Both the position numbers and the translations under genes were made by a program. The notes under the pieces were generated by a model. The model saw only the letters and a list, made by a program, of their open reading frames with translations. It did not search any database and had not been told where the DNA came from. 64,000 nt of DNA from positions 1-64,000 of the forward strand of contig LNEJ01000034.1 in NCBI GenBank assembly GCA_001464965.1, in the 5' to 3' direction. Numbering within the stretch: the stretch's first letter is position 1; each line of letters starts with the position of its first letter. Source of the stretch: Gammaproteobacteria bacterium Ga0074134 (lineage in GTDB: Bacteria > Pseudomonadota > Gammaproteobacteria > Ga0077554 > Ga007554). Shown in pieces: positions 1 to 64,000 of the stretch.

Positions 1-23
1 AATGTCCGTCTGCTTTTTGCCAT
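1..23 (-). CDS. IS3-type transposase OrfA, first seven codons only
   Basis: Start codon at 21-23 (minus), preceded by an AGGTGA ribosome-binding site 4 bases away. The seven visible codons read MAKSRRT, as in OrfA helix-turn-helix proteins of IS3 elements. The gene continues beyond the left edge. Only the combination with the IS-like end at 117-135 makes this call reasonable. Confidence 0.45.
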
Positions 24-135
24 TTCGTCACCTGTTTTATATTGAGGGTGATGTTATCACCCATAATCAGGTGGCCAAATTAACTATGCCACTACACTCA
101 AATGTTGGAGCCTCCTCAAAACCCGGGGCGGTTCA
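1..135 (-). mobile_element. 5' end of an IS3-family insertion sequence (cut by window edge)
   Basis: Read on the minus strand from position 135, the sequence begins TGAACCGCCCCGGGTTTT, which resembles the terminal inverted repeat of many IS3-family elements. About 110 bases further on comes a start codon that opens MAKSRRT, the usual beginning of an IS3-type OrfA. A 7-bp hairpin (GGGTGAT/ATCACCC, 46-62) lies between the end and the start codon. The rest of the element is outside the window, so completeness and target duplication cannot be judged. Family assignment is from recall of the end sequence and the first residues only. Confidence 0.55.
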
Positions 136-201
136 CAGCGGAACGGTGCTTGCCCTTTCATGAGCTTGTAGCCAATCCTAAGCCTAAAAAAATAAGCTCC
201 T

Positions 202-558
202 TTACTTTACTCCTCCTCTCCCTCCCTGCAATTTTTCTAGCGCACTCATGACGCCCACAACCACCGCCGCAGCCGCCATATCCATCGCAAAATCGCCAAT
301 ACTCACTGACCGGCCAGGAAGAAAAACTTGGTGCCATTCATCCAGGGCGCCTACACCTCCCACCAACATGATTATCAACCACGGCCATCTTCCCTGAAAT
401 CCCAGCCACAACAAAAAACCAAGCACACCAAATGCAGCAAAATGGGCAACCTTATCGAGCGGCGGCTTAAACAAACCAACAGCTACGGGCTGGCTCCCGC
501 CCCAGAAAAGCAGGGCCACAAAAACAATTGCGGCCAGTAAAGAAGCTTTGCTCAACAT
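202..558 (-). CDS. VanZ-like family membrane protein
   Basis: A 118-residue integral membrane protein with about four hydrophobic segments. The VanZ-like signature is visible: DKVAHFAAFGVLG near residue 36 and DEWHQVFLPGRS followed by GDFAMD near residues 73-91. Family members are small membrane proteins; VanZ gives low-level teicoplanin resistance in Gram-positives, but in proteobacteria they are common beside polysaccharide genes and their function is unknown. I start at the internal Met (558) because the 30 upstream residues of the longer reading frame overlap rmlD and are not membrane-like. It is the last gene of the rml group, 37 bases after rmlD, and lies just inside the IS end. An FNR-like or other regulatory signal is not seen. 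Confidence 0.8.
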   Translation of the reverse strand: MLSKASLLAAIVFVALLFWGGSQPVAVGLFKPPLDKVAHFAAFGVLGFLLWLGFQGRWPWLIIMLVGGVGALDEWHQVFLPGRSVSIGDFAMDMAAAAVVVGVMSALEKLQGGRGGVK

Positions 559-595
559 CGGCACCTTATCCTTGCGCGTTGCAACGGCGGCATCA

Positions 596-1465
596 TCAAG
601 CAAGCACCATCTCCAGAGCTGCCGCCCAGTCCGGCAGCTTGATGCCAAATGTGCTGGCTAGCCGCGTATTATCCAGCACTGAATAGTGCGGACGTGCCGC
701 CGGCGTGGGATAGTCCGAACTGGGGATGGGGCGCAGATCCACCACAGAGTCCGACTCCCTTTCCAGAATGGCACGGGCAAAGCCATGCCAGGATGTCTGC
801 CCGGCGCACGTCATGTGATAAACACCAGCACGCTGCTGAATATAGCCCGCCACATCGCCCTGGCCCTGCACCACAATCTGAGCCGTAGCCTCGGCGAGCA
901 GACGGCACCATGTAGGTGCGCCGAACTGGTCATCGACCACACTCAAAGATGGGCGCTCACGCGCCAGACGCTGCATGGTCAAGAGAAAATTCTTGCCACG
1001 CATACCATAAACCCAACTGGTGCGCAGAATGAGATGGGGCACATCGACGGCCTGAATCGCACGCTCGCCCTCTAACTTGGAACTACCGTAGACACTCTTC
1101 GGATTAGGGGCGTCCTGCTCAACATAGGCCGTCGTACTGGCGCCATCAAAAACATAGTCGGTGGAAAAATGTATCAGCGCCGCCCCCAAGCGCTTTGCCT
1201 CTTCCGCCATGATGCCCGGCGCCGTACCATTGATGGCCAGAGCCAGCTCCGGCTCGGCTTCGGCTTTGTCCACCGCCGTATAGGCCGCCGGATTGACGAT
1301 CAAGCCGGGCTTCATAGCGCGGATAACCTTGCTGATTGAATCCGGATCGGCAAGATCCATGTCCTTCTGATCCAGCGCAATAACCTGCCCCAGTGTCGAA
1401 AGCGTCCGCTCAAGTTCCCATCCTACTTGGCCATTTTTTCCAGTGAGCAGGATTTTCTTGTTCAT
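596..1465 (-). CDS. rmlD: dTDP-4-dehydrorhamnose reductase
   Basis: 289 residues. Catalyses the last step of dTDP-L-rhamnose synthesis, the NAD(P)H-dependent reduction of dTDP-4-dehydrorhamnose. It has the short-chain dehydrogenase fold: GKNGQVG nucleotide-binding loop near residue 9, STDYVFDG near residue 105, and the catalytic YGSSK motif (YxxxK). The start at 1465 gives MNKKILLTGKNGQVG, the normal N-terminus; a longer frame upstream runs through rmlC and is rejected. The ATG overlaps the rmlC stop by 4 bases, so translation is probably coupled. Part of the minus-strand set rmlB-rmlA-rmlC-rmlD. Confidence 0.95.
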   Translation of the reverse strand: MNKKILLTGKNGQVGWELERTLSTLGQVIALDQKDMDLADPDSISKVIRAMKPGLIVNPAAYTAVDKAEAEPELALAINGTAPGIMAEEAKRLGAALIHFSTDYVFDGASTTAYVEQDAPNPKSVYGSSKLEGERAIQAVDVPHLILRTSWVYGMRGKNFLLTMQRLARERPSLSVVDDQFGAPTWCRLLAEATAQIVVQGQGDVAGYIQQRAGVYHMTCAGQTSWHGFARAILERESDSVVDLRPIPSSDYPTPAARPHYSVLDNTRLASTFGIKLPDWAAALEMVLA

Positions 1466-2007
1466 GGGAACACCTCGGCATCCTTGAGCCGCACACCCGC
1501 CATATCCTTGGCCGACAAAACCGGTTGGCCGCCAAGCGGCCACGCTATGCCAAGATCGGGATCATTCCAGAGAATCGAGCGCTCATATTCCGGCGCGTAG
1601 AAATCTGTGGTTTTATAGAGAAATTCCGCATAATCGGATAACACCAGAAAACCATGCGCGAAGCCTTTAGGCACCCAAAACATGCGCTTGTTTTCGGCAG
1701 ACAAATGAACGCCCACCCATTTACCAAAGGTAGGCGAAGATCTACGAACATCGACAGCCACATCAAAGACCTCACCAGCAACCACGCGCACCAGCTTACC
1801 TTGGGGCTGTTTGATCTGGTAATGCAAACCACGCAATACATTTTTTGCGGAGCGGGAATGATTGTCCTGTACAAAGTTATCAGAAATGCCCGCCGCCTCA
1901 GCCAGCGTTTTCTGATTGAAGCTCTCATAAAAAAAACCGCGCTCATCACCAAACACTTTAGGCTCGATGATCAGCACATCTGGAATGGCTGTTTTTTGTA
2001 CGTGCAT
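1462..2007 (-). CDS. rmlC: dTDP-4-dehydrorhamnose 3,5-epimerase
   Basis: 181 residues, full length for the family. Epimerises C3 and C5 of dTDP-4-keto-6-deoxyglucose. The cupin core is clear: DNHSRSAKNVLRGLHYQ near residue 48 carries the catalytic His of RGLHYQ, followed by GKLVRVVAGEVFDVAVD and the FWVPKGFAHGF strand. It overlaps rmlD by 4 bases and is separated from rmlA by 138 bases. That gap holds a degenerate member of the palindromic repeats found elsewhere in the window, so coupling to rmlA is not certain. Confidence 0.95.
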   Translation of the reverse strand: MHVQKTAIPDVLIIEPKVFGDERGFFYESFNQKTLAEAAGISDNFVQDNHSRSAKNVLRGLHYQIKQPQGKLVRVVAGEVFDVAVDVRRSSPTFGKWVGVHLSAENKRMFWVPKGFAHGFLVLSDYAEFLYKTTDFYAPEYERSILWNDPDLGIAWPLGGQPVLSAKDMAGVRLKDAEVFP

Positions 2008-2145
2008 AAATTATTACTCGGCTATCAATGTGGCGTTGGATATAGTTCTACGCACCACATGAAAATGAATGGTGTACGCATTGTCCCCCACGGGGACGGC
2101 GCCACCCTACTAATTTTGGGTCGGCAGCAAAAGAGCCATCCAATA

Positions 2146-3021
2146 TCAAAAAATCTTTTCCCGTAGCAGTCCCAACAAATAAGCACCATAGCCGTTTTTC
2201 GCCAACGGCTGCGCAAGCGCCTCCAGCTGCGCCGCATTAATATAACCCTTGCGATAGGCGATCTCTTCGGGACATGCAATCTTCAATCCTTGCCGCTTCT
2301 CCAGTGTCTGGATAAACAGCGAGGCCTCCAGCAGCGACTCATGCGTTCCGGTATCCAGCCACGCCATACCCCGCCCCATCACCTGAACATCCAGCAAGCC
2401 CATTTCAAGATAGCAGCGGTTGACATCGGTGATTTCCAATTCGCCGCGCGCGGAGGGCTTTATGGATTGCGCTATATCGACAACCTGGTTGTCATAAAAA
2501 TAAAGCCCGGTCACTGCATAACGCGACTTGGGCTCTTTTGGCTTTTCGACAATGCTCAATGCCTTGCCGGCCCCATCAAACTCGACCACGCCATAACGCT
2601 CGGGATCCTGCACTGGATAGGCAAACACCGTCGCGCCTGTTTCCTTGGTTGTCGCGCCGGTAAGCTGGGGTGACAAGTCGTGACCGTAAAAAATATTATC
2701 CCCAAGCACCAGAGCGCACGCATCCCCGCCGACGAATTCCTTACCAATAATGAACGCCTGCGCCAGACCATCGGGAGAAGCCTGAACCGCATAGGAAATA
2801 TTCAGCCCCCATTGGCTGCCATCCCTGATCAACTGCTCGAATCGGGGCGTATCCTGCGGTGTTGAAATAATTAAAATATCCCGTATCCCCGCCAGCATCA
2901 GCGTGGTGAGCGGATAATAAATCATCGGCTTGTCATAAATCGGCAAAAGCTGCTTGGAAACGGTATACGTCACCGGATACAAGCGTGTGCCAGAGCCACC
3001 GGCCAGAATAATGCCCTTCAT
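2146..3021 (-). CDS. rmlA: Glucose-1-phosphate thymidylyltransferase
   Basis: 291 residues. Makes dTDP-glucose from dTTP and glucose-1-phosphate, the entry step of dTDP-rhamnose synthesis. Nucleotidyltransferase signature [11 protein letters not shown] at residues 8-18; LGDNIFYG near 107 carries the metal-binding Asp; VEKPKEPKS near 160 is the sugar-binding EKP motif. The start at 3021 gives [14 protein letters not shown], the standard N-terminus. The ATG overlaps the rmlB stop by 4 bases. Confidence 0.95.
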
Positions 3022-4088
3022 GATATGCCCCTGTCCACGTAATTTTGCGCAAGCCAGTTTTGATAATTGCCGCTCGCCACATTCTCTACCCATGCCATGT
3101 TATCGAGATACCAGCGCACGGTTTTGCGAATACCCGTTTCAAAATTTTCCTTGGGCTTCCACCCCAGTTCCCGCTCTATTTTATGGGCATCAATCGCATA
3201 ACGCCGGTCATGACCGGGGCGATCCTTGACGTAGGTGATGAGCGATACATGAGGGACGAACGAAGAATTCGGGAGGTATTCATCAAGAATGGCGCAAATA
3301 GTGTGGACAACATCAAGATTGGCTTTTTCATTCCAACCACCAATATTGTATGTTTCACCAACAATCCCTTTGGCCAGCACCACTCTGATCGCCTCGCAAT
3401 GATCACCGACGTAAAGCCAGTCACGCACATTCTGCCCATCCCCGTAGATGGGCAGCGAACGGCCCTTCGTCGCATTGAGTATCATCAATGCAATGAGTTT
3501 TTCCGGAAACTGATAAGGCCCATAATTATTTGAACAGTTGGTTGTTAGCATCGGCAAGCCATAGGTATGATGATACGCACGCACCAGATGATCGGAGGCT
3601 GCCTTGGAGGCGGAATAAGGGCTGTTCGGCGCATAGGGCGTTTCTTCCGTAAACGGCGCATCGTCTGGCCCCAGCGAGCCGTATACTTCATCCGTTGAAA
3701 CGTGCAAAAAGCGGAACGTGTTCTTCTCCTCATCCGCAAGAGCGGACCAATAGGAGCGCACCTCTTCCAGCAAATTAAATGTCCCCACAACATTGGTGTG
3801 AACGAAATCAGCAGGACCATAAATAGAGCGATCCACATGACTCTCCGCAGCAAAATTCACGATAGCGCGCGGTTTGTGCTTTTTTAAAAGATCCCCGACC
3901 AGCGCGCTGTCACCGATATCGCCATGCACAAAAATATGCCGGTGATCATTGCTAAGATTCGCCAGATTCTCCATATTTCCGGCATAGGTAAGCTTGTCAA
4001 GATTAACAACCGGCGTGCCTTCGCAACCAATCCAGTCGAGCACAAAATTTGAACCGATAAATCCAGCACCACCCGTTACTAAAATCAC
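3018..4088 (-). CDS. rmlB: dTDP-glucose 4,6-dehydratase
   Basis: 356 residues, an extended short-chain dehydrogenase. Converts dTDP-glucose to dTDP-4-keto-6-deoxyglucose with bound [14 protein letters not shown] at residues 6-16 binds NAD; STDEVYG near 130 and [15 protein letters not shown] near 158 supply the catalytic Thr/Asp/Glu and Tyr-Lys residues. It is first in the rmlBACD set, 36 bases downstream of cysC. The order B-A-C-D with D last differs from the commoner BDAC order of enteric bacteria. Confidence 0.95.
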
Positions 4089-4124
4089 CTATTCCTCCTG
4101 CAAAGCTCACCTAAATTCAATTTC

Positions 4125-4766
4125 CTATACCCTTTCGCACGGACGCAAAATACCGCGATCTTCCAGCAGCCTCAAAACAGCCGCTGCGGATTTCTCGATC
4201 GACCATTCCCCGGTATTCACTGTTAGCTCAGGGTTAAGCGGCTCCTCATACGGTGAAGAAATACCTGTAAACTCGGGTATCTCACCCGCGCGCGCGCGGC
4301 GATACAGCCCCTTCACATCACGCTCTTCGCAGCGCTCCAGGCTGGATTTGCAATAAATCTCCAGAAAATCGCCTTCCGGCATCAACTTCCGGACACGCTC
4401 GCGATCGTCACGAAACGGCGAGATGAACGCCGTAAGAACAATCACTCCCGCATCCACAAATAACTTCGACATTTCCCCGATGCGCCGGATATTTTCCGTG
4501 CGGTCCTGGGCGGTAAAACCAAGGTCGCCACACAATCCATGGCGCACATTATCGCCATCGAGCACATACGTGTGGCACGCGCGATTAAAGCATGCCTCCT
4601 CCACCGCATGCGCGAGTGTCGATTTTCCCGCCCCCGAAAGTCCTGTAAACCACAACACCACACCCTTATGGCTCTTCAATCGCTCGCGATCCCCGCGAGT
4701 AACTGCACTTTCATGCCAAACCACGTTACTGCTTTTTATTGCGGAACTGCTCACGATATACCTCAC
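4125..4766 (-). CDS. cysC: Adenylylsulfate (APS) kinase
   Basis: 213 residues. Phosphorylates APS to PAPS. The P-loop GLSGAGKST lies near residue 42, followed by [15 protein letters not shown] (APS-binding) and [13 protein letters not shown]. The first 25 residues are variable, as is usual. No sulfurylase gene (cysD/cysN) is adjacent, and the neighbours on both sides make sugar nucleotides. PAPS could serve sulfate assimilation or sulfation of a surface polysaccharide; the context alone does not decide. The gap to the GDP-mannose gene upstream is 47 bases, so they may share a transcript. Confidence 0.93.
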
Positions 4767-4813
4767 TCATTGTGTGTCGCACTGCTATTCAATCAACCGC
4801 TGCAAAGAGCAAA

Positions 4814-6283
4814 TCAGCTCCTGCCATAGGTATCCTCAAACCGCACAATATCATCCTCCCCCAGATAAGATCCCGACTGCACCTCAATCAGCTCCAGCGG
4901 AATGGTGCCCGGATTTTCCAGCCGGTGTGTCACACCGATAGGAATATACGTCGACTGATTCTCCGTCAGCAGGAACACTTCATCCCCGCGCGTTACCCTC
5001 GCCGTCCCCTTCACCACAATCCAGTGCTCCGCGCGATGATGGTGCATCTGCATGGAAAGCGTTCCGCCGGGACTCACAATGATACGCTTCACCTGAAACC
5101 GCTCGCCGTTATCAATACTGTCGTAACTCCCCCACGGCCGGGAAACCTTGCGGTGCAACAAATATTCAGAACGCTTCTTGTCTTTCAGATGCGCAACGAT
5201 TTGTTTCACGTCCTGCACCTTGCTTTGATGAACCACCATCACCGCATCCGGGGTCTCCACCACAACAATGTCGTCAATACCCACACACGCCAGAAAACGG
5301 TGCTCCGCGATCAGCAACGCGTTACGCGTCCCATGCGCATATACGTCCCCTTTCATCACGTTGCCGTGCTCATCCTTATCGCTCACCTCCCACAGGGCCG
5401 CCCACGCACCCACATCGGACCATCCCGCATCTAATGGAATTACCGCAGCCTTTTCGTTGCCGGACGCAAACCCGCCAGACGTGAGCTTTTCCATCACCGC
5501 GTAATCGATGGAATCGGAAGGACAGGAGGAAAACGCCACCTTGTTCACCCGGTAAAAATCCTGATCTTGCTTGCCCTGCTGATACGCCACCTGGCAGGAC
5601 TGAACAATATCAGGCCGGAAACGGAGCAACTCCTGCAACCACACCGAGGACCGCATCATGAAGATACCGCTGTTCCACAAATACTGGCCCGACTTCCAAT
5701 AATCCTCCGCAGCCACCGCATCCGGCTTCTCAACAAATGCTGCAATATAGCGCGCATCCTGCGCCGAAGCTTGGCCAATGTGATGGCCTTGACGGATATA
5801 GCCGTAACCGGTCTCCGCCCGATCAGGAACAATTCCGAACGTCACCAGACAACCCTGCCCTGCCAATACGGCGCCTTGCGCCACCGCCCTCAAAAAAGCC
5901 TCGCGATCCTGAATAACATGGTCGGCAGGCATTACCAGCAACACCGGATCACCCTCCCTTTCCGCGTTGATCGCCGCCAGCGTCAAAGCCGGCGCCGTAT
6001 TCCGCCCCACCGGTTCAAGAATAATTGAAGAATGTTTCGCGCCGATCTGCCGCAACTGTTCGGCCACCAAAAACCGATGTTCCTCGTTGCACACCACTAT
6101 CGGCTCCAGTATCCCATCTTCCGCACCAAGAAAAGCCTGAAGTCCCTCAAGACGCTGCGCTGTGCCCTGCAACATGGTTTTGTCACCCACCAGAGGCAAC
6201 AACTGCTTGGGGTAATGCTCTCGCGACATGGGCCACAAACGGCTACCGGAACCTCCGGAAAGAATGACGGGCTGGATATTCAT
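4814..6283 (-). CDS. Mannose-1-phosphate guanylyltransferase / mannose-6-phosphate isomerase
   Basis: 489 residues, the length of bifunctional CpsB/AlgA-type enzymes. The N-terminal two thirds is a GDP-mannose pyrophosphorylase (SGGSGSRLWPMSREHYPKQ near residue 10; VEKPDA near 175; WNSGIFMM near 192). The C-terminal cupin is the type II phosphomannose isomerase, with the metal-binding QMHHHRAEHW near residue 412. Together they take mannose-6-phosphate/fructose-6-phosphate to GDP-mannose. I chose the ATG at 6283 because GGAG stands 5 bases before it; the frame could also open at a GTG two codons earlier. It is first in the polysaccharide group and has a 250-base upstream region without genes. 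Confidence 0.93.
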   Translation of the reverse strand: MNIQPVILSGGSGSRLWPMSREHYPKQLLPLVGDKTMLQGTAQRLEGLQAFLGAEDGILEPIVVCNEEHRFLVAEQLRQIGAKHSSIILEPVGRNTAPALTLAAINAEREGDPVLLVMPADHVIQDREAFLRAVAQGAVLAGQGCLVTFGIVPDRAETGYGYIRQGHHIGQASAQDARYIAAFVEKPDAVAAEDYWKSGQYLWNSGIFMMRSSVWLQELLRFRPDIVQSCQVAYQQGKQDQDFYRVNKVAFSSCPSDSIDYAVMEKLTSGGFASGNEKAAVIPLDAGWSDVGAWAALWEVSDKDEHGNVMKGDVYAHGTRNALLIAEHRFLACVGIDDIVVVETPDAVMVVHQSKVQDVKQIVAHLKDKKRSEYLLHRKVSRPWGSYDSIDNGERFQVKRIIVSPGGTLSMQMHHHRAEHWIVVKGTARVTRGDEVFLLTENQSTYIPIGVTHRLENPGTIPLELIEVQSGSYLGEDDIVRFEDTYGRS

Positions 6284-6541
6284 TAACACTCCAATTTATT
6301 CCAGGTTCACATAAGAAATAATGTGATATTCTACATACTTATCTATGAGTTATCGATCTATTTCAGGTTGCGCGCACAATTTTGAGCCCCTTGAAAAAAG
6401 AGGCGAGGGATTCCAGTCTTCTCTCCAAAGGGAAAAAGCGCGAACCGTACGGAAGGCAAGAATAAACCTTCGCTGTTACACTTCCGCGTCAAAAAGCGAT
6501 TATCGGGTGCTGTGCCCCCCCTGTACAGTATCTACGTTGAG

Positions 6542-7861
6542 TCAATCGTACTTCTTGATTTTCTCCCGCCACTGCCGCACCCTGGCCAAAATGGCGCGCT
6601 CGTCGAGGGCAGTCAGGACACGCTCCTTGAGCAGGTGCCTGCCTGCCACCCACACATCGGTAACCTTGTCGCGGCCTGCGGCGTATACCAGTTGTGAAAT
6701 GGGATGGTACACAGGCTGTGTCTCTATGCTGCCGAGATGCACCGCAGTGATGTCGGCGGCCTTGCCAGGCAACAGCGAGCCGATTTCCTCGTCCAGCCCC
6801 AGCGCCTTGGCACCGTTCAGGGTTGCCATGCGCAATACTGTGGCGGCGCTTACTGCGCTGGCATCACCCGCCACCGCCTTGGCAAGCAGTGCGGCGGCGC
6901 GCATTTCGCCGAACATATCCAGATCGTTGTTGCTCGCCGCACCGTCAGTACCGATGGCGACATTCACTCCCGCCTTGAGCAGTTTCTGCACCGGGCAGAA
7001 ACCGCTGGCCAGCTTCAGGTTGGACTCGGGACAATGAACAATATGTCCACCCGTTGCCGCATAGTGGCCAATTTCCTCGTCAGTCAGCTGAGTCATGTGC
7101 ACACCCATCAAATGTGGCGATAACAGGCCGAGACGATCCAAACGCTGCAAAGGACGTTCATTATAATGCGCCAGGCTTTGCCCGATTTCATCCGCCGTCT
7201 CGTGGATGTGCATATGCACCGGTATATCCAGCTCATCGGCATAGATGCGGATTTTATCAAGCGGATCATTCGACACCGTATAAGGCGCGTGCGGCGCAAA
7301 GGCGGTGCGGACCAACGGATGATCGCGGTAACGGTCATGCACTTCCAGCCCCTTGCGCACATAGTCGCCGGCATCACTGGCCCACACCGTGGGGAAGTCG
7401 ATCACGATCAATCCGACGCACGCACGCATGTGGCAATCATCCGCCACATGCGCGGTTTCATCGGGAAAGAAATACATATCATTGAAGCAGGTGGTACCGC
7501 CACGCAGCATTTCCGCAATGGCAAGCTGCGTCCCGTCCCGCACGAACTCAGGGCTAACCCACGCTCCCTCGGCCGGCCATATGTGATTATTCAACCACTC
7601 CATTAGAGGCAGATCGTCGGCCAGGCCGCGGAACAACGACATCGCGGCATGCGTGTGAGCATTGATCAAACCGGGAATGAGGGCGTGCTCACTCAGATGC
7701 AGGGTCGTATGCGACTGGTATTTCGCGCTTGCTTCCAGGGTGGGCAGGATCGCCAGAATGCGTCCGTCATGGATCGCCAAGCTATGATCTTCATACACCG
7801 TGTGCGCAGGCTCAACAGGGATGATCCAGCGGGCATGGATAAGCGTGTCTATATTCTGCAT
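6542..7861 (-). CDS. mtaD: 5-methylthioadenosine / S-adenosylhomocysteine deaminase-type amidohydrolase
   Basis: 439 residues, TRZ/ATZ subfamily of metal-dependent amidohydrolases. HTHAAMSLFRGLADDLPLMEWL near residue 66 holds the first metal-binding His pair; HIHETADE near 218 and GTDGAASNNDLDMF near 303 hold further metal ligands. Family members deaminate methylthioadenosine or S-adenosylhomocysteine to the inosyl forms. It is divergent from mtnA (145 bases between starts), which uses the product of the next salvage step, so MTA is the likely substrate. The exact nucleoside cannot be told from sequence alone; other TRZ/ATZ enzymes act on chlorinated triazines. Confidence 0.88.
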   Translation of the reverse strand: MQNIDTLIHARWIIPVEPAHTVYEDHSLAIHDGRILAILPTLEASAKYQSHTTLHLSEHALIPGLINAHTHAAMSLFRGLADDLPLMEWLNNHIWPAEGAWVSPEFVRDGTQLAIAEMLRGGTTCFNDMYFFPDETAHVADDCHMRACVGLIVIDFPTVWASDAGDYVRKGLEVHDRYRDHPLVRTAFAPHAPYTVSNDPLDKIRIYADELDIPVHMHIHETADEIGQSLAHYNERPLQRLDRLGLLSPHLMGVHMTQLTDEEIGHYAATGGHIVHCPESNLKLASGFCPVQKLLKAGVNVAIGTDGAASNNDLDMFGEMRAAALLAKAVAGDASAVSAATVLRMATLNGAKALGLDEEIGSLLPGKAADITAVHLGSIETQPVYHPISQLVYAAGRDKVTDVWVAGRHLLKERVLTALDERAILARVRQWREKIKKYD

Positions 7862-8006
7862 GGCGAGTCCAATATTGCTAATGCACAGGCATCAGTATAC
7901 CGGGAATGAACGAAAAATCACCGCCGGATACTGTGCGGTTTCCTTTGCTCGACACGAGGCGGGCCGGTATCATTGATGTTTCTCAACTCATCGGTTTTCT
8001 ATACAC

Positions 8007-9059
8007 ATGTCGAACAATCACTATGACTCGATCCGCGCCGTGGAATGGCATGACGGCGCACTGAAACTGCTGGATCAACGCGTTTTACCACACCGGCGCG
8101 AATATCTCGTGATAGAGGATGCTGCAAGCACGGCGCAGGCCATTACGGACATGGTGGTGCGCGGCGCGCCAGCGATAGGCATCACCGCGGCCTATGGCGT
8201 GGTATTAGCGGCGCGTGACCGTTATGGGCGCTCCGCCGCCACCTGGAAACAAGACATCGAGGCCGACCTGGAACTGCTGGCGCGCTCCCGCCCCACCGCC
8301 GTCAATCTGTTCTGGGCCCTGGAGCGGATGCGCCGTTATCTGGCAAACCTCAGCGGTGATCCGCACCAGGCGTTGCTCGCCGAGGCGCGCCGCATTCACG
8401 AGGAAGACATCGCCGCCAATAGGCGCATGGGTGCGCTGGGGGCGGCCCTCATCGAGGATCGCTGCACGGTGCTGACGCATTGCAATACCGGCTCGCTCGC
8501 CACTGGCGGCTACGGCACGGCTCTGGGCGTGATCCGCGCCGCTTACGCAGCGGGCCACATCAGCCAGGTGTTTGCTGACGAGACACGCCCCTGGCTACAG
8601 GGCGCGCGTCTTACCGCCTGGGAGCTGGTGGAAGATCGTATCCCGGTGACGCTGCTGTGCGAAGGCGCGGCGGCGCATCTGATGAAACAGGGCGGCGTGC
8701 GCTGGGTGATCGTCGGCGCGGACCGCATCGCCGCCAATGGCGACGCCGCCAACAAGATCGGCACTTACAGTCTGGCCGTACTGGCGCGCCATCATGGCCT
8801 GAAATTCATGGTGGTGGCGCCCACCTCCACCGTCGACATGGACATCACCAGCGGCGCGGACATCCCCATCGAGATCCGCTCGCCCGCCGAGGTACTGAAC
8901 CACGCCGGTCATCCCGTCGCAGCGAAAGGCGCGCAGGCCTGGAATCCGGCCTTCGATGTTGCGCCAGCCGAATTGATCGACGCGATTGTCACCGAACGCG
9001 GCGTGGTACTCGCCCCCACTGCCGCAAAAATGGCCGCCATGATGGGAAGCGGGGCATAA
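8007..9059 (+). CDS. mtnA: S-methyl-5-thioribose-1-phosphate isomerase
   Basis: 350 residues, normal length. Converts methylthioribose-1-phosphate to methylthioribulose-1-phosphate in methionine salvage. [13 protein letters not shown] near residue 53, [17 protein letters not shown] near 156 (catalytic Cys), [17 protein letters not shown] near 192 and [18 protein letters not shown] near 237 (catalytic Asp) are all intact. No clear ribosome-binding site precedes the ATG. The next gene starts 9 bases after its stop and is probably cotranscribed. Confidence 0.95.
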
Positions 9060-9068
9060 CACCACCCA

Positions 9069-9857
9069 TTGGAAACGCTGCTCCTCTATCTTACTACCGG
9101 CGCAGTAGCCGGGATCCTCGCCGGACTGCTGGGCGTCGGCGGCGGGCTGATCATCGTCCCGGCGCTGGTATTGATTTTTGCAGCCCAAGGCGTGCCAGAG
9201 GCTATCGTCATGCACATGGCGCTCGGCACTTCGCTTGCAACCATTGTGATGACCTCGGTTTCCTCGGTGCGTGCTCATCACAAACGAGGCGCAGTGCTGT
9301 GGCAGGTGGTTTGGCGCCTGACCCCCGGCATCGTAGCAGGCACACTGATGGGGGCCATGCTCGCCGATATGCTGTCTGGAGGGGCGCTGAAACGCATCTT
9401 CGGCATCTTTGCGCTGCTTATAGCGGTGCAATTAGGACTGGGCGCAAAACCTGCACCGCACCGAAAACTCCCCGGAGGAACCGGCATGGCGCTGGCAGGC
9501 GGGGTCATCGGCGGCGTATCGGCCATCGTCGGCATCGGTGGCGGCTCCTTGACCGTACCGTTTCTTACCTGGTGCAGAGTTGGCGTTCACAACGCCGTGG
9601 CCACCTCCAGCGCATGCGGGTTGCCCATCGCCCTGGCGGGCAGCCTGGGATTCATCATCACCGGCTGGAATGAAACCACCCTGCCCGCCTTCAGCAGCGG
9701 CTACATCTACTGGCCCGCAATGGCCGGCATCGCCACAGCCAGCGCACTGTTCGCACCCCTGGGCGCAAGGCTCGCGCATGCCTTGCCTGCGGATACATTA
9801 AAAAAGTTTTTCGCTCTTTTTCTTGCGCTGCTTGGGGCGCGAATGCTGGTGGGTTAA
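9069..9857 (+). CDS. TauE/SafE-family membrane permease
   Basis: 262 residues with about eight hydrophobic segments and the internal repeat typical of the family: GLLGVGGGLIIVPALV near residue 19 and GGVSAIVGIGGGSLTVPF near 150, then NAVATSSACGLPIAL. Known members export or import sulfite, sulfoacetate or related anions; substrate here is unknown. The start is a TTG at 9069 because the next in-frame Met lies well inside the first repeat. It follows mtnA by 9 bases, which hints at a link to sulfur metabolism, but that is inference. Convergent with the wzz-like gene, whose stop is directly adjacent. Confidence 0.85.
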   Translation: METLLLYLTTGAVAGILAGLLGVGGGLIIVPALVLIFAAQGVPEAIVMHMALGTSLATIVMTSVSSVRAHHKRGAVLWQVVWRLTPGIVAGTLMGAMLADMLSGGALKRIFGIFALLIAVQLGLGAKPAPHRKLPGGTGMALAGGVIGGVSAIVGIGGGSLTVPFLTWCRVGVHNAVATSSACGLPIALAGSLGFIITGWNETTLPAFSSGYIYWPAMAGIATASALFAPLGARLAHALPADTLKKFFALFLALLGARMLVG

Positions 9858-10724
9858 TTAACCTGCCATCCGCGCCCGCGTCTTGCCGACGAACTCGGCA
9901 AAAAAAGCCCCAAAAACACCCAGCATCAACCCCAGCACCGTGGCCAACGCCAGGTAAAGCGCGGGCTTAGGCTTGACGGGATTGGCAGGCAACGTCGGCT
10001 GCCTGAGCAAGGCCGTCGGCCTGGATTGCAATTCAGACATCGCCAGCCTTATGGCTGTCTGCTGCTGTTCAATCTGCGGCATCCGTTGAAGCAACAGATC
10101 CTTTTGAAGCGTGAGGAGACCCGCCAACGAAGCCTCGCTGCCCACCAGTGAGGCTACGCGATGCTCGATCAAAGCAAGCGCTTGCTCGATCCGATCATGC
10201 TCGTTCTGCAAAGATTCTAATTGCCTCTGCTGTTCAGTTCTCCCTATATCGAATAACATCTGATGTTGCTTGATCACCTTGACCACGACATCCGTGAGAA
10301 ATTTTTGTGCCTCCTGCGCCTCATAAGCCTGCGCAATTATTTCAACGCCGCTGGGCAATGACTTCTCCATGGTCTTCACCTCCTTGATCATGGGAAGCTT
10401 TTGCACTCCCTCACTCTCGTCCTTGACCCGGTATTCTTCCTTCAAACGCTGCACAAGAAGCTGTGGCGCCTCCACCTGCCCCGCTACCTGTCCTACCTGT
10501 CCTACCTGTCCTATACCAAGCACGGCACGGCTTTCGTATACAGGTTTACTAATAGCAATCCATCCACCCACCAACAGCAATGTCAGCAGCAGACTACCGA
10601 TAATCATCTTTTTCCTTTTTATGATCACCCGCCATAGATCAATCAAACTGATTTCGTCTTCCTGTAAAGCCTCCTGAGTCTCACGCGTCGAGCCAAACTG
10701 GTCCGTTGAATATTTATCTGACAT
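9858..10724 (-). CDS. Wzz-type polysaccharide chain-length determinant
   Basis: 288 residues. A membrane segment at about 37-58 and another at 258-277 flank a periplasmic coiled-coil region rich in Gln, Glu and Leu, the architecture of Wzz/PCP proteins that set O-antigen or capsule chain length. The Pro-rich stretch NPVKPKP before the second membrane segment is characteristic. Residues about 75-85 are a short VGQ tandem repeat encoded by a 9-base DNA repeat (about 10486-10515). It is set apart from the rml genes by the mtn genes but probably works with them. Convergent with the TauE gene. Confidence 0.85.
   Translation of the reverse strand: MSDKYSTDQFGSTRETQEALQEDEISLIDLWRVIIKRKKMIIGSLLLTLLLVGGWIAISKPVYESRAVLGIGQVGQVGQVAGQVEAPQLLVQRLKEEYRVKDESEGVQKLPMIKEVKTMEKSLPSGVEIIAQAYEAQEAQKFLTDVVVKVIKQHQMLFDIGRTEQQRQLESLQNEHDRIEQALALIEHRVASLVGSEASLAGLLTLQKDLLLQRMPQIEQQQTAIRLAMSELQSRPTALLRQPTLPANPVKPKPALYLALATVLGLMLGVFGAFFAEFVGKTRARMAG
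10486..10515. repeat. 9-base tandem repeat inside the wzz-like gene
   Basis: Three in-frame copies of CTACCTGTC (plus strand) encode consecutive Val-Gly-Gln units in the periplasmic part of the chain-length protein. Slippage would change length by whole codons. Confidence 0.8.
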
Positions 10725-10833
10725 TACATCTCCACATAATCATGTTACTTTTTTCAAGGGCTACCGGACGCCCATCGCCGCACGCACGCGTCACTCCTTG
10801 GTCGAGCGCAGAGTACCACGGCTTCACATCAGG

Positions 10834-11565
10834 TCAAACAGCAAGCGCGGCTTCGATTTCCGATTGTATTGTAAGCAAAACACCCTTGGGATCTTCTGAT
10901 GCGGTAATGGGCCGTCCTATTACAAGATAATCCGATCCCGCACGGATGGCATCATAAGGCGTCATGATGCGCTTTTGATCGTCGCGCAGCGCCCCTTGCG
11001 GCCGAATGCCCGGTGTCACCAGACAAAAATCCGCACCCTGGTTTTGGCGCAGATCAGCCACTTCCAGCGATGAACAAACAACACCATCCAATCCAGATTG
11101 CTTCACCAGGGCGGCAAGACGCAGGACATTTTCACGCGGGGTACCCGGCAAACCGATATCACGAAGATCTTCCTCATCCATACTGGTCAGGACAGTTACG
11201 CCAATCAACAAGGGGCGCCGCGGCGCTTTTTCAATGGCATTGCGCGCCGCCTCCATCATGCGCCTTCCACCCAGGGCATGAACATTGACCATCCACACGC
11301 CAAGATCGGCAGCCGCAGCACACGCCTGCGCTACGGTGTTGGGAATATCGTGGAATTTGAGGTCGAGAAAAATATCAAAACCATTGCCCGCCAGCCGTTC
11401 CACCAACGCCGGGCCACTGCGGGTAAACAGCTCCTTTCCAACCTTGAGACGGCAATGGCGGGGATCCAGCTTGCTTGCCAGCGCCAGCGCATGAGCGGCA
11501 TCGGCACAATCCAGGGCAACCACAACACGAGGCCCGTGAGGCTTGACTTCAAACATTTCTGCCAT
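10834..11565 (-). CDS. pyrF: Orotidine 5'-phosphate decarboxylase
   Basis: 243 residues. Decarboxylates OMP to UMP, the last step of pyrimidine synthesis. The catalytic signature [13 protein letters not shown] (Asp-Lys-Asp) lies near residue 64, and [10 protein letters not shown] near 183 and [12 protein letters not shown] near 210 form the phosphate site. AAAGG stands 5 bases before the ATG at 11565. It overlaps the end of lapB by 17 bases, so translation is coupled; the lapA-lapB-pyrF order is the usual gammaproteobacterial one. Confidence 0.95.
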
Positions 11566-12772
11566 TCATGCCTTTTGGGTATTCTTCGATATATTTCGAT
11601 TGCATACAGGGCAGGGTTTGCATCTGGATCGGCTTTACGCTGCCCCAGGTTTTACAGCCAGGACACTGCCAGTGTATAGATTTTCCCGAAAAGCCACAGT
11701 GATTGCACCTGTATAACGGGTTGTCCTTGAGCAATTTTTCAATCCCTTCCTTGATCATCAACAGGGTGGACTGTGCCTTGCCATTGCTGTCGGCAAGTTG
11801 CAAATCGATCATCGAAATCAATCCCGCAAGCGTAGGTTGCTTTTGCAAATGTTCCGTGACAAACACCATCGCATCACGTTCCCCATATTGATTGCGTAAA
11901 AAATCAACCAGCGCGGATATAGGCACAATGCGGGGGTATTTCTGCACCAGCTTCTTCAGGTAGCCCATCATTTCCGCCGGATTATCCAAGGCATGATAGC
12001 AACCCAGCATCGGTGGAATCACCTCGGACAGATACTCCGGATCCTGCGTTTCAACACGCTGATAGGTTCGCAACGCCGCCTTACAATCCCCAGCCCCCCT
12101 TTCCATATCACCTTGCATAATGGTGGCGCGAACACAACCGGGATCAGCAGACAAGGCCCGTTTGATCATTTGCGCGGCACGTACGTCATCCTTCTGCACA
12201 CGGGCCTGATCGGCAATTTCGCAATAATATTGGGCAATAAGATTATCCAGCTTTTTGCCCGTTGAGCCCTCAAGTTTGCGGGCCATGTCGATAGCCTTCT
12301 CCCATTCCTTTTCCTGTTGATAGATATCACACAACGAGCGTAGCGCCAGCGTGGCCTGCCCGCTGACTTCTATCAACTCCAGAAAGAGACTTTCGGCACG
12401 GTCAAGAAGTCCGGCACGCATATAGTCTTGCCCCAGCTCCAGCAGCGCCTGATTGCGCTGATCGAGACTCAGCGTTGGCCTGGCGATAAGATTCTGATGG
12501 ATGCGTATGGCGCGGTCTACTTCTCCACGGCGGCGGAATAGACTTCCCAGTGCGAGGTGGGTTTCGACCGTATCCGAGTCCACTTCAAGCATCCTGACAA
12601 ACACCTCAATGGCCTTGTCAGGTTGTTCGTTGATCAGATAATTGAGTCCCCTGAAATAATCGGGGCGAAGTCCTGCAGCCCCTTCTCCACGCTTGCGCCG
12701 GGTTTCTTGCTTGGCCATCCACCAGCCTGATGCAGCCGCCACCGGCAGTAATAGCCACAATAAATCCGGCAT
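11549..12772 (-). CDS. lapB: Lipopolysaccharide assembly protein B
   Basis: 407 residues. One N-terminal membrane anchor ([16 protein letters not shown]), then tetratricopeptide repeats through about residue 340, and a C-terminal rubredoxin-like metal knuckle (CNHC near 372 and CPGC near 386). In E. coli LapB works with FtsH and LapA to control LpxC stability and thus LPS amount. The start at 12772 matches the E. coli N-terminus; a TTG two codons upstream is possible. It follows lapA with a small overlap or gap, and ftsH is also in the window (52.9 kb). Confidence 0.93.
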
Positions 12773-12774
12773 AC

Positions 12775-13068
12775 TCAACGCTCATCCCGTACCGGCAGAG
12801 AGCGCAAATTGACAAGCTCTGTCTCGGTCATCCTGGCTGTCTTGCGCAGGCCGGCGATCTCCCGTTTTAATTGTATGATCACGCTCAGGCTGGCTAGAAT
12901 ACCGCACAGGGCGCCTATTACCAGGGAGATCACCACCACGAGGGACAAGGAGAGCTGCCAGCTGCCAAAATAGTAGTCGAGCTGCACGGGCCGAGAGTTA
13001 AGGACAGCAAAACCCAGGCCGATTGTGAGCACTACCAGAAAGATGATGAGATAGATAATGCGCAACAT
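12775..13068 (-). CDS. lapA: Lipopolysaccharide assembly protein A domain protein
   Basis: 97 residues with two hydrophobic segments (about 4-24 and 42-66) and a short cytoplasmic tail with coiled-coil character (QLKREIAGLRKTARMTETEL). This is the LapA/YciS pattern, partner of LapB in LPS control. The NSRPVQLDYYFG motif between the segments is typical. It lies between ihfB and lapB as in E. coli. Confidence 0.92.
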   Translation of the reverse strand: MLRIIYLIIFLVVLTIGLGFAVLNSRPVQLDYYFGSWQLSLSLVVVISLVIGALCGILASLSVIIQLKREIAGLRKTARMTETELVNLRSLPVRDER

Positions 13069-13146
13069 ACCCCTCCTCTCTTTGGGCTACAAACGGACGG
13101 TCACTTCAACACAGCCAAAGGGTAGGGGTTACTTAACTACTACCGC

Positions 13147-13452
13147 CTATTGTTCCATGCTACTGTTAACCCGGTCACGCAGCTCCTTGCCTGGCTTGAA
13201 ATGGGGTACATATTTACCCGGCAGAGGAACAGCTTCGCCGGTTTTCGGGTTTCTCCCCATGCGCGGTGGCCGGTGGTGCAAGGAAAAACTGCCAAACCCG
13301 CGGATTTCGATACGCTCCCCACCCGCCAGCGCCTGAGCCATTTGCTCTATGATGGTCTTAACCGAGAACTCAACATCTTTGTATGTCAAATGATTCAGTT
13401 TTTGTGCAAGTGCGTCGATTAATTCGGACTTGGTCATTGCTTTTATATCCAT
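13147..13452 (-). CDS. ihfB: Integration host factor beta subunit
   Basis: 101 residues, HU/IHF family. The DNA-binding arm signature is [21 protein letters not shown] near residue 47, and the Pro at the arm tip that intercalates in DNA is present. The N-terminus [11 protein letters not shown] begins at residue 6; GGGGAG lies 7 bases before the ATG at 13452, which supports the longer form. IHF bends DNA in transcription, recombination and replication. It follows rpsA, as in enteric bacteria, but here the 346-base gap contains three hairpins. Confidence 0.93.
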
Positions 13453-13610
13453 GCTTCAACTCCCCAATAGACTTTTGGCTGAATCATCCGGCAACTGCTC
13501 CATGCGTTGCCCTACCTCGTCCATCCTTGGACTCGCGCGCGTGACGGAAGGTTTTGGTTCGAAATAACTGTAACCCACGCAGTTTTCCCAATTGGCCGAC
13601 ATACCGAAAC

Positions 13611-13643
13611 AAAGGAACCTCTGATTTAATCAGAGGTTCCTTT
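13611..13643 (-). terminator. Perfect 16-bp hairpin in the rpsA-ihfB gap, terminator-like
   Basis: AAAGGAACCTCTGATT and its exact complement are separated by a single base. On the minus strand the stem ends in CCTTTGTTTC, a weak T-rich tail. It is the third and last hairpin after rpsA and the best terminator candidate in the gap. The 160 bases between it and ihfB would then contain the ihfB promoter. Confidence 0.55.
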
Positions 13644-13665
13644 GCAATAGAATCGCACCAGGTTT

Positions 13666-13726
13666 AGAGCTTATCCGTGAAAAAAACGCGCTCCCCTACA
13701 GCACGAAAATCTCACGGATAAACTCT
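13666..13726. repeat. MITE-like inverted repeat, 15-bp ends
   Basis: AGAGCTTATCCGTGA (13666-13680) pairs with TCACGGATAAACTCT (13712-13726) with one mismatch. The ends resemble those of the element at 34283-34503 (AGAGCCTGTCTGTGA), so this may be a short relative. It sits between the two other hairpins of the rpsA-ihfB gap. Confidence 0.6.
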
Positions 13727-13739
13727 TAATCGCTCAATA

Positions 13740-13774
13740 CAGTGAGAGGCACAATTTAGCTGTGCCTCTCACTG
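13740..13774 (-). terminator. 14-bp hairpin directly after rpsA
   Basis: CAGTGAGAGGCACA and TGTGCCTCTCACTG pair perfectly around a 7-base loop, 24 bases after the rpsA stop. No strong T-run follows on the minus strand, so it may protect the 3' end or pause polymerase rather than terminate. Confidence 0.5.
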
Positions 13775-13798
13775 CCACATCATTTTACATCCTGCGGA

Positions 13799-15472
13799 CT
13801 ACTCGGGCCTGCTTTCCATCTTTTCCTTGATCAGGTCACCCAAGGTGGTAGCACCTCCGGATCCCTTGGTATATTCCTGCATCACCTCAGCCTCTTCCTC
13901 ATGATCCTTGGCCTTGACGGACAGGACAATGGTGCGGTTTTTACGGTCAACACCCATGAATTTGGCCTCGACCTGATCGCCCACCTTCAGCACGGTGCGT
14001 GCATCTTCCACACGCTCGCGGCCCAGCTCGGAAGCACGCAATTGCCCTTCCACGCCTTCTTCCAGCTCAACAACCGCACCCTTGGCATCCACTTCTTTCA
14101 CCACGCCCGTGACGATGCTGCCTTTCACATGATCAGCGACAAAATTAGAGAAGGGGTCTTTCTCAAGCTGTTTGATGCCCAGGGAGATACGCTCGCGCTC
14201 AGGGTCAATAGCAAGCACTACTGCCTCGACTTCATCGCCCTTCTTGTAGTTGCGCACCGCTTCTTCGCCAGGGATATTCCAGGAAAGGTCGGTCAGGTGC
14301 AGCAATCCGTCGATGCCACCGTCGAGGCCAACGAAGATACCAAAATCGGTGATGGACTTGATCTGCCCCGCAACCTTATCGCCCTTGTTGTGGGTAGCCG
14401 AGAACTCTTCCCAGGGATTCGGGCGGCACTGTTTCATGCCCAGGGAGATGCGGCGCCGTCCTTCGTCGATATCCAGCACGGTGACTTCCACTTCGTCACC
14501 CATGTGCACCAGCTTGGAAGGATGCACGTTTTTGTTCGTCCAATCCATTTCCGAGACATGCACCAGGCCTTCGACGCCGCTTTCGATTTCAACAAAGCAG
14601 CCATAATCGGCGATGTTGGTAATCTTGCCAAACAGGCGGGCGCCAACAGGATAGCGGCGTGCAATATCAACCCAAGGATCTTCGCCCATCTGCTTGAGGC
14701 CGAGCGAGACGCGATTGCGCTCACGATCAAACTTAAGCACCTTGACGTCGATCTCGTCACCCACGTTGACGACTTCGGAGGGATGCTTGACGCGCTTCCA
14801 CGCCATATCAGTGATGTGCAGCAAGCCATCGACGCCGCCCAAGTCGACAAATGCGCCGTAGTCGGTGAGATTTTTCACCACACCCTTGACGACCTGCCCT
14901 TCTTCCAGGGTCTCCAGCAGGGCCTGGCGCACGGCGCCGCCTTCACTTTCAACCACGGCACGCCGCGAGACAACGACATTATTGCGCTTGCGATCAAGCT
15001 TGACGACCTTGAATTCGAGCTCTTTGCCTTCCAGATGGGTGGTGTCGCGCAACGGACGGACATCCACCAGTGATCCCGGCAAGAAGGCACGCACACCGCT
15101 GGTATCGACGGTGAATCCACCTTTGACTTTGCCGCTGATAATGCCCTTGACGATTTCACCGGCTTCCATGGCGCGCTCAAGGCGGGTCCAGGATTCTGCG
15201 CGCTTGGCTTTCTCGCGCGACAGACGGGTCTCACCCGTGCCGTCTTCCATCATCTCCAGCGCGACATCCACGATATCGCCAACAGCGACCTCGGGAACAC
15301 CCATCTCGTTATAGAATTGCTCCATGGGGATGGCGCTTTCGGACTTCAGTCCGGCGTTCACGATCACCATATCCGGAGTCATGCGCACCACGGTAGCCGT
15401 TACTATGGCGCCGGGACGGATGCGGGTTACAAAAAGACTCTCTTCCAATAATTGTGCAAAGCTTTCGCTCAT
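13799..15472 (-). CDS. rpsA: 30S ribosomal protein S1
   Basis: 557 residues, six S1 RNA-binding domains as in E. coli. The repeated unit (GDxVxGxVxxITDFGxFVxLxGGxxGLxHxSDxxW) is visible at about residues 190, 275, 360 and 450, with two more degenerate N-terminal domains that bind the ribosome. It delivers mRNA to the 30S subunit. S1 represses its own translation in enteric bacteria; the 127-base leader between cmk and rpsA holds a short hairpin (GCCTGA...TCAGGC, 15542-15564) that could take part. The C-terminal tail is Lys/Glu rich. Confidence 0.97.
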
Positions 15473-15541
15473 TGATTCTTACCTTGCCCCATTGCAAAAC
15501 CGGGACGATTGTTGATCCGCGTTGATCGCGGGTGGTTACAC

Positions 15542-15564
15542 GCCTGACTCAGTGTGAATCAGGC
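15542..15564 (-). promoter_or_regulatory. Hairpin in the rpsA leader
   Basis: GCCTGACTCA and TGAATCAGGC pair with one internal mismatch around a 3-base loop, 70 to 92 bases upstream of the rpsA start. It may be the end of the cmk message or part of an autoregulatory rpsA leader; the sequence does not decide. Confidence 0.4.
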
Positions 15565-15599
15565 TCCTAAATCAGCCGGAAACCGGCCTCTTACTTCCA

Positions 15600-16286
15600 T
15601 CAAGAAGACTCGCCTCGCCACAAATCAATGAGCCGTTGCACGACTGCATCGATGCCAATACCTGTCGTATCAACAACGATAGCGTCGTCAGCCGCCTTCA
15701 TTGGAGCGAAGCTGCGCGTGCTGTCACGCACGTCACGTTCAGCTATCTCTTTTAGAAGATTGCCAAGATTAACATCCAAACCTTTATCTTTCAACTGTTT
15801 ATACCGGCGCGTCGCGCGCTCCTCGGCGCTCGCCGTAAGAAAGACCTTGAGCTGGGCATCCGGAAAAACCACCGTGCCCATATCGCGTCCATCCGCCACC
15901 AGTCCAGGCGGCTCAAGAAAAGCACGCTGACGATCCAGCAGGGCAAGCCGCACGGCAGGCAATGCGGCCACGCGGGAGGCGTCGTTGCCGCATTCCTCGC
16001 TGCGCAGAGCGTCGGTAACGTCCTCCCCCTCCAGGATAACCCTGATCTGCACGTCCTCGTCGGTATCGAACTGCACGTCAAGATGTGCCGCCAGGGTTTC
16101 CAGAGCGGGTTCGTTATCCAGCGCAATGGCATGACGCTGGGCGGCCAGTCCGACAAGACGATAAAGGGAGCCGCTATCGAGAAAATGCCAACCCAGTTTT
16201 TTGGCCAGGATACGGCTCACCGTCCCTTTGCCGGAGCCGCCGGGACCGTCGATAGTAATCACTGGCGGGGGGGATTTGGGCATCAT
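15600..16286 (-). CDS. cmk: Cytidylate kinase
   Basis: 228 residues. Phosphorylates CMP and dCMP. P-loop [12 protein letters not shown] near residue 14; [16 protein letters not shown] near 128 forms the CMP site; [13 protein letters not shown] near 186 is the lid region with its arginines. The ATG overlaps the aroA stop by 4 bases. Gene order aroA-cmk-rpsA is standard for gammaproteobacteria. Confidence 0.96.
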
Positions 16287-17614
16287 GGCTGGCGATTATC
16301 TCCAACTATACCCAGGCCAGCGGCGCGCGCCAGCTCGACGAAACCGGGGAACGAGGTGCCAACATTGGCGCAATCATCGATCATAACCGGGCCGGTGGCG
16401 CGCAATGCCGCCATGGCGAAGGCCATGGCAATGCGATGATCGCCGTGGCTGTTGATACGGCCGCCGCTCAGGCCGCCGCCGCGGATCACCATGCCATCGG
16501 GCGTGGGGCGGGCATCAATCCCCAGCGCCACAAGACCGTCGGCCATAACCTGGATGCGATCACTCTCCTTGACACGCAGCTCTTCCGCGCCGCTGAGCAC
16601 AGTCTCACCCTCTGCACAGGCCGCGGCAATAAAAAGCGCAGGGAATTCGTCTATCGCCAATGGCACTTGGTCGCGCGGGATGGTTATCCCCCGCAGAGGG
16701 CTGGAACGCACCCGGATATCGGCGACCGGCTCGCCACCTGCCTGGCGCAGATGGCTTATTTCGATGCTCGCACCCATCAGGCGCAAGATATTAATGACAC
16801 CAATGCGCGTCGGATTGATTCCGACATGCTCCAAGGTCAGGTCCGAACCCTCGGCGATGGCCGCACCCACCATGAAAAACGCCGCTGATGAGATGTCGGC
16901 AGGCACATCAATCGAGGTCGCGATGAGTTTTCCACCACTGCCACCCACGCATATTTTCCCGTTTTTGCATTCAACGGGATAACCAAACCCCATCAACATG
17001 CGCTCGGTATGGTCACGCGTGGGCGCCGGCTCGGTCACACAAGTGACCCCGTCAGCATAGAGGCCGGCGAGCAACAGGCAGGACTTGACCTGCGCGCTGG
17101 CCACCGGCATCACATAATCTATACCCTTGAGATGCGCACCGCCTCGCACTTTCAACGGTGGCGTGCCTTTCCCGCTGGTCTCGATGCGCGCGCCCATCAG
17201 GCTTAATGGGTCGGCGACACGCTTCATGGGGCGGCGCGACAGGGAATCATCGCCGGTCATCACCACATCAAACGGTTGAGCTGCCAGCAGCCCTGCCAGC
17301 AGACGCATGGAGGTGCCGGAATTACCGAGATAGAGCGGACCCGCCGGGGCTTTCAGGCCGTGGAGTCCGACACCGTGAACAGTGACGCGCCCCTCATGAG
17401 GACCTTCAATTTTTACACCCATATCGCGAAAGGCATTGAGCGTCGCCAGGCTATCCTCACCCTGCAGAAAGCCGGTGATCCCGGTCGTACCCTCGGCCAG
17501 CGCACCCAGCATAATGGAGCGGTGGGAGATCGATTTATCGCCGGGGACGCGCAGACGGCCCTGCAGGTGCCCGCCAGGTGCAACAAAAAACGTGTTTGGA
17601 TGCGGTGCGTTCAT
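16283..17614 (-). CDS. aroA: 3-phosphoshikimate 1-carboxyvinyltransferase (EPSP synthase)
   Basis: 443 residues. Sixth step of the shikimate pathway, joining PEP to shikimate-3-phosphate. [18 protein letters not shown] near residue 24 binds substrate; [18 protein letters not shown] near 95 is the PEP-binding motif; LRVKESDRI near 352 is the second signature. The residue pattern with Ala after [11 protein letters not shown] resembles the class II group, but I do not assign inhibitor sensitivity. It follows tyrA after a 164-base gap that holds a two-hairpin repeat. Confidence 0.96.
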
Positions 17615-17644
17615 TTGATTCCAATTATGTTAATCACCGTAAAT

Positions 17645-17702
17645 CCCCGTAAAGGCATTGCGCCCTTACGGGTGGGCAATGGGTGGCAATGCCACGGGAG
17701 AT
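17645..17702 (+). repeat. Two-hairpin repeat, copy 1 (aroA-tyrA gap)
   Basis: Contains CCCGTAA...TTACGGG (about 17646-17672) and the perfect palindrome GTGGCAATGCCAC (17683-17695). The whole unit is closely matched, in opposite orientation, by 18693-18753 on the other side of tyrA. Looks like a REP/BIME-type element. Confidence 0.75.
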
Positions 17703-17778
17703 ACGAAGAATGCTTTTGTAGGCGGCCAAGGATTCAATCATGGCAGAAGAAAGTGGCAAATCCATTAAGGCCATATAA

Positions 17779-18660
17779 CTATTGCTCTCTTGCCGGAAAG
17801 AACCGGTCACGCGCGGATTTGGCGCGGTCAAATGTGGACAAAATGCGTTCACTATCGCCCGCACGAATCGCCTCGCCCAAAGAGGCAATATCCGCCATAA
17901 AGCGCTCCAGCACAGACAGTACTGCCACCCGATTCGCCAGACAGATGTCACGCCACATCGCCGGATCGCTGGAAGCGATGCGCGTAAAATCGCGGAATCC
18001 GCCGGCGGCGAAACGGAAAATCTCCTCGCTCTCATCCATGCGCACCAAGGTATCGACCAGCGCATAGGCCAGCAGATGCGGCAGATGGCTGGTTGCCGCC
18101 AGCACCTCGTCGTGATGCTCAACGCCCATTTCCACCACTTCGGCGCCGGTATGCTGCCACAATGCGCGCACGCTTGCCAGCGCTTCCGGCTGAGTGCGGG
18201 GCAATGGCGTGAGGATCACGCGCCGCCCTTCAAAAAGGCCAGTGAACGACGCCTCAACGCCGCTCTTTTCGGTACCTGCAATCGGATGGCCTGGCACGAA
18301 CATCGGCGGGACCTCGCCGAAAACAGCGCGGGCGGCATCCACAACACTGCCCTTGGCGCTGCCCACATCGGTAATGATGGTATCCGCACGGACATGCCCG
18401 GCGATCTGCCGGAAAACCGCCTCCATCGCCCCCAACGGCACCGCCACCACTACCATATCAGCATCATGCACCGCGGCGGCGATATCGATCTCATATCTAT
18501 CGACAACACCCAGCTCCAGTGCCTTGCGCAACTGAGCCTCATCACGACCGCCACCGACGATCTCCCGGCACACCCCTGCCCGCTTTATGGATCGCGCCAG
18601 CGAACCGCCGATAAGACCGACGCCGATGATTGCAAGGCGTTTGATCATCATTTTTGCCAC
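17779..18660 (-). CDS. tyrA: Prephenate dehydrogenase
   Basis: 293 residues, monofunctional TyrA. Oxidatively decarboxylates prephenate to 4-hydroxyphenylpyruvate. The NAD-binding loop LAIIGVGLIGGSLARSIKRAG starts near residue 9 (glycines of GxGxxG intact), with VVVAVPLGAME near 71; the C-terminal helical domain holds the SSDPAMWRDICLAN segment near 234. There is no chorismate mutase domain; that is on PheA. Met4 or Met5 could also be the start. Unusually, both flanking gaps carry the same repeat in inverted orientation. Confidence 0.93.
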   Translation of the reverse strand: MAKMMIKRLAIIGVGLIGGSLARSIKRAGVCREIVGGGRDEAQLRKALELGVVDRYEIDIAAAVHDADMVVVAVPLGAMEAVFRQIAGHVRADTIITDVGSAKGSVVDAARAVFGEVPPMFVPGHPIAGTEKSGVEASFTGLFEGRRVILTPLPRTQPEALASVRALWQHTGAEVVEMGVEHHDEVLAATSHLPHLLAYALVDTLVRMDESEEIFRFAAGGFRDFTRIASSDPAMWRDICLANRVAVLSVLERFMADIASLGEAIRAGDSERILSTFDRAKSARDRFFPAREQ

Positions 18661-18692
18661 ATGGACCAGGCAGGCTTATTAACCAAAAGAAA

Positions 18693-18753
18693 ATCCTCCG
18701 TGGCATTGCCACGCATTATCCCACCCGTAAAGGACGTAATGCCTTTACCGGGA
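18693..18753 (-). repeat. Two-hairpin repeat, copy 2 (tyrA-aroF gap), inverted relative to copy 1
   Basis: Read on the minus strand it gives GGTAAAGGCATTACG, then CCTTTACGGGTGGG and GTGGCAATGCCACGG, nearly base for base the unit at 17645-17702. Palindrome GTGGCATTGCCAC at 18700-18712. Confidence 0.75.
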
Positions 18754-18758
18754 ATAGG

Positions 18759-19775
18759 TTACAAATCCCGCCCGATCACTTGCGCGATACCACGCAACTG
18801 GCCCATCAGTTCCGTCAGTTGTGGCGGGCTGAGGGCCTGATCGGCATCGCACCATGCCTCGGCGGGCATGGGGTGCATCTCCACCAGCAGGCCGTCGGCA
18901 CCTGCCGCGATTGCGGCGCGCGACAGCGCGGGCACCATCCACGCCTTGCCGCCGGCATGGCTGGGATCAATGATCACCGGCAGATGGGTCTCACGCTTGA
19001 GCACCGGGATGGCGGTGACATCGAGCATGTTGCGGTAATAGGTCTCGAAGCTGCGTACGCCGCGCTCGCAGAAGATGATGTTGTGATTGCCACCCGCGGC
19101 GATGTATTCCGCCGCCATCAGCCACTCGGAGATTGTCGCCGACATGCCGCGCTTGAGGATCACCGGAGTCTGGATGCGGCCTACTTCTTTGAGCAGATCG
19201 AAATTCTGCATATTACGCGTGCCGATCTGGATCACATCTACCTTGTGCTCGAGAAAAGTGTCGAGCATGCGCACATCCATCAGCTCGGTGACTATCGGCA
19301 GGTTGTGCCGGTCCGCCGCGCGCCGGAACATATCCAACCCCTCGACGCCCGCCCCCTGGAAGGCATAGGGACTAGTGCGCGGTTTGAACGCGCCGCCACG
19401 CATCAGGCGGCAACCCGCGGCAGCGACGCTTTGCGCTGCGCTGTCCATCTGCGGCTGGGTTTCAACCGAACAAGGTCCGGCGATGATCTGCACCGTGTTG
19501 CCACCGAGCTTGATGCCGCCAATATCGATGACGCTGTCTTCCGGGTGAGATTCGCGCGACACGATCTTGTACGGCTTCATCACACGAATGACATTTTCCA
19601 CGCCACCCAGCGCCTGCAACGCCTCCATGTCCACCTTACGCTCATCACCGATGGCACCGATCACAGTGCGCTCGATGCCGCGTGACACATTGGAGCCCAT
19701 ACCCATGGACTCCAGTTTTTTTTCCACCGCCCGAATTTCCTCGTCGGCGACATGCGACTTCATAATGATGATCAC
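18759..19775 (-). CDS. aroF: 3-deoxy-7-phosphoheptulonate synthase (DAHP synthase)
   Basis: 338 residues. Committing step of aromatic amino acid synthesis (PEP plus erythrose-4-phosphate). It is the short type I-beta form seen in Thermotoga and Bacillus rather than the E. coli AroFGH form: residues 1-70 are a ferredoxin-like regulatory domain (MIIIMKSHVADEEIRAVEKK) and the barrel follows (IIAGPCSVE near 93, RGGAFKPRTSPYAFQG near 120, VIVDPSHAGGK-like IIDPSHAGGK near 267). The regulatory domain suggests tyrosine or prephenate feedback, which is inference. It sits between pheA and tyrA, giving a complete chorismate-branch cluster. Confidence 0.93.
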   Translation of the reverse strand: MIIIMKSHVADEEIRAVEKKLESMGMGSNVSRGIERTVIGAIGDERKVDMEALQALGGVENVIRVMKPYKIVSRESHPEDSVIDIGGIKLGGNTVQIIAGPCSVETQPQMDSAAQSVAAAGCRLMRGGAFKPRTSPYAFQGAGVEGLDMFRRAADRHNLPIVTELMDVRMLDTFLEHKVDVIQIGTRNMQNFDLLKEVGRIQTPVILKRGMSATISEWLMAAEYIAAGGNHNIIFCERGVRSFETYYRNMLDVTAIPVLKRETHLPVIIDPSHAGGKAWMVPALSRAAIAAGADGLLVEMHPMPAEAWCDADQALSPPQLTELMGQLRGIAQVIGRDL

Positions 19776-19886
19776 AGCACTACCTCATTAACAGTAATTT
19801 TTCGCCACGGAGGGCGCGGAAGACACAGAGAATACTAAGAACCTGCCTGGCATTGCCACCTTCACGGCGGCCATATTCAAAACAAT

Positions 19887-20966
19887 CTACAGCACCGCTC
19901 CGGGATAAGATCCCAGCACTTTCATCATCGCCGCCTCATCACCCAGCTCCTGCAATGCCTTGGCAACATTAGGGTCCTGGCTATGGCCTTCTATATCGAT
20001 AAAAAACACATAGTCCCACATGCCGCGCCGTGACGGGCGTGACTCGATGCGCGTCATGGATATGCCGTGACGGAAAAGCGGCTCAAGCAGACGATGCAAA
20101 GCCCCCGGACGATTGCGTGCCGAAAGCAGCAAGGAAGTTTTGTCATTACCACTGGGCGGCGGCGATTTCGTGCCGATCACCAGAAAGCGCGTGGTGTTGT
20201 CCGGCTCATCCTCGATGTTGGCCGCCAGAATATTGAGTCCATAGATCTCCGCCGCCGTCGCGCCCGCGATGGCCACTACCCCTGCTTCCTGAGCGGCACG
20301 GCGCGCGGCCTCCGCATTGCTGCTCACGGTCACATGCTCCACGCCGGCAAGATGCGCCTCAATCCATCCGCGACACTGGGCCAATGCCTGCTGGTGCACA
20401 TACAAACGGCCAACGCCATTGATGGCATCCATCTTGCCCAGCAGGTTATGATGAATACGCAGCTCCACTTCGCCGCAGACCCTGAGCGGTGAACTGATGA
20501 ACATATCGAGGGTGTGATTGACCACGCCCTCCGTGGAATTTTCCACCGGCACAACGCCATAATGCGACGCCCCCGCCTCGACATCACGGAACACCTCGTC
20601 AATGGCACCATGTGACACAGTGCGCACCGAATGGCCAAAATGCTTGAGGGCGGCAGCCTGGGTAAAAGTACCTTCCGGGCCGAGAAAAGCTATTTTCATA
20701 GGCTGTTCCAGGGCCAGACAGGCCGACATGATCTCGCGGAACAAGCGCGCCATTTCCTCGCCGCTCAACGGGCCGGTGTTGCGTGCCAGCACATTACGCA
20801 ACACCTGCGCCTCGCGCTCGGGGCGATAATAGTCAGCCGCCTCACCGCCCAATTTAATCTTGGCGACTTCCTGGGCGCGCGCGGCACGCTCATTGATCAA
20901 TATCTGGATTTGTTCATCCAGATTATCAATGCGTGCGCGAATGGCTTGTAGTGCGTCGTTGGTCAT
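19887..20966 (-). CDS. pheA: Chorismate mutase / prephenate dehydratase (P-protein)
   Basis: 359 residues, three domains: AroQ-type chorismate mutase (residues 1-85, IRARIDNLDEQIQILINERAARAQEVAKIK), prephenate dehydratase (about 90-270, with the DNTTRFLVIG TRF motif near 258), and a C-terminal ACT domain (about 280-359, ESRPSRRGMWDYVFFID, the Phe-binding ESRP motif). Makes phenylpyruvate and is presumably inhibited by phenylalanine through the ACT domain. The start at 20966 gives the normal MTNDALQAIRARID; the longer frame runs into the intergenic repeat. Confidence 0.95.
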   Translation of the reverse strand: MTNDALQAIRARIDNLDEQIQILINERAARAQEVAKIKLGGEAADYYRPEREAQVLRNVLARNTGPLSGEEMARLFREIMSACLALEQPMKIAFLGPEGTFTQAAALKHFGHSVRTVSHGAIDEVFRDVEAGASHYGVVPVENSTEGVVNHTLDMFISSPLRVCGEVELRIHHNLLGKMDAINGVGRLYVHQQALAQCRGWIEAHLAGVEHVTVSSNAEAARRAAQEAGVVAIAGATAAEIYGLNILAANIEDEPDNTTRFLVIGTKSPPPSGNDKTSLLLSARNRPGALHRLLEPLFRHGISMTRIESRPSRRGMWDYVFFIDIEGHSQDPNVAKALQELGDEAAMMKVLGSYPGAVL

Positions 20967-21029
20967 AGTAAATTTTGCGTAACACACCAAGCGTGTGAAA
21001 CACACAATCGGTTACCTTAATGAGTGCCT

Positions 21030-21103
21030 AATGGCACGGCTGGTGGGTTACGGCGCAAAAAACGCGCCTCTTGTGCCCTATGGGTAAACCCACCCTACAT
21101 CAA
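21030..21103. repeat. GGTGGGTT...AACCCACC inverted repeat between serA and pheA
   Basis: GGTGGGTTACGGCGC near 21040 is matched by GTAAACCCACCCTACAT near 21085. The same GTAGGGTGGGTT core occurs at 44830 and 45791. Probably a dispersed REP-type element. Confidence 0.5.
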
Positions 21104-22267
21104 TTATAAAACCCGCACCGCCAGAACACCCTCAATGGCGGCAAGCTCCCGGATCACGGACTCTGGGATAGGTGTCTCCACGTCGGCCAGAGTGTAGGCC
21201 AGATTGCCCTTGGATTTGTTGAGCAGATCGACAATATTCAATCCGGCCTTGGCCATGGCGGTGGATATCTGCCCCACCATGTTGGGGACGTTGGCATTGG
21301 CGATGCCGATCCGGTAGCCCTCGGTGCGCGGCATGACCACTTCGGGGAAGTTCACGGAGTTGGTGATGTTGCCGTTTTCGAGGAAATCCCTCACCTGATC
21401 CGCCACCATGACGGCGCAATTGTCTTCCGCTTCCTCGGTGGATGCGCCGAGATGTGGCAGGGTAATCACGCGCGGGTGGTTTTTGAGCAGATTGCCAGGG
21501 AAGTCACACACGTAGCTGTAGATTTTGCCAGTGTTGATCGCCTCCACCAGCGCCGCATCGTCAATGATGCCGCTGCGCGAGAAGTTGAGCACCACCGCCC
21601 TCTTCTTCATGAGCTTGATGCGCTCGGCACTAAGCATGTTGCGCGTGGCATCCAGCAGCGGTATATGGAATGTGACGAAATCAACCTTGGACAATAAATC
21701 ATCGACACTGACGGCCTGTTGCACGTCGGAAGACAGCTTCCAGGCGGCCTGCACGGTGATCGCCGGGTCAAAGCCGATCACCTTCATGCCCAACTTGATG
21801 GCAAGATTTGCCACGCGGACGCCGATTGCCCCCAGGCCGATCACACCCAATGTGCGTCCTGGCAATTCAAAGCCAACAAAATCTTTTTTGCCTGCCTCGA
21901 CCTGTTTGTCGATACTGGCGTCATCGCCCTCGACATGGCGCGCGAAGTCCCACGCCTGGCAGATGTTGCGGTAGGCCAGCAACATACCCGCAAGCACCAG
22001 TTCCGCGACCGCATTGGCGTTGGCCCCAGGCGCATTGAACACCGGAATTCCAAGTGCACTCAATTTATCCACGGGAATATTGTTGACACCCGCACCCGCC
22101 CTTCCCACCGCCTTCACCGAAGAGGGGATCGGGTAATCGTGCATTTTAAACGAGCGCAACAGGATCGCGTCGGGGTGCTGCATTTCGGAAGCAACTTCAT
22201 ACCTGTCACGCGGCAGCCGTTCCAGGCCTGTGACAGAAATATTGTTCAACGTCAGTATTTTGAACAT
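21104..22267 (-). CDS. serA: D-3-phosphoglycerate dehydrogenase
   Basis: 387 residues, the short form. First step of serine synthesis. The NAD-binding segment GVIGLGAIGVRVANLAIKLGM is near residue 142; RAGAGVNNIP near 57 and LPHLGASTEEAEDNCAVM near 282 hold the active-site Arg and His. The C-terminal 70 residues form an ACT domain (NVPNMVGQISTAMAKAGLNIVD). It lies between serC and pheA, so serine and aromatic synthesis genes are interleaved. The 137-base gap after it contains a GGTGGGTT/AACCCACC repeat. Confidence 0.95.
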   Translation of the reverse strand: MFKILTLNNISVTGLERLPRDRYEVASEMQHPDAILLRSFKMHDYPIPSSVKAVGRAGAGVNNIPVDKLSALGIPVFNAPGANANAVAELVLAGMLLAYRNICQAWDFARHVEGDDASIDKQVEAGKKDFVGFELPGRTLGVIGLGAIGVRVANLAIKLGMKVIGFDPAITVQAAWKLSSDVQQAVSVDDLLSKVDFVTFHIPLLDATRNMLSAERIKLMKKRAVVLNFSRSGIIDDAALVEAINTGKIYSYVCDFPGNLLKNHPRVITLPHLGASTEEAEDNCAVMVADQVRDFLENGNITNSVNFPEVVMPRTEGYRIGIANANVPNMVGQISTAMAKAGLNIVDLLNKSKGNLAYTLADVETPIPESVIRELAAIEGVLAVRVL

Positions 22268-22291
22268 GGTTTTCGACCCTAACCTATTAGA

Positions 22292-23374
22292 CTATCCATG
22301 GCGCTTCTCAAAATCGGCCATAAAGGCAATCAGCGCATCCACGCCTTCTTCCGGCATGGCGTTGTAGATGCTGGCGCGCATGCCGCCCACAGAGCGATGG
22401 CCTGCCAGTGCCACCAAACCCACAGCCTCCGCCTCTTTGAGGAAGGTTTTGTCGAGATTGGCGTCGGCCAGGGTAAACGGCACGTTCATCCACGAGCGGC
22501 AGGCCGGATCCACCGGGTTGGCATAGAAGGGAGAGGTGTCGATAGCGGCATATAGCTTGTCCGCCTTGCGCTTGTTGACTTCAGCCATCGCCTTCAAACC
22601 GCCACGGCGCTTGATCCAGTCGAACACCAGTCCGGCGCAGTACCAGCCGTAGGTCGGCGGAGTGTTGTACATCGAACCGTTGTCGGCGTGCGTCTTGTAA
22701 TCAAGCATGATGGGCGTACCAGCCACGGTCTGGCCGATCAGGTCGTCGCGGACGATCACCACCGTCAGCCCCGCCGGGCCAATGTTTTTTTGCGCCCCGG
22801 CGTAGATAATACCGAACTTGCTCACATCAATCGGGCGCGACAGCAGCGTCGACGACATGTCCACCACCAGCGGCACATCGCCGGTCTGCGGCACCCAATG
22901 GAACTCCACGCCACCGATGGTCTCGTTCGGCGTGTAATGGACATAGGCGCTGGAGGCATCAAGCTGCCACTGCGTTTGCGCAGGGATCGTCGAGTAGTTG
23001 CTCGCCTTGGACGTGGCGGCGACATTCACTTCGCAGTAACGCTTGGCCTCGCCAATGGCCTTTTCCGACCACATGCCGGTATTGATGTAATCCGCCTTGG
23101 TTTTGCCGCGCAGCAGGTTCATCGGCACCATGGCAAACTGGCTGCTCGCGCCACCCTGCAGGAACAACACCTTATAATTGGATGGAACAGCCAGCAACTC
23201 GCGCAGATCGGCCTCGGCCTGCTCCGCAATGGACATGAATTCCTTGCCGCGATGGCTCATCTCCATCACCGACATGCCCGATCCCCGCCAGTCGAGCATC
23301 TCATCCCTGGCCTTCTCGAGAACTGCCTGCGGCATCACCGCCGGTCCGGCGCTGAAATTGTATATGCGTGACAT
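22292..23374 (-). CDS. serC: Phosphoserine aminotransferase
   Basis: 360 residues. PLP enzyme, second step of serine synthesis, also used in pyridoxine synthesis. The Schiff-base lysine is in GAQKNIGPAGLTVV near residue 193; QGGASSQFAMVPMNLL near 75 binds the cofactor phosphate; HRSVGGMRASIYNAMP near 328 is the C-terminal signature. The start at 23374 gives MSRIYNFSAGPAVMP, the usual N-terminus. It is 33 bases after gyrA and 24 before serA. Confidence 0.96.
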   Translation of the reverse strand: MSRIYNFSAGPAVMPQAVLEKARDEMLDWRGSGMSVMEMSHRGKEFMSIAEQAEADLRELLAVPSNYKVLFLQGGASSQFAMVPMNLLRGKTKADYINTGMWSEKAIGEAKRYCEVNVAATSKASNYSTIPAQTQWQLDASSAYVHYTPNETIGGVEFHWVPQTGDVPLVVDMSSTLLSRPIDVSKFGIIYAGAQKNIGPAGLTVVIVRDDLIGQTVAGTPIMLDYKTHADNGSMYNTPPTYGWYCAGLVFDWIKRRGGLKAMAEVNKRKADKLYAAIDTSPFYANPVDPACRSWMNVPFTLADANLDKTFLKEAEAVGLVALAGHRSVGGMRASIYNAMPEEGVDALIAFMADFEKRHG

Positions 23375-23407
23375 TGTGAACAAGCTCCTCTTATTTTTGA
23401 GTGTTGA

Positions 23408-26005
23408 TTATTCTGGCCCCTGGTCCCCGGCCTCTGACGGTTCCTCCGCCTGATCGCCGGCCTCGCCTCCTTCATCCGCAAGGCTTTCAACCCGCTCAAC
23501 GACGACCAGCTTCTCGCCCTTGCCAAGACTGATCAATTTGACGCCCTGGGTATTGCGCCCCAGCACCGACACCTCGCTCACACGGGTGCGCACCAGCGTG
23601 CCACCGTCGCTGATCAGCATGACCTCATCCTCGTTGCTGACGAGCGCCGCGCCGATCACGGCGCCGTTACGCTCACTGCTCTGGATCGAATTTACACCCT
23701 GACCACCACGGCCATGCACAGGGTAATCGCTGATCGGCGTGCGCTTACCATAGCCTCTTTCGGTGGCGGTGAGCACATCCCCTTCCCCGCCGGAGATGAT
23801 CAGCGAAATCACCTGGTGGCCCGGCGCCAAGGTGATGCCACGCACACCGCGTGCGGTGCGGCCCATCGGGCGCACATTGTCTTCGCTGAAGCGCACTGCC
23901 TTACCGCTGCTGGCAAACAGCATCACGTCCTTCGTGCCATCGGTGATGTCTACTCCGACCAAGCGGTCATCGCCAAACAACTCCAAGGCGATAATACCGC
24001 TGGTACGCGGACGCGAGAAATCCTCAAGCGGCGTCTTTTTCACGGTACCACTGCTGGTTGCCATGAACACATACTTGTCTTTTTCATACTCGCGCACCGG
24101 CAGGATAGCGTTGATGCGCTCACCTTCCTCCAGCGGCAGCAAATTGACCATCGGCTTACCGCGCGCGATACGGCTGGCCTGGGGAAGCTCGTAGACTTTC
24201 ATCCAGTAGACCTTGCCGCGGCTGGAGAAGCACAGAATGGTGTCATGCGTGCTGGCAACGAACAGCTTGTCGATGACATCCTCTTCCTTCATGCTGGTGG
24301 CCGTCTTGCCCTTGCCGCCACGCTTTTGCGCACGGTACATCGAAAGCGGCTGGGACTTGGTGTAACCGGCATGAGAAAGCGTGACTACCACGTCTTCCTC
24401 GGTAATCAAGTCTTCCAGACTGAGATCCTGGTGCGTGGTGATAATCTCGGTGCGGCGCGTATCACCGTATTGCTCGCGGATAGCGAGCAACTCGTCGCGG
24501 ATCACCTGCATCAGACGCTCGGGGCTGCCCAAAATATCAAGCAGGTCATTAATCTTGAGGAGTATTTCTTTATATTCATTAACTATCTTGTCCTGCTCCA
24601 GTCCGGTCAGGCGATGCAGACGCAGATCCAGAATCGCCTGGGCCTGAACCTCGGACAGGCGATAGCCCGCCACATCCATGCCAAACTCCGGCGCCAGACC
24701 CTCCGGGCGAGACACGGCAGCCCCGGAGCGTGACAGCATTTCCGTCACCATCCCCGGCGCCCAGATGCGCTGCATCAGACCAAATCGGGCCTCGGCGGGG
24801 CTGGGAGCGGCCTTGATTAGCGCGATGATCTCGTCGATATTGGCCAGCGCAACCGCCAGTCCTTCGAGGATATGCGCGCGTTCACGCGCCTTGCGCAGCT
24901 CGAACAGGGTGCGGCGCGTCACCACTTCGCGGCGATGGCGGACGAAGGCCTCGAGGATCTGTTTCAGGTTCAGCAGGCGCGGCTGGCCATCCACCAGCGC
25001 CACCATGTTGATACCGTAGACGTTCTGCATCTGGGTCTGCTGCCACAGATTATTGAGCACCACCTCGGCCACCTCGCCACGGCGCAGCTCGATCACCATG
25101 CGCATGCCATCCTTGTCGGATTCATCGCGCAACTCGGTGATGCCCTCAAGCTTTTTCTCCTTCACCAGATCGGCGATTTTCTCCAGCAGCATTGCCTTGT
25201 TCACCTGATAAGGCAGTTCGGTGACGACAATGCTGTGCTTGCCGCTCTTGTCGTCAGTCTCGACATGGCTGCGTGCCCGCACATAAATGCGCCCGCGCCC
25301 GGTGTGATAGGCATCGACGATGCCACGCGCGCCGTTAATGAAGGCGGCCGTAGGGAAATCCGGGCCGGGGACATACTCCATCAACCCGGAAATTTCGATG
25401 CTGGGATCGTCGATCAGCGCGATACAGGCGTTGACGACCTCGGTCAGATTGTGCGGCGGGATGTTGGTCGCCAGACCGACCGCGATACCCGCAGAACCAT
25501 TGATCAGCAGGTTGGGGATACGGGCGGGGAATACCTTGGGTTCGCGCTCGGATTCGTCATAATTGGGAACGAAATCGACCGTCTCCTTGTCGATATCCGC
25601 CAGCAGTTCATGCGCAATACGCGACATGCGCACCTCGGTATAACGCATCGCCGCCGGGGCATCGCCATCCACCGAACCGAAATTGCCCTGTCCATCGACC
25701 AGCATGTAACGCAGCGAAAATGGCTGGGCCATGCGCACGATGGTGTCATACACCGCCGTATCGCCGTGCGGATGGTATTTACCGATGACATCGCCCACCA
25801 CGCGGGCCGATTTCTTGTAAGACTTGTTCCAGTCGTTACCCAGCTCGCGCATGGCGAAAAGCACGCGCCGATGCACTGGCTTGAGGCCATCGCGAACATC
25901 GGGCAGCGCACGCCCGACGATGACGCTCATGGCATATTCCATGTACGACTGCTTCATCTCCTCTTCAATATTGACGGGGAGAACTTCTTTGGCGAATTGA
26001 TTCAT
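23408..26005 (-). CDS. gyrA: DNA gyrase subunit A
   Basis: 865 residues. Type II topoisomerase subunit that cuts and rejoins [14 protein letters not shown] near residue 120 holds the catalytic Tyr; the winged helix segment [10 protein letters not shown] has Thr at the place of E. coli Ser83 and Asp at 87. The C-terminal beta-pinwheel repeats follow, with a GyrA-box QKRGGKGKT near 552. The tail is acidic (many Glu and Gly). The start at 26005 ([16 protein letters not shown]) is the usual one; the frame extends 13 codons up to a TTG without support. It heads the gyrA-serC-serA-pheA group. Confidence 0.97.
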
Positions 26006-26208
26006 CGGGAAAGCGGCATCCTTACAGGCTTCATGCAAGCCCAAGAGCTTTTTGGTGTGGGGTTAACGATATCCTGCCGATCTTTTTGCATAAGCCGGAA
26101 ATGTTACCATAAACATGGGGCTTGCTGCACTTTAAGAATTGATTGCGCGTCATTATTCAGTGAAAAAAACCGTGCCGCCGGAATGCTGAAAACCGTGCGA
26201 TGCGCTTC

Positions 26209-26244
26209 GCACCCGCAAATCCCCTTTACGGGATTTGCGGGTGC
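26209..26244. repeat. Perfect 15-bp inverted repeat upstream of gyrA
   Basis: GCACCCGCAAATCCC and GGGATTTGCGGGTGC pair exactly around a 6-base loop (CTTTAC), about 200 bases upstream of the gyrA start. The region 26045-26410 has no gene; apart from this hairpin and AT-rich stretches, I see nothing else in it. Confidence 0.7.
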
Positions 26245-26410
26245 CATGCAGCATACCCATAAAATATGACAAACTATTGATTATTATAAATATATACTTA
26301 AAACGCCCAATTAATCACCAAAAGTAAGCAGTCAACTGCCATTTCCAGGATGATTGCCGCGCCAGCGCCAAACTTGCTTAGCCACCTTGTTCGCAAGGGG
26401 TGGCATTACC

Positions 26411-26518
26411 TCAGAAACCCTTAGACTCCTTCTTCGCCTTCTTCGCGGCCTTTTTTTCCTTCATAGTCTTGGCAGGCTGCTTCTTTGTTTCCTTCTTGCT
26501 ATCCACGCCTTTGCTCAT
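26411..26518 (-). CDS. Small lysine-rich protein, 35 residues
   Basis: Reads MSKGVDSKKETKKQPAKT followed by MKEKKAAKKAKKESKGF and a TGA stop: 15 lysines in 35 residues. AAGGAG lies 8 bases before the ATG, an excellent ribosome-binding site. Short Lys/Ala-rich proteins starting MSKG.D.KKE are, from memory, frequently annotated as hypothetical in beta- and gammaproteobacteria; function unknown, nucleic-acid binding is only a guess from charge. It stands alone between gyrA and the glycosyltransferase. The 145 bases between it and the glycosyltransferase stop hold nothing I recognise. Confidence 0.75.
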   Translation of the reverse strand: MSKGVDSKKETKKQPAKTMKEKKAAKKAKKESKGF

Positions 26519-26663
26519 GATTTTCGCTCCTTGATGATGCAGTTATGAACAGTGGGGTGATCCCACCATGGGTTGGCAACCAAAGCATTCTTTCAGGTTA
26601 TCACCATAAAGAAAATACATACAGGAAATACTATTTTTGCCGCTGTTTCATTCCACTTATATT

Positions 26664-27740
26664 CTACGGGCCACGGGATGACCGAAACTCCGAGGCCACT
26701 CTTTGATCTTTAATTACAATCTGTTCGATTGCATCAACCAAGCCGTCAACATAAGGCTGAATCGAATGATGCGTTTCATAATACACTTTGGCTGCATCGC
26801 CGATGCTTTTTCTCAGGCCTGGATCCGCCATAAGGAAATCAATAGCAGAACGCAATTCGTCAACCGAATCAGGCTCAACAAAGTACAGGGAACTCATGTG
26901 TTCACCATATTCCACCGTTGTGGCTGTTTTCGTGATAATGACTGGCTTGCCTAATGCCATCGCATCGAGCAGCACCATCTGGCCGGAGGATATTTTTTCG
27001 TTTTTAAGCGGCAGCACTACAATATCCGCGCCAGCAAGTTGCTTAATATAGTCACGTCCGTAGCATTGACGTAATATCGTTACATTTGCGGAAAGTTCCA
27101 CATCCTGAAGTGCGAAGGCGGAGTCGCAAATGATATGAGTTTGTATAGCAGGGGGCTGCGAGACTGCTTCACAAAGCTGCTTGTAATTTCGCCCTGAACG
27201 GCCTGCTGACAGCACGTACCCGTCATTGCTCGGCTCCAGGTCATGCGGCTTGTTAAAGACACCGCCATACAGTGTCGGGATGAACTTGGTGTTCTCTAAA
27301 TCAAAAAGCCCGGCATAGTACTTCTGCTCGAATTTCGAAAAGCAGGTCACCCCCACGGCCTGTGACAGCACAGATCGAAAGTACAACCGCCGCATTGCGC
27401 TTACGATGGCCGATTCGCGCGTGGTGTATATAAATCCCATCAATGCTATGGGAAACCGCTTTCGAGACAGGAGGCGGGCTATTACAAGCCCAATCAGCTC
27501 CATATCGGAACTGACGCACACAAGGTCGGGCTGTACATCCCTCCGGGCAATTCTTTGCCCGCTCCGGAATGCATACCATATCAACTTGGGCAGCTTAAGA
27601 GCCAACTGAATACGGTTTTGATACCGCAGCCCAGACAATTCACCGCAATCAAAAGAGGCCCCAGGTATCGCTTTTTGTAATAACTGAACCAGAGGCCAGT
27701 TGGATTTCACCATGGGAAATATAAAATGAATATTCATCAT
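26664..27740 (-). CDS. Glycosyltransferase, GT4-like
   Basis: 358 residues. The C-terminal half has the GT-B pattern of family 4: YVLSAGRSGRNYKQLCEAV near residue 172, then the ADIVVLPLKNEKISSGQMVLLDAMALGKPVIIT segment from about 233, with the conserved Gly-rich loop and EX7E-like region (here Asp/Glu changed). The N-terminal half is less conserved (HFIFPMVKSNWPLVQLLQ). Sugar donor and acceptor cannot be inferred. Likely surface polysaccharide synthesis, but it is separate from the rml locus. The gene appears more AT-rich than its neighbours, consistent with acquisition. Starts with two consecutive ATG codons and no clear ribosome-binding site. Confidence 0.78.
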   Translation of the reverse strand: MMNIHFIFPMVKSNWPLVQLLQKAIPGASFDCGELSGLRYQNRIQLALKLPKLIWYAFRSGQRIARRDVQPDLVCVSSDMELIGLVIARLLSRKRFPIALMGFIYTTRESAIVSAMRRLYFRSVLSQAVGVTCFSKFEQKYYAGLFDLENTKFIPTLYGGVFNKPHDLEPSNDGYVLSAGRSGRNYKQLCEAVSQPPAIQTHIICDSAFALQDVELSANVTILRQCYGRDYIKQLAGADIVVLPLKNEKISSGQMVLLDAMALGKPVIITKTATTVEYGEHMSSLYFVEPDSVDELRSAIDFLMADPGLRKSIGDAAKVYYETHHSIQPYVDGLVDAIEQIVIKDQRVASEFRSSRGP

Positions 27741-27798
27741 TTCATCAAATCACTTACGCATTTTCCTGCGGCCTGGCTCGCCGATACCATATATGAAC

Positions 27799-28287
27799 CT
27801 ACGCCACACCGCTCGCCACCGCAATCCCATACATCACCGCCCACGCATATACCCCCGCCACGAGGTCATCGATCATCACTCCCACTCCACCGCTGACGTG
27901 GCGGTCAAGCAGGTGTATTGGCCAGGGCTTCCAGATATCGAACAGGCGGAACAGGCCGAATCCGATCAGCATCCACAGCCATCCCGCCGGGGCAGCGGCC
28001 ATGGCGACGAGGTAGCCTACGATCTCATCCCACACGATGCCGGGGTGGTCATGCACGCCGAGGTCATGCGTGGTGACGTGGCATAGCCATACGCCTAGCG
28101 CGAACAATGCTGCGGTGACAGCAAGATATCCGGTGAGCGGCAGGTGTTGCAACAACAGATAGCAGGGAATGCCAACCAGCGTACCGAAGGTGCCGGGAGC
28201 AACTTTTATGGCGCCCGCGCCGAATCCGAAGGCGGCGAAATGGATGGGGTTCGACCAGATGCTGGCGGGAACCTCAGGTTTATTCAT
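27799..28287 (-). CDS. pgpA: Phosphatidylglycerophosphatase A
   Basis: 162 residues, integral membrane enzyme removing phosphate from phosphatidylglycerophosphate. The signature HDLGVHDHPGIVWDEIVGYLVAM near residue 75 (metal-binding Asp/Glu) and DRHVSGGVGVMIDDLVAGVYA near 128 are intact. Last gene of the nrdR-rib-nusB-thiL-pgpA operon, 5 bases after thiL. Confidence 0.93.
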   Translation of the reverse strand: MNKPEVPASIWSNPIHFAAFGFGAGAIKVAPGTFGTLVGIPCYLLLQHLPLTGYLAVTAALFALGVWLCHVTTHDLGVHDHPGIVWDEIVGYLVAMAAAPAGWLWMLIGFGLFRLFDIWKPWPIHLLDRHVSGGVGVMIDDLVAGVYAWAVMYGIAVASGVA

Positions 28288-28292
28288 GGTGA

Positions 28293-29264
28293 TTAAAGAC
28301 TAAAGTGCTGGTAGCCGCTGGCAGCGGGCTCGAAGACCTCACCATTGAGCAGACAACGCAGGCCATGCGAGCTTTCGATCACGCCGATGCGTGTGCAGCC
28401 GCCGGGATAACGGGCGAGTAGCTGCTCGGCTTCTGCCTGTTTTTCGGCAGGGACGGTAAAACACAGCTCATAATTATCGCCGCCAGAGAGAGGCAAATTC
28501 CACCGCTCTTTGTGCTTTGCCATTGCAGCAAAGGCCGTGGACACCGGGATATGCTCTACTTCCACCGTTGCGCCAACGCCACTGGCCTTGAGAATATGGT
28601 CGAGATCGGCAGCCAAACCGTCGGATATATCGATAGCCGCGGAAGCTATGCCGCGCAAGGCCATCCCCGTCTGGATGCGCGGTGTGGGGCGTTCCAGTCG
28701 CTCGGTAAGAAAGGCGGCATGGGCGTGCGACAACTCTTCCGCGCTGCCGCTCCGGGCGCGCAAGGCCAGGGCGGCATCCCCCAGCGTGCCTGTGACATAA
28801 ACCACATCGCCGGGGCGCGCTCCCGCGCGGCGCAGCGCCATGCCTTCCGGCACAAAACCGTGCATCTGTACGGTTAGGGTGAGAGGCCCACGGCAGGTGT
28901 CACCGCCGACCAGTTGCACGCCGTATTGCCCGGCCAGCGCAAACAGACCCGCGCTGAAAGCCGCCAGCCAGGCCTCATCGGACTGCGGCAAGGTGAGCGC
29001 GAGAGTGGCCCACGCGGGTTCCGCGCCCATCGCGGCCATATCGCTGAGGTTGACGGCCAGTGCCTTGTAGCCCACTCCAGCGGGATCGGCATCGGGGAAG
29101 AAATGCACGCCGGACACCATGGTATCCATCGCCACCACCAGATCACTGCCGGGCGGCACACGCAGCACTGCACCGTCATCGCTGATGCCGAGCACCACAT
29201 CTGGGCGTGAAACGCCATGATGGGCAAAGTACCGCTCGATAAGATCGAATTCTGACACTGGCAT
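28293..29264 (-). CDS. thiL: Thiamine-monophosphate kinase
   Basis: 323 residues, PurM-like fold. Phosphorylates thiamine phosphate to thiamine pyrophosphate. GISDDGAVL near residue 25, MDTMVSGVHFFPD near 46, VGGDTCRGPLTLTVQ near 119 and AIDISDGLAADLDHI near 210 bind ATP and Mg. The usual GGEDYEL loop is GGDNYEL here, a mild change. Sits 3 bases after nusB. TPP is needed by the por operon enzyme among others. Confidence 0.94.
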   Translation of the reverse strand: MPVSEFDLIERYFAHHGVSRPDVVLGISDDGAVLRVPPGSDLVVAMDTMVSGVHFFPDADPAGVGYKALAVNLSDMAAMGAEPAWATLALTLPQSDEAWLAAFSAGLFALAGQYGVQLVGGDTCRGPLTLTVQMHGFVPEGMALRRAGARPGDVVYVTGTLGDAALALRARSGSAEELSHAHAAFLTERLERPTPRIQTGMALRGIASAAIDISDGLAADLDHILKASGVGATVEVEHIPVSTAFAAMAKHKERWNLPLSGGDNYELCFTVPAEKQAEAEQLLARYPGGCTRIGVIESSHGLRCLLNGEVFEPAASGYQHFSL

Positions 29265-29267
29265 GAT

Positions 29268-29774
29268 CTACTCGCCTTGCGGCCTGGATCTCATTTGCAT
29301 TTCGGTTGCGCGCAGCTTGCGCGCCACCTTGTCGAGTATGCCATTGACATACTTGTGGCTCTGATCGGCGCCGAACACCTTGGCCTGCTCCACGCTTTCA
29401 TTGATAATCACCCGGTACGGGATCTCAAGACGGAATTTAAGCTCGTAGACGCCGATGCGCAGAATGGCGCGCTCCACGGGGTCGAGCTCCGGGATGGGAC
29501 GATCAAGCAGGGAGGCAAACTGCGCATCCAGCTCATCCAGGTGCGCGGGCACCTGATGCAGCAGCTCCTGAAAATAGGCCACATCGGCCTTTTTCATGTC
29601 ATGCTCGGTAACAAACTGGCTGTCGATGTCGCTGACATTCTGGCCGGTCACCTGCCATTGATAGATGGCCTGTACGGCACGCTGGCGCGCCAGGCTACGG
29701 GCGTGGCCGGGGTGCAATCTGCTTGGCCCGCGCCGTGCGGGCGCATTTTTTTTGTCTTCCACGGGCTGCGTCAT
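29268..29774 (-). CDS. nusB: Transcription antitermination protein NusB
   Basis: 168 residues, all-helical. RNA-binding N-terminal region [17 protein letters not shown] starts near residue 26 after a basic extension; [26 protein letters not shown] near 112 and [15 protein letters not shown] near 142 are the conserved C-terminal segments. Acts with NusE on boxA of rRNA operons. The ATG overlaps the ribH stop by 4 bases. Confidence 0.95.
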
Positions 29775-30250
29775 GATTTATCGATTTGCTGCAACAGATT
29801 GATCATCTCGATGGCGGTCATTGCCGCGTCCACACCCTTGTTGCCCGCTTTGGTGCCGGCACGTTCAATGGCCTGTTCGATGGTATCAACAGTCAGCACG
29901 CCAAAGGCCACCGGCAGGTTATGTTGCATGGCGACGCCCGCCAGCCCCTTGCTGCACTCACCCGCCACATAATCGAAATGCGGCGTGCTGCCGCGGATCA
30001 CTGCGCCCACGGCAATGATGGCGTTGTAACGCTTGCCTACGGCAATGCGTTGCGCCACCAGCGGCAGCTCATACGCACCTGGCGCATACACCACGTCGAT
30101 GTCCTGCTCCGTGGCACCGTGACGCAACAGGGCATCCACCGCGCCATTGACCAGATGCTCGACAATAAAACTGTTGAAACGCCCGGCAATAATTGCAAAG
30201 CGTGTACCACGCACCGTGAAATCGCCTTCGATGGTTTTGATGTTTTTCAT
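29771..30250 (-). CDS. ribH: 6,7-dimethyl-8-ribityllumazine synthase
   Basis: 159 residues. Condenses ribityl-aminouracil with dihydroxybutanone phosphate. [23 protein letters not shown] near residue 20, [11 protein letters not shown] near 56 and [17 protein letters not shown] near 84 (catalytic His) are all present. The start at 30250 gives [11 protein letters not shown]. The gap to ribBX is 78 bases and contains the palindrome GATGGCATTGCCATC (30304-30318). Confidence 0.95.
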
Positions 30251-30303
30251 GATTAATGACTCGCAGCTTGATAATTGATATTGCACACCTTCACGCAGTA
30301 AAA

Positions 30304-30318
30304 GATGGCATTGCCATC
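30304..30318. repeat. Palindrome GATGGCATTGCCATC between ribBX and ribH
   Basis: Perfect 7-bp arms around one base. The TGGCAWTGCCA core also occurs at 17684-17694, 18701-18711 and 19848-19858, all intergenic. Confidence 0.6.
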
Positions 30319-30328
30319 GGACGGCGGT

Positions 30329-31435
30329 CTATTGCACATACTCGACCACTTCCAGGCCGAATCCGGACAACCCATGCACCTTCTTGGGCGCACCCAAGAT
30401 CCGCATCTTGCCCACGCCTATATCGGCAAGAATCTGCGCGCCCGCGCCATAGGTGCGCAGATCGATCCCCGCCGCCGGTTTCGGCAAGTGTATACCCTTA
30501 TCCTTGAGCTGATAATCCCTGATGCGCCGCACCAGATCACTGGCCTTTTCCGGTTTGCGCAGCACCACCGCCACACCGGCACCTTCTTGCGCTATACGCC
30601 GCAAGGCATCGCGCAGCGGCCAGCCGCAATCATCGCGCCGCGCATCAAATACATCGCACAGAGTGTCCTGCATATGCACGCGCACCAGCGTGGGCTGATC
30701 CGCGCATATCTCGCCCAGCACCAGCGCCAGGTGCAACTCCTGGTCTATGGCATCCTGATAGGCCAGTAGACGGAACATGCCATACTCCGTCGGCAGATTG
30801 CACTCGGCGACGCGCGCCACGGTCTTTTCATTTTCCAGCCGGTAATGGATCAGATCGGCAATCGTGCCGATCTTCAGTTTATGCTCCAGCGCAAACTTCT
30901 CAAGCTCAGGGCGGCGCGCCATGGTGCCGTCTTCGTTGAGAATTTCGACGATCACGCAGGCTGGCTCCAGCCCCGCCAGCCGTGCCAGATCACAACCCGC
31001 CTCGGTATGCCCGGCGCGCGTCAGCACGCCGCCACGTTGCGCCATGATCGGGAAAATATGCCCCGGCTGCACAATGTCCGACGGCTTGGCATCCGGCGCC
31101 ACCGCGGCGCGCACCGTGACGGCGCGGTCAGCGGCGGAGATGCCTGTCGTCACACCCTCGGCGGCCTCGATGGACACGGTGAAGTTGGTCATATGCTTGT
31201 CGTTGGTATCGCTTACCATCAGCGGCAAGCGCAACTGTTCGCAGCGCTCACGCGTCAGGGTAAGGCAGATCAAGCCGCGCCCGTAACGCGCCATGAAATT
31301 GATATCCTCGGCACGCACGCACGACGCAGCCATCACCAGATCACCTTCGTTCTCGCGATCCTCATCATCCATAATGATGACCATCCTGCCTTGGCGAATG
31401 TCTTCGATAATCTCTTGGGTAGTGCTTACGGACAT
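30329..31435 (-). CDS. 3,4-dihydroxy-2-butanone 4-phosphate synthase with degenerate GTP cyclohydrolase II domain
   Basis: 368 residues. The N-terminal 200 residues are an intact DHBP synthase (RibB): [20 protein letters not shown] near residue 18, and [15 protein letters not shown] near 143 with the catalytic His and Glu. The C-terminal part is GTP cyclohydrolase II-like, but the zinc motif (normally CLTGD...RCDC) reads DTLCDVF...RRDDC, so the cysteines are not in place. This matches the RibBX type in which the second domain has lost activity. A separate ribA is therefore expected elsewhere. Seven bases downstream of ribE. Confidence 0.9.
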
Positions 31436-31441
31436 ATCAAC

Positions 31442-32104
31442 TCAACTTTTTATAAATCCATGCTCGGCCAGAAAGGCATGGCTAATCCCCGGGCTTCCCG
31501 GCTGCGCGGCGCGCTCGCCCAGCAGCAGCCGCTCAAGATATCTGGCCAGCACATCCACTTCGAGATTGACGCGCCGGCCTGCGGCAAATTCACCCATCGT
31601 CGTCTCTTTAAGAGTATGGGGCACGATATTGAGATCAAACTCCGCACCGTTCACGGCGTTGACCGTGAGACTGATGCCATCGACACAAATCGAACCCTTT
31701 TCCGCAATGTATCTGGCCAGCGCGTCCGGTGCCCTGATGGTAAAACGCACCGATCGTCCGTCCTCGCCACGCCTCACTACCGTGCCTGCGCCATCCACAT
31801 GCCCGCTCACCAGATGGCCGCCAAGGCGCGTGGTTGGCGTCAACGCCTGTTCCAGATTCACTCGGCTGCCCTGCTTCAGTCCGGAAAACGTGGTGCATGC
31901 CAGCGTCTCGCCGGACACATCCACCCAGAAACCATCACCCGTAAAACTCGTCACTGTCAAACACACGCCGCTCACGGCGATGCTGTCACCGATCCGTGCG
32001 GCGGAAAGATCCAGCTTTCCCGCGGCGATGCGCATACGCAAATCGACGCCCATGGATTCGAGGGCGGCAACGCTGCCTACGGACTGTATGATGCCTGTGA
32101 ACAT
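31442..32104 (-). CDS. ribE: Riboflavin synthase, alpha subunit
   Basis: 220 residues. Dismutates two lumazines to riboflavin. It begins MFTGIIQSVGSV, the invariant N-terminus, and shows two homologous lumazine-binding halves: GDSIAVSGVCLTV near residue 38 and GSICVDGISLTVNAV near 136. LGGHLVSGHVDG near 93 is the linker motif. Also called ribC in some species. The gap to ribD upstream is 267 bases and holds a perfect 21-bp inverted repeat and a MITE-like element, so its promoter may lie there. Confidence 0.95.
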   Translation of the reverse strand: MFTGIIQSVGSVAALESMGVDLRMRIAAGKLDLSAARIGDSIAVSGVCLTVTSFTGDGFWVDVSGETLACTTFSGLKQGSRVNLEQALTPTTRLGGHLVSGHVDGAGTVVRRGEDGRSVRFTIRAPDALARYIAEKGSICVDGISLTVNAVNGAEFDLNIVPHTLKETTMGEFAAGRRVNLEVDVLARYLERLLLGERAAQPGSPGISHAFLAEHGFIKS

Positions 32105-32137
32105 GAATCATTCCATCCCTAAATCAACAATTGAATC

Positions 32138-32188
32138 GTAGGGTGCGTCCCACGCACCGATGATAGTGGTGCGTGGGACGCACCCTAC
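32138..32188. repeat. Perfect 21-bp inverted repeat, GTAGGGTGCGT family, copy 1
   Basis: Arms at 32138-32158 and 32168-32188 pair exactly around 9 bases. Outer sequence GTAGGGTGCGTCC; inner arm itself partly palindromic. The near-identical copy 2 is at 51958-52008, with T for C at one symmetric place. Confidence 0.85.
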
Positions 32189-32237
32189 ATAATCATTGGC
32201 GTTTTGAAATAGAATTCGAATTACGAACCTCCCGCAA

Positions 32238-32409
32238 CTGCTAGTGTAGTGAGTCACACAAAATGGCACATAAAACGGCGTCTTTTGGCTCGGTTCTGCG
32301 TTGCTCGTCGTTGCCATAGAATGAGCTATGACGCCTCCTCGCGCCTTGCCCCAAACCAAAATCCATCCGTTTTATTTGTCCCATTTTGTGTGACTCACTA
32401 CACTAGCAG
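32238..32409. mobile_element. MITE-like element A, 172 bp, with 29-bp perfect ends
   Basis: CTGCTAGTGTAGTGAGTCAC at 32238 and its complement ending at 32409 form 29-bp perfect terminal inverted repeats, extended with mismatches for another dozen bases. The core carries GCGTTGCTCG near 32300 and CCTCGCGCCTTGCC near 32336, both also present in the same order in element B (34283-34503). No gene inside, so it would need a transposase in trans. Its right end supplies the last residues and the stop of ribD. No clear target duplication was found. Confidence 0.75.
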
Positions 32410-33547
32410 TAATCCGCCAATCCTTCCCCACCGCGCGGATGTCCAGGATGTCCAGTGCGATGCGCTGATCCATGCTCCCCAATCCCGGCAAATGAAACAA
32501 CCCGCGCGCAGCATCGCCCATCAGATGCGGAGCCATATAGATGATCAGCTCGTCGATCAACCCCGCCCGCAACATGGCCCCATTCAACACCGGGCCCGCC
32601 TCCAGCAGAACTTCATTGATCTGCTGTGCCGCGAGGTGGCGCATCACGGCAGGCAAATCAATACCACCATTCTGCGATGTCCATGGATGGACAAGTGCCG
32701 CGAGCGCAGGATGCGCTGGAGCGGCCTCAGGCAGCGTCACAACCGTAACGTTGTCTCGCGCCAGTCTGTCGTGCAATTCCTGGTTCCGCGAGGCCGTTAC
32801 AATCAGCGCGCGTCCCGGCGCATCGAGCAGACGCGCCTGCGGCGGGGTGCGCAAATGGGTATCCAGCACGACACGCAACGGCTGCCGGATTCCCTGAACC
32901 TGATCACTGCCATCCAGCCGCACGGTGAGCGCGGGATCATCCGCCAGCACCGTGCCGGCACCGGTCATGATTGCCGAACTGCGAGCACGCAGACGGTGTA
33001 CATCGTGGCGCGCCGTCTGGGAAGTAATCCACTTGCTCTCGCCGTTCGCCATGGCGGTGCGGCCATCCAAACTCATCGCCAGCTTGCAGCGCACATAGGG
33101 CCGGCCGTGGCGCATACGCATGATAAAACCGTGATTCAGCGCCTCGGCCTCCGCTTGCATCAGGCCGCTTTCGACGGTGATGCCCGCCGCTTTCAGCCTA
33201 GCCAAACCCTCACCGCCAACCTTTGGATTAGGATCCACCATCGCCGCCACCACGCGCGCCACACCGGCCGCAATCAGCGCATCGGTGCAAGGCGGGGTAC
33301 GGCCATGATGACAGCAGGGCTCCAGCGTCACATAGGCTGTCGCGCCGCGTGCGCGTTCACCCGCCTGCGCCAAGGCGTGTATCTCCGCATGTGCTTCGCC
33401 CGCCCGTTCATGCCAGCCTTCACCCACGATCTCACCATCGCGCACCAGCACACAGCCGACGCGGGGATTAGGATCGGTGGTATACAGGCCGTACCTGGCG
33501 ATCCGGAGGGCGCGGGCCATGAATTGGTAATCACTTTGATGATTCAT
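32372..33547 (-). CDS. ribD: Riboflavin biosynthesis deaminase/reductase RibD
   Basis: 391 residues. The N-terminal zinc deaminase (HAEIHALAQAGERARGATAYV near residue 51, then LEPCCHHGRTPPC near 75) and the C-terminal reductase (FVRC-like VRCKLAMSLDGRTAMANGESKWIT near 147) are complete. Acts on the first pyrimidine of riboflavin synthesis. The start at 33547 gives MNHQSDYQFMARAL. The last dozen residues (about ASVVSHTKWDK) and the stop are encoded by the end of MITE-like element A, so the native tail has been replaced. The conserved core ends before that point (DWRIT), so activity is probably kept. Confidence 0.93.
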   Translation of the reverse strand: MNHQSDYQFMARALRIARYGLYTTDPNPRVGCVLVRDGEIVGEGWHERAGEAHAEIHALAQAGERARGATAYVTLEPCCHHGRTPPCTDALIAAGVARVVAAMVDPNPKVGGEGLARLKAAGITVESGLMQAEAEALNHGFIMRMRHGRPYVRCKLAMSLDGRTAMANGESKWITSQTARHDVHRLRARSSAIMTGAGTVLADDPALTVRLDGSDQVQGIRQPLRVVLDTHLRTPPQARLLDAPGRALIVTASRNQELHDRLARDNVTVVTLPEAAPAHPALAALVHPWTSQNGGIDLPAVMRHLAAQQINEVLLEAGPVLNGAMLRAGLIDELIIYMAPHLMGDAARGLFHLPGLGSMDQRIALDILDIRAVGKDWRITASVVSHTKWDK

Positions 33548-33613
33548 CGGGAAGTGCGGCACATTAATGTTGGGGGGTACGCACCGCATGAAAATGCATG
33601 AAGGCGCACCCTG

Positions 33614-34087
33614 CTAACGTTCGGCGGACGGCGCTGCTTCCTGCTCCAGCCGCGCTATCTCCTCGCGAAAGGCATTAACATCCTGGAAGCTGCGATACAC
33701 CGAGGCAAACCGGACATAGGCAACCTGATCCATCTGGCGCAATTCATCCATCACCCATTCGCCCAGCACGCGCGAATTGACTTCGCGGTCACCCGCCGTG
33801 GTCAGGCGGTGTTTGATATGGTTAATAGCGTCATCCACGCGTTCAGTGGGCACGGGACGTTTTTCCAGCGCACGCAATATTCCGGCACGCAGTTTGCCTT
33901 CATCAAATGGGGCACGGCTGCCATCACGTTTCACAATGCGTGGCATCACCAGCTCCGCCGTCTCGAAGGTGGTGAAGCGCTCCGCGCAGGTGAGGCATTC
34001 ACGGCGCCGCCGCACCACCGCACCCTCGTTCGCCAGCCGCGAGTCGATGACCTTGGTGTCTTCAGCACCGCAAAAGGGGCAGCGCAT
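33614..34087 (-). CDS. nrdR: Transcriptional repressor NrdR
   Basis: 157 residues. ATP/dATP-sensing repressor of ribonucleotide reductase genes. It begins [17 protein letters not shown], with the N-terminal zinc ribbon (CPFC...CLTC) and an ATP-cone ([25 protein letters not shown] near residue 52). The start at 34087 is fixed by this N-terminus and AGGATA just before it. The sequence directly upstream is a repeat end (AACTGCCGCTTCTAGGATA), so the ribosome-binding site lies within the repeat. First gene of the rib operon. Confidence 0.95.
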
Positions 34088-34089
34088 TA

Positions 34090-34282
34090 TCCTAGAAGCG
34101 GCAGTTGGACGGGATGGAATGGTTACTCCATTCCAAGGAGTTGCAACGCCGCCATGCGCACTGAAAATCGTGCAATCCACCCCGTGGCGGACTCACCAAA
34201 CAGGTGAGCCTAGGAGTGATGAAAAAACCTATCTTAAGCATTCCGTTAACTCCCACAAAAAAGCGGTCAACTGCCGTTTCTA
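34090..34282. repeat. Inverted repeat TAGAARCGGCAGTTG flanking 160 bp upstream of nrdR
   Basis: CTAGAAGCGGCAGTTG at 34090-34105 is matched in inverted orientation by CAACTGCCGTTTCTAAG near 34267-34283. A third relative, GTCAACTGCCATTTCCAGG, is at about 26330. The enclosed DNA contains ATGGAATGG...CCATTCCA (about 34112-34127), another short hairpin. No open frame with support. Adjacent to element B, which may have inserted next to it. Confidence 0.5.
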
Positions 34283-34503
34283 AGAGCCTGTCTGTGAATA
34301 AATCATCCCTGCGACGGAGGCCGGTTTTGAGCAGGGCAAGGAAGGCTGAGCGTAGTGTGCTTGTTGCACATGAGCGAAGCCCCCAAACACGCCATGCGGC
34401 GTTGCTCGCCGCTCATTTGGAATTACCAAACTTCTCTCCTCGCGCCTTGCCTGGCGTGTTTTGGGGCGGCAACGCAGGGATGATTTATTCACAGACAGGC
34501 TCT
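34283..34503. mobile_element. MITE-like element B, 221 bp, with 31-bp perfect ends
   Basis: AGAGCCTGTCTGTGAATAAA at 34283 starts a 31-base terminal repeat (34283-34313), exactly complementary to 34473-34503. Inside are GCGTTGCTCGCCGCTC (about 34391) and TCCTCGCGCCTTGCCTGG (about 34436), matching the core of element A in order and orientation. It ends 4 bases past the glyA stop and may act as its transcription end. No transposase inside. Confidence 0.8.
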
Positions 34504-34507
34504 AAGA

Positions 34508-35764
34508 TTATTTACCGTACACGGGAAACCGCCCGCACAGCTCCAGCACGTGATGTTTGACGCGCTCGATGGTGGCCGCATTACTCACATTGTCCAGAAC
34601 ATCGCAGATCCAGCCCGCCAGGGCGCGAACCTCGGCTTCAGTGAAACCACGGGTGGTCACCGCCGGCGTGCCGATACGGATACCGCTGGTAACGAACGGT
34701 GAGCGCGGGTCATTGGGAACACTGTTCTTGTTGACGGTGATATTCGCCGCGCCCAACGCCTCTTCCGCTTCTTTACCGCTGATTTCCTTGCCAGTCAGGT
34801 CGACCAGAAACAGATGATTGTCAGTGCCGCCGGAAACCACCTTGTAGCCCCGCTCGATCAGCACCTTTGCCATGACGCGGGCATTGGCGACCACCTGGGC
34901 CTGGTATACCTTGAATTCGGGCTGTAGCGCCTCTTTGAATGCCACCGCCTTGGCGGCGATAACGTGCATCAGGGGACCGCCCTGGATGCCCGGGAAAATC
35001 ATTGAATTGAGCTTCTTTTCAATGTCGGGATTGGCCTTCGCCAGAATGATGCCGCCGCGCGGGCCACGCAGGGTCTTGTGCGTGGTCGAGGTGGTGATAT
35101 CCGCAATCTGCACCGGGCTGGGATAAACTCCGGCAGCGACCAGTCCAGCCACGTGGGCCATATCGACAAACAGGTACGCGCCCACCTTATCGGCGATAAC
35201 ACGGAAGCGCTGCCAGTCAACAACTCGTGAATAGGCGCTGAAACCGGCAACGATCATCCTGGGCTTGTGCTCCAGCGCCAGGGCCTCCACCTGCGCGTAA
35301 TCGATCTCGCCTGTGGCGACATCCAGGCCATACTGCACAGCGTTGTAAATCTTGCCGGAGAAATTGACCTTGGCGCCGTGTGTAAGATGGCCGCCGTGGG
35401 CCAGGCTCATACCCAGGATGGTATCACCGGGATTGAGCAGCGCCATGTATACGGCGGCATTGGCCTGGGAGCCGGAATGCGGCTGGACGTTGGCGTAATC
35501 GGCGCCAAACAGTTGTTTTACACGATCAATGGCTAGTTGCTCAGCCTTGTCGACATACTCACAACCGCCATAATAACGCTTACCGGGATAGCCCTCGGCA
35601 TATTTATTTGTTAAAACAGAGCCTTGCGCCTCCATCACGCGCGGACTCGCGTAATTCTCGGAGGCGATCAGTTCGATATGCTCCTCCTGGCGCACCACCT
35701 CAGCCTGCATGGCGGCCCACAACTCATCATCAAAACCAGCAATGGTCATTTTCTGCGTAAACAT
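34508..35764 (-). CDS. glyA: Serine hydroxymethyltransferase
   Basis: 418 residues. PLP enzyme converting serine and tetrahydrofolate to glycine and methylene-THF. [13 protein letters not shown] near residue 31 and [16 protein letters not shown] near 226 (Schiff-base Lys) are intact, and the C-terminal domain is complete ([18 protein letters not shown]). AGGTGA lies 6 bases before the ATG at 35764. The glyA-nrdR-rib order is common in gammaproteobacteria, though here 420 bases of repeats separate glyA from nrdR. Divergent from the GGDEF gene. Confidence 0.96.
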
Positions 35765-35869
35765 CCGACTCACCTGTTAAAAATCTGTTCAAATAATTTC
35801 CAATCATACCCGATTTGCATGGATTACGCATTTGCCATTTTAGCGCTTGATGATAGAAGAGCTTATTTA

Positions 35870-35878
35870 TGCTATATT
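35870..35878 (+). promoter_or_regulatory. Candidate extended -10 promoter for the GGDEF gene
   Basis: TGCTATATT fits TGN plus a -10 hexamer (5 of 6 bases), 74 bases upstream of the chosen start. No good -35 at the normal spacing, as is usual for extended -10 promoters. Pattern only. Confidence 0.35.
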
Positions 35879-35951
35879 TTTCAGGTGATCCGGCTTATCA
35901 CACAGGACGTGGAACATTAGACTAAATAATACACACACCATGAGGCGATCC

Positions 35952-37322
35952 ATGTCGGCGGAAACAAAAGAAAAACTATCCGAATCACCCGCACCCCAAA
36001 AAGTCCTCCTGATGCTGGACGATTTCAAACGGACCCGAACTGGCGCCGTGATTCATCAGCATATCAAACATATTCTTGAGGAAAGCGAGGCCCTGCACAC
36101 AGAGTCCGCACGGGCCTATGCCAGCCTGCTGGGCACTCTGCTGAATGCTTATGCACAACAACTCCCCGCCGACTCACTGCTACGCACTCATATCAAGCTG
36201 GTGCAGATGCGTATTATGCCGCCACTGCTGGCATCCGAATTTGCCGCTTTGCACCGCTACATTGAGGTTTATGCAGCCGATATCAAACGCAACAACCGGG
36301 AAATCACGGAAACTTTGATAGAAGCATTGACCCCTCTGCTGGAAGAGCTTGGCGCCGATATCGAAGAGACTGCCGAAACCACCCCACAGGCCGCCCATGC
36401 AACACACGAAGCGCCAGCACCACTGCATGTTGCACACCGCGTCGATCACGCCTATCGTCAACATCTCGACGCCAAGCGTAAAAGCATGCAGGAGATCCAG
36501 GAGACTCTTGCCGGACAAATTGTGGACGCCATCCACCAGAATGAAGATTTTTGCGTGCGCCTGGAAATCGCATCAGGAAGGCTGCAACGGGCGGGAAGCA
36601 TCACCATTCTCAACACGCTCAGGGAGGTGCTCGTAAATGAAACGAAAAACATCTTGGATGGCAATCGAGCACTGGGAGAGCAGCTCGCAAGCGCCCGTGA
36701 CCACCTGAAAACCATCCAGTCCGATACCCAGCAACTGAACGATGAGCTAACCAGGGTACATCTGCTCAGTCTCACCGACGAACTAACGAACCTGCCCAAT
36801 CGGCGCGCATTTATGCGCCGGCTGGAAGATGAGGTGGCACGTGTACAGCGCTATGGCAATCCGCTTACATTAGCCATCATCGACCTGGATGATTTTAAAT
36901 CCATCAACGACAAGCTCGGCCATGCGGCAGGTGACGAAGTGCTGCGCAGATTTGCATCCGATGTATTATCGACCTTCCGTCACCACGACATGGTGACACG
37001 CTACGGCGGTGAAGAGTTCGCCATACTACTGCCCAACACGGATCGTGAGGGCGCACTGCACGCCCTGAGAAAGGTACAAAAACGCTCCGCCGAATCCTCC
37101 TATACGCATGGTGATGCGACACTGCCCATGCCCACCTTCTCCGCTGGAATTGCATTGCACAAGCCCGGCGAGACACCCAGCAACTTGATTGAACGTGCAG
37201 ACAGCGCGCTCTACCGGGCAAAACATCTGGGCCGCAACCGGCTGGAGGTGGATGCGGCGACAGGCACGCACAGCTCAGCCAGCCACACTACACCAAACTA
37301 TCCATCAGTTATCCTTGACTAA
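35952..37322 (+). CDS. Diguanylate cyclase (GGDEF domain protein)
   Basis: 456 residues. The C-terminal domain (about 270-435) makes cyclic di-GMP: signature GGEEF at about 352-356, with an intact product-inhibition site RHHD five residues before it, and DLDDFKSINDKLGH upstream. The N-terminal 260 residues are mostly helical with no domain I recognise and no membrane segment; residues about 145-165 are an Ala/His/Pro-rich linker. So it is probably cytosolic and senses an internal signal or partner. GAGG stands 6 bases before the ATG at 35952; an ATG four codons earlier lacks such a site. A PilZ protein, a likely receptor for its product, is at 59.6 kb. Confidence 0.9.
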   Translation: MSAETKEKLSESPAPQKVLLMLDDFKRTRTGAVIHQHIKHILEESEALHTESARAYASLLGTLLNAYAQQLPADSLLRTHIKLVQMRIMPPLLASEFAALHRYIEVYAADIKRNNREITETLIEALTPLLEELGADIEETAETTPQAAHATHEAPAPLHVAHRVDHAYRQHLDAKRKSMQEIQETLAGQIVDAIHQNEDFCVRLEIASGRLQRAGSITILNTLREVLVNETKNILDGNRALGEQLASARDHLKTIQSDTQQLNDELTRVHLLSLTDELTNLPNRRAFMRRLEDEVARVQRYGNPLTLAIIDLDDFKSINDKLGHAAGDEVLRRFASDVLSTFRHHDMVTRYGGEEFAILLPNTDREGALHALRKVQKRSAESSYTHGDATLPMPTFSAGIALHKPGETPSNLIERADSALYRAKHLGRNRLEVDAATGTHSSASHTTPNYPSVILD

Positions 37323-37428
37323 CAAATCAGGTAATTATTCAGCACTTCACCCAACAAAGTCAGGCATCTTCCCCTGAAAGAACAACTATGGAGTCACGCT
37401 TGCGATTGAGAGGAAATCGAAGCGAAGA

Positions 37429-38940
37429 CTATCGAACCCTGCGCAGCACACCCGCCAGCCCATCATAATTCCCATCCATCGCCAAGGCATAACCCGCCAC
37501 ATCATGCCGCGCCACAAAGACATGATCCTCATACCACAGCGGCACATACGGCAACTGCTCCAGCAAATAGCGTTGTATTTCCCGGTATTTTTCAGCCTGC
37601 GTATCTAACACCGGTTCAGCCTCAGCCTCCTCAATCAGATGGTCGACGCTGCTGTTGGCGAAACGTCCACGGTTGGCGCCGCCGGGAGGGATGGATGTGC
37701 TGTGGTAGGCATAGCGAAAGATATCGGGAGTTTTGATGCCTACCCAGCTCAGGCTGAACATCTGAAAGCGCCCCGCCTTGATATCTCCATAAAACGTGCC
37801 CCAGTCATAGCTGCGCAGGTCGACATGAATGCCAACATCGGCGAGCTGGCTTTGGATGATGGTGGCTAACCGGATGCGGAATGGGTCGCTGGAGGTTTTA
37901 TAGGTGAGATGCACGGGATGTTGTGCGTCAAAACCCGCTTGCTTAAGCAACGCGCGTGACTGCTGCGGATCATGGGGATAGCCGGATAAATTCTGTACAC
38001 CCGCCCAGTGACCGGGCGGGAACATTGCACCTGCCGGACGCGCCGCGCCGCCCAGCACATATTTAATAATTGCCTCGCGGTCCAGTGCATAAGCGATGGC
38101 GCGGCGCACTTCAATCCGGCGGGTCAACGGGTCGTTCATATTGAAGCCGAGATAACTGAAGTTGGATCCGCTGCTGCGCTGCACCTGTAGCTCTTTCTTG
38201 CCTTCGAGATATTTTACAAGCTCGGGCGGCAGGTCGTTTTGCAACATATCGATCTCGCCACGCATCAGTTTGAGGGCGCGCACGGTGGGATCGGGCACAT
38301 GGAGAAACTCCAGCGCTTGCCGGTCCGCAACACGTATAAGACGCAAGCGCCCTTCCGCCGGCCAATCGAGGAATGAAAACGGTCCGCTGCCTATTGGCTT
38401 TTGATTGAATGGATGTCCGGCAACAATCAGCCGGGCGGGCAAGATGCCTATCACCAGTTTTGCAGGAAACAAGGCATCCGGCTTGTTCAGGTGAAAATCG
38501 ATGGTACTGTCATTCGGCGCTTCAATGCTCCCGATCATCTCCAATGAGGCGCGATGCGGTGAGGCATTGCGCGGCGCGAGGATGAAGTTATAGGTCGCCT
38601 TGACGTCGGCCGCCGTCAAATGACTGCCGTCATGAAACACCCTACCCTCTTTTCCCAATGTAAAACGATAATGCACGGGCGTGATTTCTTGCCAGGCAGC
38701 AAGCGATGGTACTGGCAACGATACGCTGTCAAAGTCCACCAATTGCCGGTACAACAGGCGATTAATCCGGGTGGAGGCAGCGTCAGTGGCAAAACGCGGA
38801 TCGAGACTGACCGGCGCGCTCGCAAGCCCGAAGCGCAAGACAGTATTATTGGCAGGTGCAGAACAGGCGGACAACGCCACCAGCAAGAACAGAAACATCA
38901 GTGCAGAAAAGATTCGCCTGCACGAGCAATAAAACCACAC
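37429..38940 (-). CDS. Oligopeptide/dipeptide-type ABC transporter substrate-binding lipoprotein
   Basis: About 503 residues, SBP family 5. A signal with lipobox (ALSAC) ends at about residue 27 of this start. The family pattern follows: PVSLDPRFATDAASTRINRLLYRQLVDF near the N-terminus, FTLGKEGRVFHDGSHLTAADVKATYNFI, and a C-terminal VPLWYEDHVFVARHDVAGY. Binds peptides or similar solutes in the periplasm. No permease or ATPase gene is adjacent, so the rest of the transporter is elsewhere. The start is uncertain: a GTG at 38940 is used here, a TTG at 38952 and ATG at 38898 are also in frame. It is the last gene of the lipoprotein operon. Confidence 0.85.
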   Translation of the reverse strand: MWFYCSCRRIFSALMFLFLLVALSACSAPANNTVLRFGLASAPVSLDPRFATDAASTRINRLLYRQLVDFDSVSLPVPSLAAWQEITPVHYRFTLGKEGRVFHDGSHLTAADVKATYNFILAPRNASPHRASLEMIGSIEAPNDSTIDFHLNKPDALFPAKLVIGILPARLIVAGHPFNQKPIGSGPFSFLDWPAEGRLRLIRVADRQALEFLHVPDPTVRALKLMRGEIDMLQNDLPPELVKYLEGKKELQVQRSSGSNFSYLGFNMNDPLTRRIEVRRAIAYALDREAIIKYVLGGAARPAGAMFPPGHWAGVQNLSGYPHDPQQSRALLKQAGFDAQHPVHLTYKTSSDPFRIRLATIIQSQLADVGIHVDLRSYDWGTFYGDIKAGRFQMFSLSWVGIKTPDIFRYAYHSTSIPPGGANRGRFANSSVDHLIEEAEAEPVLDTQAEKYREIQRYLLEQLPYVPLWYEDHVFVARHDVAGYALAMDGNYDGLAGVLRRVR

Positions 38941-38945
38941 AAATC

Positions 38946-39413
38946 CTACCAATCCTTAAACGGGTGTGTCACAAGACAGACGTTATAATAGCGTGGATCG
39001 TGCGACACCTCCTCTCCCGCCCAGTCCGGCAACTCAAAAGCCTCATCGGCATCGTCAAGCTCGATTTCTGCAACGACCAGCCCGTCATTTTCCCCCGCAA
39101 ACACATCAACCTCCCAGATATGCCCGGCATGCTCGACGTTATAGCGCGTTTTTTCGATCAATGGGCCTGCGCAAAACAGATCAAGCATCTCATTAGCCTC
39201 CTGCTCGGGAACCTCATATTCATATTCCTTGCGGGTCACACCAAGTGTGGCGCTTTTGAGATTCAGGTATCCCTTTCCACCGCCAGAACGTACACGTATC
39301 GAGCAGCCTGGCGAGCTGGACAAATATCCCTGACGATAAAAAATACCCTCGGCGGCATGATTACGCCACAGGTCATTGCGCACCAGGAATTTACGCTCTA
39401 TCTCTGTTGCCAT
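38946..39413 (-). CDS. CYTH-domain protein (triphosphatase or adenylate cyclase-like)
   Basis: 155 residues, one CYTH domain. The opening MATEIERKFLV is the signature EXEXK strand; acidic and basic residues that line the tunnel follow (RVRSGGGKGYLNLKS, EYEYEVPEQEANEML, EVDVFAGENDGLVVAEIEL). Members hydrolyse inorganic triphosphate or other triphosphates, and a few are class IV adenylate cyclases. The short length fits the stand-alone triphosphatase group. It lies 2 bases after the third LPP20-like gene, so it is in the lipoprotein operon. Confidence 0.9.
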   Translation of the reverse strand: MATEIERKFLVRNDLWRNHAAEGIFYRQGYLSSSPGCSIRVRSGGGKGYLNLKSATLGVTRKEYEYEVPEQEANEMLDLFCAGPLIEKTRYNVEHAGHIWEVDVFAGENDGLVVAEIELDDADEAFELPDWAGEEVSHDPRYYNVCLVTHPFKDW

Positions 39414-39415
39414 AT

Positions 39416-40447
39416 TTACCTGTCATCCATCTTTACTGCAAATCCAAAAATCACGCCGCCCAACTCATTTTTCAGAATCCGATCCACCTGTTCCATCGCA
39501 CGCTGCCTGGCCTGCACAGCTTCCTGCCCGGAGGCCTTGATGGCCCAGCGCCGGGTGCCGCGCACACGACCGGAGACGTTCTCGTAGAGCTTCACCTCCA
39601 GCGCCCCCGTCATCCAATGCCAGCCTTCACGGCGCCCAAGGTCGGCAAGATCGAGGGCGGCATCCACCAGATAATCGGGATTTTCCTTCGTGTCCGTAAA
39701 TCCGGCCGCAGCGATGCCACCTGACATCGCCCTACCCAATTGACCCGTAGCATCATCACTGACGCGCACACCAATACGCACGCGTTTGAGCAGATCGTCC
39801 AGATCGGCACGCAAGCGCTCGACTGTCCAGTCCGACGGCATCCCCTGCCCGGTGCGATCCACCACCTTGAGACTCTTCTGATATGTCACCCGCTCGCGTT
39901 GCGCGTCGAGCGCCTGGCTGGCGGCGCTGATCTTGTCCAGTAGATCGCTGGCATTGCGTGCCCGATCAAGATCATGGCGTGTCGCATCATCCAGACGACT
40001 GATTTCCTGGCGCAAGCTCATTGCCGCGGGTGCACGCCGCAGCACCGCCAGGGCAAAATGATGGCGCGTTGCCGGGTCCTGCCAGAACTCCGCGATCTGC
40101 ACGCCCTGCATGATCTGATCGGTGCGGGTGCTCAATGCACGGGAAACGTTTGTCTGTGTCCGATCCTGCTTTTGTTCATCCGCACCCGTATTTCCACCGC
40201 TACTAAATACACGCACGTCGCTGCTTTCCTCTGCAACGGATACTGAAAAGATCTTGGCCAGATCCGCGCGCGCGCGGTCTTTAGCCGCTTCAAGCGTGTC
40301 GCCTTCACCACGCCCCATGAGAAACTCGGATTCCTGGTAGCGTTGCGTGTCGCCTGCCAACCAATCGGGCTTAACAGCTTTTCCGGCACAGCCCTCCAGC
40401 AAAAACGCCGTGGCCAGGATCATCAACAATAACGTGCGTAATTTCAT
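39416..40447 (-). CDS. LPP20-family lipoprotein (third copy, long form)
   Basis: 343 residues. Signal peptide with lipobox (LLEGC) at about residue 20; Ala at +2 predicts outer-membrane sorting. LPP20-type region follows: PDWLAGDTQRYQ, then GRGEGDTLEAAKDRARADLAKIFSVSV, the alternating pattern shared with the two copies at 42.4-43.7 kb. The C-terminal half (residues about 190-343) has a different, beta-rich region with no family I recognise. Fourth of five lipoproteins in a row is COG3014; this one follows it by 17 bases. Confidence 0.75.
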   Translation of the reverse strand: MKLRTLLLMILATAFLLEGCAGKAVKPDWLAGDTQRYQESEFLMGRGEGDTLEAAKDRARADLAKIFSVSVAEESSDVRVFSSGGNTGADEQKQDRTQTNVSRALSTRTDQIMQGVQIAEFWQDPATRHHFALAVLRRAPAAMSLRQEISRLDDATRHDLDRARNASDLLDKISAASQALDAQRERVTYQKSLKVVDRTGQGMPSDWTVERLRADLDDLLKRVRIGVRVSDDATGQLGRAMSGGIAAAGFTDTKENPDYLVDAALDLADLGRREGWHWMTGALEVKLYENVSGRVRGTRRWAIKASGQEAVQARQRAMEQVDRILKNELGGVIFGFAVKMDDR

Positions 40448-40464
40448 TGAGCGGCCTCTACCAT

Positions 40465-41754
40465 CTACAAGCTTATCCAGTGATATGAAAGGTAGGTTTT
40501 TTTACCTTTCTGAATCAGAATGTTTTGAAATTCCCGAACCGCAACAATATTATCCATTCGATCACGCAATTCTATTTTAACCGTATAACTGCCAGAACCG
40601 AGCGGAAAACGCGCCAAATAAATATCTTGCGGCAAGGTGGACCAGGCGCGCGTGTCGGCCTGTTCGGTTATAAAACCAATGATATCAATCACCGCGGCCA
40701 ATGCGTCATTGTTATTTTTCCTTGCCTGCACTGCCATCTGCTGTTTTGCGACAACACGCGCCACACTACGGGCTGTTATCGCCGGCACCTGTTCAGCAAG
40801 ATTTTCCGTGGCAATCGCAGCGATATTTTCAACCCTTTCCCCTTCAACCCCACCATCAGCGGCATTCACACGCACCTTGCTTATCAAGAGTGGGCGTGGC
40901 TGGTAATAGGGCAAGGAAATACGCACCAAGCTACCCCGCGATGGGTTCGGCACTACCACGCTATTTTCCATTTTAATCGGCGCAAGGCCGTTATTCAGGA
41001 CAAAAATAAGCTCCCCTTCCGCTTCACTCTGATTTTTATCCTGCCAATCCTGAAGGGCGAATTCACGCTGGTACTTATCCCGCTCCTCACCGAGATCCAG
41101 TTTATGCGCCAACCGGAGCAAATCCATTTTCAAAAAACCCGGCACATCAACCCGGTATTTTGCTTGATTTTGGAGATAAACCTCATAAGCCTTGCGATAA
41201 GCGATCATTGCATCGCTCCATTCACCAAGGTCCTCATAAATGATGCCAGTGAGATAAAGGGGGAACGCTTCGCCGAGATGCCTGCCGGATTTTTCCCCCA
41301 GCTCGCGCAGCTTGAGATCAATTTGCAGTGCCTCGACCCGCGCCCCGTCACGTTCTCCCAACTGCAGATAATTTAGCGCCTTGTATACATGCACCATCAC
41401 CTGTTCGAACGGTTCGCCCACATAACTGCGGGTGCCGTCATTGATGATAAACGATGTGCCCTGTTCGCGCAGACTCAGCGCGGACAGCGCCTCCATACGC
41501 TGCTGCGCCGCTTCGAATGTTGCTGTGCTGGCCTGATAATCCCCGGCCATGCGCAGCAGCATAGCCTTGTTGAGAAGATAGAGCACCTCATCTTTACGGG
41601 AGCCCTTTTGCTTTTCCAGTGCCCGTAACGCCAGCTCCGGCTGCTGGTTTGCCAGATTTTTTTCGACGATCCTGAACGTTTCACTATGCGTGGCGCAACC
41701 CGTCAGCCACAGGAGAAAAAACGCCGCCAGCCAACGCAACAACTTGGGAGTCAT
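40465..41754 (-). CDS. COG3014-family lipoprotein with TPR-like repeats
   Basis: 429 residues. Signal and lipobox (WLTGC) at residues 6-20, Ala at +2. Helical repeats resembling TPRs cover about 25-230 (ALRALEKQKGSRKDEVLYLLNKAMLLRMAGDYQASTATFEAAQQ; VMVHVYKALNYLQLGERDGA). After that a domain with LIFVLNNGLAPIKMENSVVVPNPS and the SYTVKIELRDRMDN strand. I recognise this as the COG3014 type, which is found beside LpoB and LPP20 genes in Vibrio and Shewanella. Function unknown. Five bases after the LpoB-like gene. Confidence 0.78.
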   Translation of the reverse strand: MTPKLLRWLAAFFLLWLTGCATHSETFRIVEKNLANQQPELALRALEKQKGSRKDEVLYLLNKAMLLRMAGDYQASTATFEAAQQRMEALSALSLREQGTSFIINDGTRSYVGEPFEQVMVHVYKALNYLQLGERDGARVEALQIDLKLRELGEKSGRHLGEAFPLYLTGIIYEDLGEWSDAMIAYRKAYEVYLQNQAKYRVDVPGFLKMDLLRLAHKLDLGEERDKYQREFALQDWQDKNQSEAEGELIFVLNNGLAPIKMENSVVVPNPSRGSLVRISLPYYQPRPLLISKVRVNAADGGVEGERVENIAAIATENLAEQVPAITARSVARVVAKQQMAVQARKNNNDALAAVIDIIGFITEQADTRAWSTLPQDIYLARFPLGSGSYTVKIELRDRMDNIVAVREFQNILIQKGKKTYLSYHWISL

Positions 41755-41759
41755 GCTTG

Positions 41760-42383
41760 TCAGAAGCGCAGCTTGCTACGCTCGACAAGTTTTTTGATCT
41801 TCTTTTGCCCCACCCATGCGATGCGATTGTCGGCCAAACTTATCAGCGACAAATCCACCTGATAGTAACGCACCTGAGTTGATCCGGAGGCATCGATAAT
41901 AGTGTTGATGGCCCCTTTCAGCATATAATCCGCGCCCTGCTCCATGCCCATCGCTTTGCGGGTATCTTCGCGTGCATTCAGGTCTTGATCCTTGCGTTCT
42001 TCGCGGATTTCATTGCGCTCCCCCCGTGAAGCGACGAATTGCACCTTGCCCGAATTGATCAAAACACGGCCCATATCGGAAATAAATGTTTGCGTGTTGA
42101 TGTGTTCATGACTGAGATTGCGCACTTCACCCACGATAAGGGCAGGCGGAGCCTTGTGCGTGCTGTTGTAAGCCGGCAACCAGGGGGCTGACAACACATC
42201 CTTGATCATCTCCTCCGATACCAGGCGTGAGTCGGTATCGTTCCAGGCGCCGCTCAGATCTTTTACTTCATCTACCTGCAAGCGCTCCACCTTGGTGGCG
42301 CAACCGCTGCTCAACACAGCAAACAGTCCTGCCATCAATGCGGCGCACACTGCGCGCGGCATACCAGCGGTAAAACACATCAT
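41760..42383 (-). CDS. LpoB-like outer-membrane lipoprotein (PBP1b activator family)
   Basis: 207 residues. Signal with lipobox LSSGC near residue 28, Ala at +2. The folded part matches the LpoB/YcfM family: ALIVGEVRNLSHEHINTQTFISDMGRVLINSGKVQFV near residue 82, then EIREERKDQDLNAREDTRKAMGMEQGADYMLKGAI and AWVGQKKIKKLVERSK. In E. coli LpoB spans the periplasm to activate the peptidoglycan synthase PBP1b. The E. coli protein has a Pro-rich linker, which is missing here, so it may act differently. Overlaps the upstream LPP20-like gene by 4 bases. Confidence 0.82.
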   Translation of the reverse strand: MMCFTAGMPRAVCAALMAGLFAVLSSGCATKVERLQVDEVKDLSGAWNDTDSRLVSEEMIKDVLSAPWLPAYNSTHKAPPALIVGEVRNLSHEHINTQTFISDMGRVLINSGKVQFVASRGERNEIREERKDQDLNAREDTRKAMGMEQGADYMLKGAINTIIDASGSTQVRYYQVDLSLISLADNRIAWVGQKKIKKLVERSKLRF

Positions 42384-42940
42384 TTTCTATCCCTCGCAAC
42401 CCGGTCAAACACGTTGTCACTCTCTTTTTCGAAATAAGCGCGCAGATCCACATTCATTTCATCCATATTTTTAACGATGTCCTTGGCCTGCTTCATGTCC
42501 ATCTCGGCCAATGAGAAAATATTATTAGTTTTTTTATCGCGCCAGCGTGCAATGATTTTTGATCCATTCAACATCACTTTGGTTGTGCTCTTGATCTGCC
42601 GCGACACCGCCTCATCACTCATTCCCTTGCCTGCAGAAGCCCTGAAATCATTGGACACAACATCCATCATAGCCGAAAGAGCACGGGCGACTTCGGCACG
42701 GGCGCGGTCATCGGCGGTGGCGCCTTGCAGGGAAATATCGCCTAACGGCGATGCCATCCCTACACCGTGAATCAACCGGCCATTATCATCCTTCAATACC
42801 TGCGTGCCCTTATTCACCCAGTCTGGAGCCCCTTTGAGGCCCAGATCGCTTTCGACCATGGTTTTCCCGCCGCATGCAGCCAGCAAGCAACCAACACCCA
42901 GCAAAAATACAATACGGCTTAACGAATAACGCTGTTTCAT
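42380..42940 (-). CDS. LPP20-family lipoprotein (second copy)
   Basis: 186 residues. Signal and lipobox (CLLAAC) near residue 23, Gly at +2. LPP20 region: GAPDWVNKGTQVLKDDNGRLIHGVGMA and ATADDRARAEVARALSAMMDVV. It is clearly paralogous to the next gene upstream (same lipobox, same PDW, RARAEVAR and YSLAEMDM-type motifs). Start at 42940 because AGGAG-like sequence is absent further up and the signal begins MKQRYSLSRIVFLL. Its stop overlaps the LpoB-like start. Confidence 0.8.
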   Translation of the reverse strand: MKQRYSLSRIVFLLGVGCLLAACGGKTMVESDLGLKGAPDWVNKGTQVLKDDNGRLIHGVGMASPLGDISLQGATADDRARAEVARALSAMMDVVSNDFRASAGKGMSDEAVSRQIKSTTKVMLNGSKIIARWRDKKTNNIFSLAEMDMKQAKDIVKNMDEMNVDLRAYFEKESDNVFDRVARDRK

Positions 42941-42984
42941 GTTCTTCTCCATACACCCCATACATTAACGGCCAATCACCAAAT

Positions 42985-43683
42985 TTATTTATCGCTCCTG
43001 GCTACAACCACGTTGTCGATCTCCGTTTCGATATACTCGCGCAAATGAGTATCCAATCCCTCCGCATGCCTGATCATACCTTTGGCCTGCGTCATATCCA
43101 GTTCGGCCAGGGAATACAGATAGTTGCTCTGCTCATCGCGCCAGCGCGCGACAATCCTCACGCTCTTGAGCATGGCACCGACCACGCCCTTGATCTGCTG
43201 CGCCATCTCCGCCTTACTCATAACTTTATCTTCCGGCGCGCTATAATTTTTTGATAGCTTGTCCAACATCGTGGACAAAACACGCGCCACCTCGGCGCGG
43301 GCACGGTCATCGGCGGCAGGACCCTGCTCAGAGATGTTCCCCAAGGTCGCCGCACTTATCGGAGGCAGGTCATTCCGCGTGTTGTTAGGCTGCGGCGCTG
43401 GCGAGAGATAACCCCAAGGCATAATCTGCACGGGCGGCAAATTATGCTCATGGGTAGCAAAGGGTCTTTGCATCGAGAGGTCCGCCAAAGAGGCCATTCT
43501 TACACCATGGATCACCCAATGCCCATCATCTTTCGATGCCCGGGTGCCTTTGATCACCCAGTCCGGCATCCCCTTGATGTTCATATTATCGCTGGTCACC
43601 AGCGCCTTCCCTGAACACGCTGCCAACAGGCATCCCGCCGCCAGCAAAAAGACGATGCGGATCACTGAGCGATGCTGTGTCAT
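42985..43683 (-). CDS. LPP20-family lipoprotein (first copy, with insertion)
   Basis: 232 residues. Signal MTQHRSVIRIVFLLAAGC, lipobox LLAAC, Ser at +2. Aligns along its length with the following gene except for about 45 extra residues after MASLADLSMQ (rich in Pro, Asn and His: LPPVQIMPWGYLSPAPQPNN). The conserved parts are GMPDWVIKGTRASKDDG, DDRARAEVARVLSTML and NYLYSLAELDMTQAKGM. The pair looks like a tandem duplication. First gene of the seven-gene operon and divergent from the oxidoreductase; a GTTGTGT/ACACAAC inverted repeat (43698-43733) lies in the shared upstream region. Confidence 0.8.
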   Translation of the reverse strand: MTQHRSVIRIVFLLAAGCLLAACSGKALVTSDNMNIKGMPDWVIKGTRASKDDGHWVIHGVRMASLADLSMQRPFATHEHNLPPVQIMPWGYLSPAPQPNNTRNDLPPISAATLGNISEQGPAADDRARAEVARVLSTMLDKLSKNYSAPEDKVMSKAEMAQQIKGVVGAMLKSVRIVARWRDEQSNYLYSLAELDMTQAKGMIRHAEGLDTHLREYIETEIDNVVVARSDK

Positions 43684-43697
43684 AACTCCCCCCTGCG

Positions 43698-43733
43698 GTT
43701 GTGTAACCAATATGATGCAACAGGTCACACAAC
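43698..43733. promoter_or_regulatory. Inverted repeat GTTGTGT...ACACAAC in a divergent promoter region
   Basis: Seven-base arms separated by 22 bases, in the 100-base gap between the LPP20 operon and the oxidoreductase. Position suits an operator for one or both. Pattern only. Confidence 0.3.
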
Positions 43734-43783
43734 TTGTGTATGCTAATTTACATAAAACTGCCAGTTTTCAGAGAAACATCGCC

Positions 43784-44785
43784 ATGAAAGCCATAATGAT
43801 GACTGCCGTGGGTGGCCCCGGCGTATTGCAACTCCGGGAAATCCCAATACCCACCCTGAATCGGGACACGGATATACTGGTGCGCCTGAAGGCTGCCGGG
43901 GTGAATCCGGTGGACACCAAGCTGCGCAGCCGCGGCACCTATTACCCTGGGCGCCTGCCCACCATCCTTGGCTGTGATGGCGCGGGAATCGTGGAAGCGG
44001 CCGGGCCAGCCGTGAGTCGCTTCAAGGTGGGTGACGGGGTGTACTTCTGCAACGGAGGTATCGGCGGCCATCCCGGCAATTACGCCGGATACGCCGTTGT
44101 CGATGAGCGATACGCGGCCCGCAAACCTGCCACCCTCAGTTTCGCCGAGGCCGCCGCCGCGCCCCTGGTGCTCATCACCGCCTGGGAAGCCCTGCATGAC
44201 CGTGGCCGTTTGCAGGCTGGGCAGAAGGTACTCATACATGCAGGCGCGGGAGGCGTCGGACATATCGCAGTGCAACTGGCAAACATTGCCGGAGCGCGGG
44301 TATGCGCCACCGTTGGCTCCCCGGACAAAGCCGATTTTGTAACAGGCTTGGGTGCGCACCACACCATCCTCTACAAAGAAACGGATTTTGTGGAGGCGGC
44401 GCTGAAATGGAGTGATGGCAACGGGGTTGATCTGGCGCTGGACACTGTGGGCGGCAAGACCTTCGCCGCAACGTTTAACGCTGTGCGCTTCTATGGCGAT
44501 ATCGTCACCCTGCTCCAACCCGGCAACGATATTGACTGGAAAGAAGCGCGACAACGCAATCAGCGCGTCAGCCATGAACTGATGCTGTCACCCATGTATT
44601 ATGGATTGGCCGAAGCACAGCAGCACCAGGCGTGGATTCTGGAACAATGCGCGTCGCTGTTCGACACGGGCAAATTAAAGATCAGCCTCGCGCATACATT
44701 CCCTTTGGAAAAGGCTGCCGAGGCGCATCAACTATTGGAAAAGGGCTCCATTACTGGCAAGGTCGCATTGATTGTTGAAGAGTAA
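43784..44785 (+). CDS. Zinc-independent quinone oxidoreductase (medium-chain dehydrogenase family)
   Basis: 333 residues. GroES-like N-terminal domain (VNPVDTKLRSRGTYYPGRLPTILGCDGAGIVE near residue 40) and an NADPH-binding Rossmann domain (VLIHAGAGGVGHIAVQLANIAGARV near 150). No cysteine cluster for structural zinc. Family members reduce quinones or enones, substrate unknown. The start at 43784 gives MKAIMMTAVGGPGVL. The last 100 bases of the gene and the following 110 are duplicated about 0.93 kb downstream (45600-45855), on the far side of the toxin-antitoxin genes. Confidence 0.9.
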   Translation: MKAIMMTAVGGPGVLQLREIPIPTLNRDTDILVRLKAAGVNPVDTKLRSRGTYYPGRLPTILGCDGAGIVEAAGPAVSRFKVGDGVYFCNGGIGGHPGNYAGYAVVDERYAARKPATLSFAEAAAAPLVLITAWEALHDRGRLQAGQKVLIHAGAGGVGHIAVQLANIAGARVCATVGSPDKADFVTGLGAHHTILYKETDFVEAALKWSDGNGVDLALDTVGGKTFAATFNAVRFYGDIVTLLQPGNDIDWKEARQRNQRVSHELMLSPMYYGLAEAQQHQAWILEQCASLFDTGKLKISLAHTFPLEKAAEAHQLLEKGSITGKVALIVEE

Positions 44786-44895
44786 TTCCAATTCCCGCGA
44801 GGCGGGAGGGCTGGAATGAGGGTTCATGCAGGGTGGGTTCGCATCGCGAAGCCCACCAAACGTTGCGAATTAACACAACGCCGTAACCTTACCTG
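44670..44895 (+). repeat. Direct repeat, copy 1 (3' end of the oxidoreductase and downstream DNA)
   Basis: Covers the last codons of the oxidoreductase, its stop, and the GTGGGTTCGCATCGCGAA hairpin. Matches 45600-45855 with scattered differences and a 15-base deletion in copy 2. The toxin-antitoxin pair lies between the copies. Confidence 0.85.
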
Positions 44896-44959
44896 ATTCT
44901 ACAATACTGGGTTGATGGTGAGGATTAAGTCAGGGGAGCGTAGATGAAAATAAGCTTTC

Positions 44960-44987
44960 TTGACATAACTTATAAATAGCTTATATT
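44960..44987 (+). promoter_or_regulatory. Promoter of the toxin-antitoxin pair
   Basis: TTGACA (44960-44965) and TATATT (44982-44987) with a 16-base spacer, the best sigma-70 match in the window. Transcription would start at about 44994, next to the ATG at 44995. ATAAGC (about 44950) and GCTTAT (about 44979) form an inverted pair around the promoter and could be operator half-sites for autoregulation. Confidence 0.65.
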
Positions 44988-44994
44988 TAATTTT

Positions 44995-45258
44995 ATGAAT
45001 ACCATTGAATGGTCTACTAAAGCAGCCAGGCAACTTCGCAAGGTAGCCGATAGGGTCAAACGCCAGAAAATCTTTGCTGAGGTACAGCAATTAGCAAACT
45101 GGCCGGACTGCCAAGGCAACATCAAGCGCTTGCAGGGGCGCGACGATTACCGACTTCGTGTGGGTGACTATCGGGTGATCTTTGAGATTGGCCAAGACAG
45201 TACCCCCATCATTGTCACTATCATGCAGGTGGAGAAACGCAATGAACGTACCTATTAA
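44995..45258 (+). CDS. RelE/ParE-family toxin
   Basis: 87 residues. Pattern of the RelE superfamily: IEWSTKAARQLRKVADRVKRQKIFAEVQQLANWP, then IKRLQGRDDYRLRVGDYRVIFEI near residue 42 (the Arg-rich central strand), and a beta-strand end IIVTIMQVEKRNERTY. RelE-type toxins cleave mRNA on the ribosome, ParE-type ones poison gyrase; sequence alone does not decide. No ribosome-binding site precedes the ATG. The antitoxin gene overlaps its last 17 bases. Toxin-first order is like HigBA. Confidence 0.88.
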   Translation: MNTIEWSTKAARQLRKVADRVKRQKIFAEVQQLANWPDCQGNIKRLQGRDDYRLRVGDYRVIFEIGQDSTPIIVTIMQVEKRNERTY

Positions 45259-45571
45259 TGTTCAGATTCTAAAAGATGCGGAGGGAAAACCCGCTTTCGC
45301 TGTGATTCCGTATAGTGACTATTTAAGATTACCCCAACGCCGTGAGCCAACCGTTCCCAACGATGTCGTCGGCAAAGTGGTTAATGATGAGATGACGCCT
45401 GTCCGGGCATGGCGTGAGCATCTTGGGCTAACCCAGGCAGATGTCGCGCAACGCCTTGGCATCTCTCAAAGTGCCTACGCGCAACAGGAAGCCAAAGAGA
45501 GCGTACGGAAATCTACTCGCGAAAAGATTGCGCGTGCACTTGGCATTGAACCCGAACAACTGGAGATTTAA
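45242..45571 (+). CDS. Xre-family antitoxin with helix-turn-helix domain
   Basis: 109 residues. The C-terminal half is an HTH_3 domain: TPVRAWREHLGLTQADVAQRLGISQSAYAQQEAKESVRKSTREKIARAL. The N-terminal half (NVPINVQILKDAEGKPAFAVIPYSDYLRL) resembles the toxin-binding domain of Phd/DUF-type antitoxins. Should neutralise the toxin and repress the promoter at 44960. The ATG at 45242 overlaps the toxin frame by 17 bases, giving coupled translation. Confidence 0.88.
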   Translation: MNVPINVQILKDAEGKPAFAVIPYSDYLRLPQRREPTVPNDVVGKVVNDEMTPVRAWREHLGLTQADVAQRLGISQSAYAQQEAKESVRKSTREKIARALGIEPEQLEI

Positions 45572-45599
45572 GTCGGCGATCTGCGCGGCCTACTTGCCG

Positions 45600-45700
45600 G
45601 GAAATTAAAAATCAGCCTCGCGCATACATTCCCTGAGGCACATCAACTATTGGAAAAGGGCTCCATTACTGGCAAGATCGCATTGATTGTTGAAGAGTAA
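45600..45700 (+). pseudogene. Truncated duplicate of the oxidoreductase 3' end
   Basis: Encodes KLKISLAHTFP then EAHQLLEKGSITGKIALIVEE and a stop, the same as the end of the gene at 43784-44785 except for a 15-base in-frame deletion and a few substitutions. No start or upstream part. Part of the duplicated block 45600-45855. Confidence 0.85.
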
Positions 45701-45855
45701 TACCAATTCAATAGTGTATTTTTACCCGACTTCGCCCCCTCGCTACGCTCTCCCCGCAAGGCGAGAGAGAGGGCTGGGGTGAGGACTCAATGTAGGGTGG
45801 GTTCGCATCGCGAAACCCACCAAACGTTGCGCAGCAACACAATGCCGTAGCCTTG
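45600..45855 (+). repeat. Direct repeat, copy 2
   Basis: Second copy of 44670-44895, including the stop of the oxidoreductase fragment and the GTAGGGTGGGTTCGCATCGCGAA hairpin (45791-45822). Slightly longer because of extra bases between the stop and the hairpin. The remainder up to the RAYT arm at 45925 holds no gene. Confidence 0.8.
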
Positions 45856-45924
45856 CCTCATTCGGTGCAATGCACTTTGTTTATTGCACCCTACGGTCCC
45901 ACGGTCCTAGATTCCGAACAATCT

Positions 45925-45962
45925 AGCCCGGTAGGTTGGGCTGAATGAAATGAAGCCCAACA
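45925..45962 (+). repeat. REP arm left of the RAYT gene
   Basis: AGCCCGGTAGGTTGGGCTGA begins this 38-base unit, which folds on TTGGGCT...AGCCCAA. It matches the right arm (46517-46554) in inverted orientation at 37 of 38 bases. Confidence 0.88.
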
Positions 45963-45983
45963 TAAATGGGGGTGGTTGTACAG

Positions 45984-46514
45984 ATGCGTTACCGGCGTGC
46001 CGATGCGGCGGGAGGAACATATTTTTTCACCGTAAATCTGGCCGAACGCCGTTCGGATTTATTGGTGCGGCATATCGATGAATTGCGTGAGGCCATGAGA
46101 ACGGTGAAAGACGTGCATCCGTTTTCCATTGTGGCGATGGTGGTGTTGCCCGAACACCTGCACGCGATATGGCGCTTGCCGCCGGGTGATGCCGATTATC
46201 CGCTGCGCTGGTCGCTAATCAAATCGGGGTTCTCACGGCGGCTGGCAAAAGGCGAGCACATCCGTGCCAGCCGCCGGGCAAAGCGGGAGCGTGGCATTTG
46301 GCAACGGCGGTATTGGGAACATCAAATCCGGGATGAAACCGATCTGGCGCGGCATGTAGATTACATTCATTTTAACCCGGTGAAACATGGCTGGGTGGCT
46401 CGTGCTGTGGATTGGCCGCATTCAACACTGCACGGATACATCGAGCGGGGCATGGTGACAGCGGATTGGGGTGGACAAATGTGTGAAGGGGTGAGTGGTT
46501 ATGGTGAATGTTGA
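45984..46514 (+). CDS. REP-associated tyrosine transposase (RAYT, Y1_Tnp family)
   Basis: 176 residues. Single Y1 transposase domain: YRRADAAGGTYFFTVNLAERRSDLLV at the start, FSIVAMVVLPEHLHAIWRLPPGDADYPLRW near residue 53 with the metal-binding HxH (HLH), and RHVDYIHFNPVKHGWVARAVDWPHSTLH near 117 with the nucleophile Tyr in DYIHFNPVKHG. RAYTs process REP palindromes. The start at 45984 follows GGTGG by 8 bases and gives the usual MRYRRAD; an ATG at 45966 is also in frame. The stop lies 2 bases before the right REP arm. Confidence 0.93.
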   Translation: MRYRRADAAGGTYFFTVNLAERRSDLLVRHIDELREAMRTVKDVHPFSIVAMVVLPEHLHAIWRLPPGDADYPLRWSLIKSGFSRRLAKGEHIRASRRAKRERGIWQRRYWEHQIRDETDLARHVDYIHFNPVKHGWVARAVDWPHSTLHGYIERGMVTADWGGQMCEGVSGYGEC

Positions 46515-46516
46515 AA

Positions 46517-46554
46517 TGTTGGGCTTCATTTTATTCAGCCCAACCTACCGGGCT
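46517..46554 (-). repeat. REP arm right of the RAYT gene
   Basis: TGTTGGGCTTCATTTTATTC begins this 38-base unit, the inverted copy of 45925-45962. It ends 66 bases before the start of the helicase gene. Confidence 0.88.
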
Positions 46555-46619
46555 GTATTATATCTCAAACAGCTTCTGAATAGTTGCTTTGAAGATCAAC
46601 AATCAAACCGGACTACGCT

Positions 46620-48764
46620 ATGATTAACACCGTATGGGGCAGCACAGATAAACCTGTTTCGAGCAAGCGGCTTGCTGAACTTCTCAGCACGGAAGCGGGC
46701 CTTGAAGGCACCCTCTATATTGGCTATCCAATCATCGGCACGCCCGAAGGCTCCTTTCCTATAGATGCGCTGCTTGTATCTCCGACCAAAGGCCTGGTCT
46801 TGTTTAGTGTTGTTGAAGGCAAGACCCTCCCGGATTACGCCGTGGTGCAAGACGAGGGGTTCAATAAGATGCAAGCAAAACTGCTCCAGCATCAGACCTT
46901 AATTCACAAACGAAAACTCCTTGTTGGAATTCACACGGTCACGTTTTCGCCTGCCATCACACAACTTGATGTCGATAAGGAGTACCTCCTCTGTAATGCC
47001 GACAACTTGGTTTCGGTTATCGAAGAATTGGATGATTTCGACCCGGTGGTTTTTCCGTCACTGGTTTCGGTTATTCAGGCGATTTCCACACTGCGTCGGG
47101 GCCGTAAGAAACGCGACCTCCATAACCAGAATTCGCGAGGCACTAAGATCAAAGCACTGGAGGATTCGATTGCCAATCTCGACAGCCAGCAGAGCGCGGC
47201 CGTGGTAGAAACCTATGAAGGCGTTCAGCGCATTCGCGGACTTGCCGGATGTGGTAAGACTATCGTTCTGGCTTTGAAAGTTGCCTACTTGCATGCACGT
47301 CATCCTGAATGGTTCATCGCGGTGACATTCAACACCCGGTCACTTAAGAAGCAGTTCGAGAACCTCATCACCACGTTCGTACTGGAACAGGCAAACGAAG
47401 AACCAGACTGGGATAGAATCAGAATCTTGAATGCTTGGGGTGCTCCCGGCGGTATAGACCGCACAGGCATTTACTACGAGTTCTGCCGTGACCATGGTGT
47501 TGAGTATTTGGATTTTGGAACGGCAAAGAATCGCTTTGGATCCGACAACGCATTTGAGGCGGCATGTGACATCGCCCTTCAAGGAGCCAAACAATTCGTG
47601 CCGAAATACGATGCGATCCTGGTTGATGAGGCGCAGGATTTTGCGCCCAATTTCTTGTTACTCTGTTACGAATACCTCAAGGATCCGAAGCGCCTAGTCT
47701 ACGCATACGACGAATTGCAGAACCTCGGAAACAGATCGCTCCCGCCCGTCGAAGAAATCTTTGGCAAAAACACGGATGGAACAGCCCGTGTTGTTATTCA
47801 CCCCCCTGAGCCAGGAAAACCCAAGCAAGATATCATTCTCGACACTTGCTATCGCAACTCCCGCCCTGTTTTATCCACGGCTCATGCTCTTGGATTTGGG
47901 GTTTATCGCGATAAGGGACTTGTTCAAATCTTTGAGAACAAGAACCTCTGGTTCGACATCGGTTATGAAGAAAAGGACGGGGAAATCAAGGACGGCGAAT
48001 TCGTCACACTTACTCGCACGCCAAAATCCAGCCCGGAATTCCTGGACCAGCACTCGCCAGTTGAAGACTTGATTCAGTTCGAAGTCTTCGACACGCCCGA
48101 AGCCCAAACTACGTGGCTCGTTGCGGAGATTCAGCGAAATCTGGCTAAAGACGAGCTGATACCAGACGATATCGTTGTCATAAATCCCGATCCGTTAACA
48201 ACGAAGGGGGCAGTCGGCGGTGCTCGACAGGCTCTGATGCAGATGGGAATCAACTCGAATCTTGCGGGTGTGACGACAATCGCCGATGTCTTCACAGAGC
48301 CGGGGACGGTAACCTTTACCGGCATCTTTCGCGCAAAGGGCAATGAGGCGGCCATGGTCTATGTGATCAATGCACAGGACTGTTTTGGGGCTCTATTGCC
48401 ACGGGATGTTGCACGCGTCCGAAACCGCCTTTTTACCGCAATCACTCGCTCTAAAGCATGGGTTCGGGTTCTCGGCGTCGGGAAGGATATGGCTGACCTT
48501 AAGGCGGAATTTGAAAAGGTGAAGGCAGAGAATTTCGCGCTACGCTTCCGCTACCCGACCGAAGATGAGCGGAAAAAAATGACGACCGTAAACCGTGACA
48601 TGTCGAAAGCGGAGCAAGATCGAAGTGCTAAGCGGAGAAACAACTTCGCCGAGATTATCGCGTCGCTCGAATCAGGGGAGAGTTTCATCGAAGACTATCC
48701 TGATGATCTCGTAGAGAAGCTCCAGACCCTACTCACCAAAAAATCCAAGCGTAAGCGGAAATGA
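46620..48764 (+). CDS. SF1 helicase with N-terminal nuclease-like (NERD-type) domain
   Basis: 714 residues. The C-terminal 500 residues are a UvrD-like helicase: Q-motif LDSQQSAAV at 187-195, Walker A GLAGCGKT at 207-214, Walker B VDEAQD at 335-340, motif V-like RAKGNEAAMVYVIN near 565 and motif VI TAITRSK near 596. The N-terminal 110 residues have the core of a restriction-endonuclease-like fold: Asp49 in FPIDALLVSP, then Glu66-x-Lys68 in VVEGK, with spacing like PD-(D/E)xK nucleases and NERD domains. The tail is Lys-rich. ATG at 46620 has no strong ribosome-binding site. It overlaps the next gene by 4 bases (ATGA). DNA unwinding and cutting is the likely activity; role in defence is inferred from architecture and location. 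Confidence 0.82.
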   Translation: MINTVWGSTDKPVSSKRLAELLSTEAGLEGTLYIGYPIIGTPEGSFPIDALLVSPTKGLVLFSVVEGKTLPDYAVVQDEGFNKMQAKLLQHQTLIHKRKLLVGIHTVTFSPAITQLDVDKEYLLCNADNLVSVIEELDDFDPVVFPSLVSVIQAISTLRRGRKKRDLHNQNSRGTKIKALEDSIANLDSQQSAAVVETYEGVQRIRGLAGCGKTIVLALKVAYLHARHPEWFIAVTFNTRSLKKQFENLITTFVLEQANEEPDWDRIRILNAWGAPGGIDRTGIYYEFCRDHGVEYLDFGTAKNRFGSDNAFEAACDIALQGAKQFVPKYDAILVDEAQDFAPNFLLLCYEYLKDPKRLVYAYDELQNLGNRSLPPVEEIFGKNTDGTARVVIHPPEPGKPKQDIILDTCYRNSRPVLSTAHALGFGVYRDKGLVQIFENKNLWFDIGYEEKDGEIKDGEFVTLTRTPKSSPEFLDQHSPVEDLIQFEVFDTPEAQTTWLVAEIQRNLAKDELIPDDIVVINPDPLTTKGAVGGARQALMQMGINSNLAGVTTIADVFTEPGTVTFTGIFRAKGNEAAMVYVINAQDCFGALLPRDVARVRNRLFTAITRSKAWVRVLGVGKDMADLKAEFEKVKAENFALRFRYPTEDERKKMTTVNRDMSKAEQDRSAKRRNNFAEIIASLESGESFIEDYPDDLVEKLQTLLTKKSKRKRK

Positions 48765-49426
48765 CACCCCAGCAAACACTAAAGCAGATAAATGAACTCA
48801 CGGAGGCTCTCGTCGGACTGAGCCTTTCGAACGAGCAGAATTTTCCATCTACACATGGCAACCCCAATGCGGCATTCGAAATTTCAGTAAGCACTGCCGC
48901 AGGCATGAGCGTTGCGTTAAAGAATGTGGCTTACCGTGACATCTATGTTGAACTGGAGAAGGCGCGGTGCTTTAACATTAAGATGCTAGATGGCGCATTG
49001 ATTTCACTCCGGTACCGATTTAGGGCCGGAGCCATCTGTGAACATTCCCTTTCATACTTCCCGTCCCCGGACCTTGGGCATTTTCAGAACGAGCCAGAGG
49101 TTTATCTCCAGGATGAAATTTACGCCGACGTCATCGCTAGAAATATCGTTCCTTTCCCAGTCCGCTTCGACTTTAGCGACGACCCGAAAAAGTTCGTAAA
49201 TGTTCATCATCCATATTCCCACTTAACGCTTGGCCAGTATGAAAATTGCCGCATACCGGTCTGCTCTCCCCTTGGACCGCTCGCGTTCGGAGGGTTCATT
49301 TTAAGAAACTTCTACAATACCGCTTTCCGCAAATACTCCGAAAAAATTCCTGCAAGCGCGCTGGCATTCGCCAGCACAATTACGATAAACGAACGGATGA
49401 TTCCACACGTTGTGTGCGGCGTATGA
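48761..49426 (+). CDS. DUF2290-type protein, partner of the helicase
   Basis: 221 residues. I recognise the DUF2290 pattern from HHPYSHLTLGQYENCRIPV at 149-167 and FGGFILRNFYNTAF at 176-189; the N-terminal half is beta-rich with AAFEISVSTAAGMSVALKNV. No signal peptide, membrane segment or known catalytic motif; conserved His and Asn residues in the signature could be an active or binding site. Its start overlaps the helicase stop by 4 bases, so the two proteins are made together in similar amounts. Function unknown. The 116 bases between its stop and the next gene hold nothing I recognise. Confidence 0.75.
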   Translation: MTPQQTLKQINELTEALVGLSLSNEQNFPSTHGNPNAAFEISVSTAAGMSVALKNVAYRDIYVELEKARCFNIKMLDGALISLRYRFRAGAICEHSLSYFPSPDLGHFQNEPEVYLQDEIYADVIARNIVPFPVRFDFSDDPKKFVNVHHPYSHLTLGQYENCRIPVCSPLGPLAFGGFILRNFYNTAFRKYSEKIPASALAFASTITINERMIPHVVCGV

Positions 49427-49542
49427 ATGAACGATGACCGAATAGGTCGATTTCAGCCATTCCGTGGCTAAAGCACACTGGCACCGTCTATCTGATCAAA
49501 CACTGATTACTATACATTACTAACGTCATCCCGAGGCACACC

Positions 49543-50550
49543 CTGTCATACCGCGCTCCTTCATGGCTTCCTGGTGGCCATTTACAAACCATTTATACGG
49601 CCCTGCTCACATCCGCGCCACGCATCGCCTACAAGCGCGAGCGCTGGGATACGCCGGATGGCGATTTCATTGATGTTGACTGGCTGAATAATTCTGCTTC
49701 TGGTCCGCTAGTGGTATTTTTTCATGGGCTGGAAGGCAGCTCGCAGGGGCATTATGTACGCAGCCTGATGGAGAAATTGCAGCACAACGGCTGGCGTGGA
49801 ATAGCCGTGAATTTTCGTGGGTGCAGCGGTGAACCCAACCGCCTGCCCCGCGCCTATTTCGCCGGTGACAGCGCGGAGATTGATTGGATTATGCGCCGGT
49901 TGCGTGCGCAAAATCCTGATTCCCTCATTTTTGCAGCAGGTGTATCGCTAGGCGGCAATGCCCTGCTGAAATGGCTGGGTGAACAGGGAGAACATGCGTG
50001 CGGGATTATCAACGCTGCGGTGACGGTCTCTGCCGCCATGGATTTGCAAGCCACGGGCAAGGCGCTGGACAGCGGGGGATTTAATCAGTTGTATACCGCT
50101 CACTTTCTGCGCACGTTGAAGAAAAAAGCATCACAGAAGCTCGAACAGTATCCAGGCTTATTTGACCGTGAGGCACTAAAGCACGTCAGAACCTTGCGGG
50201 CATTTGATGACCTTTTTACTGCGCCACTGCACGGCTATAAAAACACCAATGATTACTGGACGAGGGCCAGCAGCAAGCCGGGGCTCATCAACGTCCACGT
50301 TCCTACATTGCTGATCAATGCCCGCAACGATCCCTTCCTGCCGGCATCCGCATTGCCCCGTTCAGAGCAAGTATCGGCCTGTGTAACGCTGGAATTTCCG
50401 GAAGAAGGCGGGCACATGGGTTTTATTTCCGGGCCTTTTCCCGGCAGGCACGCGTGGCTGCCGGAGCGTATTTTAGAGTTTTTCAACCACCCAACTCATC
50501 CTAAAAGAAGCCGCTTTTTATCCACGAAAAAAACGAAATTCACGAAATAA
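49543..50550 (+). CDS. Alpha/beta hydrolase, YheT family, probable CTG start
   Basis: 335 residues if begun at CTG 49543. VVFFHGLEGSSQGHYVRSL near residue 58, NFRGCSGEPNRLPRAYFAGDSAEIDW near 90 and GVSLGGNALLKWLGEQG near 132 (nucleophile Ser) match YheT/ABHD1-type hydrolases; DDPFLPASALP and GGHMGF carry the acid and His. The conserved N-terminal segment SWLPGGHLQTIY is encoded upstream of the first GTG (49711), yet no ATG, GTG or TTG is in frame between it and the stop at 49504. CTG at 49543 has GAGG 6 bases before it, and ATT at 49516 is another candidate. Substrate unknown. Confidence 0.82.
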   Translation: MSYRAPSWLPGGHLQTIYTALLTSAPRIAYKRERWDTPDGDFIDVDWLNNSASGPLVVFFHGLEGSSQGHYVRSLMEKLQHNGWRGIAVNFRGCSGEPNRLPRAYFAGDSAEIDWIMRRLRAQNPDSLIFAAGVSLGGNALLKWLGEQGEHACGIINAAVTVSAAMDLQATGKALDSGGFNQLYTAHFLRTLKKKASQKLEQYPGLFDREALKHVRTLRAFDDLFTAPLHGYKNTNDYWTRASSKPGLINVHVPTLLINARNDPFLPASALPRSEQVSACVTLEFPEEGGHMGFISGPFPGRHAWLPERILEFFNHPTHPKRSRFLSTKKTKFTK

Positions 50551-50650
50551 AAAAAACATGGATTACTTCCATAATTTACCGGATGAGTAGAAAGTAAAAT
50601 AGCGACATGCACTTGAAGATTTTCGTGTTTTTTTGTGACTTTCGTGGATG
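50519..50650. terminator. Inverted repeat between two convergent genes
   Basis: ATCCACGAAAAAAACGAAA near 50519 and TTTTGTGACTTTCGTGGAT near 50631 are imperfect complements with A/T runs, so either strand would end in a T-rich stretch. Suits a bidirectional terminator for the hydrolase and the symporter. Confidence 0.45.
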
Positions 50651-50666
50651 ACTGAGTTTTTCAGGC

Positions 50667-51932
50667 TCATTCCTCTTTCTCGCCGCGCGCCACGTAAACC
50701 GCCGCAGCCAAATCACCCGTCACGTTCAAAGTGGTGCGGCACATGTCGAGAAAGCGGTCGACACCAAGGATAAGGGCCAGGCCTTCCACGGGAATCCCGA
50801 ACATTACCAGGATCATCGCGATCACCGGCAATGACCCCGCAGGAACTCCCGCAGTGCCGATTCCACCCAGGACACAGATCAGCATCACCGTAAATTGCTG
50901 CGCTAAATCCAGTTGCACGCCAAAAAGCTGGGCGAGAAAAAGCACCGTCACCCCTTCGAAAAGCGCGGTGCCATTCTGGTTCATCGCCGAACCTGCGGTG
51001 AGGACAAAGCGGCTGACATGGGGAGGCAATTTGAGATTGTCATTGGCAACCTTGAGCGCCGTGGGTAGCGTTGCGCTTGACGAGGCGGTAGCAAAGGCGG
51101 TGAGCATTGCCAGCCGGATATCCCGAAAGAACACTAGCGGAGACATGCCGCCCAGAAATCGCACGGAGAGTGAGTACACAACGAACATATGAAGAGAAAG
51201 CGCCAGCAGCACCACGCCCACATAGGACAGCAGGCTTCCCAGCACTTCCACACCCAAACGGGCGGTCATGGTGAAGAGCAGTGCGGCAACGCCATAAGGC
51301 GCCAGTCTCAAAATGCCATTGATCAAGGTCATGCTGACATCGTAAAGCCCCTCAATCGCCTCGCGCAGACGGAGCGCCCCTGGTGTCTGGGTGTACGAAA
51401 GGCCGACGCCAAAGATCAACGCAAAGAGGATGACCCCAATCATCTCGCCGTTGGCCGCTGCCTTGACAGGATTATCAGGAAACATGCCAACGATGAACGC
51501 AGCCCCCGTGGTTTCCGGCGGTTTCGGGACGGTTATCGCTGCCCCGCTGGCTGAGGCGAATGCGCGTAGCGAATCCGGCAAACCTTCACCCGGCCGAAGC
51601 CAGTTCACCAGCGTCATCCCGATCAGCACCGCGATCAGAGAGACAACCACTGTGTATCCCAGCGTTCTCGCCCCCATCCGCCCCATGTGCTTTACATCGA
51701 GGCCGCAAATGCCGATCACCAAGGCTGAAAATAATAATGGTATTACCAGCATGAACAGCAGCCGCAGGAAGATTTGCCCTGCTGGCAGGGTCACATACTC
51801 CACAAGTCCGTTAAGCCATGGCGCGCCTTGCGCGGCCAGTCTGGCTATGATGCCTAATAGTGAGCCAGCCAGCAGGCCGACAAGAATCTTTACACTGAGG
51901 TTGCGTTGGTTCAAACGCTGTCCTTGTTTCAC
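50667..51932 (-). CDS. Dicarboxylate/amino acid:cation symporter (DAACS family)
   Basis: 421 residues with about eight membrane segments and two hairpin loops. Family marks: FATASSSATLPTAL near residue 278 (Ser-rich loop), TAGSAMNQNGTALFEG near 311, GGIGTAGVPAGSLPVIAMI near 356 and DRFLDMCRTTLNVTGDLAAAVYVAR near 391. Carries dicarboxylates, glutamate or similar with Na+ or H+. The start is placed at GTG 51932 because the longer frame starts inside the inverted repeat at 51958-52008. The gene is convergent with the YheT-like hydrolase. Confidence 0.88.
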   Translation of the reverse strand: MKQGQRLNQRNLSVKILVGLLAGSLLGIIARLAAQGAPWLNGLVEYVTLPAGQIFLRLLFMLVIPLLFSALVIGICGLDVKHMGRMGARTLGYTVVVSLIAVLIGMTLVNWLRPGEGLPDSLRAFASASGAAITVPKPPETTGAAFIVGMFPDNPVKAAANGEMIGVILFALIFGVGLSYTQTPGALRLREAIEGLYDVSMTLINGILRLAPYGVAALLFTMTARLGVEVLGSLLSYVGVVLLALSLHMFVVYSLSVRFLGGMSPLVFFRDIRLAMLTAFATASSSATLPTALKVANDNLKLPPHVSRFVLTAGSAMNQNGTALFEGVTVLFLAQLFGVQLDLAQQFTVMLICVLGGIGTAGVPAGSLPVIAMILVMFGIPVEGLALILGVDRFLDMCRTTLNVTGDLAAAVYVARGEKEE

Positions 51933-51957
51933 TTCTGAATTAAACGAGTGCCATGTC

Positions 51958-52008
51958 GTAGGGTGCGTCCTACGCACCGCAATCATTGGTGCGTAGGACG
52001 CACCCTAC
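51958..52008. repeat. Perfect 21-bp inverted repeat, GTAGGGTGCGT family, copy 2
   Basis: Arms at 51958-51978 and 51988-52008 pair exactly around 9 bases. Same family as 32138-32188; degenerate relatives are at about 2040 and 33576. Between the symporter and ppk2. Confidence 0.85.
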
Positions 52009-52029
52009 GATTCCTGAGGTTGCGTTGGT

Positions 52030-52848
52030 TCACGCTGCAATCATGCCGCTCTTCAGATAGCTTTCTTCATACGCAAAGACAATAGCCGGGTTGGGGATGA
52101 GTATACGCTCGTCCTTGCCTTCGTAGTGCAAGCGGATCAACAGGTCCTTGATCAGGTTGATCCGCGCCGCGCGCTTGTCGTTGGCGCGCACCACGGTCCA
52201 TGGCGCCACCGGGTTGTGGGTGCGGGCGAACATTTCGTTTCTCGCCAGGCTGTAATCCTTCCAGTACTTGATCGCCTGGTCGTCGATGGCGCTGACCTTC
52301 CACTGCTTGAGTGGATCATCGCGACGCGCCTTGAGGCGTTTTTTCTGCTCGTCCTTGCTGATGTCCAGATAATACTTGAACAGCTTGATTCCCGAGTTAA
52401 CCAGCATGTGCTCGAAATCAGCAACCGTTGTCATGAATTCTTCATATTCGTCATCGTTACAGAATTGCATGACTCGCTCAACACCTGCGCGGTTATACCA
52501 GCTCCGATTGAAGAGCACGAGATCCTGCGCGGCGGGGAGATGGGGTGCATAACGCTGAAAATACCAGGAGCTGCGATCACGGTCCGAGGGCTTGCCCATC
52601 GCCACTACCCGTGTCTCGCGTGGACTGAGATGCTGGATGATACGCTTGATCATGCCATCCTTGCCTGATGCGTCCCGGCCTTCCAGCAGGATCAGGATTT
52701 TATCGCCCTGCTTGATGATGTGCTTTTGGAGCTTGACCAGCTCCACCTGCAATTTATACAGGACTTTTTCGTACTCCTGCTTGCTGATATCGGAGTCACC
52801 GTTTTCCGCGTCATTATTTTTATCGATATTTTTGATTTTTTTAATCAT
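52030..52848 (-). CDS. ppk2: Polyphosphate kinase 2 (PPK2 family)
   Basis: 272 residues, one PPK2 domain. Walker A GRDASGKDGMIKRI at about 57-70, the lid and Walker B regions with NRSWYNRAGVERVM near 114 and FKYYLDISKDEQKKRLKARRDDP near 157. Uses polyphosphate to phosphorylate nucleotides; the class (ADP- or AMP-acting) is not decided by this reading. The first 20 residues are Asp/Asn/Lys rich. It lies 14 bases after ftsH. Confidence 0.93.
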   Translation of the reverse strand: MIKKIKNIDKNNDAENGDSDISKQEYEKVLYKLQVELVKLQKHIIKQGDKILILLEGRDASGKDGMIKRIIQHLSPRETRVVAMGKPSDRDRSSWYFQRYAPHLPAAQDLVLFNRSWYNRAGVERVMQFCNDDEYEEFMTTVADFEHMLVNSGIKLFKYYLDISKDEQKKRLKARRDDPLKQWKVSAIDDQAIKYWKDYSLARNEMFARTHNPVAPWTVVRANDKRAARINLIKDLLIRLHYEGKDERILIPNPAIVFAYEESYLKSGMIAA

Positions 52849-52862
52849 GCCGTGCTCCGCTG

Positions 52863-54776
52863 TTAGGATGTCAAGCTCGTATCATCGCTTTTCCCGGCCG
52901 CCTTTTTTATTCCAAACTGCCCGATAATTTTCATAAACGCCTCGCCGTCGATCACTTCTTTTTCCTGCAAGTGTTGCGCGACGCCGAGCAGCGCGTCTTT
53001 ATGCTCGATGAGCAGGGTGCGCACCCGTCCATGGCTCTCTTCCACGATGCGGCGCACCTCCGCATCGATCTGCTTGGCGGTTTCCTCACTATAGGGTTGC
53101 TGGCCACCGCGCAGCGCGCCTTCAAGAAACATGGACCGCTCTGGCGCATAGGTAACCAGGCCGAGGGCCTTGCTCATGCCGTATTCGGTCACCACGCTGC
53201 GCACCATCTGCGTAGCTTTTTGCAAGTCGTCCGCAGCGCCGGTGGAAACTTCGTCAAACACCAGTTCTTCCGCGACGCGGCCGCCCAGCAATATCGCCAG
53301 GCGATCGAGCAGTTCCGCTTCCGTGAGCAGATGACGGTCTTCCGTTGGCAACTGCATGGTATAACCTAGCGCTGCCACACCGCGTGGGATGATGGAGATT
53401 TTGCGAATCGGATCGGCATGTTCCACCAGTGCCGTAACCAGGGCGTGGCCTGCTTCGTGATGAGCGACGATGCGTTTCTCCCGCGGCGTCATCATCCGCG
53501 ATTTTTTCTGAAGGCCAGCGACGACCCGGTCGATGGCCTCTTCCACGTCGCCCATGTCAACCGCCTTCTTGTTATTACGCGCAGCCAGCAAGGCGGCCTC
53601 GTTGATTACGTTGGCCAGGTCGGCACCGACAAAACCCGGCGTGCGCGCCGCTAGTATTGAGATGTCCACATCCGGCGCGAGCGTGACGCCTTTCATGTGG
53701 ATTTTAAGGATGTCTTCACGGCCCTTGATATCGGGCCGGTCCACCACCACGTGGCGGTCAAAACGGCCTGCGCGCAACAGGGCGGGATCGAGAATCTCCG
53801 GGCGGTTAGTGGCCGCCATCAGAATCACGCCTTTGTTGGGATCGAAACCATCCATCTCGGTGAGCAACTGGTTCAGGGTTTGCTCGCGCTCTTCGTTGCT
53901 CGCCATGGGATTCATGCCGCGCGCGCGCCCCAGCGCGTCCAGCTCATCAATGAAGATAATGCACGGGGCCTTCTGCTGCGCCTGTTCAAACAGATCCCGC
54001 ACCCGTGCGGCGCCCACCCCTACAAACATTTCCACGAATTCCGATCCCGACAAACTGAAGAAGGGGACCTTGGCCTCTCCCGCCACGGCCTTCGCCAGCA
54101 AGGTCTTGCCGGTACCCGGCGGGCCGACCAGCAGAATGCCCTTGGGAAGACGGCCTCCCAGCGCAGTAAAACGCTCTGGCGTGCTCAGGAAGGCAACCAC
54201 CTCGCGCAATTCTTCAACCGCTTCATCAATGCCGGCCACATCAGCGAAGGTGATCTTCATGTCACTTTCCATGTAGATCTTGGCCTTGCTCTTGCCGATG
54301 GACATGAGTCCGCCGCCTCCCGCTCCGCCGATTCCACCTCCCGCGCCCATGCGCTGAAACAGAAAAGCCCAGATCGCTGCCAGAAAGATAAAAGGCAACA
54401 GCCACGCCATAAGACTCTGGAAAAAAGTGGATTCGATCTGCCCGGAATAATTGACATGTGCGGCATCCAGCTCTTTCGTCAAGCCGGGATCTTCCACGCG
54501 GATCGTTTCAAAGTCGTGAAAATCCTGCTTGTCGCGCCGGATCTGCTCCACCTGCGCAGGCGGCAGCACCTTCTCCAGCCCTTCGACCTTCAGCCTACCC
54601 CGGATAATCTCCTTGCCCAAGGCAATCTCAGCCACCTGGCCGGCCGCAACGGCCTTCTTGAAATCGCTATAGGAAAGGAGCGCCTGGTGCATGCCCATGA
54701 TAAAGCTCTGGAACCAGAAGGCGAGCAGCAGCGCCAGCAAAAGATACCAGATCGAAAAGTGCCAGCGTTTTTCCAT
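52863..54776 (-). CDS. ftsH: ATP-dependent zinc metalloprotease FtsH
   Basis: 637 residues. Two membrane segments (about 7-26 and 116-136) enclose a short periplasmic region; then the AAA module with [21 protein letters not shown] near residue 213, [11 protein letters not shown] near 276 and the second-region Arg fingers; the protease has [11 protein letters not shown] near 437 (zinc HExxH). Quality control of membrane proteins and, with LapB, of LpxC. The N-terminal region differs from E. coli FtsH, so this may be a second, divergent FtsH copy; the usual rrmJ-ftsH context is absent. Last 20 residues are polar. Confidence 0.93.
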
Positions 54777-54822
54777 GGTTATTATTCTACTCTGTTATGG
54801 AAACTCTACCAGACCGTCCTAC

Positions 54823-54876
54823 TTAACCCGAATGTTTCATAAGGGCGCGCATTAATTTATGAAACATTCGGGTTAA
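54823..54876. repeat. Perfect 20-bp inverted repeat between por operon and ftsH
   Basis: TTAACCCGAATGTTTCATAA at 54823-54842 pairs exactly with 54857-54876; loop 14 bases. The stop codon of the oxidoreductase (54873-54875) lies in the right arm. No T-run follows on the minus strand, so it may stabilise the 3' end or be an element end rather than a classic terminator. Confidence 0.7.
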
Positions 54877-56576
54877 TATCGCCCAGCAAACAACAACTCA
54901 TCCTCCATGACAATATATCCCGATGGGCACTCGCGCGCACACAGGCCGCAGCCCTTGCAGTAGTCATAATCGAACACATAATGTGAGCCATCGCTCGCCA
55001 GCTCTTTTATTTTCAGCACCGATTGATCGGGACATAATGTCCAGCAGTTGTCACAGGCAAGGCACATACCGCAGGAGAAACAACGCAGCGATTCCGCCAT
55101 CACCTGAGGCTCGACCAACCCGCCGGCCACCTCGGCATCGCCGCTCCGCTGCTCCACAGCAAGAAGGGGTTCCTCGGCCCGAGGCTCATGCTCGAAATAA
55201 TTCAAATTGAGAGATTCCAGCGGGATGGCCTCTGTGTGGTGCTCCACAGTCGCAACACCCTTCAGGTAGCCGTCGATAGCCAGTGCCGCACGCCGGCCAT
55301 CGCCCACCGCGCCACTCACTGTGCCGCGGCTCCCCTTCCGGGCATCGCCTCCGGCGAACACTCCCGGATGGTTCGCCACATGTCCCCACAGGTCCACAGC
55401 AAAGAAGGGGCTGCCTTCCAGAATGCGCTCCATCCCCGCAGCCAGCACCACTTGACCGATGGCAGGAATAATTTGCTCCACATGCAGAACAGTTTCAGTT
55501 CCTTCGAAGGGCACGATCCCGATACTCCCATCGGGACGCGGTAACTTTTTCATATGTACCATCTCCACCCCCACCACCCGTTCGCCACGCAGCAGCAAAC
55601 GCTGGATGCCGCGATGCTCGTGAAACATCACACCCTCCTCCTGCGCCTGTTTGACTTCCCTGGGGATCGCCTTCATTGCACCTTCGGGCGGCACCCCGAG
55701 TTTGGGCAGTGCATCATGGGTGATGACATGCACCTCGGCGCCAGTCTTGCGAAGCACGCGCGCCAGATCCACGGCGCTGTTCCCGCCCCCCACGATGGCG
55801 GCAGATTTCACCTTAGGGATAGTTCCCACGGCCACCCATTCCTGAAGAAGACGCAGACCGGTGTGCAAATCCGCCGGCACCCTGCCATCCACGCTCCATT
55901 CCCGCCCCTGCTGTCTGCCCGGAGCCAGAAAAACCGCGCCATAATCAGCACACAACTCATCAAGCGAGACATCGCGCCCCAGCGCATGATGCGCAAGAAA
56001 CTCGATACCGATGGCCAATAGCCGTTGCGTCTCCTGAGCAAGCACTTCGCGCGGCAGACGGTAAGGCGGCAAAGCCGTGCGCAAGGTACCTCCGGCCTCG
56101 GGTAACATGTCCAACAACGTGACTTGATACCCCAGCCGACATAGGTGATAAGCTGCGGACAGTCCCGCAGGTCCCGCGCCGACCACCGCTACCCGATGGG
56201 CGTTAACAGAAGGAGGCGTGACCGGGTACGCCCAGCCTTCCCGGATCGCCTGATCACCAAGAAAACGCTCGACATTATGGATCGCAATGGCTTCATCGTA
56301 TTGGCCACGGTTGCAACCTGATTCACAGGGGTGATCACACACCCGCCCGGTGATGGCAGGCAATGGATTGGCGGCAACCAGCGTCTCCCAGGCTTCCCGC
56401 CATCGCCCTTCCGCAACCTGCGCGAGATAGGCCTGCGGGTCTTCACCGGCAGGACAGGCCGTGTGGCAGGGTGCGCTGCTATGCCGGTGTATCGGACGCT
56501 GCAACCGCCATGTACCTGTCTTGGACGCCAACGATGTTTCGGGCAAGGCAAATCCGCCACGTGTGTAGATGGCCAT
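54873..56576 (-). CDS. GltD-like FAD/NAD(P) oxidoreductase fused to a 2x[4Fe-4S] ferredoxin domain
   Basis: 567 residues. The N-terminal part resembles the glutamate synthase small subunit: cysteines CHTACPAGEDPQAYL near residue 37 and CDHPCESGCNRG near 79, FAD loop AVVGAGPAGLSAAYHL near 130, and NAD(P) loop AAIVGGGNSAVDLARVL near 260. The C-terminal 90 residues carry two Fe-S motifs: CFSCGMCLACDNCWTLCP near 489 and YCKGCGLCARECP near 533. The latter looks like the delta (ferredoxin) subunit of pyruvate oxidoreductase, so the protein probably feeds or takes electrons between the por enzyme and NAD(P)H. Last gene of the por set; 18 bases after the beta subunit. Confidence 0.88.
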   Translation of the reverse strand: MAIYTRGGFALPETSLASKTGTWRLQRPIHRHSSAPCHTACPAGEDPQAYLAQVAEGRWREAWETLVAANPLPAITGRVCDHPCESGCNRGQYDEAIAIHNVERFLGDQAIREGWAYPVTPPSVNAHRVAVVGAGPAGLSAAYHLCRLGYQVTLLDMLPEAGGTLRTALPPYRLPREVLAQETQRLLAIGIEFLAHHALGRDVSLDELCADYGAVFLAPGRQQGREWSVDGRVPADLHTGLRLLQEWVAVGTIPKVKSAAIVGGGNSAVDLARVLRKTGAEVHVITHDALPKLGVPPEGAMKAIPREVKQAQEEGVMFHEHRGIQRLLLRGERVVGVEMVHMKKLPRPDGSIGIVPFEGTETVLHVEQIIPAIGQVVLAAGMERILEGSPFFAVDLWGHVANHPGVFAGGDARKGSRGTVSGAVGDGRRAALAIDGYLKGVATVEHHTEAIPLESLNLNYFEHEPRAEEPLLAVEQRSGDAEVAGGLVEPQVMAESLRCFSCGMCLACDNCWTLCPDQSVLKIKELASDGSHYVFDYDYCKGCGLCARECPSGYIVMEDELLFAGRY

Positions 56577-56594
56577 AGCTCTCCCTCCTTCAAA

Positions 56595-57593
56595 TCACGC
56601 CCACCGCACGCCGCCCCGCCGCACTGTATCTGCCCCCGCGCTATCGAGCGGATCGGGACGCTCGCCACGCAGACCGTAGGTCTCGATGTTATAGTCAGCG
56701 AGTGCTTGCAGGTGTTCCAGCTCCTCCCTGGCGCGTGGATCATTCTGAAACAGGTGAGCGAAGCGCTGCTGCGGTTTGAGATAATCCGTCACCGGACGCG
56801 GCGCGCGTAACGGCATTGTTCCTGTGAGCGCGCCCCGCTCCAATTCGACGACAGGAAACAACCCGCACTCCACCGCAAGACGCGCCACCTCGATGCTCAG
56901 CGAACCGTCGTGTCCCCATCCCAGTGGGCAGGGCGAGTGGATATTGATAAACGCCGGGCCGTCGATTTCCAGCGCGCGCCGCACCTTTTTGCGGATATCC
57001 GAAGGATACGCCACGGAAGCAGTAGCGGCATAAGGGATGTTGTGCGCGGCGATAATGGAGATGATGTCTTTTTTCAGATGGCGTTTGCCCATGCGCGCCT
57101 TGCCGGGTGGCGAGGTAGTGGTCATGGCGGCATGGGGTGTCGAGCTGGAACGCTGCACCCCGGTGTTCATGTATGCCTCGTTGTCGAAGCAGACATACAG
57201 CACATTGTGGCCACGCTCCAGCATGCCGGACAACGCCTGGAAACCTATATCGAACGTCCCTCCGTCGCCACCGAACGCGAGAACCTTGGCGGACTTACCC
57301 TGCGCCTTGAGGGCGGCCTCCATGCCAGAGGCAACGGCGGCGGCATTTTCGAACAAGGAATGCAGCCAGGGCACCCGCCAGGCGGACTGCGGCCATGCCG
57401 TGGTAAACACCTCCAGACAGCCGGTGGCATTGGCAACGACAACATCAGGGCCAGCGGCTTCAGTCACCAGGCGCGCAGCAAGCGCCTGGCCACACCCCAG
57501 GCAGGCCAGATGCCCAGCCTCCAGGCCCCGGAAACGCGGCTGATTGCGGCGCAGATCGACAATGGGTATCAAGGTTCCAGCAAGATCGCTCAT
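56595..57593 (-). CDS. porB: Pyruvate:ferredoxin oxidoreductase, beta subunit
   Basis: 332 residues. TPP-binding subunit. GHLACLGCGQALAARLV near residue 28 and GDGGTFDIGFQALSGMLERG near 113 (TPP-Mg site), then YVCFDNEAYMNTGVQRSS near 134. Cysteines at CLGCG, CLEVF and PCPLGWG (about 217) fit the [4Fe-4S] site of the beta subunit. The RSSSTPHAAMTTTS loop is the pyruvate-type pattern. 11 bases after porA. Confidence 0.92.
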   Translation of the reverse strand: MSDLAGTLIPIVDLRRNQPRFRGLEAGHLACLGCGQALAARLVTEAAGPDVVVANATGCLEVFTTAWPQSAWRVPWLHSLFENAAAVASGMEAALKAQGKSAKVLAFGGDGGTFDIGFQALSGMLERGHNVLYVCFDNEAYMNTGVQRSSSTPHAAMTTTSPPGKARMGKRHLKKDIISIIAAHNIPYAATASVAYPSDIRKKVRRALEIDGPAFINIHSPCPLGWGHDGSLSIEVARLAVECGLFPVVELERGALTGTMPLRAPRPVTDYLKPQQRFAHLFQNDPRAREELEHLQALADYNIETYGLRGERPDPLDSAGADTVRRGGVRWA

Positions 57594-57604
57594 GAAAAAC
57601 GCCC

Positions 57605-58777
57605 CTACCGGTCCTCGACCGGCAATTTATCCAGCTCCACATCCAGGATGGCAAACCGCACCGGTGAAGCAGACTGAGTCGCCGCCAGCAAGCGCGGATA
57701 GATATCCAGCGGCACATCGCGGCCGCCCAAGCCAGCGGCGAAATTATGCACCCGTGGCGCGGCAGGCAACTCTGCCAGGGCAGCGCGCACCTCCGCGCCG
57801 GCGATCCCCCCACTGCCGGGCGAAAGCGCCCGTTCCAGCACGATCACATCAGACAGGCCCACGCAAACCTGTTGCAATGCCTCGACCGGAAACGGGCGGA
57901 ATGCACGCAGCTTGATCAGTTTTACAGGCCCCAGTTGCGGGTATTCCTCGCGCGCATCGAGCAGGGTACCGAACACAGACCCCAAGGTCAGTATCGCAAC
58001 ACGGGCGTCGTCTGGCCCATCCACTTGCAATAGGCCGCCGCTGGCACGTCCAGTCAGCACCGCCCAGTCACTGTCCGCAGCGACAATCTCATCTTTGGCG
58101 CGCAGTAACGCCTGATGGTGGGCATGACGCGCCTCGGTGTAATATTCTGGTGAAACCAGTGTGCCGGAGCTGACCGGATATGATGGATCGAGTGCACGCG
58201 CAAAGCGGAACGGCGGCAGGAAGGCATCTACCTGATCCTGGGGCGGGATCTCAAGCGGTTCCAGCGTATGGGTGAGCGTGAAACCATCCACGCACACCAT
58301 CACCGGCAATTCAGTGCGTTCAGCAATCCGGTAAGCCTGAACGGTAGTATCCACAGCCTCCTGATTATCAGCGCAATAGAGCTGGATCCACCCGGCGTCG
58401 CGCACCGCCATGGAATCCTGTTGATCATTCCAGATCGACAGCGGCGCGGACACCGCACGGTTGGCACAGGTCATCACCAGCGGAACACGCAATCCGGCGA
58501 TGTTGTACAACACCTCACTCATCAGCAAAATTCCCTGCGAGGCGCTCGCAGTGTAGACGCGTGATCCAGCCGCCACGGCACCCAGCGCTACTGAAGCGGC
58601 GGAAAATTCACTCTCCACACTGACCAGTTCACATTGCAACTTCCCGTCTGCGATCAACCTGGCGAGACCCTCCACAATGTGGGTCTGAGGCGTGATGGGA
58701 TAAGCGGCAACCACCTGCGGGCGGCACAGCGCCACCGCCTGGGCAATGGCTTGGGAACCTTCAAGCGCTTGCAGCAT
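57605..58777 (-). CDS. porA: Pyruvate:ferredoxin oxidoreductase, alpha subunit
   Basis: 390 residues. AAYPITPQTHIVEGLARLI near residue 24, YTASASQGILLMSEVLYNIAGLRVPLVM near 75 and RAFRPFPVEALQQV near 287 are the family marks of PorA. Domain I and II of single-chain PFOR correspond. Pyruvate rather than 2-oxoglutarate is suggested by the pattern, but not proven. The start at 58777 gives MLQALEGSQAIAQAV; a Met four codons earlier is possible. Confidence 0.92.
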   Translation of the reverse strand: MLQALEGSQAIAQAVALCRPQVVAAYPITPQTHIVEGLARLIADGKLQCELVSVESEFSAASVALGAVAAGSRVYTASASQGILLMSEVLYNIAGLRVPLVMTCANRAVSAPLSIWNDQQDSMAVRDAGWIQLYCADNQEAVDTTVQAYRIAERTELPVMVCVDGFTLTHTLEPLEIPPQDQVDAFLPPFRFARALDPSYPVSSGTLVSPEYYTEARHAHHQALLRAKDEIVAADSDWAVLTGRASGGLLQVDGPDDARVAILTLGSVFGTLLDAREEYPQLGPVKLIKLRAFRPFPVEALQQVCVGLSDVIVLERALSPGSGGIAGAEVRAALAELPAAPRVHNFAAGLGGRDVPLDIYPRLLAATQSASPVRFAILDVELDKLPVEDR

Positions 58778-58789
58778 CTCGCATCTCAC

Positions 58790-59374
58790 TTAGGGCCTAG
58801 CCGTGAATAAGGGACAGGCCTTTTGCCTCCACAACCCTGGCGTCACCCCACTTGCGGCGGCATGAATCAGCCGGACATTATTTTCCAGCACCTCTCCTTT
58901 GAAGCGCTGGCCGAGGGCCTTGACCAGCGCCTCCAGCGGCAGCCGCTCCATGAGGGTGAGAAAGGCCGCCAGCAAGGCGGTATTCGGGACAGGTTTACCA
59001 AGAAATTGATTGGCCAGAGCAGTGGCGGGCAGGGAAATCACGTCCTTCCCTGATACGGTGCTGAGTTCAGCGGAACCCTGCGCGCTATTCACAAGGATAC
59101 CGCCACCCGCACGCAGGCCTTCAGTCACACCCGGCACATAGAGCAGCGCCTCATCCTGAATAATGAGGAAGTCAGGTTGGCGCACCTGGCAACGGCGGCG
59201 GACAGCCTGCCCGGCAACGCGCACAAAGGCTGTTACCGGTGCACCGCGACGCTCCGCTCCAAAGGCGGGAAACGCCTGCGCGAATAGCCCTTCTATAATA
59301 GCGGCACTGGCCAGAAGATAGGCCGCAACAACATTGCCCTGACCACCGCGCCCGTGGATACGCACCTCGATCAT
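58790..59374 (-). CDS. porG: Pyruvate:ferredoxin oxidoreductase, gamma subunit
   Basis: 194 residues. GRGGQGNVVAAYLLASAAI near residue 8 is the gamma-subunit nucleotide-binding-like loop; FPAFGAERRGAPVTAFVRV near 36 follows. Gamma, alpha, beta and the fused delta come in this order and close spacing (12, 11, 18 bases), a complete enzyme of separate subunits. Reversible decarboxylation of pyruvate to acetyl-CoA with reduced ferredoxin; favoured under low oxygen. Confidence 0.92.
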   Translation of the reverse strand: MIEVRIHGRGGQGNVVAAYLLASAAIIEGLFAQAFPAFGAERRGAPVTAFVRVAGQAVRRRCQVRQPDFLIIQDEALLYVPGVTEGLRAGGGILVNSAQGSAELSTVSGKDVISLPATALANQFLGKPVPNTALLAAFLTLMERLPLEALVKALGQRFKGEVLENNVRLIHAAASGVTPGLWRQKACPLFTARP

Positions 59375-59454
59375 CCGATCTCCCGCGCCTTAGTCACGAT
59401 CCCGCTGAAGGGCGCATCGCGGCGTTAAGATGCCTAAAAATGCTCACATACTAC

Positions 59455-59482
59455 ATTGTATGGCACGCTTTTCCGGCCACAA
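59455..59482 (-). promoter_or_regulatory. Candidate promoter of the por operon
   Basis: On the minus strand TTGTGG (59477-59482) and TACAAT (59455-59460) with a 16-base spacer, 80 bases before porG. The -10 matches 5 of 6 bases, the -35 is weaker. Confidence 0.35.
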
Positions 59483-59577
59483 CGCCTTGCGCTGGGAACC
59501 CTTCGCTGCGCTCTTCCCTTGATTGAGCTCACGAACAGGCTCTTATTCACCGCAAACGCCGGAGCCCTCATCGACTA

Positions 59578-59898
59578 TCAGGCGGCCGCTGTTGCATTCA
59601 TAAATGAATCGCCAGCGTTATCACTCAGGAACATCAGACCTACATACCGTCCCGTCCTGTGTATCACCTGCGCCCGTAACCTCCGCCGCCCCTCGCCCGG
59701 CACATTGTGAATCAAGTCCACCACCACGCCTTCGGTTAGTACCCCCATCGGCATTTCCAGAAGCATCCCTCCGGGGCTGATGTTCCGGACCTTGCACAGA
59801 GGATAAGACTGCTCACCACGATAAAGCACCACGTCACCTGCCAAAGGCTGACGCCGATTCCAACGATGTTCCATAGCACTCCCCTCATCATGATTCAT
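59578..59898 (-). CDS. PilZ-domain protein
   Basis: 106 residues, a single PilZ domain. RRQPLAGDV near residue 16 is the RxxxR-type loop that contacts cyclic di-GMP (here with one Arg shifted), and NISPGGMLLEMP near 38 is the (D/N)xSxxG motif. Probably a cyclic di-GMP receptor. AGGAG lies 8 bases before the ATG at 59898; a second ATG at 59874 also has GGGGAG, so the start is not fixed. A perfect FNR-type box stands 41 bases upstream. 203 bases separate it from porG. Confidence 0.85.
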   Translation of the reverse strand: MNHDEGSAMEHRWNRRQPLAGDVVLYRGEQSYPLCKVRNISPGGMLLEMPMGVLTEGVVVDLIHNVPGEGRRRLRAQVIHRTGRYVGLMFLSDNAGDSFMNATAAA

Positions 59899-59939
59899 AG
59901 GTACGGCTCCTAGTAGATCAAATCTTGCTGAAACTTTTC

Positions 59940-59953
59940 TTGATCTAGATCAA
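59940..59953. promoter_or_regulatory. Perfect FNR/ANR-type box
   Basis: TTGATCTAGATCAA matches TTGAT-N4-ATCAA in all ten specified bases, and lies within a 24-base palindrome. It is upstream of the PilZ gene and, beyond it, of the por operon. If the TSS is about 41 bases from its centre, it would fall near 59905, which would fit the second PilZ start (59874) better than the first. Confidence 0.8.
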
Positions 59954-60262
59954 GAAAAAACTAAAAAAGTCACGGCACTTGTGAAATAACTGGCTGGCAG
60001 TCTGTTCTAAAAGCCGCCCACAACATTGATTGCTTGATTCGTCTCGCACTTTTTAGACTAAAACCAGATTTTATGCACAAATAAGAGGATGGTTTTTCTG
60101 GGGCACATCAAAAACTGTCATTCTTCAAATAAAGCATTCCATGATATTCTTTAACTTGATGATTTAAATAGATTTAAATATAAATGATGATTTGTCACCA
60201 TTTTGTCACAAACCTAATCACGATGCGGTTTTGAGGCGATTCACCAATTATTTTCCACAGAG

Positions 60263-60271
60263 TTATCCACA
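60263..60271 (+). promoter_or_regulatory. DnaA box consensus TTATCCACA
   Basis: Exact 9-mer consensus, 12 bases after a one-mismatch TTTTCCACA. Two sites close together next to an AT-rich repeat. A function at hslO or in replication is not established. Confidence 0.45.
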
Positions 60272-60405
60272 GACTTTGTGAATAAAAAATAAACTCAATG
60301 GGTAATAAGGAGTTAGTGATGGTTTGCTAGAAAAGTCCTCAAACGGACATTCCAAGTGATATATTGCGACACTCTTCAGAGCATGTTACCCCCAGAGGAA
60401 TCACC

Positions 60406-61278
60406 ATGCAGGCCAACGACACTCTGCAACGCTTTATCTTCGAACAGGCGCCGATACGCGGCGAGATTGTGCGGCTGGACGCCACCTGGCGTGCCGTGCT
60501 GGCGCGGCGCGACTACCCTCCGGCGGTGCGCGACCTGCTCGGCGAAATGGCTGCGGCCGCAATGTTGCTCTCGGCAACCCTTAAATTCACGGGATCGCTC
60601 ATCATGCAAATACAGGGCAACGGCACTGTACCGTTGCTGGTGGTGGAATGCACCAGCAACCGCACATTGCGCGCCATAGCGCACTGGGCGGAGGATGTAC
60701 GGGCCGCACCGCTTGCTGAGATGATGGGGAATGGGCGCCTGTTAATCACCATCAACCCAACCGAGGGCACTGAGCGTTATCAGGGTATCGTCGAACTGGA
60801 AGGAAACAGCGTGGCAGAGGTACTGGAAAATTACCTGACGCGTTCTGAACAACTCGACACCCGCCTTTGGCTTGCCTCCAACGCAACCCAGGTAGCCGGG
60901 ATGCTCCTGCAAAGGCTGCCAGGCGAGCAGGACGATGAAGACGCCTGGCCGCGCGCCGTGCATCTCGGCTCGACCATTACGCAAACAGAGCTGCTGCGAC
61001 TCCCCGCTCCAGAGATCATTCACAGGCTGTACCACGAGGAAGACATCCGGATGTTTGATGGCGAACCGGTCAGTTTCCGCTGCTCGTGTTCGCGAGAGCG
61101 TGTCATCGATATGTTACGCATGCTCGGCCGCGAAGAGGTGCAATCCATTCTTCACGAACAGGGTACCGTCAAGATGGATTGCGAGTTTTGCGGCCAGCAT
61201 TACGAGCTGGACCTGATAGATGCAGAGCTTATCTTCGCCTCGGCAATCGCCCCGGAAGCATCGTCAACCCATCACTGA
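60406..61278 (+). CDS. hslO: Redox-regulated chaperone Hsp33
   Basis: 290 residues. Activated by oxidation and unfolding. N-terminal domain MQANDTLQRFIFEQAPIRGEIVRLDATW and the C-terminal zinc switch CSCSRERV (near 229) and CEFCGQ (near 262), four cysteines as in E. coli. The start at 60406 follows GAGGAA by 6 bases; the frame extends up to a TTG without support. 58 bases upstream of queF. Confidence 0.95.
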   Translation: MQANDTLQRFIFEQAPIRGEIVRLDATWRAVLARRDYPPAVRDLLGEMAAAAMLLSATLKFTGSLIMQIQGNGTVPLLVVECTSNRTLRAIAHWAEDVRAAPLAEMMGNGRLLITINPTEGTERYQGIVELEGNSVAEVLENYLTRSEQLDTRLWLASNATQVAGMLLQRLPGEQDDEDAWPRAVHLGSTITQTELLRLPAPEIIHRLYHEEDIRMFDGEPVSFRCSCSRERVIDMLRMLGREEVQSILHEQGTVKMDCEFCGQHYELDLIDAELIFASAIAPEASSTHH

Positions 61279-61336
61279 TCAGGCGAGGTATACTATCCGT
61301 CATCTGCCATTTTTTGACGCGAGAGCCGCATAAGCC

Positions 61337-61726
61337 ATGACCACCCAACCCACCAAAGAGATCGAGACCTTCGACAACCCCACGCCGGGGCGCGACTATA
61401 CGATACGCATTCGCACGCCTGAGTTCACCTGCCTGTGCCCCAAAACCGGCCAGCCGGATTTCGCCACCATCAACATCGACTATGTACCCCATTTGCGCTG
61501 CGTTGAGCTCAAGTCACTGAAGCTTTACATATGGTCTTACCGTGACGAGGGCGCATTTCACGAGGCCGTGACCAATCGCATTCTCGACGACCTGGTGCGC
61601 GCCTGCGAACCCCATTTCATGCGCATCACTGCTGAATTCAATGTGCGTGGCGGGGTTTATACTACCGTCGTGGCTGAACATCGCAGCGACGTGTGGGTTC
61701 CGCCTGCCCCGGTCACCCTGCCCTAA
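61337..61726 (+). CDS. queF: NADPH-dependent 7-cyano-7-deazaguanine reductase, short form
   Basis: 129 residues, unimodular type I. Reduces preQ0 to preQ1 for queuosine in t[23 protein letters not shown] near residue 36 holds the catalytic Cys, and [20 protein letters not shown] near 61 is the QueF motif (E(S/L)K(S/A)hK(L/Y)(Y/F/W)). The end overlaps an alternative long reading frame of the next gene, but the real next start (61750) is 24 bases downstream. Confidence 0.95.
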
Positions 61727-61749
61727 ATATTCCACAGCCCCGATACAGT

Positions 61750-63027
61750 ATGCCGGCACTTTATATCGGCATCGACCTCGGCACCTCCGGCTGCCGCGCC
61801 ATCGCCATCGACGCCGGTGGCGATGTGCATGGCCATAGCGCTGTCTCATTACCCGCACCGCTACGGCGGGCCGAGGCCGTCGAACAGAACCCGCAACTGT
61901 GGTGGCAGGCGGTGCGGGACGCCCTTCACGATCTGTTGAACACTGTCCCGGCGCAACAGGTGCGCGCCATGGCCGTGGACGGCACCTCCGCCACTTTGCT
62001 GCTCACCGATGCCGATGGCATACCTCTGGGTCCCGCGCTGATGTATAACGATGCGCGCGGCAAGGCTGAGGCGGCGCGCATCGCCGCCATCGCCCCACCC
62101 GACAGCGCCGCCCATGGTGCAACCTCGGCGCTGGCCAAGCTGCTCCATCTGCAACAACAACCCGGCATGGCACACGCCAGACACGCCCTGCACCAGGCAG
62201 ACTGGATCGCAGGAAAACTGAGCGGACACTTCGGCGTAAGTGATGAAAATAATTGCCTGAAACTCGGCTACGATCCCGTGCGGCGGACATGGCCGGAATG
62301 GCTGGACAGCCTCGGCGTGCGTCACGAATGGCTGCCGGAGGTAGTGCCGCCCGGCACCCCCATCGGCACCGTGACGGCGGATATCAGCCGCGAGTTCGGA
62401 CTGCCGCCCGCCACACGTGTAGTGGCGGGCACCACCGACAGCATCGCCGCCTTCCTCGCCACTAGCGCCCACGAGCCGGGCGAAGCCGTCACCTCACTGG
62501 GCTCGACCCTGGTGCTTAAAATCGTATCCCCGCAGCCGGTATTCGCGCCTGCCTATGGCATTTATAGCCACCGGCTAGGCGATCTGTGGCTGGCCGGTGG
62601 CGCCTCCAACAGCGGCGGCGCCGTGCTACGGCAGTTTTTCAGCCAGCAGCAGATCAACTCAATGACGCCCTTATTACAGCCGGACCAACCCACCGGCCTT
62701 GACTACTACCCCCTGCCCACACCGGGAGAGCGTTTCCCTGAATGCGATCCTGCGCTGGCACCGCGCTTGACGCCTCGCCCGCCTGACGATGCGCTGTTTT
62801 TCCAGGGCATACTGGAAAGTATCGCGCGCATCGAAAAACGGGGTTACCAGCGCCTCGCCGGACTCGGCGCACCCTACCCTCTATCACTACGCACCACCGG
62901 AGGCGGGGCCTCCAATACCGCATGGACACGAATACGCGGCGACCTTCTCGGCGTCCCCATGCTCGAAGCGCGACAGCAAGATGCCGCCTATGGCACGGCG
63001 CTGCTAGCCTGTCGTGGGGATATGTAA
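61750..63027 (+). CDS. FGGY-family sugar kinase, SePSK/AtXK-1-like
   Basis: 425 residues, shorter than classic xylulokinases (about 480-500). The ATP/phosphate loop GIDLGTSGCRAIAID opens the protein; DGTSATLLLTD near 78, AGTTDSIAAFLA near 228, TSLGSTLVLK near 249, GGASNSGGAVLRQFF near 283, GLDYYPLPTPGERFP near 317 and GYQRLAGLGAPYPL near 366 match, in my recall, the plant/cyanobacterial SePSK/AtXK-1 proteins that act on D-ribulose. So ribulose is the best guess for substrate. Start 61750 (MPALYIGIDLG) chosen over a frame extending into queF. Convergent with the ROK kinase 6 bases away. Confidence 0.82.
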   Translation: MPALYIGIDLGTSGCRAIAIDAGGDVHGHSAVSLPAPLRRAEAVEQNPQLWWQAVRDALHDLLNTVPAQQVRAMAVDGTSATLLLTDADGIPLGPALMYNDARGKAEAARIAAIAPPDSAAHGATSALAKLLHLQQQPGMAHARHALHQADWIAGKLSGHFGVSDENNCLKLGYDPVRRTWPEWLDSLGVRHEWLPEVVPPGTPIGTVTADISREFGLPPATRVVAGTTDSIAAFLATSAHEPGEAVTSLGSTLVLKIVSPQPVFAPAYGIYSHRLGDLWLAGGASNSGGAVLRQFFSQQQINSMTPLLQPDQPTGLDYYPLPTPGERFPECDPALAPRLTPRPPDDALFFQGILESIARIEKRGYQRLAGLGAPYPLSLRTTGGGASNTAWTRIRGDLLGVPMLEARQQDAAYGTALLACRGDM

Positions 63028-63033
63028 ACCGTT

Positions 63034-63957
63034 TTATCTCCCCCACAGCCACGCCGCGCCGCGCACGCCGCTGGAGTCGCCGTGCAGGGCGGGGACAAGG
63101 CGGGTATCCACGCGATCCGAGAACACATAATGGCCCCACAGGCGGGGAACATTGCCATACAAACGCGACAGGTTCGACACTCCGCCGCCCAGCACGATCA
63201 CCTCCGGATCAAGGATGTTGATCACACTCGCCAGGGCACGCGCCAGACGGTCTTCGTAGCGAACCAGTGTTGCCTCGCATTCATTATCGCCCGCCGCAGC
63301 GCGCATGGCGATTGCGTCCGGTGTGAGACTATCACCGGTGAATACAAAATGATCGCGCGCCATCCCTGGGCCGGAGAGCAGGGTTTCGATGCAGCCTGTC
63401 CTGCCGCAATAGCAGGGCGGGCCGGGCCACTCGTGTGGCTGCGGCCATGACAAGGGATTGTGGCCCCACTCCCCGGCGATGGCGTTCGGCCCCGCCAGCA
63501 ACCGGCCATGCGCGACGATGCCGCCACCCACGCCGGTGCCGAGGATGACGCCAAACACCACATCTGCACCCGCCGCCGCGCCGTCGATAGACTCCGACAG
63601 GGCAAAACAATCGGCATCGTTCGCGATACGCACCGGGCGGGCCAGCGCCTGCTCCAGATCCTGATGCAAGGGCTTGCCGTTCAGGCAGGTGGAGTTGGAG
63701 TTTTTCATCAGACCGCTGGCACGCGACACCGCCCCTGGCGTGCCGATGCCAACGCTGCCGTGCGCACCAAGTTCGGCCTCGATGCCAGTCACCAGCTCAA
63801 CGATGGTATTCAGCGTGCCGTGATAGTCGCCGCTGGGGGTGGGCAGACGGCGGCGCGCAAGGATAGCGCCGTTATCATCTTGACCATCATGGATAAGCGC
63901 GATGGCCTCGATCTTGGTGCCTCCGAGGTCAACACCAATGCGTAAGGTCCCCGTCAT
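63034..63957 (-). CDS. ROK-family fructokinase-like sugar kinase
   Basis: 307 residues. ROK kinase: IGVDLGGTKIEAIAL near residue 7 binds ATP; ANDADCFALSESIDGAAAGADVVFGVILGTGVGGG near 117; GEWGHNPLSWPQP near 168 and the zinc knuckle CYCGRTGCIETLLSG near 184. The C-terminal end HGDSSGVRGAAWLWGR matches E. coli Mak (manno(fructo)kinase) closely by recall, as does the whole layout. Fructose or mannose is likely the substrate. Convergent with the FGGY kinase. The last 43 bases of the window, upstream of the start, show nothing else. Confidence 0.85.
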   Translation of the reverse strand: MTGTLRIGVDLGGTKIEAIALIHDGQDDNGAILARRRLPTPSGDYHGTLNTIVELVTGIEAELGAHGSVGIGTPGAVSRASGLMKNSNSTCLNGKPLHQDLEQALARPVRIANDADCFALSESIDGAAAGADVVFGVILGTGVGGGIVAHGRLLAGPNAIAGEWGHNPLSWPQPHEWPGPPCYCGRTGCIETLLSGPGMARDHFVFTGDSLTPDAIAMRAAAGDNECEATLVRYEDRLARALASVINILDPEVIVLGGGVSNLSRLYGNVPRLWGHYVFSDRVDTRLVPALHGDSSGVRGAAWLWGR

Positions 63958-64000
63958 CGGTTGTCCGGGTTGAACGCAGGTTGACTCGGAATGCTGCTGC

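Follow-up and report, generated by a model that had tools for sequence, protein, structure and literature searches.

Inverted repeats flanking tyrA in an uncultured gammaproteobacterium as probable nested arrays of a mobile 20-nt hairpin

The window, by which we mean the whole 64-kb stretch of DNA analysed, comes from an uncultured gammaproteobacterium; the named relatives closest to its tyrA are from metagenome bins, including one from groundwater. It carries the genes for DAHP synthase (18759–19775; TIGR01361 above cut-off), for the prephenate dehydrogenase tyrA (17779–18660; PF02153, E 3.5e-40, and PF20463) and for the EPSP synthase aroA (16283–17614; TIGR01356 above cut-off), all three on the minus strand. 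Across 16283–18660, a single fused protein model (NF011381) has one half matched by tyrA and the other by aroA; they are separate genes here, and one of the repeats described below, array A, occupies the spacer between them. The original prediction that tyrA is flanked by two inverted copies of a two-hairpin repeat of about 60 bases is borne out. The segment 17644–17697 (plus strand) aligns with 18753–18698 (minus strand) in opposite orientation at 87.5% identity over 56 alignment columns. The copies are each other's best matches elsewhere in the window (E 3e-6; E 1.8e-11 for the pair in a whole-genome search), and in a repeat search of the window the pair came out as three inverted arms (88%, 88% and 93%).

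Side-by-side comparison of the search matches led to the recognition of a 20-nt module, composed of a CATTG tail, a five-base stem strand (N5), a TTYAC loop and the complementary stem strand (N5'). The CATTG foot was found by comparing matches and then fixed by the search pattern. Both repeats are nested stacks of this hairpin unit and are slightly wider than first reported, array A covering 17634–17691 and array B 18704 to about 18759. Array A (58 nt, minus strand) is parsed into three units. The outer unit is split into halves at 17634–17643 (TCACCGTAAA on the plus strand) and 17682–17691 (GGTGGCAATG on the plus strand), which when rejoined read CATTGCCACCTTTACGGTGA on the minus strand. The middle unit, likewise on the minus strand, lies in two parts at 17644–17655 and 17675–17681 that rejoin to CATTGCCCCTTTACGGGGA (19 nt), and the innermost unit, CATTGCGCCCTTACGGGTG (19 nt; 17656–17674), is in the opposite orientation on the plus strand. 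Array B, which separates the DAHP synthase gene from tyrA, is likewise built on three levels and is oriented the other way. Its outer unit is parsed on the plus strand as a left half, CATTGCCACG (18704–18713), and a decayed right half (18754–18759); the two parts of the middle unit (18714–18721 and 18742–18753, plus strand) rejoin to CATTATCCCCTTTACCGGGA; and the innermost unit occupies 18722–18741 and reads CATTACGTCCTTTACGGGTG on the minus strand. A third, solitary unit, CATTGCCACCTTCACGGCGG (19851–19870, plus strand), is located between the genes for DAHP synthase and prephenate dehydratase. A palindrome had also been noticed in both copies, and GTGGCAATGCCAC is indeed found exactly at 17683–17695 (plus strand) and 18700–18712 (minus strand). 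With one mismatch allowed it has 5 matches in the window against 0.24 expected; because it is palindromic and each copy is scored on both strands, these correspond to three places. The palindrome is a junction between the end of an outer unit (GTGGCAATG) and flanking CCAC: a CGTGG flank precedes both arrays, and CGTGG together with the unit end makes up the palindrome. Pieces of another short repeat, CCACGGAGGACACGGAGAA and its variants, are seen at 17692–17712, 18690–18703 and 19803–19840; these fragments adjoin array A, array B and the third unit, and similar words occur at other loci.

The unit is dispersed in the genomes of a single genus. A DNA search of the host genome (G000) and its relatives gave matches in 4 of 37 genomes, all of the same genus, with 4, 1, 23 and 7 matches at E <= 0.01 in G000, G001, G002 and G003, respectively. 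The pattern CATTGNNNCCTTYACGG, searched in whole genomes on both strands with at most one mismatch, occurs 31, 17, 109 and 52 times in these four genomes, compared with 2, 0, 1 and 2 times for the same pattern read backwards as a control. Outside the genus the counts (control in brackets) are 7 (1) in G004, 2 (1) in G005, 1 (1) in G008 and 0 (0) in G009. Both strands carry units: forward and reverse copies number 17 and 14 in G000, and 60 and 49 in G002. The exact pattern CATTGYSMCCTTYACGG is present in 4 of 369 sampled genomes of the class, a sample to which G001 does not belong: 72 times in G002, 26 in G003, 12 in G000 and 3 in G325. The last of these genomes is from another family, and its three loci (L254–L256) are exact matches to CATTGTGCCCTTTACGG, two of them with extended shared flanks; they possibly belong to another dispersed repeat. 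Because their context differs and two of them share extended flanks, they are not counted as the same system. Viral contigs gave no match to CATTGYCACCTTYACGGTGR in a search that may omit near records. Among the sampled genomes, the 20-nt unit system is confined to one genus.

The stem is conserved as a stem. In the pattern CATTGNNNCCTTYACGG three of the stem pairs are free to vary, and at 106 distinct places these are Watson-Crick in 86, 78 and 97 cases, or form in 91, 102 and 99 cases when G-U is allowed; none of 5000 shuffles reached the Watson-Crick count at any of the three. The main stem types are TCACC/GGTGA, CGCCC/GGGTG, CCACC/GGTGG, TCCCC/GGGGA, TGCCC/GGGCA and TGCCC/GGGTA. The set of 106 places counts copies of one MITE-like repeat more than once. 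When only the 32 distinct 20-mers are considered, covariation persists at the inner two free pairs (matched by 1 and 0 of 5000 shuffles) and is not significant at the outermost (reached by 700 of 5000), and few independent changes may lie behind the stem types. Units with fewer than four stem pairs were dropped from the site-context sets, and for this reason the covariation analysis was run on the unfiltered set. Left out of the unit counts for both analyses were L043–L063 (tyrA relatives) and 16 loci taken as outside the genus, the outside origin of L081, L082 and L088 among the latter being judged from their numbering.

Occupied and empty versions of the same site differ by 20 nt. In an IS200 tnpA gene (G000:C76) and a diverged copy on C5, 20 extra nucleotides are present at a point where the copy in G001:C30 is uninterrupted; an insertion of this length shifts the reading frame of tnpA, 20 not being divisible by three. 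A search with joined flanks returned 22 non-self rows with an empty relative. In 15 of them the alignment is free of gaps within 10 nt of the junction, and these represent, by eye, about 12 different sites, one of which (L004) lies in unit-like sequence; the other 7 have gaps near the junction, five with one and two with 4–6. Self rows in this search were limited by the score threshold. The hosts of the insertions include a transposase gene, MITE-like repeats, REP palindromes (L210, and GGTGCGCA^CAGCGCACC in L250) and spacers. We infer gain rather than loss because the empty state is an uninterrupted gene or palindrome. In two pairs of MITE-like copies in G002, 120 nt outside the 20-nt gain show 99.2% and 100% identity, and from this near-identity the activity of the unit looks recent. 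The last base of the unit correlates with the base preceding the insertion (Fisher p 0.006), and since the last bases of the unit are often those of the target, a gain of 20 nt with no duplication is indistinguishable from one of 18–19 nt with a duplication of 1–2 nt. One MITE-like repeat of G002 (L028, L030, L032–L034, L036–L039 and L110), with the ends TTAGGGGCCGT and GACGGCTTA, has many copies that contain a nested pair of CATTG units and at least one that does not. In G003, two copies of a gene that by eye resembles an IS66-type transposase gene (L152 and L162) carry a unit at a common point; this element seems to have spread together with its insert.

A frequent target of the unit is the unit itself. 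Of 140 units with flanks, 45 lie inside another unit at a small number of fixed points, a count based on the loop and the facing arm, with nested units elsewhere uncounted. In 35 the inserted unit has the orientation of its host and sits in the loop, at CATTGNNNCC(T)^(T)YACGG (27 at CCT^T, 6 at CC^TT and 2 at other points), and in 10 it has the opposite orientation and sits at NNNCCGTRAAGG^NNNCAATG, mostly GTRAAGG^NNNCAATG. Chance would place almost no units in about 100 short targets of a 2.9-Mb genome. A REP hairpin in G002 holds one unit in its loop at L210, and at the sister locus L139 a second unit lies within the first. Insertion into own copies in the same or the opposite orientation makes the arrays grow in the manner of Russian dolls. 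We consider it probable, at roughly 0.8, that the repeats around tyrA are nested arrays of a mobile 20-nt hairpin of the form CATTG + N5 + TTYAC + N5'.

This history can be followed at the tyrA locus itself. The site of array A holds a single unit (CATTGCCACCTTCACGGTGG) in G001, an outer unit plus half a unit in G003 and three levels in the present genome, a series that indicates stepwise growth; in G002 the spacer differs and no complete unit is found. In G001, one insertion of a repeat of about 250 bp with inverted ends (ATCCTAAAAACGGCAGTTG; L107), which is inserted at sites that are empty in congeners, adjoins the site of array A, and other copies of this repeat host units. The site of array B has no unit in G003 (which reads ...TCCGTGAC|TACAAATCC) or in G001, and G002 has a different stack of four units there, by eye two nested pairs. 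These comparisons bear on the original prediction that tyrA could flip by recombination between the inverted copies. The geometry, two inverted copies with 88% identity at a distance of 1 kb, is that of a recombination switch, but tyrA and the genes around it keep a collinear arrangement in each of the 3 congeners, the segment has a single orientation in all four assemblies of the genus, and the pair is not maintained between species. A flip would also set tyrA against the direction of its neighbours. With sites that carry no complete unit, one unit or other stacks while tyrA stays collinear, the switch is unsupported, and we give it next to no credence; inversion of tyrA was ruled out as a candidate on the collinearity in congeners. 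The outcome that had been named in advance as speaking against a switch, many copies in both orientations and no inversion, is what is seen as far as the assemblies show. A very improbable alternative is that the arrays are attenuator-like regulatory RNA structures of the aromatic amino-acid operon. They do sit between operon genes, and on the gene strand the RNA folds of both repeat stretches beat shuffled sequences (z −3.0 and −2.7), but units of the same kind are present at scores of other places, the arrays at the sites flanking tyrA differ in content between species, and the window contains no Rfam family at gathering score. As nested mobile hairpins, the arrays near tyrA would be passengers, whose effect is to supply the transcript of the operon with extra RNA hairpins. 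The case is a warning against taking a gene enclosed by inverted copies for a switch.

Outside its own copies, the unit prefers to insert after GR. The 140 units are distinct contexts that fall into 78 clusters (46 non-self and 32 self by the motif rule) and are not independent events; among the non-self clusters, G is found at −2 in 30 of 46 and a purine at −1 in 39 of 46. A stem of at least 5 bp encloses the junction at 10 of the 46 non-self clusters, compared with 6.3% of neighbouring positions (p 5e-4), with stems of, for instance, 16 bp (L210), 13 bp (L100) and 8 bp (L135). At self sites such a stem is present in 11 of 32, against a background of 10.2% (p 2e-4). In a thermodynamic calculation, the mean loop probability at non-self junctions is 0.366, compared with 0.234 at other positions (p 9e-4) and 0.287 in shuffled flanks (p 0.027); for self sites it is 0.327, compared with 0.250 (p 0.085) and 0.318 (p 0.42). 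The hairpin loop as a universal target, which had been considered, therefore has partial support, the thermodynamic test being weaker than the stem count: loops are favoured at some sites and are not required.

The original prediction had also raised a REP/BIME family. This stands in so far as the unit is a hairpin repeat dispersed on both strands in many copies; it fails on the tags, the foot being CATTG and neither GTAG nor CGTC, and on the transposase genes, where no complete unit was seen at the loci read. A gene for a REP-associated tyrosine transposase (RAYT; NF047646 above cut-off) lies in the window at 45966–46514 with inverted GTAG-type palindromes (GTAGGTTGGGCTGA...) on each side. 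It forms a REPtron-like unit that has no sequence relation to the CATTG units. One could suppose that a host RAYT moves the units, as is thought for REPINs, and that they are ordinary REPs whose tag defines a new class. Their anatomy, with five unpaired nucleotides as a foot ahead of a hairpin, is REP-like, a reverse-nested pair resembles a REP doublet, and besides the RAYT of the window, each of the four genomes of the genus has Y1 genes. Among the REPs already described are some with 5-bp stems, subfamilies that differ by complementary exchanges of stem residues, and families inserted in palindromes (PMC3733652). Against these resemblances stand the missing tags and the observation, by eye, that every RAYT-like gene looked at (in the window, on G000:C53 and on G003:C7) has GTAG-type palindromes of its own on either side. 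Neither at the RAYT of the window nor at 10 transposase-gene loci scanned for half-units was a complete unit found, and the listed unit closest to any of the 32 Y1 matches of the genus, barring IS200 copies with an internal unit, is 2.4 kb away. Many units, moreover, are solitary or nested head-in-loop. On the transposase loci and these distances, a RAYT-flanked REP was ruled out, and an origin of the units as ordinary REPs of a new class appears somewhat unlikely.

The best reading is that the unit is a self-targeting, REP/SDR-like and very small mobile element, apparently among the smallest that DNA offers. The unit may travel as a folded single strand that is cut and joined by an enzyme acting in trans. 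Y1 enzymes of the IS200/IS605 type use hairpins that have a short unpaired foot as substrates and do not duplicate the target, and for these reasons a Y1/HUH transposase of the IS200/RAYT kind, RAYTs included, would be the leading candidate, at a little under even odds; a Y1-type transposase working in trans on single-stranded DNA is our guess. Movement through an RNA intermediate, which has reportedly been proposed for the SDRs (described below) of cyanobacteria, would also be served by selection on hairpin pairing, which suits RNA no less than DNA. For the GC clusters of yeast mitochondria, retrotransposition and ligation mediated by RNA have been discussed (PMC4478555). No preference for the transcript strand was found, however, with 6 sense and 10 antisense units between co-directional ORFs and 4 and 11 inside ORFs, small numbers that come from crude ORF calls, 27 of the 78 clusters having no long flanks. 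An RNA intermediate accordingly seems quite improbable, and the same missing sense-strand bias ruled against RNA as the target. The orientation of units relative to local GC skew on G003:C7 is mixed by eye (about 12 leading and 7 lagging, few units in all). To return to the mobile DNA hairpin, its spread might need no dedicated transposon, a host enzyme inserting the folded strand beside GR or into exposed hairpin loops, including its own; we regard this fuller picture as tentative and, on balance, unlikely as a whole. If it is true, the element uses its own copies as the ground on which it multiplies. For REPs and SDRs it has long been asked how DNA pieces of non-coding size can increase in number within bacterial genomes. 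The present system offers a minimal unit, insertion points fixed to a base or two, recent occupied and empty pairs, confinement among the sampled genomes to one genus and a short list of candidate Y1 enzymes, which together make the question testable in a laboratory strain.

In the literature searched, which covered few subscription papers, neither a description of this unit nor an earlier self-nesting element of this kind in Proteobacteria was found, and comparison is with more distant systems. The SDRs of Nostoc and its relatives, a subject of work by Elhai and colleagues in 2008, are reportedly 21–27 nt long and share a common hairpin with compensatory changes. SDR1 and SDR4 are said to be nested in their own copies, and SDRs to occur inside mini-transposons and to be limited to one clade. 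Compared with SDRs so described, the present unit shares the hairpin with compensatory changes, at 20 nt falls one below that range, and nests in its own copies (45 of 140). SDR5 interrupts HIP1 between bases three and four (PMC4390886); the units described here reside in a gammaproteobacterium and not a cyanobacterium, and are found after GR or in their own loop. The yeast mitochondrial GC clusters GC42 and GC18 are tiny palindromes that are gained, lost and merged with one another (PMC4478555). The CATTG units are gained and merged in a similar way, whereas the clusters are mitochondrial, have AG/ACT flanks that resemble target duplications and, in the case of GC42, are twice as long. REP-targeting insertion sequences such as ISPsy8, IS1397 and others invite comparison, ISPsy8 inserting at the symmetry axis of a palindrome (PMC1525189), as the units do at palindromes. 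Those are full insertion sequences, while here the inserted piece is the 20-nt palindrome itself. MITEs (transposon-derived, 70–300 bp with terminal inverted repeats) differ from the unit, which measures 20 nt, has a 5-nt tail and lacks terminal repeats; it is hosted by MITE-like repeats. REPs, REPINs and BIMEs (PMC3733652; PMC3116915) have in common with the CATTG units a short unpaired foot, a small hairpin, dispersal, pairs in opposite orientation, location of some within palindromes, and stem subfamilies with alternative complementary residues; the present units differ from them in the CATTG foot, in the lack of visible RAYT linkage, in frequent nesting at fixed points and in single 20-nt gains with empty sites. 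Without a REP tag and, as far as the loci were read, without an association with RAYT genes, the unit is filed as a very small mobile hairpin element that combines REP-like anatomy with SDR-like behaviour.

Follow-up and report, generated by a model that had tools for sequence, protein, structure and literature searches.

The window (the whole 64,000-nt stretch of DNA analysed here) carries adjacent genes for a superfamily 1 (SF1) helicase and a DUF2290 protein. As judged from their sequences, they very probably constitute a member of the Helicase + DUF2290 anti-phage defence system, a two-gene cassette acquired into a variable, defence-prone site. The sequence-only reading of this DNA had already suggested a two-gene defence module, and this part of it is supported by the PADLOC models, by the literature, by the obligatory pairing of the genes and by the mobile or defence contexts in which they are found.

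Assignment to the Helicase + DUF2290 system

The helicase matched the PADLOC profile PDLC03002 (Helicase) from residue 1 to 707 of 714 and from profile position 1 to 706 of 707 (E = 0, 1054.6 bits). The partner matched PDLC02999 essentially over its full length (E = 7.9e-97), as well as Pfam PF10053 (E = 1.6e-48). Both genes lie on the same strand, helicase first, and their intact ORFs overlap by 4 bases (ATGA, 48761-48764). Coordinates, lengths and overlap were as originally read. The SF1 helicase motifs are likewise present: every key residue of the ATPase motifs is in place, and K213, T214, D336, E337, R412, K573, G574, E576 and R610 are identical in all 36 homologues. Features are listed in Table 1.

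Table 1. Coordinates of the gene pair, its parts and its surroundings in the window
Feature	Position	Strand	Basis
SF1 (UvrD-like) helicase subunit	46620-48764	+	714 aa; PADLOC PDLC03002, Pfam UvrD_C_2, AF2 model
DUF2290 partner	48761-49426	+	221 aa; Pfam PF10053, PADLOC PDLC02999
NERD-like N-terminal domain, helicase residues 1-170	46620-47129	+	Alpha-beta order of the model, hhalign; apparently without the nuclease E/K residues
Walker A GLAGCGKT, helicase residues 207-214	47238-47261	+	K213/T214 36/36; G207, A209, G210, G212 invariant
Walker B DEAQD, helicase residues 336-340	47625-47639	+	D336, E337, Q339, D340 invariant
D77 codon of DUF2290	48989-48991	+	Invariant, 34/34 sequences
R135-F-D137...H150-P-x-x-H154...R164 block of DUF2290, proposed active site	49163-49252	+	Residue conservation
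Transferred unit	46587-49437	.	blastn matches in other phyla
Variable site between ADH and YheT-like genes	44786-49446	.	blastn against congeners G005, G006
TA pair, ParE-type toxin + HTH antitoxin	44995-45571	Upstream of pair, co-directional	Profile matches
RAYT gene	45966-46514	Upstream of pair, co-directional	NF047646, 201.7 bits

The sequence-only reading had considered the system possibly unnamed, a claim that was to be given up on a match to a characterised one. Both dedicated PADLOC models matched, and the system has been known as Helicase + DUF2290 since 2022 (Rousset et al.). We regard the identity of the pair as settled, the system being a known one.

Helicase + DUF2290 is reported to block phage T7 (Rousset et al. 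2022, PMC9122126), and the PA1372/PA1371 pair of Pseudomonas aeruginosa PAO1 is given as a Helicase + DUF2290 system (PMC11637435). Helicase mutations at the PA1372/PA1371 locus relieve plasmid cost (San Millan et al. 2015, PMC4410645). In the same paper, loss of PA1372 removed the cost of pNUK73, lowered rep expression 11-fold and restored the transcriptional profile; it also relieved SOS induction and rep over-expression, without significant change in copy number. These effects are consistent with an action on replicating foreign DNA. The excerpts of the literature naming DUF2290 report no mechanism for the system.

The AF2 model of the helicase (pLDDT 87) had SF1 helicases as its best Foldseek matches. 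The TM-scores are low, at about 0.4 or below, which domain movements may explain. Human SLFN11 ranked at the top of the solved folds (E = 3.1e-16), followed by SLFN14 and Dna2, while bacterial PcrA ranked lower.

Co-inheritance and horizontal transfer of the pair

Each of the 37 DUF2290 loci with complete flanks has a helicase gene immediately upstream in the same orientation, as in the window; this is the outcome of a check on the adjacency of homologues proposed with the original reading. In viral-contig loci found with the helicase as seed, a DUF2290-family or DUF2290-like ORF follows downstream wherever the contig end does not cut it off, and this includes a very divergent branch. A first scan of viral contigs with a single-protein query and a search of annotated phage records had given no matches. 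Pairwise distances of the two proteins are strongly correlated in a mirror-tree comparison (r = 0.96), a value reached in none of 2000 permutations.

By blastn, the window pair is 69-90% identical at the DNA level to eight loci. These were assigned to Sulfuricellaceae, Desulfobulbaceae, Verrucomicrobia, Geobacter, Planctomycetes and others; most of these records are metagenome-assembled, and individual host assignments need care. In most loci the similarity sets in 15-33 bases ahead of the helicase start; it ends close to the DUF2290 stop codon, and no DNA similarity to the eight loci was detected outside the pair (46587-49437). In one 88% identical copy (L003:5864-8004), the helicase is present as two overlapping ORFs, reflecting a frameshift or an assembly error. 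The DUF2290 gene was found in none of seven other genomes of the host's family and in 9 of 399 genomes sampled across the phylum. The AT-richness pointed out in the sequence-only reading is real, if modest in size: the GC content of the pair is 50.5%, versus 56.1% for the window, which places it in the bottom 1.1% of segments of equal length. The pair moves as a cassette, obligatorily co-inherited, and its acquisition is recent.

Insertion site and genomic contexts

The interval between the alcohol dehydrogenase (ADH) and YheT-like hydrolase genes varies within the genus, as shown by blastn against two congeners. G006 carries there the same TA, a DJ-1/PfpI gene and an HTH / HNH-endonuclease / D12 adenine-methylase set, without the pair, and G005 carries DJ-1/PfpI together with a caspase-domain protein. 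The right junction (window 49445-49447) is common to all three. The site is a small defence hotspot in the genus and may hold further systems.

Profile matches recovered both the TA pair and the RAYT unit that had been recognised upstream in the sequence-only reading. After the TA pair, a degenerate copy of the ADH 3′ end (44669-44796) is found at 45596-45709. This duplication also flanks the TA in G006, which suggests that the insertion duplicated the end of the gene. The RAYT gene is closely bracketed by a 39-base inverted repeat (97% identical; 45925-45963 and 46516-46554), forming a self-contained REP/RAYT unit.

Contexts in relatives were tallied from sampled neighbours of their pairs, as raw occurrences with no background rate. 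Among type I restriction genes, the pair is flanked by HsdS and HsdR in two loci (L002, L010) and adjoins HsdS in L006 and HsdR in L004 and L038; in L032 it is located within a BREX operon. It was also observed in an SPI-7-type integrative element (ICE) with Abi-alpha (L046), next to trb-type transfer genes in L044 and L045, on conjugative plasmids in L030 and L031, and on prophage-like contigs. A neighbour in L020, guessed from its length to be hsdR, was rejected as such, being an AcrB-type transporter.

Alternative readings

Instead of a defence system, the pair could be a host helicase for DNA repair or plasmid maintenance. The published effects of PA1372 on plasmid replication-gene expression and SOS go in this direction, as does the presence of UvrD, Dna2 and Schlafen proteins among the nearest solved folds. 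However, the patchy presence of the pair in the phylum and in the host's family, its horizontal transfer, the T7 defence published for relatives and the R-M and BREX contexts make this reading very improbable. Still less probable is that the upstream TA pair and RAYT gene belong with the pair to one larger system. All are adjacent and co-directional, and on some plasmids and chromosomes TA or HTH genes adjoin the pair, but congener G006 carries this TA in the absence of the pair, the cross-phylum DNA similarity leaves out both TA and RAYT, and the TA toxin of an E. coli plasmid shows no similarity to that of the window. TA and RAYT were rejected as system parts on these congener and cross-phylum comparisons, an exception arising only if defence needs the TA.

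A further alternative concerns the division of labour within the defence system. The sequence-only reading had taken the helicase for a nuclease fusion with a D49...E66-x-K68 core; the N-terminal domain would then be an active nuclease, as in helicase-nuclease fusions, and DUF2290 would have a sensing or regulatory role. The letters of this core are present. In the helicase model, the alpha and beta elements of the domain follow the order of a PD-(D/E)xK core, which D49 also fits, and residues 27-66 show moderate profile similarity to NERD (hhalign 68.6%). D49 is moreover retained in 28/28 members of paired set A2. Yet the core is not a conserved motif: among 36 homologues, K68 is kept in only 9, E66 in 25 and D49 in 31, the last having disappeared from the most distant branch. 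The NERD profile places E and K five and seven residues past the shared glycine, where the window has S63 and V65, and E66 is out of register. The nuclease fusion is thus unsupported, because the core E and K are neither conserved nor in the NERD register, and we consider an active nuclease at this position unlikely. Only P37 is invariant in the N-terminal domain, versus dozens of residues in the helicase core. The simplest reading would be a dead nuclease fold retained for binding, the NERD-like domain probably being a non-catalytic DNA-binding or docking domain.

DUF2290 as candidate effector

Seven residues of DUF2290 (D77, R135, H150, H154, R164, F176 and Y185) are invariant in 34/34 sequences, down to 18% identity, and D137 is D in 32/34 and E in the remainder. 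As judged by this conservation, the polar residues look like an active site; the invariant residues could also be structural or located at the partner interface. The AF2 model has a pLDDT of 76, with the motif block partly of low confidence (residues 151-160), and no PDB or viral structure matched the fold below E = 0.1. An enzymatic function is therefore deduced from conservation alone. Two candidate relationships were discarded: the only PDB sequence match, to the dual-specificity phosphatase 7ncy (E = 0.018, 41 residues), had no fold support, and a TumE/DUF6516-like toxin received an hhalign probability of 0.5%.

The effector role is assigned to DUF2290 on account of its seven invariant residues, versus P37 as the only one in the helicase N-terminal domain. 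That DUF2290 is an enzymatic effector appears to us an even proposition from sequence. A fuller proposal, in which it would be an effector enzyme of a fold unlike any solved, with a D/R/D/H/H/R active site, licensed by a helicase with a dead nuclease domain and defining a superfamily in which STM2766 is also included (see below), is put forward tentatively, as a possibility with the odds somewhat against it. The focus shifts from the helicase N-terminus to DUF2290, which is probably the effector.

Proposed mechanism

Most likely, the helicase would recognise or load on DNA structures of foreign replication, such as ends, forks or ssDNA of phage or plasmid. Its ATP hydrolysis may then license the DUF2290 subunit, which would most likely cut or modify nucleic acid via the invariant D/R/H/H/R set. 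The NERD-like domain would probably serve DNA binding or docking, without catalysis. The trigger, the identity of the effector and the target are what we infer here, whereas the pairing and the ATPase motifs are observed, and T7 inhibition by relatives and plasmid interference by PA1372 are published.

Comparison with known systems

The window pair shares with Helicase + DUF2290 (Rousset et al. 2022; DefenseFinder Rst_HelicaseDUF2290; PADLOC helicase-DUF2290) both genes, their order and strand, the overlap or near-overlap, full-length profile matches and mobile contexts. No defining difference was found, and the window pair falls in a clade that spans phyla, with 75-91% protein identity (DUF2290). 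PA1372/PA1371 of PAO1 is the same system by published annotation and was also horizontally acquired, with a GC content below that of its host. The plasmid effect was measured there for PA1372, whereas the window pair is known from sequence.

The helicases of Gabija (GajB), Hachiman (HamB) and NERD-UvrD (C3a187) are comparable in that an SF1 or SF2 defence helicase is associated with a partner protein, and the GajB and C3a187 profiles show weak similarity to the window helicase. The partner differs: it is DUF2290 by Pfam in the window, as opposed to HamA in Hachiman or, in Gabija, the OLD-type TOPRIM ATPase-nuclease GajA, which membership of Gabija requires. The window pair was not retained as Gabija. 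In contrast to these three helicases, the NERD-like N-terminal domain of the window is without the conserved E/K.

STM2767/STM2766 (helicase + helicase-associated protein) of Salmonella and E. coli is, as judged by sequence, a distant, uncatalogued sister of Helicase + DUF2290. These genes were observed at L068:5530-8150, L070, L071, L072 and, in E. coli, L128:8001-10624; in E. coli strain 3985, they are embedded in prophage tail genes, with an AbiTii gene and ssrA alongside. Judging by titles, the literature naming STM2767 apparently includes none on defence. The helicases are 22-25% identical and a small partner is again adjacent; in contrast to DUF2290, STM2766 is not recognised by Pfam or PADLOC. 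RFD...HPxxH is kept and is the only similarity left in the STM2766 branch, which supports a central role of this block.
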